64,000 nucleotides of DNA from Spinellus fusiger (taxonomy: Eukaryota > Mucoromycota > Mucoromycetes > Mucorales > Phycomycetaceae), in contig JALLLS010000006.1 of the NCBI GenBank assembly GCA_025094145.1, positions 1 to 64,000 of the forward strand, given 5' to 3'. Made by a program: the position numbers and the translations under genes. Within the stretch, counting starts at the first letter, position 1, and each line of letters begins with the position of its first letter. The notes under the pieces are model-generated. The model had not been told where the DNA came from, did no database searches, and was given only the letters and a program-made list of their open reading frames with translations. Shown one piece after another: positions 1-64,000 of this stretch.

Positions 1-860
1 ATTGAAGCCTGGATTGATGGGTTGGCTGCTTCTCAACCTTTGTATGGCCTTCAAACAGTACTCTGATCTGGGGTATATGACCAACAGTATGATATTTGTT
101 ACTATTTCTCAGGCGTGGTATGTCATTGATGCCCTATGGTTCGAGGTAATGTTATATTTATATAATAGATATGTAGAACATAGACACTCATTAACTCATC
201 TATTCTTCTATACAGTCTTCTGTTCTAACTACTATGGACATTACAACAGGTAAGAATGTATAGCATAGGACTTAGTTCTTATATAATGTATGTTAGATGG
301 ATTTGGGTTTATGTTGGCCTTTGGTAATCTGTGTTGGTTGCCTATGATGTACAGCTTACAGACTCGTTATCTGGCTGATTTCCCACAGAAGCTTAGTTAT
401 GTTCATACGGCTGCTGTAGTCGTTCTTCAAGTGGCAGGTTACTTTATCTTTCGTAAATCCAATAGCCAAAAGAATGCATTCAGAAACAATCCCGAAGATC
501 TAAGTGTTAAGGGTAAGTAGCGCGTTGCTACTAACCATATCTCTTTTCTTATTACTCTTTCTCACTCTACTCAATCCATAGATATTACCTATATTCAAAC
601 AGAGTCTGGCACACGCTTACTCATTTCTGGATGGTGGGGAATGGCAAGACATATCAATTACCTTGGTGACTGGATGATGTCTTTGTCGTGGTGTCTTGCC
701 TGTGGATTTGATTCTATTATTCCTTATTTTTACTGTATTTACTTTTTCATTCTTTTGGTACATCGTCAATTAAGAGATGATGCCAAGTGCAAAGCAAAAT
801 ATGGTAAAAGCTGGGATGAGTACTGTGAGAAAGTCAAGTACAGAATTGTTCCTGGTTTAT

Positions 861-865
<5 letters not shown>
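1..865 (+). CDS. ERG24: Sterol C-14 reductase (ERG24), 3' part
   Basis: Membrane enzyme of ergosterol synthesis that reduces the C14=C15 double bond of the sterol intermediate in the ER, using NADPH. The window opens inside the gene, so the N-terminal half is missing. Exons by eye: 1-145, 216-249, 297-512, 582-865; the joins restore the family motif TTMDIT-DGFGFMLAFG across two introns. Later family landmarks are RYLADFP, the NSQKN motif, SGWWGMARHINYLGDW, HRQLRDDAKCKAKYG and the C-terminal RIVPGLY. The form GMARH rather than GRARH favours C-14 reductase over the ERG4 C-24(28) reductase, although both belong to one family. The stop is TAA at 863-865, followed directly by an (AAT)n run. The LBR/TM7SF2 animal relatives share the domain. 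Confidence 0.9.
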
Positions 866-893
<28 letters not shown>

Positions 894-1575
894 GTACACA
901 CAAGAAGGTATGATTCTTTTCATAGTTGGAGGTTTTGTAAGTTTCTTTATGGCATCACTGGCCAATATTCACCAGAGTCATAGGTTAACATCCTTCTTAT
1001 TCTCTATCTTTTATTCTATTGATATTATTGAAAATTAGGAAGCCTCTTACACTCAATATGCTGAGGTGATGGAAAGACATGGCAAATGTTTCAGTAGAAG
1101 TTGCTTTAGTATTTTTAGATAGACTATTATGATAAGTAGAAAAGGTATATAAGCTAGCGATTCATTAGACATCAAAGCTTTGCAAAATATACTTCTTACA
1201 TTACCAAACACACCTTTTGTTTCTATATTTTGAACAACATATAAAATTAGTGTTATAAGAAATTAAAAAGAGAAGAAAGGTCCGGATTGTTCTTGACGGC
1301 CACTTTATGATGCAGTCTAATGAATTGTAGTGTGCATCTATGAGCAGTTACTTATGCTAAAAATGTGAACAAAAGGTATCCATGCCCATCGATGGAAGTT
1401 GTTGCTGTAAACTGAACCAGCATACCTTGTAAATTGCAAACAAATAGTCATACAGCATAGATGGTAGTTTGGAGAAATGTACCTTTTATATTGCAAAATA
1501 TACAGTCTTTTGTCTTTTTAAATAATAATAGTCATAAGTCATAATAATAGCACTAGTAATATTACCACCACCTCC
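866..1575. other. Intergenic, AT-rich
   Basis: It starts with an (AAT/AAC)n run at 863-893, just behind the ERG24 stop. I see no coding potential beyond shadow frames and no RNA gene. It should hold the 3' ends of two convergent genes (ERG24 on plus, the small protein at 1576 on minus). Confidence 0.5.
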
Positions 1576-1834
1576 TTAAATAGACTCAGTGTTAGGTGGC
1601 TTTTCTAATATACGCTGTATTCTCTCCCGGTCTTGTTCTTCATCTGCTATTTCTTTTGCAATGGACTTGGCTTTAGATGCAGCAAGCATTTGATCTAAGA
1701 AAATACATAAACCTTGGCCTGTGTCTTTATATTTCTATCTTACAGTAGTTGCTTTTTATCAGTAGAACCTCCATGGCTCCTCCCATAAGAACGCCTACTC
1801 CGAATATTTTGCTATAGAACTGTACTGGACTCAT
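1576..1834 (-). CDS. Small single-pass membrane protein
   Basis: Two exons on the minus strand (1744-1834 and 1576-1694, intron 1695-1743 with GTAAG...TTAG) give a 69-residue protein. One hydrophobic segment near the N-terminus carries a G-rich stretch ending GGAMEVLLIKSNYY. It is followed by a charged helix rich in K, E, D and R. The ATG at 1834 was chosen because the longer open frame upstream has no ATG before an in-frame stop. The pattern of one TM ending in xGGxMExxxIK and then a charged tail recalls small mitochondrial inner-membrane proteins such as SMIM4/UQCC5, but I cannot claim homology by eye. A 5' exon further upstream remains possible, since an AG acceptor precedes the frame at about 1942. 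Confidence 0.5.
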
Positions 1835-1939
1835 ACTGCTATTGAAGAGACCCACACTGATTGTATAGTATGGAGTGTTATTGAGAAAGTGCTGTGACTG
1901 TACACTGGAGACTGCATTTACACTTGTCGAGGTCACAGT

Positions 1940-2150
1940 CTAGTGTGGGATTTTATATGCGTTGTAATAGTAATAGTAATAGTAGGAAACAATAGTAATG
2001 GCTGTGACAATAGTAACAGTAATGGCTGTAGCAACAGTAGTGACTTTGGCTGTGGCTGTAGTAATGGCAATAGCAATAGCAATGACTATAGCAACATCAA
2101 TGATAGTGATAATAATAGTGTTAAGAATCTAGAGGCGAGGAGATATACTT
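1940..2150. repeat. Degenerate AATAGT/TGGCTG simple repeats
   Basis: Imperfect runs built from AATAGT, AACAGT and TGGCTGT hexamers. They resemble the longer hexamer array 200 bp downstream and probably share its origin. Confidence 0.6.
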
Positions 2151-2317
2151 AAATAGAAAGGTATATTCTTCAAAGATACAATTGTTTGGCCAGTTTCTAT
2201 CTTATATACTTTTTTCTTTACTTTTCAGGGGTAACTTTTTCTATTTAGTGTATGTACCTATGTAGTCTATTAGAGTGGGTCCTCATTGGGATTGAGACTG
2301 TCACTGTCTCTATTTTC

Positions 2318-2606
2318 TAACAGTAGTAACAGTAACAGTAACAGTAACAGTAACAGTAACAGTAATAGTAACAGTAATAGTAACAGTAACAGTAACAGTA
2401 ACAGTAACAGTAACAGTAACAGTAATAGTAATAGTAGTAGTCATAGTAATAGTAATAGTAGTAGTCATAGTAATAGTAATAGTAGTAGTCATAGTAATAG
2501 TAATAGTAATAGTAATATTAATAGTAATAGTAATAGTAATAGTAATAGTAATAGTAATAGTAATAGTAATAGTAATAGTAATAGTAATAGTAATAGTAGT
2601 AGTAAT
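2318..2606. repeat. AACAGT / AATAGT hexamer array
   Basis: About 48 consecutive hexamers. The left part is mainly AACAGT, the right part mainly AATAGT, with an interrupted higher-order stretch (a short AGTAGTAGTCAT insertion repeated three times) between about 2431 and 2494. It ends a dozen bases beyond the RGS gene stop codon on the minus strand, so it probably lies in that gene's 3' UTR. Open frames on both strands through it (Ser-Asn or Thr-Val repeats) are artefacts of the repeat. Confidence 0.9.
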
Positions 2607-2617
2607 ATCAGAAACCT

Positions 2618-4472
2618 CTACACTTGAGAACTCCTTCCATACTCTTCTCTAAACTGTTGCAATTCACAATATTTATCTGTTTTGATAAATCTCGGTACTG
2701 AATCCAATGCCATAAGACGACAGATATGCTCTTCCACATACACAAACCTCTTCAACATCATCTTCAGACACTCGGACACACTGGGAGTTGAAACAAGAAC
2801 AACAGGCTTGGTGTGTCCTAGTGAAAATACAGGAACAACCGTAACAGCACTAGACGCCAAACGTGTTATTTCTTGACGCAGACTGTGTTCTACATTCAAC
2901 TCAGCACTAGCACCAGGGGCTATGTACATGGCCCAAAGAGCATATGCATCTTCTAACAAGCTCTTTTGGTGGTGAGACACCAGTGCAAGAGTAGAGAGGC
3001 GATATTTTCTTTTGAGTGTATCGTGGTCGATCCAAAAATCGAGATTCTCTTGGCAAAAGTTTTTGCTTAAAAAGTCCCTGAAAAGAGACCGACTGGGAGG
3101 ATCTCCGAGAATAAGCTGGAGACGTGCTAAATTGCCTTCTTTGGGATCTGTAAGAGAACAAAAGGCTCTTGAGATGTCTTTTGGATAGAATGCATGGCTA
3201 GGATAAGACAGTGATCCTTGGTATGTCAGCATAGAAGGATGGGGTGTAGGTAGTTGAGTAGTAGGAGAATCTGTACTTTGTGGAAAGAGTCCCTCCAAAC
3301 AGTCTCCAAGAGTCTGTTGATCTTTTCGTGGTTTTAATGGTGTATCTATGGCAGTAGAAAGGGGCCGATCAGAAAGAATGGATTGACCTTTTTTTGTTAC
3401 TGTTAGCAAGGCAGTTTTTGATATTTTGAATCTTCCAGTGAGTTTAGGATCTTGGAACTCCAACCACCCACGCCTTAAAAACTCAACTGCAATGACTTGT
3501 GCTTCTTTATATGAATCCACTGTGCTATGGAGGAGGATCCATTCACAGCATACACTAGTGGAGAATACAGATGCCATACCATTGAAATTGCTTTGTATTT
3601 CTTTATCACTTTTATCAAGTGTTAATAAATAGTTATTTAGCACCTGAAGACATAATCCTTGTGAAGATGATGGTGAAGACATGGAAAAGGGAACAGAAAC
3701 AGGAGAAACAGGAACATAGCAGAATGAAGTAGCAGTAGAATGAGTGGAGAGGGACACTGATAGAAGAGAGGAAGAGCATGTCTTAGGAGACGTCTGTTGC
3801 TGTTTCTGATGCTGAATCAATGCATCTGTTTGTTTTTCATTGGGCAAAAGAGAGAACATGGCTTTGAATACAGTAGAAACATTATAACGATCAAGCACCA
3901 AAGTATCATCTTCCGTATCTCTCTCCAGACGTATTAATTGAAGAGAGTTCATTTGTCCGAAATGAGCTTTTATACGGGTCATATCTGCACGTGTACGAAT
4001 ACAAAAGTCTTGGAGTATGCATAGTCCTTTAGATGTGAGTTGCCACAACCCCTTTTCACGGAAGAGCCTGTTACTGCTGTCTACTGCATTCTCTATTAGA
4101 TGACAGGACAGAAAGACTTCCCAGAGTCGTTTAGCTACAACACGCTCCATATGGAAAGTGGTAGTGGTTGTAGTAGAGTGATGTTGTCTATGATAGGTAG
4201 GATCACACGTATGAAATGTATGTGAGAAGCAGAGGGATCCCAATGACTGAAGAGCGTCTTCTGATGTGAATGTATTTGGGTAACTTCGGAATAAGTATCG
4301 GTGGGGGCGGATAGGGACTTGCATAATCAAAGCACCCAATAGATCGTGTGTATCCTGTCAATCACTAAGAAAGAGAGAACATTTACTATGGAATTACCTT
4401 GAGAAATGGTCTTCCTTCCACGGTGAATTTCATCATGGAAGTGTAGGCTTGTTCAGAAAGAGAGCGAGGCAT
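2618..4472 (-). CDS. SST2: RGS protein with DEP domains (Sst2/FlbA-like)
   Basis: GTPase-activating protein that switches off heterotrimeric G-alpha signalling at the plasma membrane. Two exons (4398-4472 and 2618-4354, intron 4355-4397) give 603 residues. The ATG at 4472 lies in a short first exon encoding MPRSLSEQAYTSMMKFTVEG. It was chosen because the following exon opens without an ATG, and the join gives the family string RPFLKDTHDLLGALIM. Order: N-terminal DEP domain (roughly residues 20-140), Ser/Gln-rich linker, second DEP-like region (about 290-370, containing RRGWLEF and GRFKISKTAL), then a C-terminal RGS box (about 440-590) with LFRDFLSKNFCQENLDFW and FVYVEEHICRLM. This DEP-DEP-RGS layout is that of yeast Sst2 and Aspergillus FlbA. 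Confidence 0.9.
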
Positions 4473-5406
4473 TGTACAGATGACTATGACAAGATACTTT
4501 GGGTTTGTTTTACTTATATAATGACAATCCATCTACTAATATATAAAGAAACAAGCATTGGTACTGATACGGTAATATTCGAGGGTAACGAATAGAGGAG
4601 AGAAGGAAGGGGGTAAGAAAAAGGTTCTGTGCGATTAGGGAAGAAAAGAGAGGAAGGAGAGTGACATTGGGCAGTAAACATCAAGAAGAACGGGCCATGC
4701 GTACCGTTTTTGAGTCATTTTAGAGCCATTATCAGTGAAAATCAGTATTCAAGATTTACAGGGGCCAAGGGTCCACTACATATTCTGTGTGTTTTGTAAC
4801 AATAAGTGATAGGATCCACGTTGAACTTTACTTTATGTTGCTGTTATTTATAAAGTGAAGCCAATCTAACAATTATAAAAGGCATAATAAACACATTACA
4901 ACAACAACATCATACGATATTATACAATAGTATTAAGGCACAATGGTTGAGATGTAACACTGCATTGACACACCCACACTTTTACCCTTGGGCATTTCTA
5001 AACTTGCCTAAACATACTGGGACATGCCTAGGCACAGTTCAACATATGAATACGCCTAATAACATACTATAACATGCCTAATAATATACTTTAACACGCC
5101 TAATAATATACTTTAACACGCCTAAACATACTTAAACATGGCTAAACATACTTAAACATGGCTACAGACCCAATTCATTTTTAAATAACATTAATCTATT
5201 CAATGATAACATAAAGACTAATCAATGAATATGTTTTTAACAGAAGAATGCTTTATTGATGAATCCCATCATCAAGGTGGGGTTTTCTTTTTATTACATT
5301 TAAACTTTGATTCTTCGTTTTTTGTTCTTTTATACATACAGATTCACTCTAGTAGATCGGTGGATTCTTCTTTTCTACTGGTGGCTAGTCTTTATCCCAT
5401 ATCGAT
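4473..5406. other. Intergenic with 22-bp-type tandem repeat
   Basis: Upstream region of the RGS gene and downstream region of EDE1. From about 4985 to 5165 it holds eight or so imperfect copies of a unit of roughly 20-22 bp around AACACGCCTAATAATATACT, the later copies reading AACATGGCTAAACATACTT. I see no gene in it. Confidence 0.6.
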
Positions 5407-8400
5407 TCATACTTCTCCGTGCTTCTCCGTTTTTTCTGTAGATGAAATAGGTGGTGAGGAGACGTCTAGACTAGAAAATGCATCCTCAAAGCCGGTGATG
5501 ACAGACTCCTTTTTGATAGTATGTGTCTCATCTTCACTCCCTTCTCCACTCCCTTTGGGGGCCTTTTCTTTCACTGGACTAACATTGAAAATAGAATCCC
5601 ATTCTTCTGGCTCATCTGCCTTGGAGACAAATGAAAAGTCAAAAGAAGTACTAGGTTTGATGGAGATTCTCCTGCTTTCGAAATCAGCAAAGGCATCCTC
5701 AAAATCAACATCAGATTCTTCTGCTTTAGTTTCTGTTTTGGATGCTGTTGTGGTATGATTGGCAGGAGAAATAACAAATGCATCATCAAAATCATTGCTA
5801 AAACTACCTTCTTTGGGTGTAGAGGTGGTAGTGGCGTGGTTGGTAGGGTAGGTGGAGGTGTCAAAGGCATCGTCAAAATGAGTATCAAAGGCAGAATCAA
5901 AATTAGAGCCAAAGGCAGAATCAAATTCTATAGCAGGAGAGGAGGTAGTGAGATTAGATGATGAGGTGTTATCCTTGTCTGTTGCTGTAGTATTGGAGGA
6001 AGCAGGTGGCGGTAAGGGGGAGGAAGAAGGTGGAGGTGAAGATGGTTCATTCTCTTGTAGCTGGGATTTGGTCTGTGGAGGAGGTGGGGGTGGGCGAGTT
6101 ATCTTTTGAGTGGCTGGACTGTCAGTAGGTGTCTGTGGAGACACTGAATTGGGAGTTAACTTTCTTAAGGTGTGTGGTGGTTCATCTGTGGATGCAGTGG
6201 GTAAGGAGTCCAAGGTGTGGGTGGTAAATGGATTTCCAAGGGCTTCATGTCCACTAGCATGTCCACTAACAGCACTTTCGCTCTCACTCTCACTTTCACC
6301 CTCACCTTCGCCCTCACTGTCGCCCTCACTCTCACTCTCACTGTCAGGTTGTTCAATCTCAAGACTAGATTTTCCTGCAGAGTGATTTCCTGCCACTGCA
6401 AAATGACCAAAGATGGCATCAAAATCCGCACTCGCCTTCAAGGGGGGTGTTTGTCCTGCCTGTGCCTCTGGACTAGGCAAAAAGGGCGAGTCTCTGCTTT
6501 CTATGCTTGGAATGGAAGGTTCCGGTACTGGTGAAAAGAAGGGTGAGGGCTTACTTTCTGATTCAGATGAAGAGACACCTGTTGTGGTGTGTCCAGGGCC
6601 TGATGCTGTCCATAGTGTCTTGAGTCTTATCTTTTCCAATTGACGCGTACACTGTGCTGCTTCTCCTTGAATGGTAGCCACTTGGCGTCTTAATCTATTG
6701 TTCTCTGTCTGTCCCTCTTCAAATGTCTGTTTGAGTTGATCAATCTCCTGCTGAAGAACGTCCAATTGCTGCTGTGCTCCATCATGTTCTTGCTGTGTCT
6801 GTAACCACTCGGGTTTCTCTTCCTCCACCACAGCTTCCAGTGCCTTGAGGGTTTTGAGCTCAGTGTCCCTTGAGTGTTGCAATTGAACGGTCTGTTCAAG
6901 CACACTTTGTTTCTGTTCCATGATCTGTACAAGGACCTTCTCTTTGGCCTCTTTTCTTGCCTTGACATCTGCAGAGGCTTCTTGAAGAGCTGCCATTTGG
7001 TTTTGTAGTTGGTTTACTTGGTTTGTATCGTTAGTCAGTTGCTCCTCATCACCAAATTCACCCAAAAGATCTTCATCTGTAGATGTTTATATAGTCAGTG
7101 AGCATTTTTCTTTTATTATAGATATCCCACTTGTACAAATATATATATATATATGTGTGTGTGTGTGTATGTGTTGATCACCTACCTTGTGCTGACATGA
7201 ATGGATCTGATGTAGGTGCTACAGAAGAAACAAACCGAGGCATCACTATAGGACTATTGACCATATCTGTAGCAAAACCTGTAGGAACATCTGTTGCTAA
7301 AAGATCTCCTGTCAGTCGTTTCTGAATAAGATGCATGGCTATAGTAAATTCTTCTCTTGTCAACTGTCCAGATCGCCGTGTATCTGCCATATCCCAAATA
7401 GCAGCCAATTCACTATCTGGCAATTTGGAATTCTTAAAGAACTCTACTGCTTCTTTCCCCTGAAGAATACCCACACGATGTGTATCCAATTGATCAAAAA
7501 TACCGTCCGAGTGTGCTCTTTCTTGTGCAGTGATTTCCCACTGATGAGCAGCAGGTGTAGCAGTAGAAGCAAAAGCCATGCTGCCAAGAGAATCAATGGT
7601 GCGTGCTCTTTGAGGAGGTGTCATGTTTCTGTGGACAGGCGTGGCTACTCTCGAGTGCATTGGATGAGGTGAAGTCAAAGATGGAAGAATCTCTTTTGGC
7701 ACTGTGCCTGAGGCTGCAGCATAAATATGAGGAGGAAGTTGGGCTGGTAATGCTTTGAGTGTGCCATTCATAAGCTTAGCAACATAGTGCATAGCAATAA
7801 CAAACTCTGTAGTGTTGAGGTTCCCTGTCTGACGTCCATTGGCAAGTTGCCTATACAAATTTGAGTTTTACGGATAAGATTTCCCCTCCTCCTCCTCCTC
7901 CTTACTACAGCCCATACACACTGTATAAAGGGAGATGTACTTACCATATCTGACCAAGGGTATCTGTGGGTAGTTTGGATTTCATAAGAATATTCTTTGC
8001 TATCTCTGCATCCATGGTTGTTCTTTTAGGATCCTGGGCACAGAAGATGGACATGTACATCTCACGCTCTTCTAATGTAATAGTATCTACGGCAGAAGGA
8101 GGACTCTTCACCACAGAAGCAGCCGTGTCCAATGGAGTATTCTCAAATTGAGGGAGAGGCACCACTGTTTCTCTTGCTGATAAGTTACATGGCATAAAGA
8201 CACAAGGAACATGTCACTGCACTGCTTTACCTGTAGCAAACACTGGCTCACTCACTTCTCTTCCATGCTGGGCACAGGCAATAAGCTTCAAAGCCAAAGA
8301 AAAGGTCTCTGGGGTCAGATAGCCACAGTTGTTCTTATCAGCAGCTTCCCATATCTAATAGGTTAACTAGAGAATACATCTGCGTCTGGATGGATGTACC

Positions 8401-8567
8401 TCTGAGAGTATTTCATTGGGAACACCTGAAGTAGCAAAGAACCGCACAGCTTCTTGGCCTGTGATAATACCAGGCGTGCTGGTACTGACACTATTGAACA
8501 GCTGTCCATAGGCCTGTATTTCTTTAGGCGTAAGAAGTGTTTCCCAGGCAGTAGATGAAGTTGACAT
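5407..8567 (-). CDS. EDE1: EH-domain endocytic scaffold (Ede1/Eps15-like)
   Basis: Early-arriving scaffold of clathrin-mediated endocytosis; EH domains bind NPF motifs of adaptors. Five exons (8400-8567, 8231-8354, 7945-8176, 7186-7850, 5407-7076) give 952 residues. The ATG at 8567 begins MSTSSTAWETLLTPKE. EH1 (about residues 9-100), EH2 (about 120-215, split by an intron inside GQIWQLAN) and EH3 (about 275-370, DSELAAIWDMADTRRSG) each show the EF-hand-like pattern. A long coiled coil (about 400-510, Gln/Glu-rich) follows, then a Ser/Pro-rich tail with repeated (D/E)DAF motifs (FDSAF, FDDAF, FEDAF) typical of binding peptides. No C-terminal UBA domain is visible before the TGA at 5407-5409, unlike yeast Ede1; a further 3' exon cannot be excluded. 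Confidence 0.9.
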
Positions 8568-9155
8568 GAGGGTTCAAGTGTTAGAACGACTCCAGTGGGT
8601 CTTTCAGGGTGTAGTCACGCATGAGGACAAGAGCTTTATCCTTGTCGAGTGACCTTCAATTTCCTTATTTGGTATCAAAGAAGTGATCTTCCATTATTAA
8701 AGGCAACAAGCCATGCCGCTCATCCAATCAAAACATTATCTTTATTCTTTAATTTGCCTTGACCACTTGTTCTTGATAATAGTAATAATAAATAGCCAAT
8801 CACAGGTCTTATTTGTCATATCTCACTAAGGGTAGTGTTTCTATAGCTACCAAACGTTTGTCTTGTTTTCCACCTGCTTATTATGTAGCAAAAACAAACA
8901 AAAATAAAAAACAATTAGACAATAAAAGATTGGACGTCCAATTGTGTTTTGTGGCGAGAAAGTCTATAGCCAAGCACATTTCCACTGCAGTAGAATAGAT
9001 AAAGCAAATAAACTGGCTGTGCAAATCTGTTACTTTTGATCTTTTGTAGTGTCATTCCTAGAGCCAATATATTCATTGATTCATTGATTCATAAGAGAGT
9101 ATAGATGTGAATATGTATTAATAAGAGATGAAAGTTTGTTTGTTTTCTATAGCTA
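8568..9155. other. Intergenic between EDE1 and CRT10-like gene
   Basis: AT-rich, 588 bp. It serves as 5' region for EDE1 and 3' region for the CRT10-like gene. I see no further gene, repeat or RNA. Confidence 0.5.
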
Positions 9156-11998
9156 TTATTTACCATAGAGTGGACTCGACTGTAGTTTATTCAGTGGCAA
9201 ATAGTATTCATTGTTCAATAGACATGTCTGCTCTTGATCCTCTGATTCTAACTGCAGAACTCTTGTCAGGGCAACAGTGCCTTTCTGACTGGCCACAATC
9301 AATAGCTCAAGATCAGACACCCACTCTATCATATTTATCCTGTCCATAGCAAGAAGCATTCTGTCTGAGCGTACATCTACTCTAGAGAGAATGTCATGTT
9401 CTACTCTGAGAGATGCCATGTTGGGCTTGTTTGTGTTCAAAAGATAAAGATCCTTGGCAGTAGTAAGAACAAGATACTCTCCTACATCCCGGTGTTTATG
9501 CCTATGACCCGTGCCTTGGGTGGGTTTATTAACAAATACCCAGGGCACATGGCTAGAGGGTCTGGTCGTCTCCCTACTCTTTTCGTATGGACGGGTGTAT
9601 CCACTGTCACTGCCATTCTCACTATCCATTTCACTATCCATCTCACTATCCATCTCACTACCATTTCCACCGCCATCTTCATTGTCACTGTCAGTAGTAG
9701 AATCATGTTGATAGGATATAACTTGGGCAGGAGGATCATCCCATGTCCCTTCAGCAACAGGAATTGAAAGCTGTGGTGCTCTTGGCTGTGTTTGGGTTGA
9801 TAGAGCGGGTAGGTTGGACATAATTCTTCTGCTTTCTAAGATGTCCCGAGCAGATACAATAATAGAGTGTTGCATATCTATAGGAAATTCATCCTCTGAC
9901 CATTCATGAGCTATATCGCTATCTTCTGATGCTTCCAATTCATGAAGAGGTGCCTCCGTAGTTATTAGCTCTGATAGAGAGAATTCTATAGACATCATTA
10001 ACCCCACCCACTCCTGTTTATCTTGTCTTTAGACTACTTACCTCTCTCTCCAAAATCCTCTTCATAGGCATCTTCCTCCTGCTCCTGCTCCTGCTCCTGC
10101 TCCTCAATGGCCTCTGTAGATGATTCAGACAGTCTACTGTTCAAACTTCTCTCTTCTACCCTTATCCGTGGATCCATCAACACTGCCTCTTCCTCTTCTG
10201 CTGCTCTGGCTTCTCCTAATGAGAACAGAGATCCTTCATCTCTTTCTACCTCCCATGCTTCATCAGAAGACCCTTCATCTCTTCCACCCCACGCCTCAAA
10301 ACTTAGATCAAATGTATCCAAATCCAATCGATACATTGGCAATGCTGCTGAATGACGCATCCTCAGACATGCCAAATCTACTGGCCGTGCTTGATACTTT
10401 TTTCGCTGGATAGTCTTACATATCTCCTTGTCATCACAAGAAGTATACTTGAATACACCTCTTGGAATGAATTTGACACACCATGCCCTTTATTCCATTA
10501 GTACTCCTTTTACTATTTGTCTATAGCCTACCATGATTGGCTCTCCTGTGTACGAGAAGGCAGTCTCCGTGTTGTTACTACTTTTTGATGGGCTATATCC
10601 CATACACGACATGTTTTATCAATAGAACAGCTCACAAGATACTCTCCTGTTTCATTGAAATCAATGTTGGGGATATTGTGTTCATGGCCTATAAGATCAC
10701 ACTTTTCCAATCCCCCGAGTATATTCCCTGCTGCTCTCTTTACAGTGCGTTTCTTGTTTTCAAACAAAAGAGTGGATTCTGTTAGTTTGAGGATATTGAA
10801 CACAGTGATCTTCTTGTCATTGGTAGAAACAGCCACCAGACCCTGGCTGCCGTGAAGGGCAATCCCCCATGTGGATACAACATCATGGCTAATAGCAGAC
10901 AGAGGGGGTTAATCTGTTTCATATGGTGTCCATTGTCTTTACCTTAATACAAAGGGAGGTTTATCCAATGCATCTGTTCTCCAAATACAGACATGGCCAT
11001 TGTCTGCTACTGTCATCAGGACTTCCTTGTCCAGTAGTACACCCAACTTGATTGCATTGATGACATACTGTAGGCAAGGGTCATGAGAGAAGAACAAAAC
11101 AAGAACATGCGTGGACAATGGCTTACTGCATCTGGTATGAGGTCCTGCAGTGCATGTGGACTAATGAGTGTCTTGACAGGTGTCTTGAAAGGTGCACTCA
11201 TATCATTAAGATAGTAGACATGAACAAAATTATCCTTGGCTATAGTGTTATACCCAAGGTTAGTCCTTGTTTTACTTTCTCTCTTTCTCCCTTTCTCCCT
11301 TCCTTCTCGGGTGTATCTTCTATAGGAATATTACCAATAAAATAGGTACATGGATCCATTTGACTTGCTGCACAAAGATTCATGCGCTATAGTCCAGTCA
11401 GAGAACTTTTTTTTTATTTCTCTTGAAACAAGGTGTTCTATAGCACTTCTTCAACATGATAGCACTGTTGGAGACAGTTCTTACCCAAGGCATAGCATGT
11501 GTCATGTCAATAGTATGTGTATCTTGTAGTGTAGATATCTAAGGAATACACAGGCCTCAGTCTCTGTAGCATGTCCTCGGGTGTACCTCGAGTAGTGAAT
11601 AATCCTCCAACACCTCATTCACAGGACGCGTCAATGATTCATTCATCCTAATCCCAGTACTTATAAAGACAGTCGAGGATTTATGCATGTCTTGTCCCAG
11701 GGAGGATAGCACAGTCACACCACCCGTCACACTCTTCTTTGCCAGTGAATAGGGCACGTCTACGCCTCCTATTGATTCTCATGGATCAACACAGTAGATT
11801 TGTATTTATCTTTATTAGCTATAAATGCTCTTATGGACCTCTTTACTACATCATCATCTACTCTTAGTGGAGTAACCAATTCTTCTACTAAAAAACACGC
11901 AAGACTATATCAATACACCCAAAAGAGCCACTTGCAAGGTCATAAGGAATAGCATTACCATCTTCTTCCTCCTCTTTCTTTATCGGTCCTCTGCCCAT
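9156..11998 (-). CDS. CRT10: CRT10-like WD-repeat protein
   Basis: Probable member of the fungal CRT10 family, WD-repeat proteins linked in yeast to control of ribonucleotide reductase genes. Exons read by eye, 3' to 5': 9156-9985, 10042-10487, 10532-10888, 10943-11067, 11127-11265, 11335-11405, 11485-11538 and 11587 upward. Supporting motifs: VHVYYLND, VADNGHVCIW, the WD stretch HNIPNIDFNETGEYLVS followed by SIDKTCRVWD, then QSWAWCVKFIPRG, acidic linkers (residues rich in E/D) and a C-terminal LLIVASQKGTVAL. The 5' end is not settled. A GT-AG reading puts the ATG at 11998, inside the last SKP1 exon in another frame (exons 11959-11998 and about 11888 down, with one more intron ending at 11767). 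A competing open frame of 38 codons lies at 11772-11885. The stop TAA is at 9156-9158. Confidence 0.6.
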
Positions 11999-12774
11999 TC
12001 CTATAAGAGAGTATGTCTTAGCCTCCTCCCTTATCACCTCCTTTCCAACAAACAAGCCTTACATTCTCTTTTTTAATCTGGGCTTCTTCCTCGGGTGTAA
12101 AGTCATTGGTGATATTGAATGTTTTTCTGATTTCGTCTGCTGTCTTTCCCTTGATCATGTTGGCCACTGTTTTGCATCCAACATCCAACAGAGGCTTAAT
12201 ATCAAGATAGTTGGCTGCCTAGAATATAGGATATATATAAATATACACATATATATATAAAAATGAGAATAGAAAGATCAACACATTATCCCTTTTTCCT
12301 TCCTATCTTCCTTTGAGTACTCACAAGAATAATATCAAAGAGTGTTTCTTGGTCAACTTCCATGTATTTCTGATCCCACTCATCAATGTCTGTGTTGCGT
12401 CTTTCCTGGTCATCTTGTACCACAGGATCCTCACGGTGATGTTCGCACCATTCAATGACCTGTGTTTATCAATACACACTATTAGTGGCTCTGTTCCAGC
12501 ATAGACAAACACGTAGAACAAAAAAAACACTTTTGGGGGAGTCTTTACCTTCTTCAGGACTTTGGCAGTGACATTGGGAAGAGGAATAGAGGCATCACTC
12601 TCACCAATATCTGTTATGCATCAGTATCAGACACATCAGACACGGACTTGCTTATATTTATATTTGTATTTTTATTTTACCTTCCAACATATTCTTTATA
12701 AGCACAGAGCGTTCTGCGACTTCCTTATCAATAACAAAGGGCTCACTGTCGGAACTGAGGAGATGGACACTCAT
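11980..12774 (-). CDS. SKP1: SKP1, SCF ubiquitin ligase adaptor
   Basis: Adaptor that joins F-box proteins to the cullin scaffold in SCF ubiquitin ligases; also part of other F-box complexes. Five exons (12681-12774, 12549-12610, 12325-12459, 12063-12218, 11980-12000) give 155 residues, the normal size. The ATG at 12774 starts [20 protein letters not shown]. Family strings follow: [76 protein letters not shown], then [21 protein letters not shown] with TAA. The last exon is only 21 bases. An F-box gene lies in the same window at 29603. The next minus-strand gene (CRT10-like) may begin inside this last exon. Confidence 0.96.
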
Positions 12775-12909
12775 AGGGAGAATATTAGAAATGGGAATTG
12801 GTAAAAGAGAGAAACTAGGTGAGAAAAGGAGGACTTGTATTTATTTTTCATGCTTTCATGGCAGATGACGTTGTTAAACGACAAAACCAGATTATTGCTA
12901 TTTGCACTA

Positions 12910-14126
12910 CACACCAGGAGATTAATCTGACCTTTAAGCGGTGATACTTCCTTCCTTTTACGAGAGTCCCAAATTTTGCCCTTTTATGGAATTGTATTTA
13001 AAATCAAAGGTTTGCACGTATCTAAATTATTATTTCCTTTTGTGGAGACTTCACTATCAAATTATATTATCAGTAAAATATATTGTTTATGAATAAAATT
13101 GTTTATTGTGATAATATAGCTAATACTATAGTATGACTATAGCTACTGCATAAGTGCATTCCCTCATAGCAATAGAATCCACAACCTAAAGGCCTTGTAC
13201 TTTATTCTTGGGAGATAGATAAATATGCTCAGGAGTATACCCTAGAGACCCTAGACAGTATTGGACCACCTGAGACTGATTTGATAAGAGTCTTTGCTTG
13301 CCTAATAACAATACAATGAGTATCTTGTGGAATACATTGAGCTCAAGTCCAGATGAAGACACTAATTACCTTTTTATCACTAGAATAGTCTTTGGTAGTG
13401 TTTATCACTCCTTTCTATTGTTTCTCTTTGTTAATAATGGCACAATACCTTGTTTAGTTATGCTCATCTTGACAAGTACTTAGGTGTCAAGTTGCATGTG
13501 CAGTGTGGAAAATAACAAGGGGAATATCAAAACAAATAATAGTTTCTCTTTCTCTATTCTGGTAAGGTTACACTAGCCTCTAATCATAAAATTTACAAGT
13601 CAAACAATTCACACTCTATTTGCCTTGGACCTAAAGCCCAGTATTAGAAACAATACTTTGTAATCATTAAGCACCACTGTTAATAACAGTTACAATAACA
13701 TAGTTACTGAAGTGATTATGAATATTGAGTCAATAAATGAATATACAGTTCTCAATGTAAGTGAGTTTGGTTCTATTTTATGGACAAAGATTACTAGAGT
13801 TAATTCAGTGTGTTCTATAATAAATCTTTCTTAAGCAGTGCTATACTGCAAATACTGTGGGGTTATGGATAACACATTATGCTAAACAATAAATGCAGTG
13901 ACTGAGTTGTCATTTTGGGGTGATTCTGGTTCTATCTCTTGACTTTGCAATTAAAAAGTATAAAATTGGCTGTAAAGTCAATAGTGGTTGCTAAAACAGG
14001 CAGGTAGAGTTTGAAATAGCTCATTTAGACAGCGAAAAGGCATTTTAAAACATATTAGCCAATCATATGAATATTGTGGTTTTATTCTCAAGATATTTCT
14101 TTATATATCCCAAAAATCTCCTGGTG
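12910..14126. mobile_element. Short TIR element, deletion copy of the Fanzor-bearing family
   Basis: A 1.2-kb non-coding element flanked by TA on both sides (12908-12909 and 14127-14128). Its ends are inverted repeats, CACACCAGGAGATT on the left and the reverse complement of CACCAGGAGATTTTT on the right. Internally it matches 20,300-21,700 nearly throughout, then jumps at a T-rich point (about 14,105) straight to the sequence found at 23,249. It therefore looks like the 20.3-23.3 kb element with its central 1.5 kb, including the Fanzor relic, deleted. TA flanks suggest a Tc1/mariner-type mobiliser. It has no open frame of note. Confidence 0.75.
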
Positions 14127-14128
14127 TA

Positions 14129-14240
14129 TACTTGCAAACCTTAGATTTTAAACACAGTTCCATATAAGGTGCGTTTTTTCAACGATATAAAAGGAAGGTA
14201 ATATCACCGCTTAAAAGCCAGATAATCCTTGAGTGTGTAT
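14129..14240. repeat. Inverted fragment of the TIR element left end
   Basis: Reverse-complement copy of about 110 bp of the left end of the element at 12910 (AAGCGGTGATA... and the AAATC.AAGGTTTGCA region), abutting its right end. Together they form a long imperfect inverted repeat around the whole 1.3-kb block. Confidence 0.7.
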
Positions 14241-14429
14241 GGATCCATACTTGTGACCGTCTAAAGTAAACAGTAAAATGTTTTAGGATATTTCAAATTC
14301 AGATTTACATATTTAGTTTTGTCGTTTATCTTAATAGTGCTAAAGCTTTATGAATTCATTAGCTAAAGACGTATAGCTTTGAATAGATAAAGATAGTAGT
14401 GTTGATAATAAATATCAGTAGTTTTATTA

Positions 14430-15060
14430 AAGGATTGGTTAGTAACTACCTTGGATATCCTGGATATCAATAGCAGTCTGTCATCTCCGCCCAATGCTGG
14501 CAATGAGGATGTCTATTGCCTTTAATATATTACCCCATTCCAGCATCAGGGCAGCCTCTAACTTCTGTTTGGTGGAATATACTATTATATTCTTCCTAAT
14601 GACCTTCAACTAAGTCCACAGATACTCAATTAGATTGATATTGGTATTTTAAGGACCAGTAAAGAGTCATTACTATACCATTTACTACTTTTCCAATTGA
14701 GTTGCCTTATTCTTATGATGTCTAGCATTGTCTTCATGTAGGCAGCAACTGACTCCAGGGTTTATATGATAGAGAATTACTCGAGTTCATGGCAGTAGAC
14801 ATCTTCCAAGACATTGATGTGCTTGTTGGAGCCTACCTTACCCTTCACTACGATCCATCTCCTAACACCTCCAATGTTCGTTGTTTCCAGGTCATTCTTA
14901 GGCTCAAAGGCCGTTGTCATGTTCCGACTTCAATCCAAAGATTCTCCATGAATTGCTCAACATGAGTAGTGTGCTGTGACATATTATAATACTCTATGAA
15001 AGCTTGAGTGCATACAAGTACCATAGTACATCTCTGTATCATATCACTGATCGGTTGTAA
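14430..15060 (-). pseudogene. Tc1/mariner transposase relic
   Basis: Decayed reading on the minus strand. Fragments fit the C-terminal part of a Tc1-type transposase: HEDNARHH (the DNAxxH region around the second catalytic Asp), then NLIEYLWT (third catalytic residue region), QKLEAALMLEWGNI and LIASIGRR. Several stops and at least one frameshift separate them, so it cannot be functional. No flanking inverted repeats were identified. Confidence 0.55.
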
Positions 15061-15417
15061 CTACAAATGAACCTTCTAAGCTCAGTGTACCATTGGACAC
15101 TTAACAAGAGCTGCTATCATCAATAAATCCTAACAAGACAATAATGACCTAGCAAAGGCGATTAAAGTGAAGACACATAACTGATGGTTCTATAATGAAG
15201 TACTTATCCAATGAGCTGACCATAAGGTGGAAGTCACTGAAAGATAGGCACCCACAAAAATATAAATAAGGAACCTTTCTTCACTCAATAAAAATCTTGC
15301 CTTTATTCAGTCTTGTTATTTTCTACTTGTCTGAATGGTCTCAAGATGAACTTGGTACACTCATAAAAATGAAATAAGAGTAGTTTATTAAAATAATATA
15401 AAAGAATAGCAAATAAC

Positions 15418-18319
15418 TTAGGCTGTATATTTAGGAGGGGGTACTTCCAAGGCATCAGAAGAAGCTGAAGCAGAAGTGACTGCAGCCTCAGAGGGATTGA
15501 CTGCAGCAGCAGCAGTAGCAGTACCAGCAACATCAACCGCACGATTACCAGCACCAGCAACATCAACGGAACCAGTACCAGTACCAGCAACATCAACGGA
15601 ACCAGTACCAGTACCAGCAACATCAACCGCACCGGCACCAGCACCAGGAACATCAACCGCACGATTGCCAGCACCAGCACCAGCACCAGCACTAGAACGG
15701 CACAGTCTCTCATAGGCCAACTTCTGGAAACGAGTCAGGCTTTGAATAAACTTTGCTCCTGTCTAAATACCAGTGTTAGCTGTCTATCCATACACATGGA
15801 CAGTAGAGTGAGTAAGCCCATCTAACTTACTGGATTCTTATGCAGTCGTTTGAATAGTTCAATTGAAATGTGTCTTATGGCGGCTGAAGAATGGAAGAAC
15901 CCTAGAGCCAGAGGGGCTAATCCTCCTTGATGTTGTGGCAAATGGAATAGAAACTGTAGTGGTGTTGGCTATTTTCTGTAGGATTCTCTCTTTCTCTCTT
16001 TTTTTTTTACCTCTATCACTTGTTCATCTGTCGACAGTGTACCAAGAAACGCCTCATAAATAGCAAGCACATGGGCATCCGACAGACTACGCATTTGCTT
16101 CAGCTTAAAGATTTGTCTCTGTACATCAATCTTCTTCAGACTGCTGTTGCTGGCCCACCATGTAAAATCCTTAACAAAAAAACAAAAAGTAGGAAGGATA
16201 GAGTCATTTTCCTGCCATCTTGTATAATCTTACTCTTCACCTCCTACCTTTTGATAATACTTGTAGGAGATTGTCTGTCGCCATCCTTGAATCCGATTGG
16301 CATAGGCTGTGAATTCTCTTTGTTTGGTATTTTCATCAAGAAAGATGGGTCCATAACCAAGGAATCCTGTGGGATCACTCGATTCTGGTCCCTGGGATCC
16401 TCCTATCTTTGTCTGATGGTACACCTCTTCTTCATAAAGACCTGCCAACCGCACAAATCGCAGTACATATTCCTGGAATTTGGCTCTAATAGAAGATTCG
16501 CCATAATGAGCATGAATAGCAGCAAGAACCTGTAGTCATGAAATAACAATAGATATAGAAATAAGGAAAAAGAAGAAGAAGAAAAAAAGGTATGAGTTGT
16601 CTCCTGCATCCATGCTATGCTCACTTGCATCAGCCATAAACTCATGGTCGGGTTCTTTTTCTCTGTGTTTATCATCCACTTTGAGAGTCATGGTAGTGGA
16701 GGCACGATGGCCAGTAAGAGGCATAAATGGGCCTTCTTCTCCTTCTGATCTCTTTTGCAGTGTGGGTGTGTCCATGTCTTTGCTGACTGTGATTTTACCA
16801 GTGCTGATATTGCACAAGACATCCCACCATCCTGCGTGTTCTTCATACGTAGGATTGGTGACTCCTGCAATAAAGCCAGGACTGCCCATAGAGCAGTGTA
16901 GTATAAGTCATTGTTGCTAGAGACAGCCTTTCCTTTAAAGAGCCTACCTACCACTTTAATAGATCATCCACACTGGTGAGGTTTGTATAGGGAAAGGCAC
17001 GTTCTGTAAATCCACGCAGAACAGTGCCACATCCACTGCCTAATGCACAGGCAGCCAAGACATAGTTGGCTACTTCTCCCGAGGGATGTCCATAGCCCAG
17101 AAACACGATTCTCTTTTGAGTTAGCAGGGCATTCAGTAGTAAAATGATGGGGTGTGTGTAAGGACCAGGGCTGTCCAAGTGAGGATGGTGGGGATTCAGA
17201 CACCCTGGAGAAGTAGCAGAAGAAAAGGTGGTAATGAGTTTGATCAAGGAGAACTGTCCAATAGAACACAAAGTATAAGGCATTGTCAATGGAATACTCA
17301 TCGTCAATGAAAAAAATAAAAAATAAAAAAAGCACTTACATCTCCCACTTCTTCAGAATTCACTGTCAGTGGAATGCGAATAGGAAGCTTGATCCCTTCA
17401 TACTCTATCTTTGTATCAAAGAAGCGTCGGTCTTTACCAAATGCAGCTGATATTTCTCGCATTTGTCCTGATGCAATGTCGATATAAGTGCCTCTTCTTC
17501 CTTTAGCCTCTTCTTCTTCTCTGTCTGTCTCAGGTGCTACCAAAGGAGGCGACAGAGGCGACAATGCAAGTTTATCCATATCATCCTTCACAAACATCTC
17601 CTCAAACATTGTTCTGTTATCGGATGCCCTTAATATCTGACGCTCATGCCAAGTGAATTCTGGCATTTTGGAAAGATCCATTGAATTGACAGCAGTGTGT
17701 AGGGACTCTAAGATTTCCCTTGATGGATTTTCAAAGTACTTTTCCATGGCTAGTAGTAACACTGGCTACAGACATAGATAGGCAGGTTGATATAATAAAT
17801 AAGTTGGGAGACTACAAAAAGAAGAAAAAGAAGAAGAAAAAGAAGAAAGAAAATACCTTGTAAATATGGAGAAACTGATGGTGGGTACAGATGGCCATGG
17901 CTTTTACTCTGGCTCCTCTAAAGAAACATATCTCCTATTCATCTCGGCACTTGCCTTCTCTGTGGACAAATAGCAAATCACTGACCTTCGTGCTGTCACG
18001 TCGTGCTTGGTTCTCACCAGGTTAAGCACATACAAAAGCGGCTTTTCATTATCAGTACGTGCAATATTAAGTTCTGCCTCGGGATCAGGAATCATCTGGT
18101 TCAGACAAAAGATGGTCCAGTCTTCTGCTCTCAAATGAGCTCCATCTGGTAACATGAGCTCGGATAAGATACTGCTTGTATTAGTTAAAGCCAACCAGAC
18201 ATCATCACCTACTGTTCATCCGTGCCTGTGTTGGTAGGATACTGATACTTGAGAGAGGCCCCCTTGTCAATATCAAACTCTGCTAGCAAAATGTACTGCA
18301 CATGGTCATAACTTGTCAT
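15418..18319 (-). CDS. AFI1: AFI1/MesA-like DENN-domain polarity protein
   Basis: Fungal polarity protein with a DENN-type core; Afi1 interacts with the small GTPase Arf3 and MesA stabilises the polarity axis at hyphal tips. Ten exons add up in frame to 748 residues: 18213-18319, 17986-18174, 17857-17917, 17340-17765, 16952-17253, 16629-16881, 16248-16529, 16011-16169, 15831-15953, 15418-15762. Start [20 protein letters not shown] at 18319. Key strings: [64 protein letters not shown], then GFIAGVTNP and ANRIQGWR. The intron 16530-16628 has a GC donor (GCAAGT); only that choice keeps frame and gives the [14 protein letters not shown] join. The C-terminus is a low-complexity run of a 10-residue repeat ([10 protein letters not shown] type). 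It is divergent from VPS72 across 159 bp. Confidence 0.87.
15505..15690. repeat. 30-bp coding minisatellite in AFI1
   Basis: Five to six imperfect copies of a 30-bp unit encoding VDVAG(T/A)G(T/A)G(S/A), near the 3' end of the AFI1-like gene. The sequence is unusually GC-rich for this window. It is probably length-polymorphic and codes for a flexible tail. Confidence 0.8.
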
Positions 18320-18478
18320 GATGAACCCCACATTAGACCATCCCTGCGTGTGGAGTCCATATGCTTTGATAGGCGTCCACTGGGTTTGAATGGAAAGGCA
18401 CTCTGCAGAAAATTTTAAACAAGCAGTGTCACGTGTACAAGAGGGATCGTGTTGCTTGTTTCTTTCTTTCCTTCTCCC
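18320..18478. promoter_or_regulatory. Divergent promoter AFI1 / VPS72
   Basis: Only 159 bp separate the two start codons, so both genes must be driven from here. It contains CACGTG at about 18430, an E-box that bHLH proteins can bind. No TATA box was obvious. Confidence 0.6.
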
Positions 18479-20054
18479 ATGACGTTTGTGTTGGAAAGAG
18501 CACGACGACCTAATGCAGGCAGCCGGTAGATACTCTCATGCAAGGTTGTGTGTCTGTTTCTTATAGATTGTATGGTAGAATGCAGAGTCTTCTGGACAAA
18601 GAGGCCGAAATGGAAGTCCTATTTGAAGACAATGAAAGCGACGATGAGGAATTCTTAAAAAGTATGTCTTATACAAGACATATCCACTGATGGGATATAC
18701 TCTAGCCGAAGATGAACAGGAGGAGGATGTGGTGGATTCTGACTTTCTCGAGTCTTCTGAGGGGGAGGCTGACCACGAAGACCAGGGACAGCAGGAAGAA
18801 CTGCAAATAGCACGAGAAGAGAAGAGGGTAAATGACACATGGGTAGACTGTAGATTGACACTATAGCTGAATAGGCAAAAAGGGCTGCAATGCGTCATGA
18901 TCCAGTAACACATACACCCACTGTACGCAACACAGAAGCACGCCAACGTCCTTCTGCTAAAAAGCCACGGGAAAGGGTTGTTTCTGTTGAAGCTACTCTT
19001 ACCCAAGGCATACGACACTCTTCACGCATGAATACTGTACTGAATCGACTGCAGGTGGAAGAACAGTTAAGAGAGAGTGAATTGCGCAAGGTGAGGAAGG
19101 AAGGAGGAAGGGAAAAAAAGGAATCTATATCTTATCCATGTCTATTAGGCACTTCTTCCTAAACGAGATCGACCTGTGCTTCGACCATGGAGTCAGGAGG
19201 AGTTGTTAAGTGAGGCTGCCATTACTGAACAAGAGAACCTAGAATCGCTTGAGCAGTGGCAATTGATGGAGGCTGATAGAAGAGCCAAAGCAAAACGAAA
19301 AGACAAGCGTGTGATGACAGGACCGTTTGTGAGATACCACTCTTATACAGAAGGCACGCCTGACGAACGACCCAAGAACAGAAAGTTGATATTGATTGTC
19401 TCCAAGAATGGTAGAAACTGTCAGTCTGAAATCACAGATCCAGAAGCAGTTGCTTGGCAGTCCAAAAGAGACATGGATGAGAGTGAGATGGTAGGCAGGA
19501 ATCTCGTGTCCTTCTTTGACGGAAGAGGCGTGGAGGAAGTGGAAGAAGAGGAGAGGCATGTCATCAAGACATCTGGACTGACTGACCGGGATCTTGATCG
19601 TACGGATCTTGTTCCTGAGCTAATGGCATGGCTGGACAAGACACCCAAACCAGTGCATCCCATGCTGTGTCCAATCACTGGTCAGTTTGGAATGTACCGA
19701 GATCCAACGACTCTGGTGCCATTTACCAACAAAGAAGCGTTTGGTGTTATCAAGTCATGCCAGGAACATACAATGCGGTGGTGTTCTAAGCTAGGAATTT
19801 ACCTTGGCTGTCTTCAGAGTGCAACGGGTGTTCCTGAGGGATGGGATCGAATGATGACAGGAAAGCGCAAGAATGAACAAGACTGGCTGGGTGAGGATGG
19901 AAGTGTTCATTATCCTGGGTGGTGGGCACAGAAGAAGGTGTCTCCTAAGCGGACGGTGGAGCCTACGACATATATGACCAAGAGAAGAACACGACAGAGC
20001 TTGCAGTCTTCTCTCTCTTCTTCTTCTGAATCACCCACAGCATCTTCCTTGTGA
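18479..20054 (+). CDS. VPS72: VPS72/YL1, SWR1 complex subunit
   Basis: Nuclear histone-chaperone subunit of the SWR1 (and related) remodellers that deposits H2A.Z. Five exons (18479-18525, 18567-18661, 18706-18827, 18875-19090, 19149-20054) give 461 residues. The start MTFVLERARRPNAGSR fits the YL1 N-terminal motif RxxRANAGNR. An acidic stretch (about 30-90: EDNESDDEEF, EQEEDVVDSDF, ESSEGEADHED) matches the H2A.Z-H2B binding region. Basic and coiled sequence follows (KPRERVVSVEATLTQGIRHS, LNRLQVEEQLRE). The C-terminal YL1_C domain shows CPITGQFGMYRDPTTLVPFT and ends in a basic/Ser-rich tail. Confidence 0.92.
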
Positions 20055-20293
20055 GTTATGTTGAGCTAGTAAGATCCATAGAAGAAGAAAGAACAGATGT
20101 CCTTATAACAGCAGGCACAGATAGCAGGCAGATGGACTTTTTTTTTATACTTCTTCCTTTATATTGTTGTTATTATTACTAGCAGTGTTCTCTCATATCT
20201 TTATTCTCTCATTCTCTCCATGTAAATATCCCCATTACTTTTTTATTTTTATCTTTATTTTTATTTTCTTATTTTTATACTTTTATTTTTCTG
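20055..20293. other. VPS72 3' region
   Basis: T-rich sequence between the VPS72 stop and the start of the next TIR element, with a TTTTTATTTTTAT-type low-complexity run at 20,235-20,290. Confidence 0.5.
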
Positions 20294-22324
20294 CACACCC
20301 AAAGATTTTCTGGCTTTTAAGCGGTGATAGATCCTTCCTTTTACGTAAAAGAATAATTCACCTTTTATGAAACTGTGTTTAAAATCAAAGGTTTGCAAGT
20401 ATCCAAATAATTGTTTCCTTTTGTGGATACTGTCGTAAAGACATTTTCTATAATTGGAACTACAACCCTTTTTGGAAATAACAACTCCTACTACTAAACT
20501 GAGAAGGGGATGCCATTGAATACTAAGGGATGATGATAGTTTGTAGTATTCAATAACATACCCCTGAAGCTAAATACTAGTAGTAGAAAAGTATAAAAGA
20601 CACAATTTTATGAAATAATAAACATCAGAGTTTAACTACCTGTTAACTGACAGGATTTCCTTTGGACTAACAAGCCATTGACGACAATACCTCAATATCA
20701 AATTGTATTATCAGTAAAATATACTGTTTATGAATAAAATTGTTTATTGTAATAATATAGCTAATACTATAGTATGACTATAGCTACTGCATAAGTGCAT
20801 TCCCTCATAGCAATAGAATCCACACCCTAAAAGCTTTGTGTTTTATCCTTAGGAGATAGATAACTATGCTTAGGAGTATAATCTAGATATTATTGACCTT
20901 GTAGAAGACCAACTGAGACTGATTTGTGAGTCTTTACTTAATAACAATACAATGAGTGTCTTGTGGAATACATTGAGCTCAAGCCCAAATGAAGACACTG
21001 CTTACTTATTTATCACTAGAATAGTCCTTAGTAGTGTCTATCACTTCCATCTATTGTTTCTCTTTGTTAATAATGGCACATTACCTTATTTAGTTATGCT
21101 CATCTTGACAAGTACTTGAGTGTTAAGTTGTATGCGCAATGTGTGAAATAATAAAAGGAGGGGAATATCAAAACAAATAATAGTTTCTCTTTCTCTATTC
21201 TGGTAAGGTTACACTAGCCTCTAATCATAAAATTTATAAGTCAAACAATTCACACTCTATTTGCCTTGAATCTAAAGGACAGTATTAGAAATAATACTTT
21301 GTTCCCGGAAAGTACTATTGTTAATACCAGTTACAATGAGACAGTTGAATAAATTATGAATATTCAGTCAATAAATGACTATACAATTCTTAATATAGTT
21401 GCATTTGGTTCTATTTTATGGACAATGACCATTAGAGTTAATTCAGTATGTCCTATAATAAATATTTCCCAAGCAGTGTTATGCTGCAAATACTGTGGGC
21501 TTATGGATAGCACATGTTAAACAATAAATACAGTGATTGAGTTGCAATGTCAAGTTTACTTCTTCCTTTTATCCAACTTTATAGTGTTTAATTACACAGT
21601 CCATAGTCAATGCTAAAACAGACAGACAGTGAAAATGTTCTTTTCAAATACATTGACCAACCAAAGAAATAGTGTGACTTTATTGTTCATATATTTCTTT
21701 TTTTTTACTATGAATTTGTCTAATTTGCTGTTCTCAAGCAATAGCTATGGCTTTTATAGAACATTCAAGAAGACTGGGAAGGGTAACTGTCCTGTCCTAT
21801 AGTGTGTATACTCTTGATCATGTATTTCAAGTCCATAGAATTCCAGAAAGTGATTTTATTGTAAAAGAAGAAAAAAAGGTTTCTCTCTTCCCTTGAAACA
21901 TACATAGGACAAGAAGAGGGAATCCATCTCTGAACTTACTGAGATGTTATTACCATATAGCTTTGATTCTTATAGCTTAAAAAGATATGTATATAAGTAG
22001 CTTCAAAATCCATACTATGTAACTTTGTAAAAATATATCTTTTATTCCGTAATAAAGGGCACTGCAGTTATCAACAAGACCACTAAAGAGATGAATCTGT
22101 AGTTGTTTGGTCTTTAGCAGGGACAACGAAATGGAGTATTAGTAAAAAGGCTAGTCTAGGGAAATCAAAGAGGGTACATGAACAGGAACACAACACACTA
22201 TTTGATCACAACGGGTAACTAGGCAACTGTTTTTTAAGCAATTCCTTTTCTTTTTTAAATGTTGTTGTAGTCTGCATTACTTTGGTAGTTCTGATTAAGC
22301 AAATGAGTTGTGAAAATTCGATTT

Positions 22325-22350
22325 GTTATCTTCTGTTCGGATATAAATAC
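22325..22350 (+). promoter_or_regulatory. Possible TATA box of the Fanzor gene
   Basis: GGATATAAATACC about 300 bp before the recognisable Fanzor coding sequence and inside the same TIR element. It could be the core promoter of the ancestral gene. Position only; no start site is known. Confidence 0.3.
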
Positions 22351-22635
22351 CTGCTAATTACACTGTCTGTTGCTCTTCATAACTTCTACCCTCTTTAACT
22401 TGTTTGTCTTTGCCTGGCATATAAACCAACAGTTGTGATCTGGTGAGTGTTTGTGTATGTTTATTATGTCTGACATGTTAGTCAGTTTCTATTGTATATT
22501 CTTTTATTTTAGTAAACTCAGTGAATCCGTTACAAAGGCAAAGGCAAGAATGTGCCAGTGCAAGGGTAATACGACACACACATAGATTACGTTGATACAT
22601 TTTGAACTAATTATTTTTAATATTATTTTATTATT

Positions 22636-23063
22636 GAAAAGGGGTATTGGCACCTAGAAAGATTGGAGTATGATCCTACCAATCTGCAAGTCGTTGCTTA
22701 TGACATAGGAATAAAGGTAAAAGATACTATCAAATTTAAAGGTCATGAAAATGGTTCGACAAGAATTTTATATCAATCATTAAAAAAAGAGACAAAAGGG
22801 TAAAGATCTTCTTGTGGTTGATGTCGATGAGTTCTTTACATCAAAGGTGAGCATGATTGACTTCTCACCCAATATAAAAAGCTCTTCTAACAGTTACTCT
22901 GTTTTATTTTGTTGTTCTCAAGATCTGCCACACTTATAACACAAACAACCTCACTAAAGTATTCATAGATTTCAACAATATCCACGCTTGCCAAAGTTGC
23001 GGAATTGTTTGGAACAGAGATGTGAATGCATCAAAGAATATCTATACAATTGCAGAAGAATAG
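22636..23063 (+). pseudogene. Fanzor (TnpB-like nuclease) C-terminal relic
   Basis: Fanzors are eukaryotic relatives of bacterial TnpB, RNA-guided DNA nucleases carried by transposons. The reading starts with YWHLERLEYDPTNLQVVAYD at about 22645, continues IKFKGHENGSTRILYQSLKK, needs a one-base shift at about 22800 (AAAAGGGTAAAG), then reads DLLVVDVDEFFTSK. A GT-AG intron (22847-22922) follows, then ICHTYNT, ACQSCGIVWNRDVNASKN and a TAG at 23061. This fits the Fanzor signature [TS][TS]xxC...CxxC...RD: TSKIC, CQSC, NRD. The second Cys of the first pair is Tyr. The N-terminal RuvC-I part is missing; only short possible exons occur upstream (22,380-22,560). Frameshift, missing Cys and truncation make it non-functional as read. 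Confidence 0.75.
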
Positions 23064-23371
23064 ATAGTTGTACTCATATTATATATCGCCACATCGAAAG
23101 TGGTTTCCTCTGGGATTCAGATATTTACAGGTAAATCTACATAACCTTTATTTGTTTAAAAACTAACATGAATACATTTTAATTTATTTTTGCTTTTTTT
23201 TCAAATCGACTTGTCATTTTTAAACAATTGTAGTTCGATTATTTCCTTTTATATCCTAAAGATTTCTTGGTGTGTAAAAGCGGAATGAACTATCCTTTTT
23301 AAACAGCGACCCACTACCATCATAATAAACAGTAGTTCCAGACTGTGCAGTGTTTCTTTTCTTGAGAGAGA

Positions 23372-24279
23372 ATGACAGTTCATATTTTAGCACGCTCGTT
23401 TTCACTTGGGTCATTGCGCACACTCGAAACACACGCAAGGACTGTCTCGGGGACACGCAGGGTATTTCAGTGGATGTCTGTGCCTGTGCCTGTGCCTGTG
23501 TCTATGCCTGTATCTATGGGCTCCATGAGCACTCGCTTCTACAGCACAGAACCTACTACAAGAAAGCTTATTTATGCTTCTCAGAATGCGGGTCTTGTTA
23601 AACTCATTAAGCTCTTTTCACTCTCTACACTTACAGTAAGTATAGATCTCTTCTTCTTCAGCTTGCTCACTCTAGTCTCAGATCTCTTCTGCAGCCACAC
23701 CTGCTATTCTGTATTTCTGGGACTCTCCTGCTGTCCAGGCAACAGGACTCACAAGCTACATGTTCCTTGGAGGTAATCCACAGCTACTGTAGCTATTAGA
23801 GACAGGGTCTATTACACACCAAGGTAGATGTGTAAAAAAAAGAAAGAGAAATGTAACTTTTATTAGCTCTTGTCGCAAGTACCTGTTCCACCAGTGCCCT
23901 TCACTTCCTCCTATCGCCCTACATCCACACTATTGAACTCCATATCTCCCAAGGAAAGACACTGGCAGATCCAAAGGCACCCCTCATCACACCCAATAGT
24001 ATCATCACCCTCCGTACATTGGATCTGTTGGCCCAGTACCGTCTATCTACCTTGTGTCTGAAGGATCTTGTCCCTGCACCTGGCATGTTTTCTACATGGA
24101 GGGTCAGCAAGAAGATAGCCAATGCGCAACAGACACTCAAGACACTCCATGGCACACCACCCACACTTCCTCAGACACGGTTTTGGCTAGACCAGCGTGG
24201 AGCTGCTGTGTATAGTGAGGAGATAGAGAAAGTGATGCATGTTATTCAAGAACATGACCGTCGACAGCGGCTGATTTAG
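23372..24279 (+). CDS. TMEM70/TMEM186-like mitochondrial membrane protein
   Basis: Three exons (23372-23635, 23682-23772, 23867-24279) give 255 residues. The N-terminus is rich in R, S and T with few acidic residues, like a mitochondrial presequence (about residues 1-60). Then comes TTRKLIYASQNAGLVKLIKL, the pattern of a Y-x-G/N-x-L..K-L-K-x-F-S-L-S-T segment that precedes paired TM helices in the TMEM70/TMEM186/TMEM223 group. Two hydrophobic stretches follow (SAATPAILYF; SYMFLGALVAS-type) and a soluble C-terminal part with ISQGKTL and TPNSIITLRTLD. Animal TMEM70 helps assemble ATP synthase and complex I; the role here is inferred from fold only. It converges with the ZNF511-like gene, with 67 bp between stops. 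Confidence 0.6.
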
Positions 24280-24346
24280 TATATAAAATAAATCAAGCAA
24301 ACAAAGAGAGAAAGAGAAAGATAAAAGGAGGTCTATGGTTGGAGTG

Positions 24347-25172
24347 TCACTCGTCTTTACGCAACACACTCACTTGTGCATTGTATCCAAAGGAAATACG
24401 CTTTGGGATACGCATGCATGCCAATTGAGCCGTCAATGTCTCTATAACCTCCTCCTCCTCCTCATCTTTTTCTTCTGTTTCTTCTTTCTTTTCAAGAATG
24501 AGTTCATAAAGATGAGTCTGTCTCTCTTCAAAACTAAGCGTGCCTGTCTGTACAATATCAAATGGAAAGTGCGATGGATAGGCATGTTCTTTCATCAGGT
24601 GCACTCTACGCTCCTGGGACTGTAAGAATCGTACGTCACAGTCTTCTACATAACAGCAGTACTGGAGGAGTCTATGGGTGTGTCTGTCTCTACCTAAGAA
24701 CCTACTGTGCTCTGGCCCTGGTCCCTTTGCATGCGCTTGATAATGTCATGACACTCATCCAAGTGAAGCACAAGCCAATAAGAAGTGGGGAACACCTTGT
24801 GGCAAACAGAACATGTGTTGCGGTGTCTCTGTTCATAGTGCATTTCATAGGCTGCCAAGGAAGGAAGAAGAAGAGACTGGCCCTGATACTGGCATGAAGG
24901 CTGCTCACAGTAGATAGCAGGAGAACTGTTGAGACACAGAGAATAAGCCTCTGCTGTAGTAAAGAGAAGAGAAGAGAAGAAAGAGAAGAAAGAGGGGGTG
25001 TTGGATAGACCTACGCTGGCAGTTCTGCTGGTGTCTTGGCCTGTTCTTGGTGGGGTGTGTCCTGGCAGTGTGTTTTGTTAAGCCAGAGTGCTCGTAGGGC
25101 TGCAGTGCCTGTTTGGAAGAAAGGTGACTGTGGACTGTAGTCTTTTCTTGTGGGTGTGTAGAGAGAGAACAT
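24347..25172 (-). CDS. ZNF511-like C2H2 zinc-finger protein
   Basis: Minus-strand gene with an order of motifs like ZNF511: CEQPSCQYQG...LAAYEMHYEQRH (first Cys pair and His pair), then CSVCHKVFPTSYWLVLHLDE followed by CHD (second finger), then EDCDVRFLQSQERRVHLMKE ending in HAYPSHFPFD (third, partly degenerate finger). It ends with an acidic coil and TGA at 24347. Coding parts: 24347 to about 24639, about 24692 to 24973, and a likely first exon 25015-25172 (ATG at 25172, MFSLYTPTRKDYSPQSPFFQ). The junction between first and second exon does not keep frame with a GT-AG intron as I read it (one base off), so the 5' exon is uncertain. Probable nuclear protein. It is divergent from MND1 by about 130 bp. 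Confidence 0.65.
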
Positions 25173-25301
25173 TGTGTCTGCTATTTTATCACACTAAAGA
25201 AAGAGAAATAGGCGTGTCTATCAGTCACAGGCATTTCTCTTTCCTCTTTTCCTCTTTTCGTTTTCTTTCTCGCCTTTTACTGATTCTGAATTTGCTGTGG
25301 G
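25173..25301. promoter_or_regulatory. Divergent promoter ZNF511-like / MND1
   Basis: 129 bp between the two putative start codons, pyrimidine-rich on the plus strand (TTTCTCTTTCCTCTTTTCC region). It would serve both genes if the first ZNF511-like exon is correct. Confidence 0.4.
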
Positions 25302-26309
25302 ATGGCAAGTGGATGAAAATGGAATGAAATATAAAGAGATACAACACACCAATGTTGACTGTATTTCCCTAGTCAAGAAAAGGAGTATCTGCTGAAGAAA
25401 AGAGAAAAAGGCTGGAGGCACTGTTCCATGAGTCTGTACGTCCAATAGGTCACTATCAAACCTCAATACAAACATTTATACTTCTATGTATATGTGTATA
25501 TGTGTGTATATATGTGTGTATAGGGTGACTTTTATCAATTGAAGGAAGTGGAGAAGCTTGGCACTAAAAAGGGCATTGGTATGTATCCACCTCTTCTTTC
25601 TCTTATGCTGACCATTGCATTCTCCCTTTAGTATCCCAGGCCATTAAGGATGTCCTTCAGAGTCTGGTGGATGATGGTCTTGTCTCTACGGATAGAATTG
25701 GCACCTCCAACTACTACTGGTCCTTCCCGGCAACAGCTGCATTGGTAGGTGGCATAGGTGGTTGGTATTTCTTATACAGCAGACACACACCCGCATGAGG
25801 GATCTCAAAAGAGAAAGAGACGAAGAATTGGAAAAGAGAAAGAAACTAAAGGAGACCACAGACACACTGTCTTCTGCCTGTCAACCCAGTGTAAATAGAC
25901 ATCCACCACCAAAAGAGATCTTCCCTTATACTTCACATTAGGAAGAAAGAGAAGCCCTACTTCATCAATGGAAACAGGCCCAGCAAGAGAACAAGGCCCT
26001 CTTATTGGCCCTATCACCCTACAAAAACAACGATCCTGTGATGATCAAAGCCAAAGGTAAAAGAATCCCCTCACATTCTATCAGAGAATCATTCCTCACA
26101 CACACACTACCCTTAGCCAGTGCCTCACTAAGAGCCAAGGAAGCAGCCAATCGATGGACAGGTAATCCACACAGGATCACTTCTCCCTCATTCTATGGAT
26201 AGAGAATCTATGGACACTACAGTCGTACTGTGTGCGTACATTTGGTATTGAGCGCAGTGTCCTGAATGAGCAGTTTGGCTTGGAGGACACCTTGGACACT
26301 CTCCCGTAG
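25302..26309 (+). CDS. MND1: MND1, meiotic recombination cofactor
   Basis: Mnd1 pairs with Hop2 and stimulates Dmc1/Rad51 strand exchange in meiosis. Eight exons sum to 203 residues: 25302-25304, 25373-25435, 25524-25578, 25632-25744, 25780-25890, 25942-26056, 26117-26161, 26203-26309. The first coding exon is the ATG alone, followed by an intron with a GC donor (GCAAGT). This gives M-SRKGVSAEEKRKRLEALF, the usual family start. The winged-helix part continues VSQAIKDVLQSLVDDGLV and IGTSNYYWSFP; a charged coiled coil (about 85-165) and RAKEAANRWTENLWTLQSYC complete the protein. The stop is only 42 bp before the next start codon on the same strand. Confidence 0.93.
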
Positions 26310-26351
26310 TCGGATATTGAAATGTAGCTTTAAGGGCCTAGTGTGCTGTCA

Positions 26352-28146
26352 ATGAACCCATGTCTTTTTTTTACTCTATTTCTAATGCCTTTATCACTGA
26401 ATTCTTCTGGCAAAAGGCCTTCCTTTGCCAACTTCCCTATTCCATTTGACCATCCCTACACTCTTCCCACTCTCCTAGTGACTGTGACTGTGTCTTCACT
26501 TGCTTACTATTACCTACAAGCCACTCATGCTGCTGATCTTGTAGAGGCAGTGAGGTTGAGAGATATTCACAGGAGACGTGTTTTGAAGCGTCCTGAAGAG
26601 AGATATGCCAGTCTCAAAGTAAGAGTGGTATTGTTGTTGTTACCATAGTCTACTAGTGCAATACCAGTGCAATACTATTATGTATTCAAGAGGAAAAAGA
26701 CCGGGAGTCAATAACACTCTGTCTGTTAGCTAGGTTGGACGTCACTTTGCTAACCCATTTATCGAGTGGCAGCCTGTTTCTTGGTGGAGAACAGCTGTAC
26801 TATGGACACAGTGGTATTGCAGTATCTATTATCACAGCAGCAACCATAGCAACCACACCACCACCACCACCACTAACAGCAGCAGCAGCAAGGTAAAGCA
26901 GTCAATATCAATGGTTCTTGTACCCACTCCCCTCAGACACAGGAAGCCACACTGCCAGTGCACCCTCTTTCTGTGACTCGCCTGTTTCCTCTCCATGCCT
27001 CTTCTTCCACTGCTAGTTCAGAAACACCCGCTACATTTACTTGGTTTGGGTAATAACCACTGCTCTTTTATTAGAACCAGTCTATTGGAAATAGCATCCA
27101 AGACCACTCACACCTTTCTCCTCATAGACAGTCCACATGCCTGGTCACATTGGAGGGGATTGGACTCTTAACAGATCCCGTCTTTAGTAGTTCCATTGGA
27201 AATACTTGCCTTGGACCCAAACGATTAAGACCTCCGCCATGTTCATTGGAAGACATTAAGGACCATATCGATATTGTTCTGATTTCCCATAACCACTTTG
27301 ACCATTTGGGTAAAGTGTCTTTTGTCTGTCTATTTCTACTCCTACTCCTACTTCCCCTACGTGTCCACTAATGTGACCATCATTGTGTATCAACAGATGA
27401 AAAAGTTGTTGATACTCTCGGCAACTCTGTCACTTGGTATATTCCATTGGGCCTTAGGGATTGGTTTGTTAACAAGGGGATTGATAATGTAGAGTATGGG
27501 CATGAATCCTGAGGTTTATTATTCACTGTGGCATTAGGTTATAGAATTGGATTGGTGGCAGGAGATTCATCCAAAGGAATGTCCCAGTCTTACCATCGCA
27601 TGTGTGCCGGCCATGGTAAGAAAGACGAAAGAGGACGACATTGGCCTATTGACTCACTCATTCTTCTTTATTATCAGCATTCGAGTGGTCAGAGAGAACT
27701 GTTGGATAACAACGAAACCCTTTGGTGTAGCTTTGTGATCAAAACAAACAAGGAGAGCCTGTTCTTCTGGTAATTAGAACCAAACATACACACATAGAAA
27801 TAACAAACAATGTCTTAGTGGAGACAGTGGGTATGTGCCCGATCTCTTCAAGGCCATTGGTGATCTGTATGGTCCCTTTTGTTTGGCTGCCCTTCCTATT
27901 GGTCATTATGAACCAGAAGAATACATAAAGTCTCATCACATGGGTCCTATGGAGGCCATCCAGGCTCATATGGATTTGGGTCGTCCCAAGATATCCGTAG
28001 GGATTCATTGGGGCACCTTTAGATTCTCAGAGGAGTCTTGTTTGGAGCCTAGTATTCTATTGAAAAAGGCGTGGAAGAAGAGGCAGTTGAGTGGACAAGA
28101 CCGCCTTGTAACTACTGCTGTGGGAGAGACATTGGATCTTGTGTAG
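26352..28146 (+). CDS. NAPE-PLD-like metallo-beta-lactamase hydrolase
   Basis: Zinc hydrolase of the N-acyl-phosphatidylethanolamine phospholipase D family, which releases N-acylethanolamines from membrane lipids. Eight exons (26352-26618, 26734-26892, 26937-27049, 27128-27309, 27397-27488, 27538-27615, 27678-27769, 27819-28146) give 436 residues. An N-terminal hydrophobic segment and a second one at TLLVTVTVSSLAYYYL suggest membrane attachment. The metal-binding motif is SHNHFDHLD (HxHxDH); upstream TWFGQSTCLVTLEG and TDPVF, downstream CGDSGYVPDLF, GHYEPEEY and SVGIHWGTF match the family. A Ser/Asn/Thr-rich insert (HSNHTTTTTTNSSSSK) at about residue 130 is unusual. The ATG at 26352 is the first in frame; an alternative Met lies 14 codons later. 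Confidence 0.87.
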
Positions 28147-28670
28147 CTGGGATTCCTCCCAATGTCTGTACAAAGACAAGTGTATTCTATAGGTAGCTAT
28201 CCAAGTGGACTGTTTCTACTATTGTAAAACAAACAATAGCCTATGAATAAATAAATAAATAACTACATAAATAACTACATAAATAACTACATAATAACAG
28301 CACTAGTAATAAAAAGAGAATGCCTCAGAGGTAAAAGAAGAATAGCATAGATTCATGCCATCCATAGTCTATTTTCTAACTCTACTCTCCTTGGACTTGT
28401 AATCCACTGCTCAAGTCACAAAGAAGAGTGACGTATATGTCATGTGATCTACTGCCTAACATCTACACTCATACCCACCCACAGCAACAGACCCTGCCCT
28501 GGTTTGTTTATTGTGACTTGCTGTCTACTGCAAAAGTCCTTGTCACTTTCCTTTGGCTTGTTTCTTTCTCTTCTTTTTTTTTTCCCTTCTCTTTCTCTCC
28601 GACTCGCCTCCCGCCCCGCTTCCCCTCTCCTCCTCTTTTTTTTTCTTACATTCCACTGTGATATTAAGGC
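28147..28670. other. Intergenic before QCR7
   Basis: It contains an (AAAT/ACTACATAAATA) low-complexity run at 28,240-28,295 and a long pyrimidine-rich stretch (28,545-28,650) just upstream of the QCR7 start, which probably belongs to that gene's promoter or leader. I see no gene. Confidence 0.5.
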
Positions 28671-29195
28671 ATGTCTCTCTCTCTCAAGACATTTATCCAG
28701 AGCTCAAAATTCCTTTCGGGTCTTGTCACTCCTGTAGCCAAGGCCTATGTCAGTGCTGCTGGCTATCGTCAAATAGGTGACGTTCTTTTGTTATTGTATA
28801 TCTGTAGTCTGTAGTCTGTAGTCTGTAGTCTGTAGTCCATAGTCCATGGCACTGATACACCCTACACACCCTACACCTTACACCTTACACCTTACACCTT
28901 ACACCTTATACTACCTATAGGTCTCTACTACGATGACCTTCTTGTTGAGGAAAGTCCTCTTGTACAGGAAGCCCTCCGTCGTCTTGAAATCAACAACCCC
29001 ACCGCCGCCTATGAACGTGCTTACCGTATACGCGTCGCCCAACAGTGCTCTCTGTCGCACACCCTTCTTCCTCGTGAGGAGTGGGTCACTCCACAGCAGG
29101 ATGAGAGATATCTCCAGCCATTGATTGATGAGGTGACTGCCGAATTCGCCGAACGTGAAGCTTTTGACAATGTGAAGTTTACCGCCACTCATTAA
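28671..29195 (+). CDS. QCR7: QCR7, cytochrome bc1 complex subunit 7
   Basis: Small matrix-side subunit of respiratory complex III (UQCRB family), needed for assembly around cytochrome b. Two exons (28671-28776, 28921-29195) give 126 residues, the family length. The intron 28777-28920 splits Gly in RQIG-LYYDDL. Supporting strings: AAGYRQIGLYYDDLLVEESP, VQEALRRL, AYRIRVAQQCSLSHTLLPRE (the conserved R-RxxxA.Q.s..h..LP..eW), then EWVTPQQDERYLQPLIDEV. AATAAA overlaps the stop region (TTAATAAAG). The intron is built largely of two heptamer arrays. Confidence 0.92.
28803..28912. repeat. Two heptamer arrays in the QCR7 intron
   Basis: About five copies of CTGTAGT followed by variants (CCATAGT), then a run of CACCCTA/CACCTTA heptamers (seven or more copies) reaching close to the splice acceptor. 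They make up most of the intron. Confidence 0.85.
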
Positions 29196-29602
29196 TAAAG
29201 TAGCAGTATCGATGTGACTGTGACTGTGAATCAGCGTGTGTAGTTAGAAGAGAGAAAAAAAGAGAAAGAGTGTGTATTAAGACAGTAACAATGACAGTGA
29301 GTTTAGCCTGTATCTATTGGCAGATGGAAATACAGTCATATAATGCTTCACAACAATGAGAAAAGACACAAAGAAGAAGGACACAAAGAAAGAAAGAAAG
29401 AAAGAAAAAAAGAGTAACATAGCAACAGAGTAAGACAATAAGTAACATAGCAACAAAAAAGTGTGGGTTGCTAACAAATGAAACATGCAAGCTGGGCAAG
29501 ATCACATGTGTTTGTGCAGGACACTTTATTATAATTATATCTTTTTATTTTATTTTTGGATGTTCATTTTGGGAGCATTTTCTCTGCTGACGGGGTATTT
29601 TA
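29196..29602. other. Intergenic QCR7 to F-box gene
   Basis: AAAG-rich run (29,380-29,415) and T-rich stretch (29,530-29,560). A 14-bp string AGTAACATAGCAAC occurs twice (29,413 and 29,440). No gene seen. Confidence 0.5.
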
Positions 29603-30907
29603 ATGTCTGCTTCTTCAATTCAAAATCCTCCTTTCTTTATGTTCTTACTCCACTTACCTTTTGATATCTTGCGTGAAATTCTCCGCCATCTTCCTCGCCC
29701 TGCCATTGCTCAACTCTGCTTAACCTGCAAAGACGCCTCTACTCAATGTCTTCCTGCTCTCTACCACCATATCACTCTAGGCTACAAAGCACACGTCCGC
29801 CAATTGGTACATGGCATCCGACATCGCCCCGAACTCCGGCATACCCTGGAGCAATACACACGAAAGATCACTCTCAGGCCTCGTCAAAGCGGGAGTCACT
29901 GGCTCATTGCCGACTTCTTCAGTCTGTTTCCCGTCCTCTCTTCTGTCACTGTAGTGGTATTGAGCCATTTTGCCCATCTCTCTGTGAACAGGATAAGGCA
30001 GCTGGCATTGACCCTTCCACGTGTCTCCCACTTGTCCATAGAATACTGCAATCTGGTTGTCAACAAGGAGGAAGCAAGAGAAGCCGACTGGGGTGTTATG
30101 GAGACCACCTTTCCCAGTGACACAAGCGAGCGGTATGAACTGGCTACATGTGAAGGTGTCTTTCGAGAAGCCGCCCAACTGAGTCTGGTATGGACGGACT
30201 TTTCCCCCACAGCCCTCCAAGAGGTATTTCGAGCAGTGCCTAAAGTGCTAAGAATCGATCTCGGCGCCAATCACAATAAGATCCAGCATGCAAACGATGA
30301 ATCTGTGGCTATGCTCCCAACATTGTGTCCACAACTGCAGCACATTTCCGTGTCACTTCAGCAGGTCAAGGAGTCTACTTTGTGCAGTATGATCTCCCAT
30401 TATGCCCAACAGCTAAAAACATTGTCGGTGCGTTGTGATAGTCCAGAGACACTGCAAACAGTAGCCACACATGCTACTCAATTGAAATCACTGACAGTGA
30501 GGGCAGCCAACACCCCGTGGGCAGCAGCTCCCTTTTCTCCAGCAACAAAACAAGGCCAAGAGCATTCTGTCAGTGACATAGTGACAGGCATTCTTGAGCA
30601 TTGTCAGGGGTTAATACAGTTAGAAATGGAGTCTTGGATGATGCAAGACGTCCCTTTCCTTGTATGGCGTGCCTTGGAAACAGTGGCAGAGAGAAGGGAT
30701 CCACAACAGAAGCACAATGTGTTTTTAGCTATGCAGCCACAGAAAATGCCAGCAAAACACAAGGGACGAATGTTGTGTGAGGTGTATGAGGACATGCCTG
30801 CTACTCCCAGAGTCTCTGTCGAGGATATGAATAAGGAACAAGGCAGTCTTAGAAAGACACTGAGGCTACAAAGGGAGGAGCTGCAGGAGATTCGTCTGCT
30901 TATTTGA
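29603..30907 (+). CDS. F-box / leucine-rich-repeat-like protein
   Basis: Single-exon gene, 434 residues. The N-terminal F-box (about residues 15-55) reads LPFDILREILRHLPRPAIAQ followed by LCLTCKDASTQCLPALYHHI, the standard Skp1-binding motif. The rest contains degenerate leucine-rich repeats (LPRVSHLSIEYCNLV, LCPQLQHISVSLQQV, LKTLSVRCDSPETL, LIQLEMESW) that would choose the substrate of an SCF ubiquitin ligase. The closing part is basic and helical. Substrate unknown; paralogues are numerous in these fungi. SKP1 itself is encoded at 11980-12774. GC content and codon use are a little higher than in neighbouring genes. Confidence 0.85.
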   Translation: MSASSIQNPPFFMFLLHLPFDILREILRHLPRPAIAQLCLTCKDASTQCLPALYHHITLGYKAHVRQLVHGIRHRPELRHTLEQYTRKITLRPRQSGSHWLIADFFSLFPVLSSVTVVVLSHFAHLSVNRIRQLALTLPRVSHLSIEYCNLVVNKEEAREADWGVMETTFPSDTSERYELATCEGVFREAAQLSLVWTDFSPTALQEVFRAVPKVLRIDLGANHNKIQHANDESVAMLPTLCPQLQHISVSLQQVKESTLCSMISHYAQQLKTLSVRCDSPETLQTVATHATQLKSLTVRAANTPWAAAPFSPATKQGQEHSVSDIVTGILEHCQGLIQLEMESWMMQDVPFLVWRALETVAERRDPQQKHNVFLAMQPQKMPAKHKGRMLCEVYEDMPATPRVSVEDMNKEQGSLRKTLRLQREELQEIRLLI

Positions 30908-31294
30908 TTGACTGTACTCACAGTTCACTTGCTAATGGGATGGCTTCATGGTTTTGCTATCTTTGGCCGTATTATTTATTTCTCACTTTTCTTTGTTTAT
31001 TTTACTTTCTATTTTATATATTGTGTTTAATTTATTCTCTTTCTTTTTTATTCTAATTTCATTTATATCCTCTATAATGAATTCCTGTCCAACAAACAAA
31101 CAAACAAACAAAGAGAGAAACAAAGAGAGAAAGAGAAGGGGGAGGGATGTGGACTTGGGCTATAGATTGGATAGAGGGTAGGCAAATGTCTCCATAGCAC
31201 AATGAGAAAAGACAGTCACACTAAGGATCCTTATTCTGAAGAGAGAACAGCCACTTTGCTCCTTCCCTTTCTACAGTGTGGGTCAGCTCTTCTC

Positions 31295-32262
31295 ATGGTA
31301 AGGTAGTGTGGTAGGCTTGGTCTCACTGTCTGTTGCTTCCTCCTCTATTGGATCTGGTGTAGTCTGTAAGTCATGTTTTCTTATGATGCAATAGTATAAA
31401 ACAAACTAGAGTAAGTCTTCAATGGAGTAGCATAGAATAGAATAGCATAGTATAGAATGGAATAGTATAGAATGGAATGGAATAGAATGGAATGGAATAG
31501 AATAGCATATAATGAAATAGAATTGCATGGCATGGCATGGCATAGCATACTATAGAACGGGGTATATTAGTATAAAGTAGCATCAATAAACAAACACTGG
31601 CCTACATAAAATATAAAGGAATGATCGCAAAAAAAAACACACACACACACACAAAGTAACCTTTCTGTATCTTGTCTCCTTGTTTTGAGTAGTATTTTCT
31701 GCCCCATTTGACCAACGGTAAGCCATCAGGTAAAGTACATTCTACTGACAAAATAAAGGCTGGCAAGTCGACCAGGCTATTCTATCAGAGGAGGATAGAG
31801 TAGTCATCATCCGCTTTGGTCATGATTGGGACCCTACGTGTATGAAAATGGATGAAATTCTGTACAGTATTGCTGAGAAAGTAAAGAATTTTGCCGTGGT
31901 CTACTTGGTGGATATTACGGAAGTGCCTGATTTTAATAAAGTAAGTCTACAGTGGGTTTCACAGAAATAACATGGCAAAGATGTACGAGTTGTATGATCC
32001 ATGCACAACCATGTTCTTTTTCCGTAACAAGCATATCATGGTGGATCTTGGCACGGGTAACAATAATAAAATTAACTGGGCTCTGGATGATAAACAAGAG
32101 ATGATTGACTTGGTAGAAGTAAGTTTGGTGTTCTCTCTCTTTAAAAAAAAAAGAAGCTAGTGGCTGACATGGATATCTATAAAGACAGTATACCGCGGAG
32201 CAAGAAAAGGTCGAGGTTTGGTGGTATCTCTGAAGGATTATTCTACAAAATACAAGTATTAA
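31295..32262 (+). CDS. dim1: DIM1/TXNL4A, U5 snRNP thioredoxin-like protein
   Basis: Core component of the U5 and U4/U6.U5 spliceosomal particles, with a thioredoxin fold but no redox site. Certain exons: 31693-31717, 31759-31940, 31981-32118, 32185-32262, encoding YFLPHLTNGWQVDQAILSEE, VVIIRFGHDWDPTCMKMDE, YLVDITEVPDFNKMYELYD, FFFRNKHIMVDLGTGNNNKI and VYRGARKGRGLVVSLKDYST; the end KYKY-TAA is the family end. The first codon(s) lie upstream; an ATG at 31295-31297 followed at once by GTAAGG fits phase, giving 141 residues, but implies a 395-bp intron, long for this window, so the start is tentative. Confidence 0.9.
31425..31560. repeat. GGAAT/AGAAT pentamer satellite-like run
   Basis: Imperfect pentamers (TAGAATGGAATAGAATGG pattern, then CATGG repeats) lying between the tentative start codon and second exon of dim1. 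The unit resembles the GGAAT type of satellite DNA. Confidence 0.75.
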
Positions 32263-33893
32263 ATAAACAGCTGTCATGTAATATAACTCTATTTTCTATT
32301 GGCGTAAGCTGAGTGGTCTGTTGCATTATAAGCGAAATGTATTAGTTAAAAGTTACTGAACTATTGGTTTATCCATCATAGTATAGAAATAAACACTATA
32401 GTAAACAAGCCACGTTATTCATAGGTAATATCATGCATTTCTTCTATATTAAAAAGTAGATGCCGCTGAACGGCTGGTGAGACTGAAAGATCTTCGTTGT
32501 GTGTATCACTCACACATTGGACCTCATGGACATTTCATAATCTAGGCAAGTTGTACACACTAGAGAAATGGAAAAGCGCCGTTGGTATCTGTGACATTTA
32601 ATTACTTGTCTACATTTAACTATTCTCATAGAACACAAATGATAGTCTACGCACTATTTGTCCTTCCAGCGTAAATATATTCACATAGACTAATTTACTT
32701 GTATCAAATAATAATAAAAAGTACACTTTATTGGTAAATGTAAATATTATTATAGAAATAGAATAGACCAGCTGTCTACCAATAGAATCATTCATTAGGA
32801 TGGATAGATGAAGAATTCAAATTAACACTTATTCAAACTGCTCAGAATTTGTTCTAATTTATAACTGGAATGAGATGCATTTTTATTACACGTCTAGGAA
32901 GAGGATACTGTAGGCTTTATCTTTGTATGTCTTGGCTCTGTGTCTTTCTGTAAGAACCCTCATTGATATCTGTTTTCAACTCAGTCATCAGTTGGCAATG
33001 AAAGCAGACGCAGTGTTCAATACTTGACTGAGAGCCGTAGGTAGATCCTACTGCTGGTCCATAGCTCTACATGGGCACCGGTACTGTCATGGGTGCCTTT
33101 ATTGTTTATTTCTATGCCATCAGACAGATAGGGGAATGTTGGTAAATTCTCAAGTGGTGAGTTGTTATAATCTAAGATGGCTGGTACTGCAGATTGACAG
33201 CTAGGCAGTTAGATGGTGACCGTGGCAAAGAACGTTTTGTATTTAGTGATGATAATGATAATGATAAAAGAAAGGCTTGTAAAAGATCTCTTGGAGACAC
33301 CTTTCCTTTAGACTAGACTCAATAGTATGTCACTGCTTCAGTTAAGCAACAGCACAGTCTAATAACGTGTGTGGGTAGAGACACTCTTTATTATGCTTCT
33401 GTCAGAATTAACTCAACATTTAGCTTTGTGTAAAATGCAGTCTCTGGTTTCTGGATCATGTTTCCAAGACTCGGCTGTTATTACTCTGCAAACAGTAGGC
33501 TTGGAAAACACGAAAATGGACTTGGCATCTATTTCATTAGAGTGTGTATCTACTGCATATCAGCCCCATATTGGCATACTAAATGTGCTGGATGCTCTTT
33601 TTATTATTATTATTATTATTATTACAGTAGTCTGCTGGACTGGGGCTGCCGATGGACCTTTTGCCACCCGAGTCTATCCATCACCTATTTTTTTTGATAT
33701 ACTGCCGGTCGTAGCATCTAATGAATTAAAGTAGGCAGAAGTTAGAAAGAGTTTTCTGTATTTTGTTAGTTTATTTCTGTGAGTGTATCTATTTCCTATG
33801 AGTTATAGTTATTTATTTTAATTGTCTTTTGTACTTTTGACAAAAACATGCTTTTTTTTATCTTTTCTTTTAAAGAAAGAAAGATAGAAAGAA
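32263..33893. other. Intergenic, no convincing gene
   Basis: AT-rich. A 121-codon open frame at 33369-33734 contains an isoleucine run coded by an (ATT)n repeat (33,600-33,625) and resembles nothing I recognise, so I do not call it. No tRNA or snRNA was recognised. Confidence 0.4.
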
Positions 33894-34322
33894 CTATCTT
33901 TTGTATAGCTCCTTGACCTTCTTTTCAAGGTCTACTATAGAAAGAATCTTTGTTCCCTTTTTCCACTCAAACCATTGGACTATTTCACGAGTTCTTCCGA
34001 TCCCGTTAGAGTTCAGAGGCTTATGAAGTGCTAGTCTTCGCCATTCTCTCCCCAGATTTCTCTGTTTATATTTTCCTTTCATAATCTTATTCTTAGTGTT
34101 TATGATGTCCACTTCGAATTTTGTTGGGCCTAGAAGAAGATCTGCCTTCCACATCTCAGTGTTTGCAACAAGAATTTTTCTTCTTATGATCACTTTTGGA
34201 GGAGCAATATTGTTGTAGTTGCTGATGTTAAGCATTATTTTTTCTTTGAATTGAAGATGAAGGAAAATAAAAGAAAGAGTATAGACTCTATCTATAGAAA
34301 CGTAAGGAATAAAAACCCACAC
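33894..34322 (-). CDS. Uncharacterised 142-codon open frame
   Basis: Intron-less open frame with a hydrophobic start (YTLSFIFLHLQF) and a strongly charged remainder (KIMKGKYKQRNLGREWRRLA, TREIVQWFEWKKG, VDLEKKVKELYKR). Codon choice looks coding-like in the second half; the annotated first Met may not be real (an internal MLNISNYNNI is an alternative). It sits alone in a gene-poor stretch. I do not recognise the family. It may be a fragment of a mobile-element gene. Confidence 0.35.
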   Translation of the reverse strand: MWVFIPYVSIDRVYTLSFIFLHLQFKEKIMLNISNYNNIAPPKVIIRRKILVANTEMWKADLLLGPTKFEVDIINTKNKIMKGKYKQRNLGREWRRLALHKPLNSNGIGRTREIVQWFEWKKGTKILSIVDLEKKVKELYKR

Positions 34323-35666
34323 ATCTCATTGCTGACTCTATTACATCATACATAATAATTTTATTACTATCCTTCTATACATTCTTGTAAGGTATTGTCG
34401 GCCTCTATTCTTTTGTTTTTAATAATATAATAAGTGATAATAAATTTCAGTCACTGAAACCACTAAGTATGTTCAAGGATTTGTGATCCTATTAGGACTT
34501 TATGATTTGTATATCAGCCATTATTTCAATGTTTAACATATGGATTGATATTTATGCTGTGTTACTTCTATCAGTGGTTAGTTCCTATAGTGTGGAGTTT
34601 GCTGTCCCAATTGAATCAGGCCAAAAGACAGTAGATATCAGTATGTGGATGTCTATGTACGTAGTCGATAATATTTTTAGACAATAAAGGTATCAATAAT
34701 AGTAATAATAATAATAGTAGTAGTAGTAATAGCAGTAGCAGTAGCAGTAGCAGGACGATCCGGACAACAGTTCATTTTAATATAGAAGACACTAATGGCA
34801 TAGCATTGCATAGCTAATGCATATAAAAAAATACTACTTCCAATAGATAGTAGATGATTATAGTCGACTAAATCTTTAAGCAGTTCTGGCAATTATATTC
34901 TTCTATTCACTGTGAATCAGTGCTTATGAATAACAGTCAAGCTACAGACAAAGTAATTATAGCATTCAATCTACAATCACATCAAGGCCAACAAACATAC
35001 CACCCCATCTCAGTAGGAACCAAGAAAGAGACATATGTATATTCATATAATCCATATTCTATCATTTTCAACAACAACAACAACAACAAAACGTGTCTGG
35101 TATGAACCACACTTTCTATGTATACGAACTGTACATAAAAATGTACCTGGACAGTACTGTCATTAGTAGAATAGAAAAAAAGAAGAAAAAAGAGGACACA
35201 TTACTACTGTTGATGTCATTAATTGACTCTGTTTTTTTTCTCTCTCTCAATACTATTCAAATCCAACTTGCCACTTCCACTCTGGGCACACTTATAGCAG
35301 CTGATTTTTCTGTTCAGAAATCAATGTCAATATCAAAATATCACTCACTCATGCATACACAAATATCCTCCCCATTCTTATGACAAGAGAATAAATTTCT
35401 CCTCATCTTAGCAAAAACAACCTGGAGGCCTGGTCTCGTTTCTTTTTTCTTTTTTTTCTTTTAAATTTATTTGTTCAGTAAATATGCCAGCAAAAATAGC
35501 AGAGAAAAGGGAAATTTCATTAGAAAAAAAAGAAAAAAGAAAAAACAGTTTCGAATCTCCGGCCATGGGCTCCACTCACCTGCATTTTACTTTAGTGATT
35601 CCCTTTTTGTCCGTTTTTATTTGCTCACTTTGTGTGGGCTGCAGAATTTTAATATATTTTTCGCCC
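34323..35666. other. Intergenic before the USP gene
   Basis: It contains an (AAT/AGT/AGC) trinucleotide run at 34,687-34,752, an (AAC)n run at 35,070-35,090 and T-rich stretches. An open frame in phase with the deubiquitinase gene extends back to 35484, but the ATG at 35667 gives the better N-terminus. Confidence 0.5.
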
Positions 35667-38085
35667 ATGGCGTCTTCATCCAATTACCATATTCCAGCGT
35701 TTGCTGCTGTAGCTGGAATGGTTGTGGCTGCCTCTGGTTATGCTCTATCATCAAACTCAACGGATACAAAAAGACGCAGAAGACGCATTGCAACAAAAAT
35801 CATGAAAGGTGACAAGAAACCTATAGCAATGTCTCTGAACTCATCCCTTTATATCTATATCTATCTATGAAAATAACACCACACACCACTACTATTGCCA
35901 ATACCATCATTACCACCTCTCTTATCACCACCAGAGCGTGACGGGAAATACATCCAAGGTCTAATCAACACCGGCAACTCATGCTTTATTAATTCCGTAC
36001 TGCAGGTAATAGCCAGCCTCATGCGTAGTTCTAATGTTCATTCTTATTGCAGGCCTTGGCTACCTTGAGCTGTCTTCGATCCTATCTTGTGAGTAACTAC
36101 CAATAACAAAAATACAAAGGGAACACTTCTCTCATAAACCATGAACAAAGGCTGAGCGCGTTGATGACCAAGGCGATGAGGCCAGAGAAAAACCAGTGAC
36201 TCAAAGTGCTTTTATTCTTAGCTCAGTTGCCTATGCTTTGTACACTACTATTGAGAGTAAGTACATCAATTACACCTACACCTACACCTACACCTACACC
36301 TACATCCACACCTACAACCACAACCACATCTACAACCACAACCACAACCACAACTACGGTATTGATATGTTTATGCTTAGCTCTTAATCGTCCCCTTGCT
36401 CGACCAAGATCTGCTCTTCCTACAGAAATTGTAGGGGCTTTGGAGAAAAGTACAAAAGGCACTATCAATAGAGACCAACAGGTAGAGTGGATTCTGTAGA
36501 AGCATATGGACTCATACAACGACTAGGATGCCCACGAACTCTTCCAAATCATTACAAGCACTCTTACTTCTGAGGAAGTAGTGCAATACAACACCCAAAC
36601 ATCTTCCCTATTAGATATAGGCACTCTTAGGCAAATGGCCATTGAGAATGTACGTGCAATAACACAAAACATTGGGTTGATTTGAACGGATAGGACATGT
36701 CATCCTCCGCCTCACTCGATAACTTTGAGACTTCTTCTGTATCTTCTGTTGGTACTATGGGATCCATGTGGAGTTCTTTTTCTGTATCAACAGTGGGTGG
36801 CCATCTCCATCCTCGCTCTCGTCGTCCTCGCAACCCATTCACTGGTCTTGCAGCTTCAAAAATCAGTTGTATGAAATGTGGCCATACTGTAAGTCATGTT
36901 GTAGGATGACAATAAAGGGCGATTGTGGATTTATTACTGGCTGGTTGAATAACCTGCTAATTGCCTGATTTCATTGTTAGGCACCTATTCGCCATCATAC
37001 ATTTGATAACATCTCCCTCACAGTACCTCGCACAGTAAGATGGATTTTCCTTTTCTCTCTTCTCTCTCTCTCTCTCTCTTCACAAGAGGGGCATCCATTT
37101 TACTGCTGATTAACTCATGGTGTGTGCTGTCGATAGTCTAGCTGTACCTTGGAAAGCTGTCTCGACACCTATACAAAGGTGGACACATTAACAGATTTCC
37201 AGTGTCGCAAGTGTGTGCTTATAGCAACAGCAGAGGGACTTTCACATGAGCTGGAGAAGCAAAGAACCACTGAAAAACACCAACAACAGAAATCTGAAGC
37301 TGTACAAAAACTAGAGAAGGATCTGCACAAACTAAAAGATGCTATCCACTTCAATGTTGAGGCTGCTTTGGTAAGCCAGTAGGGAGTGACTATAGGCGTT
37401 AACTCTGCTTGTTCAGCGTGGCATTTCCCTCACACCCCCTAGTACCATGGCAGCTACTACAAAGCAGACCATGTTTGCCAATCCACCCAAAGCGCTTTGT
37501 TTACATCTTTCTCGTTCTGTCTATCACTTTTCAGGAAACATCCAGAAAAACAGCTGCAATGTAAAGTTTTCTGAATTCCTCAATCTTTCACCCTACACTA
37601 CCAATGGATTCCTTAATACAGGTGATCCATCTGCTGCCTTGAGTTCACATATCACTGGTCAACCTATCCTCTCCCAATCTCGCACAAGTCGTACGAGTCT
37701 TGTTTATCTACGTAATATGGCAGGGGGCCAACACTTTGTGCACGGAAGAGATGGGTTAAATGTGGCCCTAAAGTCCAAGGAGGATGATGATCGTCGATTG
37801 ATTCGTAATGCATTGCCTTCCATGACATTGCCTTCTCTTCGTGGCATTCAATATCGCTTGAATGCTGTAATTGTTCATTACGGGAGTCACGACTCGGGAC
37901 ACTTTATTACCTACAGACGTAAGAAGTTGCCTACTGGTTTAGAGATCAAGGCTCCATTGGAGAGTACGGGAGCACGTCCACCTACTATGTTCTGGAGATG
38001 CAGTGACGAGGTCATTGACGAGGTTGATTTAGAAACTGTCTTGAAGAGTGAAGCCTACATGCTGTTCTATGAGCGTGATGTATGA
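35667..38085 (+). CDS. USP30/Ubp1-like membrane-anchored deubiquitinase
   Basis: Ubiquitin-specific cysteine protease with an N-terminal membrane anchor. Ten exons (35667-35808, 35935-36005, 36053-36088, 36151-36256, 36381-36481, 36527-36649, 36694-36888, 36981-37034, 37137-37370, 37417-38085) give 576 residues. The start MASSSNYHIPAFAAVAGMVV forms a single TM segment followed by a basic patch (KRRRRRIATK). Cys box: GLINTGNSCFINSVLQALAT (catalytic Cys). QQDAHELFQ follows the intron at 36,482. CMKCGH and CRKC Cys pairs form the zinc-binding insert. His box: VIVHYGSHDSGHFITYRR (catalytic His), then MFWRCSDE and AYMLFYER. The layout resembles USP30/Ubp1 (mitochondrial outer membrane or ER). The intron 36257-36380 carries a CCTACA-type repeat. 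Confidence 0.92.
36266..36352. repeat. CCTACA / ACCACA hexamer repeat in USP intron
   Basis: Run of CTACAC hexamers turning into ACCACA units. It creates spurious long frames on both strands. Confidence 0.85.
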
Positions 38086-38470
38086 ATACAGAATAAAACC
38101 TGTCTTTTCTATCTTTATGAGTGGTGTGCTGTTTTCTAACTGTATTCTCATCCAATCCACTTATTCAGCCTAGAGTATGGTGTTCTTCTATTTCATTGTT
38201 GATGTTGTTGATGTTGTTGTTATATATTATATATCATTATTATTATTAAAAAAAATACTTTCTAACTAATTGGTATCTTTATCAACACAAGACACCATTT
38301 ATAATACAATAGATCAGAGTATAGGAGTCTACTATGAATATGAATAAGAAATAAACACACATTGACTCTATTTTTACTTATTTTTAGTGCCTAGAAAATG
38401 ATGAGAATGAAGAAAAAAAAGAAAAAAAAGAAAAAAAAAAGAAAACTTGATAGGGTATCCATGTCTGAAT
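38086..38470. other. Convergent 3' regions USP / MAP1
   Basis: AATAAA at 38,092 just after the USP stop; TGTTGA repeats (38,195-38,215), (ATT)n and an A-rich GAAAAAAAAG stretch (38,411-38,443) near the MAP1 stop. No gene. Confidence 0.55.
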
Positions 38471-40171
38471 TTATGTGAGGATTTCTACACCTTGTTCAGT
38501 AACAAGAAGTGTGTGTTCAAACTGAGCAGAGCGCTTCCCATCCTTTGTTACAGCAGTCCAATTATCGGGCCTATGTGTATCCAAGTGAGTATTCTATTCA
38601 CTCTCCTTTCTTTCATGTTCCTTACCAAATCTCATCTCTCCAGGTACCTTCACAAATCATGGGTTCAATAGTAAAGACATGTCCTGCCTTCATTGTACCA
38701 ATGGCCTTGTTATCTAGTAAGAGAGAGAGTTCCATAAAGATAAGTATGTACGTCTATACATCTATACATCTATACGTCTATACGTCTATATAACTTACTT
38801 GCATAATGAGGAATATTAGGAGCACAGTGGAACAGCTGATTAATGCCATGACCGCAGAAAGTACGTACAACAGAGAATCCATTCTTTCTGGCATGGTCTT
38901 CAATGACATTTCCAAAATCCCGGTACTTTACACCAGGCTTTACTAGAATAGAAATAGCATTGAGTCCATGGGCCTTTTGCTGGTTGTTGTTCTTCAACTT
39001 ACCCATAGCAATGGCCTTTTCTAAACATTCGCGTGCAGTGTTGACGAGTTTCTTTCCAGCCTCATCCACTTTACCCACAAGATAGGTTTCATTCAGATCA
39101 CCGTGGAATCCACCGAGATAGCAAGTAACATCCAAATTGACAATATCACCTTCCTTCAAAGGGCGTTTATCAGGAATACCATGGCAAATAACTTCATTAA
39201 CAGAGCTAGTCTGGTGCATAAGCCAATGGTTGTATGTTTATTTTATGACTTACGTGCAGAGTGACTTGGGGAAGTTGTAATAGTTGAGGGGTGATGGATA
39301 AGCACCACGCTCAATAATAGCCTCGTGTACAATACGATCTATTATTACTACTGTTAGTAAACACTCTTATAGATACACTCTTACCAATCTCATCGGTAGT
39401 AATACCGGGACGAATGGCAGCAGCACCAATGTTCAAAGCCTCTCTACCAATCTATACCAATAACTCACTCTTAGCTGCAAATTCCCTTATCATTATAGAC
39501 TGCTTTCTCTTTACAGTAGCAAACCCACCTTGCACACTTTACGCATGCCTTCAATTTCCTCGGCATTCAATACTTTAATAGTGGTACTGCTTCGAACATC
39601 CTGCTCAGAGACAGGAATGCCTGGTACGACATGAACAGATACTGAATGACACTTTCTGCACACATCACCCTCTTCTATCTTATAAACATACCAGTTTCTG
39701 CATAATCAGCTAAAGAGATATAAATATATAAAAGAAAAGGTCAATTCACTATCACATACACATACACATACACATACACTTTACTTACGGCGAGGAATTG
39801 CTTCAGGTACACTTCTCTTAGGTGACAGAGGATAGGTTGCTCTGAGAGAGCCAGTGTATGAATAATAAGGGAATGGGTTATGTACTTCAGCTAAGAGTCT
39901 TTTGTAAGAAAGAATCATGCACAAAAACCACTTATCCACAGAGAACAAGACTTACTCTCCTTTTTGGCTGCGTGGACTACTTTGTGTGTACTCTAGGCTA
40001 TGAGTACAACCACTCTTTCTGAATCAATAAGCTTACCCAATTCTTCTTGAAACATTCCTGTGAGCAAAAGAACGAGTCTTTCATGCCCAACTTCAAGCAG
40101 GTAGGACACTGTAGTTTAGCAGGTTGGCCACATGCAGGAGACTCGCATATGTTGCTGCTAATGTCAGTCAT
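38471..40171 (-). CDS. MAP1: Methionine aminopeptidase 1
   Basis: Cytosolic metallo-aminopeptidase removing the initiator Met from nascent proteins. The multi-exon minus-strand gene starts [20 protein letters not shown] at 40171; this zinc-finger domain (CxxxxC...CPTC...[12 protein letters not shown]) is the ribosome-associated MYND-like region of type 1 enzymes. After two short exons come [60 protein letters not shown]. The catalytic part shows [20 protein letters not shown] (substrate His), [20 protein letters not shown] (metal Asp pair), [19 protein letters not shown] (metal His), [15 protein letters not shown] (metal Glu) and [15 protein letters not shown] (metal Glu). It ends EILT-TAA. 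It is divergent from the ASCC1-like gene. Confidence 0.93.
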
Positions 40172-40344
40172 GAAAGAAGAAACACAAGCCAAAGAGAAAA
40201 GAAAGAAAGAAGAAAAGAAAGAAGAAAAAAAAGAGAAAAGAAAAAAACAGAAAAACAGCACTACATACAACTACTAAGGAAGACAGATAGAGTGGCTTGT
40301 CAATAGGCTTTCATTTTCAGACACTAAGGCATAAGGTCACCATC
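40172..40344. promoter_or_regulatory. Divergent promoter MAP1 / ASCC1-like
   Basis: 173 bp between start codons, including a strongly purine-rich plus-strand run (GAAAAGAAAGAAGAAAAG type, 40,185-40,260). Confidence 0.5.
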
Positions 40345-41738
40345 ATGACTACGAGTATGGCAAAGTCAATGGCGAATGTTACGCTTGTTCAGTTGAACCA
40401 GCGCCATTACCGTATTCCTACAGCCTCTCTTTCTTATCAACAGGAAGCGAGAGAAGGTACAGTACAAAAGAAGAAGAAATGGATTTCTCACTTGCTGTTC
40501 TTTCTGCATAAAAGCACAAGAAGAGACAAATGCAGAACCCAGTACACTCTACACAGAAGCCATTATTATACACCGCCACCCTGTCAACAGAAACTACCAC
40601 GGCATGATTGTTGGTACTGCCTAGAGGTCTTCTTCTTTGTTCTCATTCTTTTCTAGGCAAAAAGGGCAGTACAATAAAGCGCCTCAAGATAGAGACAGGT
40701 GCACGCATTGATATCACCAAAGGCAAAGATACTATTATGATAAAAGGCACTCAGGATAACGTAGACAAGGCCATCCAGGCCATTGATGCCATGGTAGAAG
40801 AGGTAACCTGCTTACTGTGAACAGGATAGTGTAGAATCCACAGCCTCCCCTACTGATGCCAAAAGACATAGGCCTATCACCAAGCCAAGCCAACCCACTT
40901 TCTCTCTCTTTCTGTGGCTTCTCCTCTCACAGCTCGCAAGTTGGAGGAGTTCCACAGCTCAATTGTGTCCACAGCCCAAAACAGGGGCATCGATCCCTCT
41001 CTACTGGTGTCTTCTGCTAATCTCCACATCACATTGGGTGTCTTTAAGCTCATGTCTCAGTCTGACATTGAACAGGCAGTCAAGTATTTGAAGGATGAAA
41101 TACCTGCCGTGGTGGCCAGAGTCTTGCAGGGGGATCATCTGTCTGTCCATCTCCAGGGACTCCGGACCATGCAGCCAGATCCATGCAAGTCTGATTGTTT
41201 TCTTTTTTCTTTTTCTTTTCTTTCTATTGGTAATGGCCTATTCATTCTACTATAGCAAAGGCACAGGTTGTATATATTGAAGTCAAAGACAACAGTAAAC
41301 ACCAGACATTGGAGGCAATGTGCAGTAAGTGGTCTGTGCGTAGATCTATCTAGGCTAATATCAAATGACAGTGGCCATAAGAGAAGCCATGCAACCCTTT
41401 ACTATAAATGACAAGAAACCCTTCAAGGTAAATAAGAGTGGCTGTAGTCCTCTATTGATGGCTTCTGTTTTTTATAGATCCATACCACACTGATAAATAC
41501 TCGGTACCAAAAGACACAAGGGAGCTTAGAGGCATCAGATGCTTTGGAAACCCCTGATGCTTTGGAGGTGTCCGATGCATTGCAGAATAGAGGGACATTG
41601 GATGTGCGCTCTCTGCTCCAACGTCATGGTGCACTTGACTTGGGCAGTGTGGTTTTGAATAAGCTCCATTTGATGAGAATGGGCAGAACTGGGCCTGGAG
41701 ATACTTATGAGAGCATTGGTTCTATAATGTTATGCTGA
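40345..41738 (+). CDS. ASCC1-like protein: KH domain plus 2H phosphoesterase
   Basis: Relative of ASCC1 (activating signal cointegrator 1 complex subunit 1; alkylation repair and RNA handling). Six exons (40345-40456, 40657-40802, 40890-41184, 41256-41324, 41372-41427, 41478-41738) give 312 residues. The KH domain (about 38-85) has the GKKGSTIKRLKIETGARIDI loop. The 2H phosphoesterase (AKAP7/ASCC1 type) has both HxT motifs: HITLGV (about residue 125) and HTTLIN (about 225), with PTHFLSLSVASPL at its start. The intron 41185-41255 uses a GC donor (GCAAGT); only that phase gives PDP-SKAQVVYIEVKD. An unusual insert of repeated LEASDALETPDALEVSDALQ lies between the second HxT and the C-terminal LNKLHLMRMG. 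Confidence 0.88.
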
Positions 41739-42102
41739 AGGAGAAAGGAGTTACTTATATAATTTTATAGTCTCAACTATTCCGGATAATAAACTCTTGT
41801 AAGCTTGTATGTTATCTACTTGTTATATTAATACTATCATGGTATCCTTTTATTGGGTCTTATTATATATCTTGAATAGAAGAACGAGTCCACTCTTGCA
41901 CAAGTGATGTTGATGTTGATGTTGATGTTGATGATAATGGCAATGACAATAATAATAGTAATAATGGTGATAATAATAGTAATAATGATAATAATAATGA
42001 TAATAACAGCAATAATGATAATGGTAATGATAATAAACATACTATAGGAATAAGGGTAACAGCAATACCAGCAACAATGGCATACATCGACACTTGTTTT
42101 CT

Positions 42103-42139
<37 letters not shown>

Positions 42140-42150
42140 TTATAAGCACC
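41739..42150. other. Intergenic with AAT/GAT repeats
   Basis: Trinucleotide-like AATAAT/GATAAT/GTTGAT run at 41,905-42,030 and a CT run at 42,103-42,141. Open frames across them are repeat artefacts. Confidence 0.7.
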
Positions 42151-43128
42151 TCAAGTGTAGGCCTGCGAGGAGGAATTGTCCAATGGATGGCCAGTAGGAA
42201 TCATAGTAGCGTGTGGTTGTGATTCAGGATTATTTATTCTCACTCTGTACATCTCCAATCTATGCTCCAACTCTTGTATTCTATGCTGATGTGACCGTAG
42301 TTTATCATGAAGAAGTCGAATATGATCCACTGACTTTTTAAGAATAGTGCCTTTGTTTGTTCTGCTGACTTCAGGATCAGGCAACAGAGTGGCAAGCTCA
42401 CTGATACGGTCATTGATATTATTTCTCCTTCTTCGCTCTACCAAATTATGGGATTCCCGCCGCTTTCTCTTCTTTTCAAACAAGTGGTGCATACTATCCA
42501 ATCTCTGTCAATGCTCACGTGCTACTCATACCATTTGTATCTCTCTTTCTTCTTCTTTCTCTTTTTTTTGTGTCTTCTTATTTAATAGCAGGGACGCTAC
42601 TTACTTTTGTCGTTGTGTGTCGTCGTTAAAGCTATCGGGACTTGTAGGCTCCGAGGCCTTAGAGTGGCTGTTCTTGGTCTCCCAGTCCTCGTAGTAATAT
42701 CCCTGCTGGTGCTGCTGCTGCTGGTGCTGCTGGTGGGGTATGTCTTTATGAAAGGGCAGTGTGGGTGGGTCATAGGAGGACGAGTATGGCTGGGGTGACG
42801 AGGGCGCCCTGCTGTGGTGTGTGGGTGGTGGAGGCGGAGAATCATAACAGGACGAAGGAATGGGTGACTGGTGGAAGGCGCCGTTATCTTTTGGCGGGTC
42901 ACTTGTCTGCTGTTGGGCATGGAAGGCAGGATGGGCTTGGACGTTGTACATGAAGGCTGTTTGAGAAAGGAATGAGGAAAAGAGCAGTGTGTACAAGTGG
43001 TGAGCCCACTTTAAAATACAAATCCCGACCTTCATGGCTGTGGGTGAGCCTACTATTCTTCCCCTTGTTTGTGCAAGTAGCATGAATAGGTTTAATTCGG
43101 GCGTATCATAGATAGGCTCTATAGTCAT
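42151..43128 (-). CDS. bHLH-zipper transcription factor
   Basis: DNA-binding regulator. The last exon (42151 to about 42506) holds the b[23 protein letters not shown], with the H..E...R pattern that reads CACGTG E-boxes, then [12 protein letters not shown] (loop), [20 protein letters not shown] and a short leucine-zipper-like coil ([15 protein letters not shown]). The class resembles USF/MITF/Cbf1. The upstream exon (about 42603-43128) starts [20 protein letters not shown] and is Pro/Ser/Gln-rich ([21 protein letters not shown]), probably an activation region. A stretch at about 42,960-43,030 stays open but is hydrophobic and could be an intron. CACGTG occurs at about 42,515 in the gene's own last intron. 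Target genes are unknown. Confidence 0.85.
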
Positions 43129-44303
43129 TGTATAGCAGCATATATATTATCACAGTCTATAGTAATTCTTTATACTTAATAATAATACTTTATACTAGAG
43201 GAATACTTTGACCTGTAGGCTCACAATTCAAAGATAACAACCAAAGTGACTGTTGCCTGGAACCACACGATTTCCTATGAACAAAGGGGCCTTCTTTCTC
43301 TCTATACCATGCATTACTATAGCTGTAACTTTATAAATTCAATAGATGTAGACACCAGAACTATCATGAATAAAGAAAAGAGATCTATCTATTTTTATTA
43401 TTTAAATAAAATAATATTAAGGTACAACAACTACAAATGTACACTCATTCACTAAAAATAAAAATAAAAATAAAAATAAAAATAAAAAAGAGAGGTTAGC
43501 TGTAGGTTGAAATAGTTCAATTTCTTGTGATTTGCTTTATATTCTCAATATAACCTTCAAGCACTACTTATACTTTATTGATTTTAAACTTATCATTGAA
43601 CCTCTTCTTTCTGATGGGCCAACCCTGTCAATAGATAAAAGTTCATTGAATGTTCTACAAAGAAAAATATTGACTTTTATATTGTCAAGCTTATGTTGAT
43701 GTTCAAAGCTAACTATGTTAAAACTGGTATTACCAATGACTTGGAACAGTCCTACTGTTATATCAAAGTTATAATTAAACTGATCAGAATAATTTATATG
43801 TACTTGTCTAATGATTATATACTGCACTAAAGAGATAGGTTATAGGATACGTACTTTTAAAATGTATCATTTATCATTTGATATAAACTGTTTTAAAGCA
43901 CTCAACTACCCCATGAGTCATATATATATATGCATGTGCCCTCAGTAAAAACCCAAGACCCTAGTATTGAACATAAACTCACTCTATTAACTTCATAATT
44001 CCTTTTTCATTTAATGAGCAAAGACGTGTAGGGTCTATATCCTACTTCCAGACAATGGTTTTACAGAGAATATCTTGATATTAGAATTTATTTTGTTGAT
44101 AATTTAGAGTTTATATAGATACAATGACTGTACGTAAAAGCATGATAAAAACTAATTGAACTGTTAATATTAAATGAATTTAATAATGAGATAAAGTCTT
44201 AATAGAACTTCATTTAATATAGCTACCGATAGAAGATAGAGTGTATTTCAATTGACCAAAAGAATGTAATCGACGGTTTTAAATGCGGATTTTCTTTTAT
44301 TTA
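43129..44303. other. Intergenic, AT-rich
   Basis: It contains an AAAAAT repeat (43,454-43,488) and an 87-codon open frame on the minus strand (43564-43827) that I cannot relate to any family. TA-rich elsewhere. It ends at the TA target of the Tc1 element. Confidence 0.4.
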
Positions 44304-44305
44304 TA

Positions 44306-45679
44306 CACTCACGTAATAAGTGACTGGAAAAAATATTAATTTCCTTTTTTTATTCTTCAAAAATAAAATAGACCTCTTTTCTTTTCTTTTATAACTTATT
44401 CAAAAAATGTCTTCAAGCAATGAAAATCAGCCAACTCTTAGCCAAGAACATGAAGATACTTCTATTAAAAGAAGGGAGCATGATATGTTTATTAGAGGTC
44501 AAATCATTGGACAATGGAAAAGATATGCTACTTATCAAGAGATTTCTGACGATCTTGACATCCCAGTGAGCACAGTGGGCAGGATTATCCAATTGTATAA
44601 GAACAAAGGCATAAATCGACCTAAAGTGCGTACAGGAAGACCTGAAAAGGTTTCATCTACTTCAAAACTGGCAATTGTTTTATCTATTCGCAGAAACCCT
44701 ATGCAAACAATTGCATATCATTTGAAGAATATCAATGATGCAGGCGTGGATATTTGCCGTAGCACATTTGTAAAATACATGAATGAACTCGGGATTATTT
44801 TATTCTCACTATCAAGAAAACCTGATATGACATCTACTCACAAGCAAAGACTATTGGAATGGTGTAAAAACAAGGGTGATTGGCCAGTGGATAGGTGGAG
44901 TAACGTCGTTTGGTCTGATGAGTCTCGTTTCACAGTTGTAGGCAACGATAAAGGAACTAGAGTGATCAGAAAAATGGGTAAGAGGTATGAGGAGCGTCAT
45001 ACGCAAAGGACATATAAGTATAGCAAAGGTTCAGTCATGGTTTGGGGTTGCTTTTGGCGTGGAGGTATAGGACCTCTTGTACTCTTGGAGGGGTCAGTTG
45101 ATCAAGACAAGTATGTCAATGTACTTGCCAAATACTTTCTTCCCTGGTTCCAGAAATTGAAAAAGAACCTCAATGAGACCATGCTCTTCCAAGAAGACGG
45201 TGCTCCTTGCCATACTGGAGGATATAGCAGATGGTACAAACAGGAGAGATGTAGGATCGAAGGTTTTGATTTTTGGCCTGCACAAAGTCCAGATCTTAAC
45301 CCAATTGAACATGTTTGGGCTTATCTTGAAAAGAAGATCAATCCGCATCGAACAAGCATAGCCAATGCACAACAGCTTGAACAATGCTTGCGTAGTGAGT
45401 GGGAGAAGACTCCAAATGATTTTTTGGAAAATTTAGTTGATAGCATGCCAAGGAGGTGCTCTGCTGTGATAAAGAATAAAGGCTTTGCTACAAAGTACTG
45501 AGAAATATTTATATAATGAAAATGTAGATAATCATCTAAAGAACAACTGTTCCAAATCTCGTGTTATTCCATGAACTTTTTATTATGAACATCTTGGACT
45601 GATAGAAATACCTTTATTTTTCAAAAAAAAAAAATTCAAAAAAATTAATATTTTTTCAGTCACTTATTACGTGGGACTG
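44306..45679 (+). mobile_element. Full-length Tc1/mariner element (DD36E)
   Basis: 1374 bp, flanked by TA at 44304-44305 and 45680-45681. Terminal inverted repeats: left CACTCACGTAATAAGTGACTG, right (other strand) CAGTCCCACGTAATAAGTGA, both followed by AAAAAATATTAAT and a T-rich stretch. It carries one uninterrupted transposase gene. A decayed relative lies at 54,003-54,765. Confidence 0.92.
44407..45501 (+). CDS. Tc1/mariner transposase
   Basis: Intact 364-residue transposase. The N-terminal paired-like helix-turn-helix region (about 20-110) shows RGQIIGQWKRYATYQEISDD and STVGRIIQLYKNKG, then the GRPEK AT-hook-like motif. The catalytic domain has VVWSDESRFTV (first Asp), LFQEDGAPCHTGG (second Asp) and WPAQSPDLNPIEHVW (Glu). 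The second Asp and Glu are separated by 36 residues, so this is DD36E rather than the common DD34E. It ends DSMPRRCSAVIKNKGFATKY. The start ATG follows a T/A-rich leader 100 bp inside the left end. No stops or frameshifts, so it may still be active. Confidence 0.92.
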   Translation: MSSSNENQPTLSQEHEDTSIKRREHDMFIRGQIIGQWKRYATYQEISDDLDIPVSTVGRIIQLYKNKGINRPKVRTGRPEKVSSTSKLAIVLSIRRNPMQTIAYHLKNINDAGVDICRSTFVKYMNELGIILFSLSRKPDMTSTHKQRLLEWCKNKGDWPVDRWSNVVWSDESRFTVVGNDKGTRVIRKMGKRYEERHTQRTYKYSKGSVMVWGCFWRGGIGPLVLLEGSVDQDKYVNVLAKYFLPWFQKLKKNLNETMLFQEDGAPCHTGGYSRWYKQERCRIEGFDFWPAQSPDLNPIEHVWAYLEKKINPHRTSIANAQQLEQCLRSEWEKTPNDFLENLVDSMPRRCSAVIKNKGFATKY

Positions 45680-45681
45680 TA

Positions 45682-46284
45682 TATGTTTAAGATCCTTACT
45701 GTGTGTTGAATAAAGTTTTTATTTTATTATACAATAACTGTATAGCAACGCTTTGATTAAATACCAAAAGTCTATACAAAACTAGTATTATAGCACACTT
45801 CTATAACAATATAACATTCTAAACAATGGTTGAATGGAATCTATCAATAAAACTAGATAGTTTTGATATCAAAAATAGATAAACAGCTAGATATGTAAGT
45901 TAGTGATAGATGTTTAGACAGATGAGCCTCTCTTACCTGCATCAATGATATGCTACCAGGAGAAGTGTCTTGCTGTAATTACGCTACTTTCGTAGTGTCA
46001 AACATGTATCCATCAGATCACTAACTACAATTTCACTAGGGGCACAGACAGTAGGTCTGTTACCAGCATTAATCGAAGATTCAATACCGGATTCCCACAT
46101 CACAGCAAGCAACTTCATTTGTTACTAATCAAAGAAGGTCAAAGCCATAGTATGCAGTGTAAAGCGCTAAGCTAATAGATAGATTGTATCTTTATATCTT
46201 TTTATTTAATTGGTTAACACATGAAGTATATCACTTGAATAACAATCATCACGTGGTTTCAAATTATCAGAAACAGTCACTCTA
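45682..46284. other. Intergenic
   Basis: AT-rich, between the Tc1 element and the next TIR fragment. Nothing recognised. Confidence 0.4.
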
Positions 46285-46600
46285 CACACCAGGAGATTTT
46301 TCTGGCCTTTAATTAGTGACACAATCATCCCTTTATGTCCAATATTTTCTTGCCTTTTATAGAACTGTGTTTGAAATCAAAAGGTCTGCAGATATCTGTA
46401 ATATAGGGCACTGCGGTTATCAACAGGACTACCAGAGATGAATGTGTAGGTATTCGGTCTCTAACAGGGACAGCAAAACAGAGTTTAGACACAAACTTAG
46501 ATAACAGGAAAACCAAGGGGTACGGGAGCTGGGACACAACACACGATTTGAACACAACGGGTAACTAGGCAACTATTCTTTAAGCAATCCTTGCTTCTCT
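46285..46600 (+). mobile_element. Truncated copy of the Fanzor-bearing TIR family
   Basis: It begins TA-CACACCAGGAGATTTTTCTGG at 46283, continues about 115 bp of the left-end sequence, then jumps to the block that lies at 22,042-22,250 in the long copy (GGGCACTGC...GGGTAACTAGGCAACT). It lacks the 20,430-22,040 part and ends before any Fanzor coding sequence; no right end was found. Confidence 0.7.
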
Positions 46601-46939
46601 CAACAGTTCCAACGATACTTAACGTTAACAAAAAGGTCGATAGTTTATTAGATATTCAAATAATGTAGTTTTTATACACTGTTTTTCTTGTGTTATTAGC
46701 TATATCTACTTTTATCTCATGCACCTCCAACACCGTGCATGCGTGGCAAAACGTCGACTATCCATACTACAGCCACACACAATTGAATTTAATACTTTTG
46801 AAAATAAATATCAGGACGAAATATTTAGGATATCTTCAACATTAAATAAAGCACTTTACATTTGATATAGAAGCTTCAAACCTTCACACAAAAAAGCTCA
46901 ACATATTTAATTATCGAAAATATAATAATAATAATACAA

Positions 46940-47209
46940 CTAATATTTTGTATGGCCTCCTTTGGCATCAATTACAGCCTGGCATCTATCTGTCATACTC
47001 AGAACTAATCGTTGTGTAAGTTCAACACTAACCCTCTCCCACTCCTCTGCAAGTAGAGCCTTCAAACTTTCAACATTGGTAATAGATACCCTTCTTTCCT
47101 CAGTTCGTCTTTCCAAGGCCCACCAGACGTGTTCAATTGGGTTCAAGTCAGGACTTTGTGCGGGCCAGTACTCAAAGATTTTACCTGCTCGGGCAATCTG
47201 AGCTACCAT
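46940..47209 (-). pseudogene. Tc1 transposase C-terminal fragment
   Basis: 89 open codons reading WPAQSPDLNPIEHVWWALER (catalytic Glu region), AEEWERVSVELTQRL and SMTDRCQAVIDAKGGHTKY, the end of a Tc1 transposase. The rest of the gene upstream (47,210-47,430) is unrecognisable. It is a different subfamily from the element at 44306. Confidence 0.85.
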
Positions 47210-47429
47210 TGTTGATTGAAATCTGATCTAAGCAGAAAAGGCTGCTACGAGCTACACAACCTTTTCAATTTTATGTATGCAAGGTAATCCCAACGTGGCA
47301 GTGAATACACCTCTGCAGCGCTCCATATTATGTCTGGGATCAGCACTCAGTTGATGACGCTTGAACAAACAGAACTGGGAATACACCTTACGAAGAGCAA
47401 AAGTAAGGATTTTCTAAATTACTTTCGAA

Positions 47430-49250
47430 AACATCTCACTTACGAAGCCCATTCAAATGTTCCTTAGTTGATTTTTCGCATTCTAAAGCAAGTTTTTGAA
47501 CTTGTTGACTTGAAATATTATCAATGTGCTCAAATACAACATTTAGATCTTCAGTGCTAGTTCTTATCTCTCGTTTCATAAGAGAATGTGCACCTTTAAC
47601 CCTAGAAGAAGATGTGTAGTTGAAGTGCAATATTTTGTTAGTCCAAGCAGATATAAATTTATATGAACATACAGTTTTAGTTATTTTGAAAGAATTATTT
47701 TTTTCAAGTTAAATAAATGCAAGTGAACAAAGCTTTCTTTGTAAATAAGCCATGCTGACTCTATATACTGCATAAAGTTGCTTGGATCGCAAATCTCTCC
47801 GTTAATGTTAGTGCCCAGCTCTAGCAACTTATTGAACTCTTTTAACCTTTTTTTTATAGTTTATTGCTTTCGAAGAGTGTCCAGTAAGAATATTCCATTC
47901 TCTTTTAATCTTGTCACTCTTTTCTTTATCAATCCTAAGAATCTATTTTATGAGGCTGGATAAGACATTCATAGATATATGCCATCGACATAGTAAATGA
48001 GTAGCCTGAGGAAGAACTTCTTCCAAAGCATTCATCAGTGCCAGCTCACAATCCATTACCACAGCTTTGGGATAGTGCTTCTCTGAAAAGCAAAAGCGCT
48101 TCATATGGCTTAAAATTCAAGTGTAATCAGCTACTTTCTCGTTTCTGATGAAAGCAATACCGAGAATAGATGTACTATCCGAGTTTGTGATACCAACTAT
48201 TTGTACCATTGGCATTTTGTAACGATTTTTTTTGTATGTAGCATCAGTTACAAAAACAGCTGAGTATCTTTCAAAAAGCTTCACGGAGTCTTTGTAGCAA
48301 AGAAAAGGGCTAGTCAGCTTTCCTGAAGTTGTATCATATTTCAACTCGTAGTAATAGTTTCCATTTTCATTCAACTTATCAACAAGAGAGTGAATTAGAA
48401 GCTTGTTGTTCAATTCATCTCTATTCTTTTTAATTGTATTGTATATGGCTCCCTTATCGATGGATTTACTAGTCTATTTTTGAATCAAGGCAGTCATTCT
48501 ATTAGATGGTAATGCACCAGACTAAATCATTACAGAAACAGTCTTCTTCTGATCTTCTGTTGGGTGTTTACACAATGCATGGCTGTCGTATTCTTCTTTT
48601 GTTGGTGAGTGCTTTTGAGTACTGTTCTTCACTGTGATAATAATAATAATAATAATAAACCGTCCTTTCTTGCGACCAATATACCAGCTGAATGAACAGT
48701 CAATTCTTTTGGATCTACCAGAACGGTGTTGTTTACCAGAAGATTTTGGGTAAATCATAGTACTGGTGGGCTTTCTTTATCTATCACAGATCAACTCTAT
48801 TTATGAAAAAACCTTTTCCATCAGGATCTGATCTTCTTTTAACAAATTCAGATAAGTGTTAATTTGCAAAACAATAAACAGACTCAAGTGTCAATTCAGA
48901 TGTTCTAAATGGACCGAGATTTGAAGGTGATTCCATAGTAAATGACACATTAATAAAATCTCTATTTTCATTATATTCATAGCATTCATCAGTATTAATT
49001 TCTGCTTCAAACATTTCATCATTCTCCTGAAGACCACACTCCATGGTAAAGTTCTTGCCAAACACATCATCCCTCATGTCGGTTTTAGTAATTTCTGAAT
49101 CAAGTTGTATTTCTTCGATATCTTAATTGACAAAGTTTATCCAATACTAGAGCTTGTGATCACAATTTGAGAAATCATTACAAGTAGATAATTCTTCAAT
49201 ATCAAACATGGTGGAGTTATGCAATAAAAAAAAAGAATATGAACCAACAG
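47430..49250 (-). pseudogene. MULE transposase / FAR1-like relic
   Basis: Minus-strand remains of a Mutator-like transposase. From 5' to 3': acidic start (49,080-48,850, YNENRDFINVSFTM), a FAR1-type Cys/His DNA-binding stretch (EEYDSHALCKHPTEDQKK, about 48,560-48,600), then the catalytic core: RYSAVFVTDATYKKNRYKMP (first Asp, about 48,230), IVGITNSDSTSILGIAFI, then KAVVMDCELALMNALEEVLP (second Asp, about 48,050) and HLLCRWHISMNVL. Stops (for example at 48,479, 47,948) and missing segments break it. The end at about 47,436 reads ALECEKSTKEHLNGLRK. No long inverted repeats were identified. Confidence 0.75.
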
Positions 49251-49507
49251 TAACAAAGCTTAAAGAAAAGGAACTGTATTAAAATAAAACGACGCCACTC
49301 TTATATTTTCACGTCTAATATATTGTGCTACTAGCTAGATTGATTACTCTGTATCATTCAGTCCAACAATAATTGTCTTTGAAAGACTCTACTGACGATG
49401 GAGTTAATGTTTTAAATTTATACTTCAAAAAAGGCTATTTTGTTGTTTTTGGACCGCAAATCTAAAATACTTTCATCTTCAAGATGTTGGTTTTGCAGTC
49501 CAAATAA

Positions 49508-49911
49508 GTGTACTCTATTCCTAATTATCTGAATAATTACACCATTGAACAACTCCAGAGCTGTCTTGATGAGTTTATCAATAACAAAAGGGCCAGTATC
49601 AAGAGTACCGATGAGCTCAAGACAGCCTTAGAAGTTTGGGGAGATACCCACGTTGATATTGCCAAACATTTAGTGAGCTCAATGAAGGATCGTTGCCAGG
49701 CAGTTATTGGTGCCAAAGGTGGCCCAACAAAACATTAAACAAAACCTTTTTATATATATATAATAATATAGACTATATTTTAAACTAACTTTATGTTTAA
49801 TTTGGCGTTGTTAATGTGTGCTTTGAGGCTTGAGCCTTTTTATACATAACTAATGTTCTTTCTCAAGACTTCAAAAATATATCGTAACTTACTAATTTTA
49901 TGACTGTATAA
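49508..49911 (+). pseudogene. Tc1 fragment with right terminal repeat
   Basis: Open 76 codons: LQSCLDEFINNKRASIKSTD, ELKTALEVWGDTHVDIAKHL and SSMKDRCQAVIGAKGGPTKH, the C-terminus of a Tc1 transposase. About 170 bp after its stop lies an end ATGACTG-TA matching the inverted-repeat end of the element at 58,400 (TA-CAGTCATA...). The left part of the element is missing. Confidence 0.75.
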
Positions 49912-50069
49912 CGACTTGGCTACTGATTCTGGTAGTGAGTTTAGACAATACCTTCAATGCCTCAAGTTCATGTTTGGGAGTTGTTGGGTAGATCACTTTC
50001 TGGGTGGGTATTCTTGTGCTTCATCCACTTTACAATGATTCACCTTTTTTTCTTTCTTTCTTTCTTTCT

Positions 50070-53046
50070 TTCTTTTTTTTAGCGAATCTAAGAGAGCATA
50101 GAGCCTCATTGAAATAATCTTCCAGTGAGGAAACATCCACAAACACAAGTGTTTTACTATGTTCAACTAAAGTAATAGAGATTAGAAATAATGTTTGTCT
50201 ATAGAATAGTCCTTACCTAATGAGTACTTGAGAAGGTATGTAAGCTTTGAGCTTCTATGTGGAGCGTGCATATCTTTGTTTTTTGTTTTTTGTTTTATCA
50301 AGACTTGCAATGACATCTCCAGGACAGCTCAGCCTTTTGTTGGCTGATTGTGTTTCTCGTAATCCATTTCTAGTTGATCCTGACATGTTTAGCCTTTCAG
50401 ATCCTGCCAAATCTACCAAATTCAATAACCCCTCTTGTTTCTCCTGTAGCGGAATTCCTTCCCTGTATTCTCAAGATAAAGCCACTGTGGCTGTGGGAAG
50501 AGCGTTCGTTAATGCTTGTAGCTGCTATTGCTCTGTTGTGACTGGTCTTCTTAAGCATAGTATGCACATGTGCTAGGGAGTCTAAAAGAATGATAAAAAG
50601 AATGATTATTAGCCAAGTGACAGTGTGAATGAAGGACTTACCACTTGTTATGCCAGTAACCTCGGTTTATCAATATTTTTCATGTCTGATTTCATGGTTT
50701 GTTTTTCCATGTTTATAATTATCACCCAATAGGTCACGAATGGACTCGTTGTATATTTCATGAAACTGCCTCACCATTTTGTAGTGCCAATTATTTTCTT
50801 CCACCTTCTGAACTACATCATAGAGTTGATGAACAGCTCGTGGGATGACTCCTCTGTCTTCACCTGGTGCTTCCTTCTATAGTGTATGTCTAAAAGTACT
50901 ATGGGTTAGTCCACCTATGTTTAACCTTTCTTTCATTCTTTCTTACTTTTTCACTTCCTGTATGGCCGTATCTAGTATAAACACAAACAAAATCAAACAT
51001 TAATAAACTATTATTAATGATAATAATCAAGATAACTTACGCAAAAATACAAATAGTGTGCCCCTCTGGAGCTGGCTGAGCAAGATGGAAGACTTCTTCA
51101 TAGCATTCTTTCTGTGTGTTTTCATGAGGAAATACCTGGTCAGAGAGAATCTGTGTTTCCTGCTAGACACACGACCAAGTATACGCTTTGATTTCTGAGT
51201 GATTTAGATTGTATCATTGTCTTTACCACAGAACTCCATGTCTGTGATTAAGTTAGGGTTTGACTTTTCAGACTCTAAACAATTTGCTTAGTGACATGAC
51301 ATGATATACTTCAGTTTCTTTTTTCTTCTTATCCATAGCTGGGTGTACACGACAGAAGACACCGATATTTCCCTTGTATTCTTGCAAATCTTCTTCAGCA
51401 AAGACATTAGACTCTGATTCTGCTTATTTCTTCTTTTCTTCTCTTCTCTTCTCTTCTCTTCTCTTCTTCTCTTCTTTTATTTCATTCCTCACAGTTTCGA
51501 TAATGTGTTATGGATAGGCAGGCTGTTTGTCCATTATCTAAAACAAAGGGTCATTAGTTTCTATGCAGAAGAATGAATTGACTTGCCTTTACTTTTGCAT
51601 TTAGAACTTTAAATTCCTCTTGTGTTGTATGATGATTAGTGTGTGGTTTTTTATGTGATTCCTATAGTCATTATCAGTTAATGAGTTCATATGGAGTGGG
51701 CGTATGGAATGGTAAATCCTACCTTTAGGCTTTTATGTTCAGTGGCATGGTGATGGATTTTAGTTTCTAAGGCAACAAGCTCTTCTTCCATGTTAACCTT
51801 TTCTCTTTTAAAATTCTACTCATTCTCCTTTAAGTACATTAGATCCTTCTCATGAGCTCTGCTTTCTGTTTCCTTTTACAATTCAGATGATTTTATGTTC
51901 TCCTCGTCCTTTCTTACTTCTTCCTAATAAAGGTATAATTAGGGTCATGTAGAGTGTTGTATGTGTGTGTGTGTCTTTACCTGCTCTTCTCTCTCTAAAT
52001 CATTTACTCTTTCTGCCACTTCTGGTGTCTGCAGGTCCTTTTCTGGTACATCGCTTTCTAGGTTTGCCTTGAATTCAGATAGTTCAGCAACTAATGGAGT
52101 AATAAAGAGAGTAAGTTGACAGATAGTGTATTATTCATATGTACTCTTTGTATTACCTGCTTCAATGTGTTCTTGATGATTCAACTCTTGCTATGTGGAA
52201 TGGGTTAGATTGTACAATTGAAAGCACTTCTATTCTATATTTACTTACCTTTTTATTAAGAACACATCTCTTTTTTACATTAGTATCCAGTGACTTGGAT
52301 GAAACTTCTTTGGTTCTAACAGCTACAGTGTCACTGGTTGTAGTAGCTGGTTGCTCAGGCTTAGAAGAGCGTGGCATGATTGGAGTTTGCTTGCGTGGTT
52401 GTATGCGGGGTGCTCTTAATGAAGAAGGAGTGGGCATAGGGGGTCGGGTGGTGGTGGTGGTGGTGTTTGGTTGTTTAAGCTTAGATGAGCGTAACATAAC
52501 TGGGTTTTGTTTGCGTGGCTGGATTCGAGGTGCTCTTAATGAAGAGGGAGTAGTAACAGGAGGTCGGGTGGCGGCAGCTGGTCGTGTTGTACCAAGAACA
52601 CCTCTTTTCTTTGTAGTTGTATTCAGTAACTCGACTGACTTTCTTTTTGTTCCAGCAGCCACAGCGTTGCTGGTGGTGGTATCTGGTTGCTCGGACTGTG
52701 AAGAACGCGACACTATAGGGTTCTGTCTGCGAGGCTGAATGCGAGGTGTCTTAAGTGCGAGAGGAGTAGCCACTGGAAGTCTGGTGGTGCTTGTACCAGA
52801 ACGACGTGGCTCACCAGAAGGCTTCTTAATAGTATTAAGAAGGGAGGGTCCTGACAGTGCAGGTGGTCTGCCGCCTGTTCTTTGGCTGGGAGTAAGTGCT
52901 GTACGTTCCTTTCTCAAGAGTAAGGCACGCGTACTTTTGACAGCCATGGAGGGAGTGGATAGAGACACGGGTCTCTTGGTTATTCTGGATGATTTCACAT
53001 CCAAAATACTTCTTTTCTTGCTGTCTTTAGGTGTTACTGGAGGCAT
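50070..53046 (-). pseudogene. Decayed kinesin-14 (Kar3-like) gene
   Basis: Minus-directed microtubule motor in origin. The 5' exon (52162-53046) encodes a basic tail, MPPVTPKDSKKRSILDVKSS, with three repeats of about 40 residues centred on APRIQPRKQNPVM. Downstream fragments are coiled coil (52,100-51,600), then GNIGVFCRVHP (family: GNIRVFCRVRP, about 51,370), ECYEEVFHLAQPAPEGHTIC, GVIPRAVHQLYDVVQKVEEN, EIYNESIRDLLGD, SINERSSHSHSGF, GSERLNMSGSTRNGLRETQS and TLVFVDVSSLEDYFNEALCS with LRFAKK. The P-loop (GxTGSGKT) is not recognisable, and frameshifts or stops occur between the blocks, so I call it a pseudogene. The long open 5' exon suggests recent decay. Unusual introns could explain some of the breaks. 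Confidence 0.65.
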
Positions 53047-54002
53047 TTGGATTGGAGTGAGTTGTGTATAGAGTAGAAAAGAAGTAAGATGTGCATATCT
53101 ATAATTCGCCGATGTTTTAAATGTATGAGCATTAGTTTCACATGTAATTGGCTTGACTGTAAATTTGATTGGACACTCTACTGGGGTGTATGCCGTCCGC
53201 GTGATTTCTGTCCAAAGGTATCTTTGTTAGATGATAGGCAGTTAGACAATGTATATTTATTAAACTGATTTATACTTCTTCTTTTATATAATAATAAAAA
53301 TCAAATAAAACACATATTGTCACTTTCTAGATAGTTTGTTTGTACTATGGTCTTCTATCAGCCAGTAAACCAAAGGCTTGAGTGATAGATGGGGAGAAGA
53401 AGGATAAACCAATAGGATTATTCTTCTTGGTTCTAGTAGTATCTTGCTAAATAGATGATATTTAGTTTATAGAAAATAGATAGAAATACAATAAAAAAGA
53501 AAGAAAGAGTCTTTAGTAGTATTGAATAAGTATCAGCTACTATTCAACTATTGATATGATAGTCGTTGATGGCTTCTTGGCTTCAAAGGTATTTTGTTGA
53601 GTTAACGTACGATTCACTCTGTTTTTATTTATTTGTTTATTCAAATTGTATGTTATATTTTTATACTTTTATTCTAATCTAACAATCATTACAAATAGAG
53701 TAATTTGGCGTAAATTATTACTAAATAGAGCAAACTCTAATGCAGGCTGTTGTACTTTCATAATCTAAAAAGACCTACCCACTGTATTCAAATACGCCAC
53801 AGCTTATCCTATATGCCTCATCCCAGACCATTTATTTTGTAGCTGTTTTTACAATTTTCTAACTGTTAGTTTCTAGTTTTTAGTGTATAGGACCTAAGGC
53901 AACAGTATTATGTATACTACTTAGTATGTCTTTTCTCAGTGTGTCTTGGTTATTCCGTATGAAATTCAGGCAACCTTACTCAACTCTAGTTTCTATTATG
54001 AA
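53047..54002. other. Intergenic
   Basis: AT-rich. It includes the presumed 5' region of the kinesin relic. No gene or RNA recognised. Confidence 0.4.
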
Positions 54003-54765
54003 GATATTACTCAATACTTTGTAGCAAAGCCTTTATTCTTCATCACAGAGTACCGTCTTCTTGGAAGAGTATGGTCTCATTGAGGTCTTCTTGCAATGTG
54101 TGGAACCAGGGAAGAAAGTATTTAGCAAGTACATTGGCATACTTGTCTTGATCAAATGATCTCTATGAGTATAAGAGTTCCTACACCTCCGCGCCAAAAG
54201 CAGCCCCAGACTATGACCGAGTTTATACCATACTTGTATGTTTGTTGCGTATCTACGCTCCTCATACCTTTCACCTTTCCATTGGCCAATCACTCTTGTT
54301 TTTACACCATTCCAATAGTCTTTGCTTGTGAGTAGATGTCATATCAGGTTTTCTTGATAGTGAGAATAAAATAATCCCGAGTTCATTCATGTATTCTAGA
54401 AATGTACTACGGCAAATACTCACGCCCGCATCATTCATATTTCTCAAATGATATGCAATTGTCTGCATAGATTTCTGCAAATAGAAAAAACAATTGCCAG
54501 TTTTGAAGTAGATAAAACCTTTTCAGGTCTTTCTATACGCATTTTGATTTGCGTTATGCCTTTATTTTTTATACAACAGGACACTCTTGCCTGATGTGCT
54601 CTTTGGGATGTCGATATTGTCAGCAATTTCCTGGTAATTCGTATGTCTTTTTCATTGTCCTATGATTTGACCTCTAATAAACATAGCATGCTCTCTTCTT
54701 CTGTTAGAACTATCATCATTTTCTTGGCTAACAGTTGGCTGATCTTTATTACTTAGGGTCATTTT
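54003..54765 (-). pseudogene. Decayed copy of the DD36E Tc1 transposase
   Basis: Same family as the intact gene at 44407. It starts MTLSNKDQPTVSQEND at about 54760 (intact: MSSSNENQPTLSQEHE) and keeps AYHLRNMNDAGVSICRSTFL with GIILFSLSRKPDMTSTHKQR. Then come frameshifted remains of the catalytic region, and it ends at KNKGFATKY. The segment with the second Asp to Glu is mostly deleted (it jumps from about EDGAPC to the C-terminal end). Terminal repeats are not preserved. Confidence 0.8.
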
Positions 54766-54778
54766 TTGAATAAGTTAT

Positions 54779-54944
54779 ACAGTCATACAAAATTAGAAGG
54801 TACGCAATTTTTATTTTTTGATACTGGCCCTCTTGTTATTGTTTAATGGAATGTGATTCTGTGGTAAAATAAAAGAAGAATCATGTTTAAAAATGTATAA
54901 ATTAAGGGGTTGTACACTTTCTAATGTTTGTGAATGTACACTAT
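54779..54944 (-). mobile_element. 165-bp MITE of a Tc1 family
   Basis: Ends are TA-CAGTCATACAAAATTAGAA on the left and (other strand) TA-CATTCACAAACATTAGAA on the right. Internal parts match the left end of the element at 58,400 (ACCACAGAATCACATTCCAT) and a scrap of the transposase coding sequence found at 49,575 (AACAARAGGGCCAGTATCAA). It is an extreme internal-deletion derivative of that Tc1 family. Confidence 0.75.
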
Positions 54945-55040
54945 TTCCAAAAAGCAATGTCGTATTCGTTTGTCGCATGTGTGAATAGATTGTATTATGA
55001 AATTTCATGAAATCCGATATTACTTTTTGAAAATGATATA

Positions 55041-56461
55041 CACTATTTTCACTTATTATTGTCGCAATTTTGGAGAAAAATATGTCATTAATAAATTAAA
55101 ACTTGGCATAGTAAAAGATTTAAAGCTGGCGCATTCTAAGTACTTGAGGTTTTCTTACATTTTACTTTTCTTAAAAAAAAGGAATAACATTGTGCACGAA
55201 GACGGCCAAAGAAATATCTATAATGATGAAGGCATAGCCGTTACAGTGGTGGAGATGGAGGTAGACGAGGAGACGTACACCATTGAGACGGTTGCAAATT
55301 TCGGGATGTACCTTGACCTCAAACCACCTGAGAAGCCAGAAAGAAAAACTACACGACAATCCGTGGACAGAGATTTCAATACGGACGAGGACAAAAGAGC
55401 TCCTGGCATCCACAGGCACTACAAAGATTCTAAGAAAGAGCAGTTATTTGTGTTGATTTATGAAAGGGGTATGGGCGTCAGAGCTGCTGCACTGAAGCTT
55501 CAAATCAACCCTCTTTAGTCTTGGATCAAATGATGGAGAGTTTGACAACGTTTTTTTATTGATTTAGAGATATGGAAAACAGCTCTCTACAATTTCATCA
55601 CCAAAAATTGTAAGATCAGTCTAAAAAGAGCCATTTTCATTCAGTTGACCGTAATAGTCCTGAAAAGATCAAGGATCGAAAGGAGTGGGTACAGAAATGG
55701 ATGGAGACAGATATTGACTACATGAGCAACTGTGTCTTCATAGATGAGACGGCATTCCACATCAACATGAAGCGTACTTTTGCTTGGTCAAAAGTAGGTA
55801 CTCGTGCAGTAGTAAAAATACCAAGAACGAGGGCTAAAACAACAACCATCCTGGGAGCAACATCTGCTCAGGGCATTATCAACATAAAAGTAAGACGGCC
55901 TCGAATGTTGCCTGCTTCAAAGAAGAGAAGAACTGTTGGATCTAGTGGGCCTTCCCAGAAATAAAGCAAAGGCGCTGTTACTGGCCATTATATTAATTTC
56001 TTGACCGATACAATGGATGTCATGGACAATTTTCCAGATGTTTTCAAGGATAATTACTTGATTATGGACAACGCTCCTATCCACATGAATGAAGACATTA
56101 AAAGCTTCATTGAAGGCTGTGGGTACAGGTGTGTCTATCTTCTTCCTTACTCAGCAGAGTTGAATCCCATCGAGCAATTCTGGTCTGTTTGCAAAAGCAA
56201 GTTGAAAAGAGAAAGACTCTTGGAAGAAGAAACGCTATCATCTAGAATCGCCGATGCATCTAACCAAGTTCTTCTCAGTGATCTCAGATGATTTTGCAAA
56301 TACTCTGTCGATAGATTTGAGGATTGCTTACAAGAGAAGCCCTCTTTAACAATAAAGCATTTATGTCACATTTGTCGCATCCAACTTATACGCCATCTTT
56401 TAATTTATTAATGCGACAAGTTTTTTTTCCAAATGTGCGACAATAATAAATGAAAATAGTG
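55041..56461 (+). mobile_element. Second Tc1/IS630-type element, TA-flanked
   Basis: 1421 bp between TA at 55039-55040 and 56462-56463. Inverted ends: CACTATTTTCACTTATTATT left; CACTATTTTCATTTATTATT right (other strand), with GTCGCA motifs just inside. A stray end of the same kind (CACTATTTCC..., with repeated TGTCG motifs) lies at 54,945-55,000. The transposase inside is broken. Confidence 0.85.
55150..56291 (+). pseudogene. DD34E transposase, disrupted
   Basis: Three blocks. First, 55,190-55,518: acidic start, then RAPGIHRHYKDSKKEQLFVL and GMGVRAAALKLQINP (helix-turn-helix region), ended by TAG. Second, 55,701-55,964: NCVFIDETAFHINMKRTFAW (first Asp) and VGTRAVVKIPRTRAKTTTIL. Third, 56,001-56,291: YLIMDNAPIHMNEDIKSFIE (second Asp), then LLPYSAELNPIEQFWSVCKS (Glu). 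The second Asp to Glu spacing is 34 residues. This is the IS630/Tc1 DDE_3 type with FIDET..F and AELNPIE. At least two stops or frameshifts separate the blocks. Confidence 0.8.
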
Positions 56462-56679
56462 TATTAATCAACGTCTCATTGCATTCTAAGCCAGCAGATA
56501 GGTATTTCTGCCTATCACTACAATACTTTGAACTATATTTCATTCAAATCTGTAACACAAAATATAAAATCCGCAGACTTGGAAGAAAAAACAATAAGGT
56601 CTCTCTCTCTCTCTCCTCTCCTCTCTTATCATTCATACATTTATTTTGATATATTCAAACATCCAAATATCATTAAAAT

Positions 56680-58391
56680 GGACGAATAAGAAATAATAAT
56701 AAAGGAATATCTCTCTAAAACTCGAAAGACATCGTTCAGTCATTTTGTTCGAATGAAGAAAACCTCAATTGAAAAAGCATCTATCCAGATAGACACCAAG
56801 TCTGCGCTATCACTACAAAGAATCTGGGTAGCTTTATATAACGAGTATATCCAAGTTGATAGACCAGAGGCAAAACTGCAATCTAGGTATTATTATTATT
56901 TTTGTATTTTTGTACTTTTTACTTATTATCATGTAGGCCAACAACTGTAAGCACTTTGTTCAGACAAATCTTTGAAGTGGCAAAAGCAACCGTAAGTAGG
57001 ACTAAGATATATTTTTTTCTTTCTACTGATAGCTAAAATATTTTTTTATTAATATTTTATATATATATATCATAGAGAGAAGCCTCACATGAGTTCAAGA
57101 TCTCCACTATAAAGATCTCAAGCAGTATATTCTCTGCTGCTCGAGCAGATATTTTGAATGACTTGGCTGATGGTGCTAAAAAAGATGAAGATGAAGAAGA
57201 TGAAATTCAAGAAGAATTACAGCATAAAAATTTCACTAAAGTAGAGTCTGTTGAGCTGGAAAAACTGACTAGTTCTTCATGTATTAATTTACTGAATAAC
57301 AATTACCAATGCCATGCTTCCCAATCCTTGCCAGAAAAGCATTTTAGTGATATTAAGTCAAAATGCTCTGAGCTTAAATTTCAATTTAATGATGGCTTAA
57401 GCTGTCACTTATCAAATAATCAATAGCCTATTTGATAAGCTTAAACAGTTTCAGTTTGAGTAAGTTGGCTAAAATATATTGAAAATCATAAATTGACATT
57501 TGTATTTTTTAGCAATGATACTGCAGCCATAATTGCATATCTGGACAACGAGAAGAATAATGAAGCAAACAAAGAAAGTGAAAAATACATTTTGCTTTCT
57601 ATTGTTAGCTCAATGTAAGTTAAAATGAAACTTTAAAGATATTGATCCAATTTATCACAAAAATAGTATCAGCAATTTTAATTTATGGAAGAGAGAAGCT
57701 TTCTGAAAATACATATCTACGTAAATTTGCAGAAATTGTTGATATGTTATTCAAGAAAACCAATCTTTTCATCAAAGAAGGAGAGAACGTTTGTGAAGCA
57801 TCGAGACGAATGCAGATCATGAACGAGTATGATATCACATATGGCAGAAGATTGGATCTGATCGTGACCAGTGAACAAGATGGTAGAGACATCGAGCTTT
57901 GTTCTATAGAATTCAAGAAGTCTGATGCGACATACATAACCTTGTTATGTCAACAATTTAAGAATCTTAGAATTAACGCTTGTATCTTGAGCGAAATACA
58001 TCTTCTGACACTTGACGAAAGTATTTCTGTCGTTTATCTTGACTTTGCAGGGCGAAATGCATATATCTCTCAGCTATTCAAGATAAATGGAAAGTACATT
58101 GCTCATGGAGTTGGAAAGATAGTTATTATCAAGAGCCTGTTGGAATTAGAGATACTTCGTGAAACAGTTTTGGATCTCTTTCGGTGGAAGAAAAGCCTTG
58201 TCAGCAATAGCAATATTGTTTCATTGTCTGATATAAACCAAAAGAACAAATTTGCTCTTGCCGAAATTAATAATACAATCATTCATGATTCAAGAGTATC
58301 CCCACCTCGAGATATTAAACCGGCAAAGATCTTTTTATCTCCGAGCAATACTGGAAAAAGAGTTCGAGTTGTATATGAACAGTACAACTAA
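56680..58391 (+). pseudogene. PD-(D/E)XK-like nuclease protein, probably decayed
   Basis: Multi-exon reading. It begins MDE-stop-EIIIKEYLSKTR at 56680, then FSHFVRMKKTSIEKASIQID, PTTVSTLFRQIFEVAKAT (after an intron, about 56,936), REASHEFKISTIKISSSIFS and an acidic linker (KKDEDEEDEIQEEL). A frame slip occurs near 57,420. LLSIVSSMILIQFITKIVSA leads to the last exon (about 57,637-58,391). There GRRLDLIVTSEQDGRDIELC followed by SIEFKKSD gives the D...ExK core of PD-(D/E)XK nucleases, with FKNLRINACILSEIHLL and HGVGKIVII behind. Such proteins form large lineage-specific families in Mucoromycota, some tied to Crinkler-type effectors and transposons; the function here is inferred. The stop lies about 10 bp before the next Tc1 terminal repeat. 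Confidence 0.55.
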
Positions 58392-58399
58392 AAAAGTGT

Positions 58400-59192
58400 A
58401 CAGTCATACAACATTAGTTAGTATACGATCCCATAATTCATAAAAATTTAAACATAATTCATCTTTTTTTTTACCACAGAATCACATTCCATTAAACAAT
58501 CTTAAATGTCAAACACATAATCTTCAATTACAAACTCTAAAGTTTATAATAAGCTTAAAGACAGAGAGTAATAGGGTGTCTACTGGCTTAAAAGAAAAGA
58601 AAAGAGAAAATTACTCCATGGGTGCCATTTCAAAGGTCATTGGCATTAGCAAGACTACTGTCCAGAATATCATTAGTAAAATCAAGACTACTGGTACACC
58701 TCTACCAGATCCTAGTTCTGGTGCACACACAAAAACTTAACGAGAGAGATCTCAGATAACTTGAAGCTATTTAAAGAGGCAACCCATTTGCCTCCTATAA
58801 CTACATAAATTTAAAACTTATTGAACATCTCTGGAGCTGTCTTGATAAGCTTATCAATGACAAGAGTGCCGGTATAAAGAATATTGATGAGCTCAAGATA
58901 GCCTTAGAAGAAGCTTGGGGGAGATATCCACATTGATATTGCCAAATATTCAGTGGGCTTAATGAAGGATTGCTGCCAGGCAGTTATTGATGCCAAAGGT
59001 GGCCCAACACCATGTTAAATAATTTATATATTAATATATTAATATAAACACTATGTTAAAATAACTTTGTGTTGAATTTGAGGTCATTAGTATGTGTTTT
59101 GAGGTCGTAGCCTTTTTATCCGTGAAGCATGTTCTTTCTCAGGATTTCAAATATTAAAAATAGTATATTCTAATGCTGTGTGACTGTATAAC
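58400..59192 (+). mobile_element. Internally deleted, decayed Tc1 element
   Basis: Left end TA-CAGTCATACAACATTAG at 58,398; right end, other strand, TA-CAGTCACACAGCATTAG at 59,193. Inside are a helix-turn-helix remnant (YSMGAISKVIGISKTTVQNI, about 58,615), several stops, then LIEHLWSCLDKLINDKSAGI and the frameshifted GLNEGLLPG.../AKGGPT end at about 59,015. The catalytic middle is gone. Confidence 0.75.
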
Positions 59193-60185
59193 AAATGATT
59201 TAACAACCCACAGGGCTGTTTTCTAACACTACGTCATCTTTTTCTTTTTTAAATAGCCTCAGCACTTTCTTTTTTTTATCTCTTCTCTCCCACTTTTGTT
59301 ACATTGGGCCTAGTTGAGGATGCTCTTTGAAGTTCTAACTAGTAATTTTGTAGCAAGAGTCGTGTTGCGTTTTTGGTACTTGGGCTGTCATGGGCCTGGT
59401 TGCAGACGTTGCCTCTACTGGGCTTCTCGGATCAGAAATGTGATGGTGGGAATGTTAACATCTTGGGTTCTGGGGGGCTTTTCTAGATGTGGGCCTAGTT
59501 GAAGACGCTCTTTGAAGTTCTGACTAGTAATGCGTCTAAGAAAAGTGTTGGTGTTGACTTCTCTAGTGCTTCAGTCATCAAAGGCCTAGTTGAAGACGCT
59601 CTTTGAAGTTCTGACTAGTAATTCGCGTGATGAAAAACGTAACATGTTAGGGTTTGAGGGAGTTGGGGTCTGAGGGAGTTGGGGTCTGGGGTTGGGAATA
59701 GATGGTCTCCACCTTCTCGTGGTTATTCCTGTAAGTAAAAGTTTATTACTTTGAAACAAAGAGAGACTTCTGATGCTATGGTTTATAAAATATTTTTAAA
59801 TAAAAACTTCTTGTTTTATCCGAATTGAGAAAGCAGAGACTGATATATGACAGGACTTTATCCAAGAATAGATTGCTTTTATTTAGTGGGATATACAACT
59901 CTTTATATACTAATCAATTGCCATGGTTACACCTATGTGCTTCTTGTAGTTGAGTCTACACACAAGCCTCATCTTACTTATCAGTATGGATGCAATTGGT
60001 TGGTGCTACTTATATTAAACATGTCTCTGTATTGACCCTGGATACAACATTTCTGATGCTTTACATTGTATACGACCATTGAGTTCTATCAAGTGAGGGA
60101 GGGGGGGTAAGAAACTACATAGTTTTTTATGGGAATAAAAGAAATACTTTTTTATGACAAACTTTGATATAATGAATTGTGCCAC
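59193..60185. other. Intergenic with three copies of a 41-bp repeat
   Basis: GGGCCTAGTTGAAGACGCTC followed by TTTGAAGTTCTGACTAGTAAT occurs at 59306-59346, 59491-59531 and 59583-59622, with differing spacers. A G-rich GGGAGTTGGGGTCTG tandem lies at 59,657-59,690. No gene recognised. Confidence 0.7.
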
Positions 60186-61504
60186 TTAATTGCAGGAATT
60201 ACGAACGAAAGAGTAAGGCAATCCTACTGAATTATCTTCCATAGTAGCGCTGAGTTCAGCAACCTTTCTCTTTCTGTTGTTGAGGGTTTCGACAGTGCTT
60301 TTCATAGCTTCTTTACCCTTCCAAGCAGCTTCAAGAAGAGGGAGGAAGTCGGTAGCAAAAGTATTTATGGTAGTAGGAAATTCAAGTTTTGGAGTTCTTA
60401 AAACTCGGGTAATATGATGACCAACAGGACAATCCATGATAACAAGCTCCATAGTAAGTCCTAGGAAATTACATTATTAAATGTTTCCATACCACTCCAA
60501 TATTTTCAGCTTACCTATCATTAAAAACCCAATGGTTGAAAGGTTGTTCACTTGTGCTGGATTTTTTTGGGCTAATACGGAGAGCATGTCTCGAAGCGTT
60601 TTTGGTAACTTGATAAGGCCATCGTCAAGATACTTATCGTCAACTATAGTGACATTGTCTTTTCCGACTTCACATGAGCCAAGTTCCCTATTACATATTT
60701 TAAATAATATGTCAACTTTGGCTCCCGTGGCTTTTCTTGATCTTCTTCTCACTGCTTCTAAACTTCTGTCCTCATTTCTACCCAATGCAACTGCAACACT
60801 TGATTTTTCACCAAGAGCTGCCTTGATTTCTCTATCCTTGAAGACCCTGTATACGAAGGGCCATACTTCGTGTAGGAGGTCAGATTCGGAATAATCATTC
60901 AACGTCAATGTATCTTCATAAAAAAATAATTCTGACGCTCTCATAATGCTTTCACGAATCCACTTGAAGTTAAATTGTGTAATTGGATCATGTTTCTGGT
61001 CATCTGCATATTCATAGAGCACTTTTCCTGATTTCCAGTCCTTGTCATATTTATTCAAGTATTCTTCTACCTCTTCAGGAATCTTTGGTAAGCCTTTTAG
61101 ACGAAATGATTTAATCTCATTTAATTCAGCAATTGTAAAGTAGCTTTTCCAAATAGGATCATCCGTTTCAAAAATCATCGAATGCACAGGGTGCTCATAG
61201 CAAGATATCTCAGCCAACTTCTTCATTTCATGATCGACAACTTTGCCTGTTGATAATACCCATTTCGCAGTCATGGGGATACTGTTATAGAGGTCAGCAA
61301 CGCGTTTGTTTTCAGAAGCTGTTAACTTGTAGTTTGAGCCTGTAGACTTAGTACCCAGTGACTCTACATCTTTTGTTGTGTCCAAAGGAACAAATATGTC
61401 ATCATCAAATCTCTCGAGTTTATATCCCATAGATTTTACAACAAGTTTGATCTTTCGAGGCTTCTGTTTTGGTGTTCCTCTGTTGTTGTCCACAGTTGTT
61501 CCTC
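60186..61504 (-). CDS. PD-(D/E)XK-like protein, 5' end cut by LINE
   Basis: Two exons on the minus strand (60,477-side exon and 60,186-60,462, intron about 60,463-60,515) join as TIGFLMIG-LTMELVIMDCPVG. No ATG is found before the reading meets LINE sequence at about 61,505, so the start is missing or displaced. Visible strings: LYNSIPMTAKWVLSTGKVVD, EMKKLAEISCYEHPVHSMIF, HEVWPFVYRVFKDREIKAAL, RRSRKATGAKVDILFKICNR then ELGSCEVGKDN, KLPKTLRDMLSVLAQ. The VDI...(E)xGK pattern with a later K(T/L)RDML is that of a Mucoromycota REase-like (PD-(D/E)XK) family. It differs from the protein at 56,680. The open frame is unbroken over 420 codons, so decay, if any, is recent. Function unknown. Confidence 0.55.
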
Positions 61505-63275
61505 TGGTTCCGCCTTGTCTGTTGAAGGTACTGGCTTATGCTGATGATTTTCTGGTGTTCCTTTCTTGTCCTGGTGAGCTCGCTTCTCTTCTGGAGATTC
61601 TCTCAGTGTTTGGCCTGGCATCTAATGCTCGGGTCAACCTCAGCAAGACCGTTGCGGTTGCTCTTTCAGGGCATTTCGTTCCCGACTGGGGTCCTGTGCT
61701 GGATGCCTCTGACATATCATGTCGCCATGATAGTCATGCAGTCCATGCAGTCCGTTATCTCGGTTTTCCTCTGTCGTCCCACCCAACCCAGTTGGATCAC
61801 TTCCATTTGGCTCTTCTGGAGAAGTTGGAGAGGCAATGCAACATCATGTCGCAGCGCCACCTTTCTGTTCGGGGTAAGAGCCTAGTGGCTAATTCCTTGC
61901 TCCTCAGTACCATTTGGCACGTTCTGTACGTGACCCCTGCTCCCAACTCTTTCTTCTCTGCTGTCCGTGGACACCTTAACCTTAGTTTTGGTAGTCCTGG
62001 ATAGGATCTGCTCTGCCAACCTCGTAGGCGTGGTGGCATTGGTTTGTTGGACCCTGCCAGTCAGCAAAAGGCTCTCCAACTACGTTGGATCCTTCCTCTT
62101 TTAACCAACTCTTTTTCTTTTTCTTCTGCCTCTGTACTTCCAAGCACCTTCTGCCTCTGTCGCTCTCCTATTTCCTTGCCATCTGCGCAACTGTCTGTCT
62201 TCTCTGCGCCCGATTCATCGTGGTTGCTCTTCTTTACCCGTCTCTCCCCTCTCAATGCATGTTAGTATGGATGCTCCTACTCTGTTAAAATTGCCTATGT
62301 CCACTGTTTGGGGGGTTTTTTCCTTCTTTTGTTGCTCCCAAGTTCAACTTTGCAAAGGTCTTTGTCTTCCACGCTTTCGAACTGGATAGCTTTGGTCGTC
62401 TATGCCGGAAGAATATTGCGCGATTGGGTTTTGCAAAGTACCGCATCCTCTCTTTTTTCCGTGCTCTGGACTCTGGGCAAATTGTGCTCTGGCCTTAGTT
62501 CTTGTCTGGCTGTGTGCTGGCATCCTCCACCTCTCCACCATCCACTGGTTTTTCTTCTCTTTTGGAGATCATCTAAATTAACAAGCAAAGTCTGGTCAAG
62601 GCCCGCACTTCTCTTTGTTGCCACTTGCTGCCTCCTTTGTCTTCTTCTTTGCCTCCTCCTGTGGTCTGGAAGCGCTTTTGGCATCTTCGGATCCCTCACA
62701 ACACTCGTACTGTTTGGTGGAAGATTCTCTGGAGTCATTTGCTCACTTGCAGTAGAATGCTCCTGCCTGTCCAATTTCCTTTTCCTCTTTGCTTGTTCTG
62801 TTCTGCTTTGGTGGAAGACCAGGATCATCTTCTGTTTCTCTGTTCTGGGAAGAGGCGTGTGTGGAGTGTCGTTCTCTTTCGTTGGTGTTCTTCTTGGCGT
62901 CTTAAGGATGTCCAGTCTTCCTTCTCTTCTTGCTGTCTTCCTTCTCTGACAGACGCCGACCTTGGTGTTCTGGTAGTAGCTGCTATAGTGCAGGCCATTT
63001 GGCTTACCCACTGGGCTTTTATCTTTGACTCTGCTCCCTTTCTTCCTGGTGTCGTGGCAAGTAAGGCTTCTTCTTTGGTGTTGTATATGCAGTCCATGGT
63101 GGTTTGAGGTGTGCTTTTTCTTTCTTTCTTTCTTCTTTCTTATGTATTATTCATTTTAGATAGCTTCTTTCTTCCTTTCCTTTTGTTCGGTCCACCTGAC
63201 CTTTATTATTTCTCAAGTGTTGCACATTATAACGTGTTGGCCTAGTCAATAAAGAATACAAAAAATAATCCATTC
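61505..63275 (+). mobile_element. LINE (non-LTR retrotransposon) 3' fragment
   Basis: Truncated at the 5' side inside the reverse transcriptase. 61,505-62,004 reads VLAYADDFLVFLSCPGELAS (the catalytic YADD box), SVFGLASNARVNLSKTVAVA and VRYLGFPLSSHPTQLDHFHL, then stops. After frameshifts, 62,660-63,107 encodes a zf-RVT-type zinc-binding region: VWKRFWHLRIPHNTRTVWWK, FPLCLFCSALVEDQDHLLFL then CSGKRRVW. The base composition is clearly more GC-rich than the flanks. The 3' end runs to an A-rich tail (AATAAAGAATACAAAAAATAA) at about 63,250-63,270, joined directly to a copy of the TIR family. Confidence 0.85.
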
Positions 63276-63277
63276 CT

Positions 63278-63866
63278 TTTGATATTCCCCTCACTGCACA
63301 TACAACTTAACAACTAAGTACTTGTCAAGATGAGCATAAATAAACAAGGTAATGTGCTATTATTAACAAAGCAAAACAATAGAAAGAAGTGATAGACACT
63401 ACCAAAGACTATTCTAGTGATAAAAAGGTAAGCAGTATCTTTATCTGGGCTTGAGCTCAGTGTATTCCACAAGGCACTCATTGTATTGTTATTAAGTATA
63501 GGCTCTCAAGTCAGTCTCAGGTAATTTAGGTAGTCTTCTATACTATCTAAGGTCTCTAGGGTATACTCCTGAACATATTTATCTATACCCCAAGGATAAA
63601 GCACAAGGCTTTTAGGTTGTGGATTCTGTTGCTATGAGGGAATGCACTTGGGCAGTAGCTATAGTCATAATATAGTATTAGCTATATTATTACAATAAAC
63701 AATGCTATTCATAATACAATTTGATAGTGAGGTCTTCACAAAAAGAAATAATAATTTAGATACGTGCAAACCTTTGATTTTAAACACAGTTCCATATAAG
63801 GTGGGATTTTCTTTTTCATAAAAGGAAAGGAGATATCACCACTTAAAGACCAGTGAAATCTTTAGG
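63278..63866 (-). mobile_element. Partial copy of the Fanzor-bearing TIR family
   Basis: Reverse-orientation match to about 590 bp of the left half of the element at 12910 (from the CCTTTTGATATTCCCC point to the AAGTGGTGATATC end at 63,826). The outer end is degenerate (AACCTAAAGATTTCACTGG). The inner side stops at the LINE 3' end. Confidence 0.75.
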
Positions 63867-64000
63867 TTTTTTTTTTTGTTAAAATAAAAGCCAGGCACAA
63901 AGGACAGTGTAATTAAAAGGTCACAAAAGTAATCAGATCCATCTTTCACTTGTCACTTTTGTTTTCAAAGTCTTCTTCTTTCTCTCTTTCTCTTTTCTAT

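Follow-up and report, generated by a model that had tools for sequence, protein, structure and literature searches.

Fanzors are eukaryotic RNA-guided nucleases and cousins of the CRISPR nucleases. Their fingerprints include a DPG motif in RuvC-I and a glutamate placed six residues before the zinc finger (PMC10711439, in part). The Spu-1 ghosts of Spizellomyces punctatus are many short copies that lie beside fewer Fanzor-bearing ones, with shared ends and conserved base(s) outside the left repeat; in SpuFz1 elements and their ghosts this is a CA, the TAM of SpuFz1 being CATA (PMC10432273, in part). The Fanzor1 genes of the CRe-1, CRe-2 and CRe-3 elements of Chlamydomonas are borne by Helitron2, with 3' ends over-represented, frequent internal deletions and a high copy number, and in the Mucorales the MuDR-like elements ROr-4, PBl-3 and MCi-4 carry Fanzor1 in terminal inverted repeat (TIR) elements that lack their own transposase and are bounded by 9-bp duplications (PMC3627910, in part).

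Spinellus fusiger (Mucorales, Phycomycetaceae) is a mould living on mushrooms. We analysed a 64,000-nt stretch of its DNA (the window; C154:1-64000 in the 38.08-Mb, 197-contig assembly that was searched) and find there what we read, with a probability of about 0.88, as the decayed 3' end of a Fanzor1 gene, comprising three exons and two introns and carried as a passenger in a non-autonomous class II TIR/TA transposon. The evidence comprises motifs, intron signals, element ends, TA duplications, a large number of copies and, as a minority, relatives in the same genome that hold RuvC-I, each of which was observed directly. The relic is of a familiar type, in a species without a report in the literature searched: the open-access papers listed, judged by title, yielded no description of this family, and a few searches of the same literature found no report on the genome or transposable elements of this species.

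With described Fanzor1 proteins the window copy and its family share the [TS][TS]xxC motif, zinc finger, RD, glutamate six residues before the finger, residence in a TIR element with TA, and kin with DPG (PMC3627910 and PMC10432273, both in part); unlike them, the window copy has the C-terminal part only, with a frameshift and one Cys lost, and some kin read DLG rather than DPG. The likeness to the Spu-1 ghosts lies in the many short copies beside fewer Fanzor-bearing ones, the shared ends and the conserved base(s) outside the left repeat, but the Spinellus copies keep C-terminal exons, measure about 0.9-3.0 kb and have shorter inverted repeats (~13 bp), and no omega RNA structure finds support in them (PMC10432273, in part). 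The CRe elements are alike in their abundant 3' ends, internal deletions and copy number, but they are 5'-truncated Helitrons, whereas both TIR ends are found in many copies of the Spinellus family; the three MuDR-like elements are from related fungi and differ in their 9-bp duplications, where the Spinellus element has TA (PMC3627910, in part).

The features of the locus are listed below. P0001 is the hypothetical protein BDF14DRAFT_1710815, partial [Spinellus fusiger], 75% identical to the majority reading of the copies.

20291-20293, plus strand: left flank base C and a decayed TA duplication (C-TG; other copies read C-TA-CACACC)
20294-20430, plus strand: left end, with terminal inverted repeat CACACCCAAAGATTTTCTGG and subterminal part (blastn boundaries, end scans)
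20431-20686, no strand assigned: 256-bp MITE-like insertion (uninterrupted site in other copies)
20687-22048, plus strand: left/middle module (sequence, blastn of loci)
22342-22349, plus strand: putative leader region, TATA-box-like TATAAATA (this and the next two rows are conjectural, read from the letters)
after the TATA-like box to 22442, plus strand: possible leader exon
22443-22512, plus strand: intron-like stretch, GTGAGT...TTTTAG
22513-22565, plus strand: exon A remnant (..QRQRQECASAR), aligned with QRQEEGASAR of P0001
22566-22641, plus strand: intron 1, GTAATA...GAAAAG (P0001 joins both exons here)
22642-22846, plus strand: exon B, the region before the zinc ribbon, with RuvC-II (PF07282 match, family alignment)
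22847-22922, plus strand: intron 2, GTGAGC...CTCAAG, 76 nt (sequence, family alignment)
22923-23063, plus strand: exon C, with zinc ribbon, RuvC-III and stop TAG (profile match, family alignment)
23064-23274, plus strand: 3' tail, then the right end (..TATATCCTAAAGATTTCTTGGTGTG), which repeats the left end in inverted form (blastn, end scans)
23275-23276, plus strand: TA target duplication, right side (end scans)

An earlier note, made from the letters, had proposed a Fanzor C-terminal reading split by a GT-AG intron, and such a reading is indeed present. Spliced and carried through one frameshift, 22642-23063 gives a match to PF07282 (Cas12f1-like TNB, the family of the zinc ribbon of TnpB; E=2.6e-13), and exon C alone, with no joining, reaches E=6.5e-7, above the family cut-off. 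The majority reading of the copies matches PHROG 506 (transposase) at E=4.9e-12 and NCBIfam guided_TnpB at E=2.1e-8, the latter with 33.8 bits, below a model cut-off of 100 bits that is set for whole proteins. Judged by these profile scores, the reading is far above chance. PF07282 is the sole Pfam family above cut-off for the window reading, so that the profile check suggested with the proposal turned up no better unrelated zinc-ribbon match. An unrelated zinc-ribbon gene, or chance similarity, could draw on the sub-cut-off matches to Vps36-NZF-N (E=0.022) and Cohesin (E=0.0047); these other families are far weaker than PF07282, and the catalytic Glu and Asp fall at the matching positions of a 671-aa protein having DPG. 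Given also the guided_TnpB match and the relatives in Mucorales, we rejected this explanation, to which we attach next to no probability.

Exon B reads GYWHLERLEYDP...HENGSTRILYQSLKK, changes frame by 1 nt near the A-run at 22782-22788, and continues as KRQKGKDLLVVDVDEFFTSK, with the Fanzor-type RuvC-II Glu at 22829-22831, six residues before the zinc finger (VDE-FFTSKI-C), and Thr-Ser at 22838-22843. Across intron 2, whose splice signals are kept in the family (GT in 39/44 rows, AG in 43/44), the [TS][TS]-x-x-C motif is completed as TSKIC (Thr 22838, Ser 22841, Cys 22926). Exon C then reads ICHTYNTNNL...HACQSCGIVWNRDVNASKNIYTIAEE and a stop, about 15 C-terminal codons having been lost relative to the majority reading of the copies. 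The zinc positions hold Cys 22926, a Tyr replacing Cys at 22935, Cys 22989 and Cys 22998, so the window copy has no complete C4 finger; the RD that follows the finger is present in NRDVNASKN, with the RuvC-III Asp at 23019-23021. The RuvC-I motif DPG is absent. As read, the window copy cannot make a nuclease, because it has no RuvC-I Asp, carries a frameshift and has lost one zinc Cys; as a gene it is dead. The right boundary given in the earlier note, 23063, is correct for the gene, but the element itself reaches from 20294 to 23274, and exon A is an extra short exon upstream of the region that note covered; the relative of exon A in P0001 joins GHWHLKRLEYDP directly, in the same phase. The putative leader and intron at 22342-22512 stand at a place where other exons are found in P0001, and a spliced RNA might result. 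No in-frame ATG is found in the assumed leader plus exon A of the window, and an in-frame stop lies at their junction.

The assignment to Fanzor/TnpB made in that note is borne out, and a Fanzor rather than a bacterial TnpB is supported by the sequences, given the alternative RuvC-II Glu, kin with DPG, intron-like GT-AG gaps and nearest named relatives in Mucorales. These relatives, among the matches listed in a profile search (7997 scored, 191 of them matching with E no higher than 0.01, best 120 of the 191 listed), come from Rhizopus microsporus, Cokeromyces recurvatus, Mucor plumbeus and Thamnidium elegans. Further matches are unnamed proteins of up to 674 aa; one, P0038, reads AYDPG and VDEFRTSCRC..VWNRDVNAS, and from such motifs we would read these proteins as Fanzor1. 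PDB searches gave weak TnpB/Cas12 relatives at best, namely the TnpB-like L79 (9b0l, E=5.3e-4) and LaTranC (E=6.1e-4 with a profile that includes intron read-through of P0001 and is hence weaker, and 4.9e-4 in another search); no chain named Fanzor was matched in them. A fold of P0001 predicted from three sequences had a mean pLDDT of 32.7 and was unusable.

The N-terminal half, described earlier as missing from the window copy, is indeed missing there, and RuvC-I exons lie elsewhere in the genome. The exons of P0001 itself are found on contig C13 at 96 and 98% identity, and we read the rest as match ends that probably run into introns. Its N-terminal part matches 51 listed stretches, of which 18 span the RuvC-I Asp. 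An intact, full-length Fanzor gene was not seen among the matches in this genome, where the RuvC-I places are known from exon and pattern matches. Nor did tblastn with P0001 find RuvC-I in the fetched loci among the matches listed. DPG is exact at C46:568090, and its pattern fits better at C127 and three places on C1; DLG is exact on C13, C164 and C179, and its pattern fits better on C68 and C140. Since a reversed DLG control pattern gave one match at up to three mismatches, places with three mismatches were counted only with a RuvC-I exon match, and C154:723864, a DPG-pattern place with three mismatches and no such exon match listed, was left out. DLG is probably a later change, because Thamnidium P0020 reads VCGLDPGR where P0001 reads LCGVDLGR. 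For the Fanzor1 pattern Asp-X(125-275)-[TS][TS], P0001 has 136 residues between Asp66 and Thr203, but TL in place of [TS][TS].

Exact left ends lie 0.7-1.1 kb upstream of three RuvC-I places on C1 (908098, 1102819 and 1160734). From C1:1102819 to an exact right end at 1105178 there is a TIR-to-TIR unit of ~2.36 kb that contains the RuvC-I exon, with stops in that exon, and an exact right end also follows the RuvC-I place on C68. Given such ends beside RuvC-I places, window-type copies would most simply be relatives whose N-terminal portion was lost within an element of this type.

That the relic sits in a TIR element, as first suggested from the window, was confirmed from fetched loci. The element is 2.98 kb long (20294-23274); its terminal inverted repeats are short, and its target duplications are TA. 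In blastn comparisons of 20 fetched loci, and of 50 loci, some overlapping, the shared repeat runs from ~20290 to 23279, and the element begins with CACACC at 20294 and closes with GGTGTG at 23274. In the best-kept copies the inverted ends read CACACCAGGAGAT on both sides, flanked by TA, and the inverted repeats are well matched over ~13 bp. The left/middle module, in which no long open frame was seen between 20687 and 22048, is deleted in many copies, frequently with a junction that joins 20403 to 22049. Every one of the 50 loci extends over the 3' portion of the Fanzor and the region of the right end (49-50 loci per sampled point from 22900 on), although this set was picked via Fanzor matches and the coverage is therefore not a free estimate. 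The MITE-like insertion has the ends TGTCGT...ACGACA and a 4-bp duplication, ATAC, at 20427-20430 and 20687-20690; it is private to the window copy among copies with matches across the place, and L022 and L024 show the uninterrupted site, GTGGATACCTCA. A relative of it, 74% identical, inverted and in a different place, occurs in L018 (1/50 loci).

The copies of this transposon family number well above one hundred. A search with a 60-aa exon piece gave 150 scored matches of 428 candidates, and 147 of the 150 scored in a PF07282 genome search (457 candidates) were above cut-off. The genome holds 261 exact left ends and 185 exact right ends, but these patterns also fit Fanzor-less elements (e.g. 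L014:2135-3345), so that neither figure is a copy count. With TIRs, TA duplications and many copies, the element has the properties of a eukaryotic transposon, and the TA target duplication is that of Tc1/mariner elements. The open frames of five copies held no DDE/D transposase, and none was found tied to the inverted repeats of the element. When places matching DDE_3 (150 of 1544 candidates scored) were compared by eye with 166 listed of the 261 left ends, two lay at most 5 kb downstream on the same strand, by a rough estimate about as many as chance would give.

Decay was a further part of the original proposal, and both lesions it named are in the window; neither is private to it. Across 44 aligned rows with exon B, which include the window and a few near-identical pairs, 25, the window included, have an exon B whose length is not divisible by three. 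Residues at the zinc finger were tallied in 48 rows, again with the window, of which 45 have letters at the second Cys and at the Glu: Tyr stands at the second Cys in 19/45 and Cys in 26/45, while the first, third and fourth Cys are kept in 47, 48 and 41 of 48 rows and the RuvC-III Asp in 46/48. The RuvC-II position holds Glu in 32/45 and Lys in 13/45 rows. RIP-like mutation was set aside as the cause of the shared Cys-to-Tyr and Glu-to-Lys changes, there being no strong CpA signature. C-to-T change at CpG is raised about twofold (0.168 and 0.137 vs 0.055-0.09 elsewhere).

Among 27 non-redundant full rows, diversity is 0.069 in exon A, 0.124 in exon B and 0.099 in exon C, against 0.085 in intron 1 and 0.117 in intron 2, and along the module it shows no sharp conserved core (0.07-0.16). 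The exons are thus not clearly less diverse than the introns, as expected of drifting copies, and we read this as drift. Third codon positions are more diverse than first and second ones (0.144 vs 0.104, permutation p=0.02, 44 rows), but noncoding phases differ as much as codon positions do (0.085 to 0.127); the excess is small and leaves room for a past or weak coding constraint on the C-terminal piece. That the fragment, a zinc ribbon with RuvC-III, is a working short protein, kept by selection because it regulates the element through DNA or RNA binding, is an idea we consider very improbable. It has in its favour, besides the third positions, that 10/44 rows give a stop-free spliced C-terminal reading and that L041 and L042 have their sole stop at the last codon, and that C-terminal-only proteins are annotated elsewhere (135 aa in Rhizopus microsporus, 195 aa in Mucor plumbeus). 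Against it, the other 32/44 rows have earlier stops or a lost frame, the exons are as variable as the introns, the window copy shows the missing ATG and the junction stop already described, and the short annotated proteins may be pieces of gene models. Three such Cas12f1-like TNB proteins, P0004 of Rhizopus microsporus, P0008 of Cokeromyces recurvatus and P0009 of Mucor plumbeus, are among the nearest relatives; compared by protein sequence, they have VDEF[RK]TS, the zinc finger and RD. Short Fanzor-like proteins of this C-terminal-only kind are annotated as genes in several Mucorales, and may be either gene-model pieces or similar relic families.

The common variants of the family are little linked. 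Over 92 sites in 44 rows, r2 is 0.215 at 1-10 bp, 0.052 at 11-30 bp and ~0.04 beyond, and all four variant combinations occur in about 94-96% of pairs (alignment of 22049-23280). A similar fall in linkage is seen in the Fanzor-less left module. Gene conversion or recurrent mutation, transitions included, may lie behind such unlinked variants, and we draw nothing from them for the Fanzor. The pairs L035/L036 and L041/L042 have nearly identical exons and different 3' tails, the right flanks of L035 and L036 differing too, and both pairs look as if their right halves had been exchanged.

A one-sided signature is found just outside the element. Of 261 exact left ends, 195 (75%) have C immediately before the TA, 21 have T and 45 have A or G, compared with a background of 19% C before TA (55,116 counts on both strands of the fetched DNA and window, overlapping loci included); the binomial tail is 1.7e-84 with copies treated as independent. 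After the right TA, G follows in 73/185 exact right ends (39%). Where scanned left ends have a Fanzor piece downstream, C is present in 22/28, and in 18/19 of those with an intact TACACACC. It is also present in 6/7 kept rows of Fanzor-less left ends, four further rows having been dropped as right ends or chance matches. One insertion is nested in another repeat; the majority of its related empty sites, which are 74-79% identical, carry C at the insertion point or beside it, in an alignment that is gapped.

A TAM leaves its conserved base beside the left end alone, and by analogy with SpuFz1 and its ghosts, where a CA stands outside the left repeat and the TAM is CATA (PMC10432273, in part), the Spinellus signature might be a fossil TAM, CTA. 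On this account the right end would encode an omega RNA scaffold with a guide taken from the right flank, and short copies would be guided and protected in trans by a full-length Fanzor. The asymmetry of the flanks fits, as does the C beside Fanzor-bearing ends; the C in the related empty sites points to the target and not to the element sequence, though the nested site is single and its alignment gapped; and the non-C ends, which are not mainly T, indicate something other than simply decayed C. Yet Fanzor-less left ends show the C likewise, the raised right side indicates that part of the signal is target preference, and the RNA itself gives no help: RNAalifold on 45 right-end rows returned -3.4 kcal/mol, with none of 15 weak pairs changed on both sides, and no Rfam match was found in the right end. 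The 3' tail at 23064-23274 is where the omega RNA would be expected, and a guide RNA in the right end is neither supported nor refuted. We regard this account as unlikely, and as more doubtful still a stronger form of it, in which the family would be a large swarm of guide-RNA-only copies that discarded the nuclease and kept the last exons for an overlapping guide RNA scaffold, a small number of full Fanzors would steer and repair these copies in trans, and a fossil TAM (CTA) would be left beside the left end genome-wide.

The same C could be mere target preference of an asymmetric transpososome, with the Fanzor fragment as inert baggage, and this comes near to an even chance. The C beside Fanzor-less elements and the mild enrichment of the mirror base on the right both speak for it; on the other side, Tc1/mariner insertion is not known to be one-sided to such a degree relative to element orientation. 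Because Fanzor-less left ends also show the C and the right side is raised too, plain target preference is likelier than a TAM fossil, although the data do not decide between them. The value of the find lies in its copy spectrum and this flank lead: few RuvC-I places, many C-terminal-only copies and a one-sided flank signature make a natural data set for asking whether RNA-guided cutting shapes the survival or location of copies.

On the whole, the family resembles a mostly non-autonomous derivative of a TIR element that carried Fanzor1. Under this main reading, an ancestral TIR element would have encoded a whole Fanzor1, from which internal deletion and rearrangement took away the N-terminal part. 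The short forms would then have been mobilised by a transposase acting in trans, for which the TA target suggests a Tc1/mariner type, and would since have drifted. The C-terminal piece may persist mainly as the neighbour of a right end needed by the transposase and perhaps once by the Fanzor guide RNA.

Other sequences of interest lie elsewhere in the window. A further left end (CTACACACCAGGAGATTTTTCTGG) is found at 46285, where no Fanzor piece was detected downstream and the window scan gave no right end. A Fanzor-less element of ~1.22 kb, at 12910-14128, resembles the relic's element in its ends (left CACACCAGGAGATT, right ..CCCAAAAATCTCCTGGTGTA). At 55995-56228 there is a match to DDE_3, a Tc1/mariner-type transposase family (E=1.8e-13), in an open frame of 225 aa.
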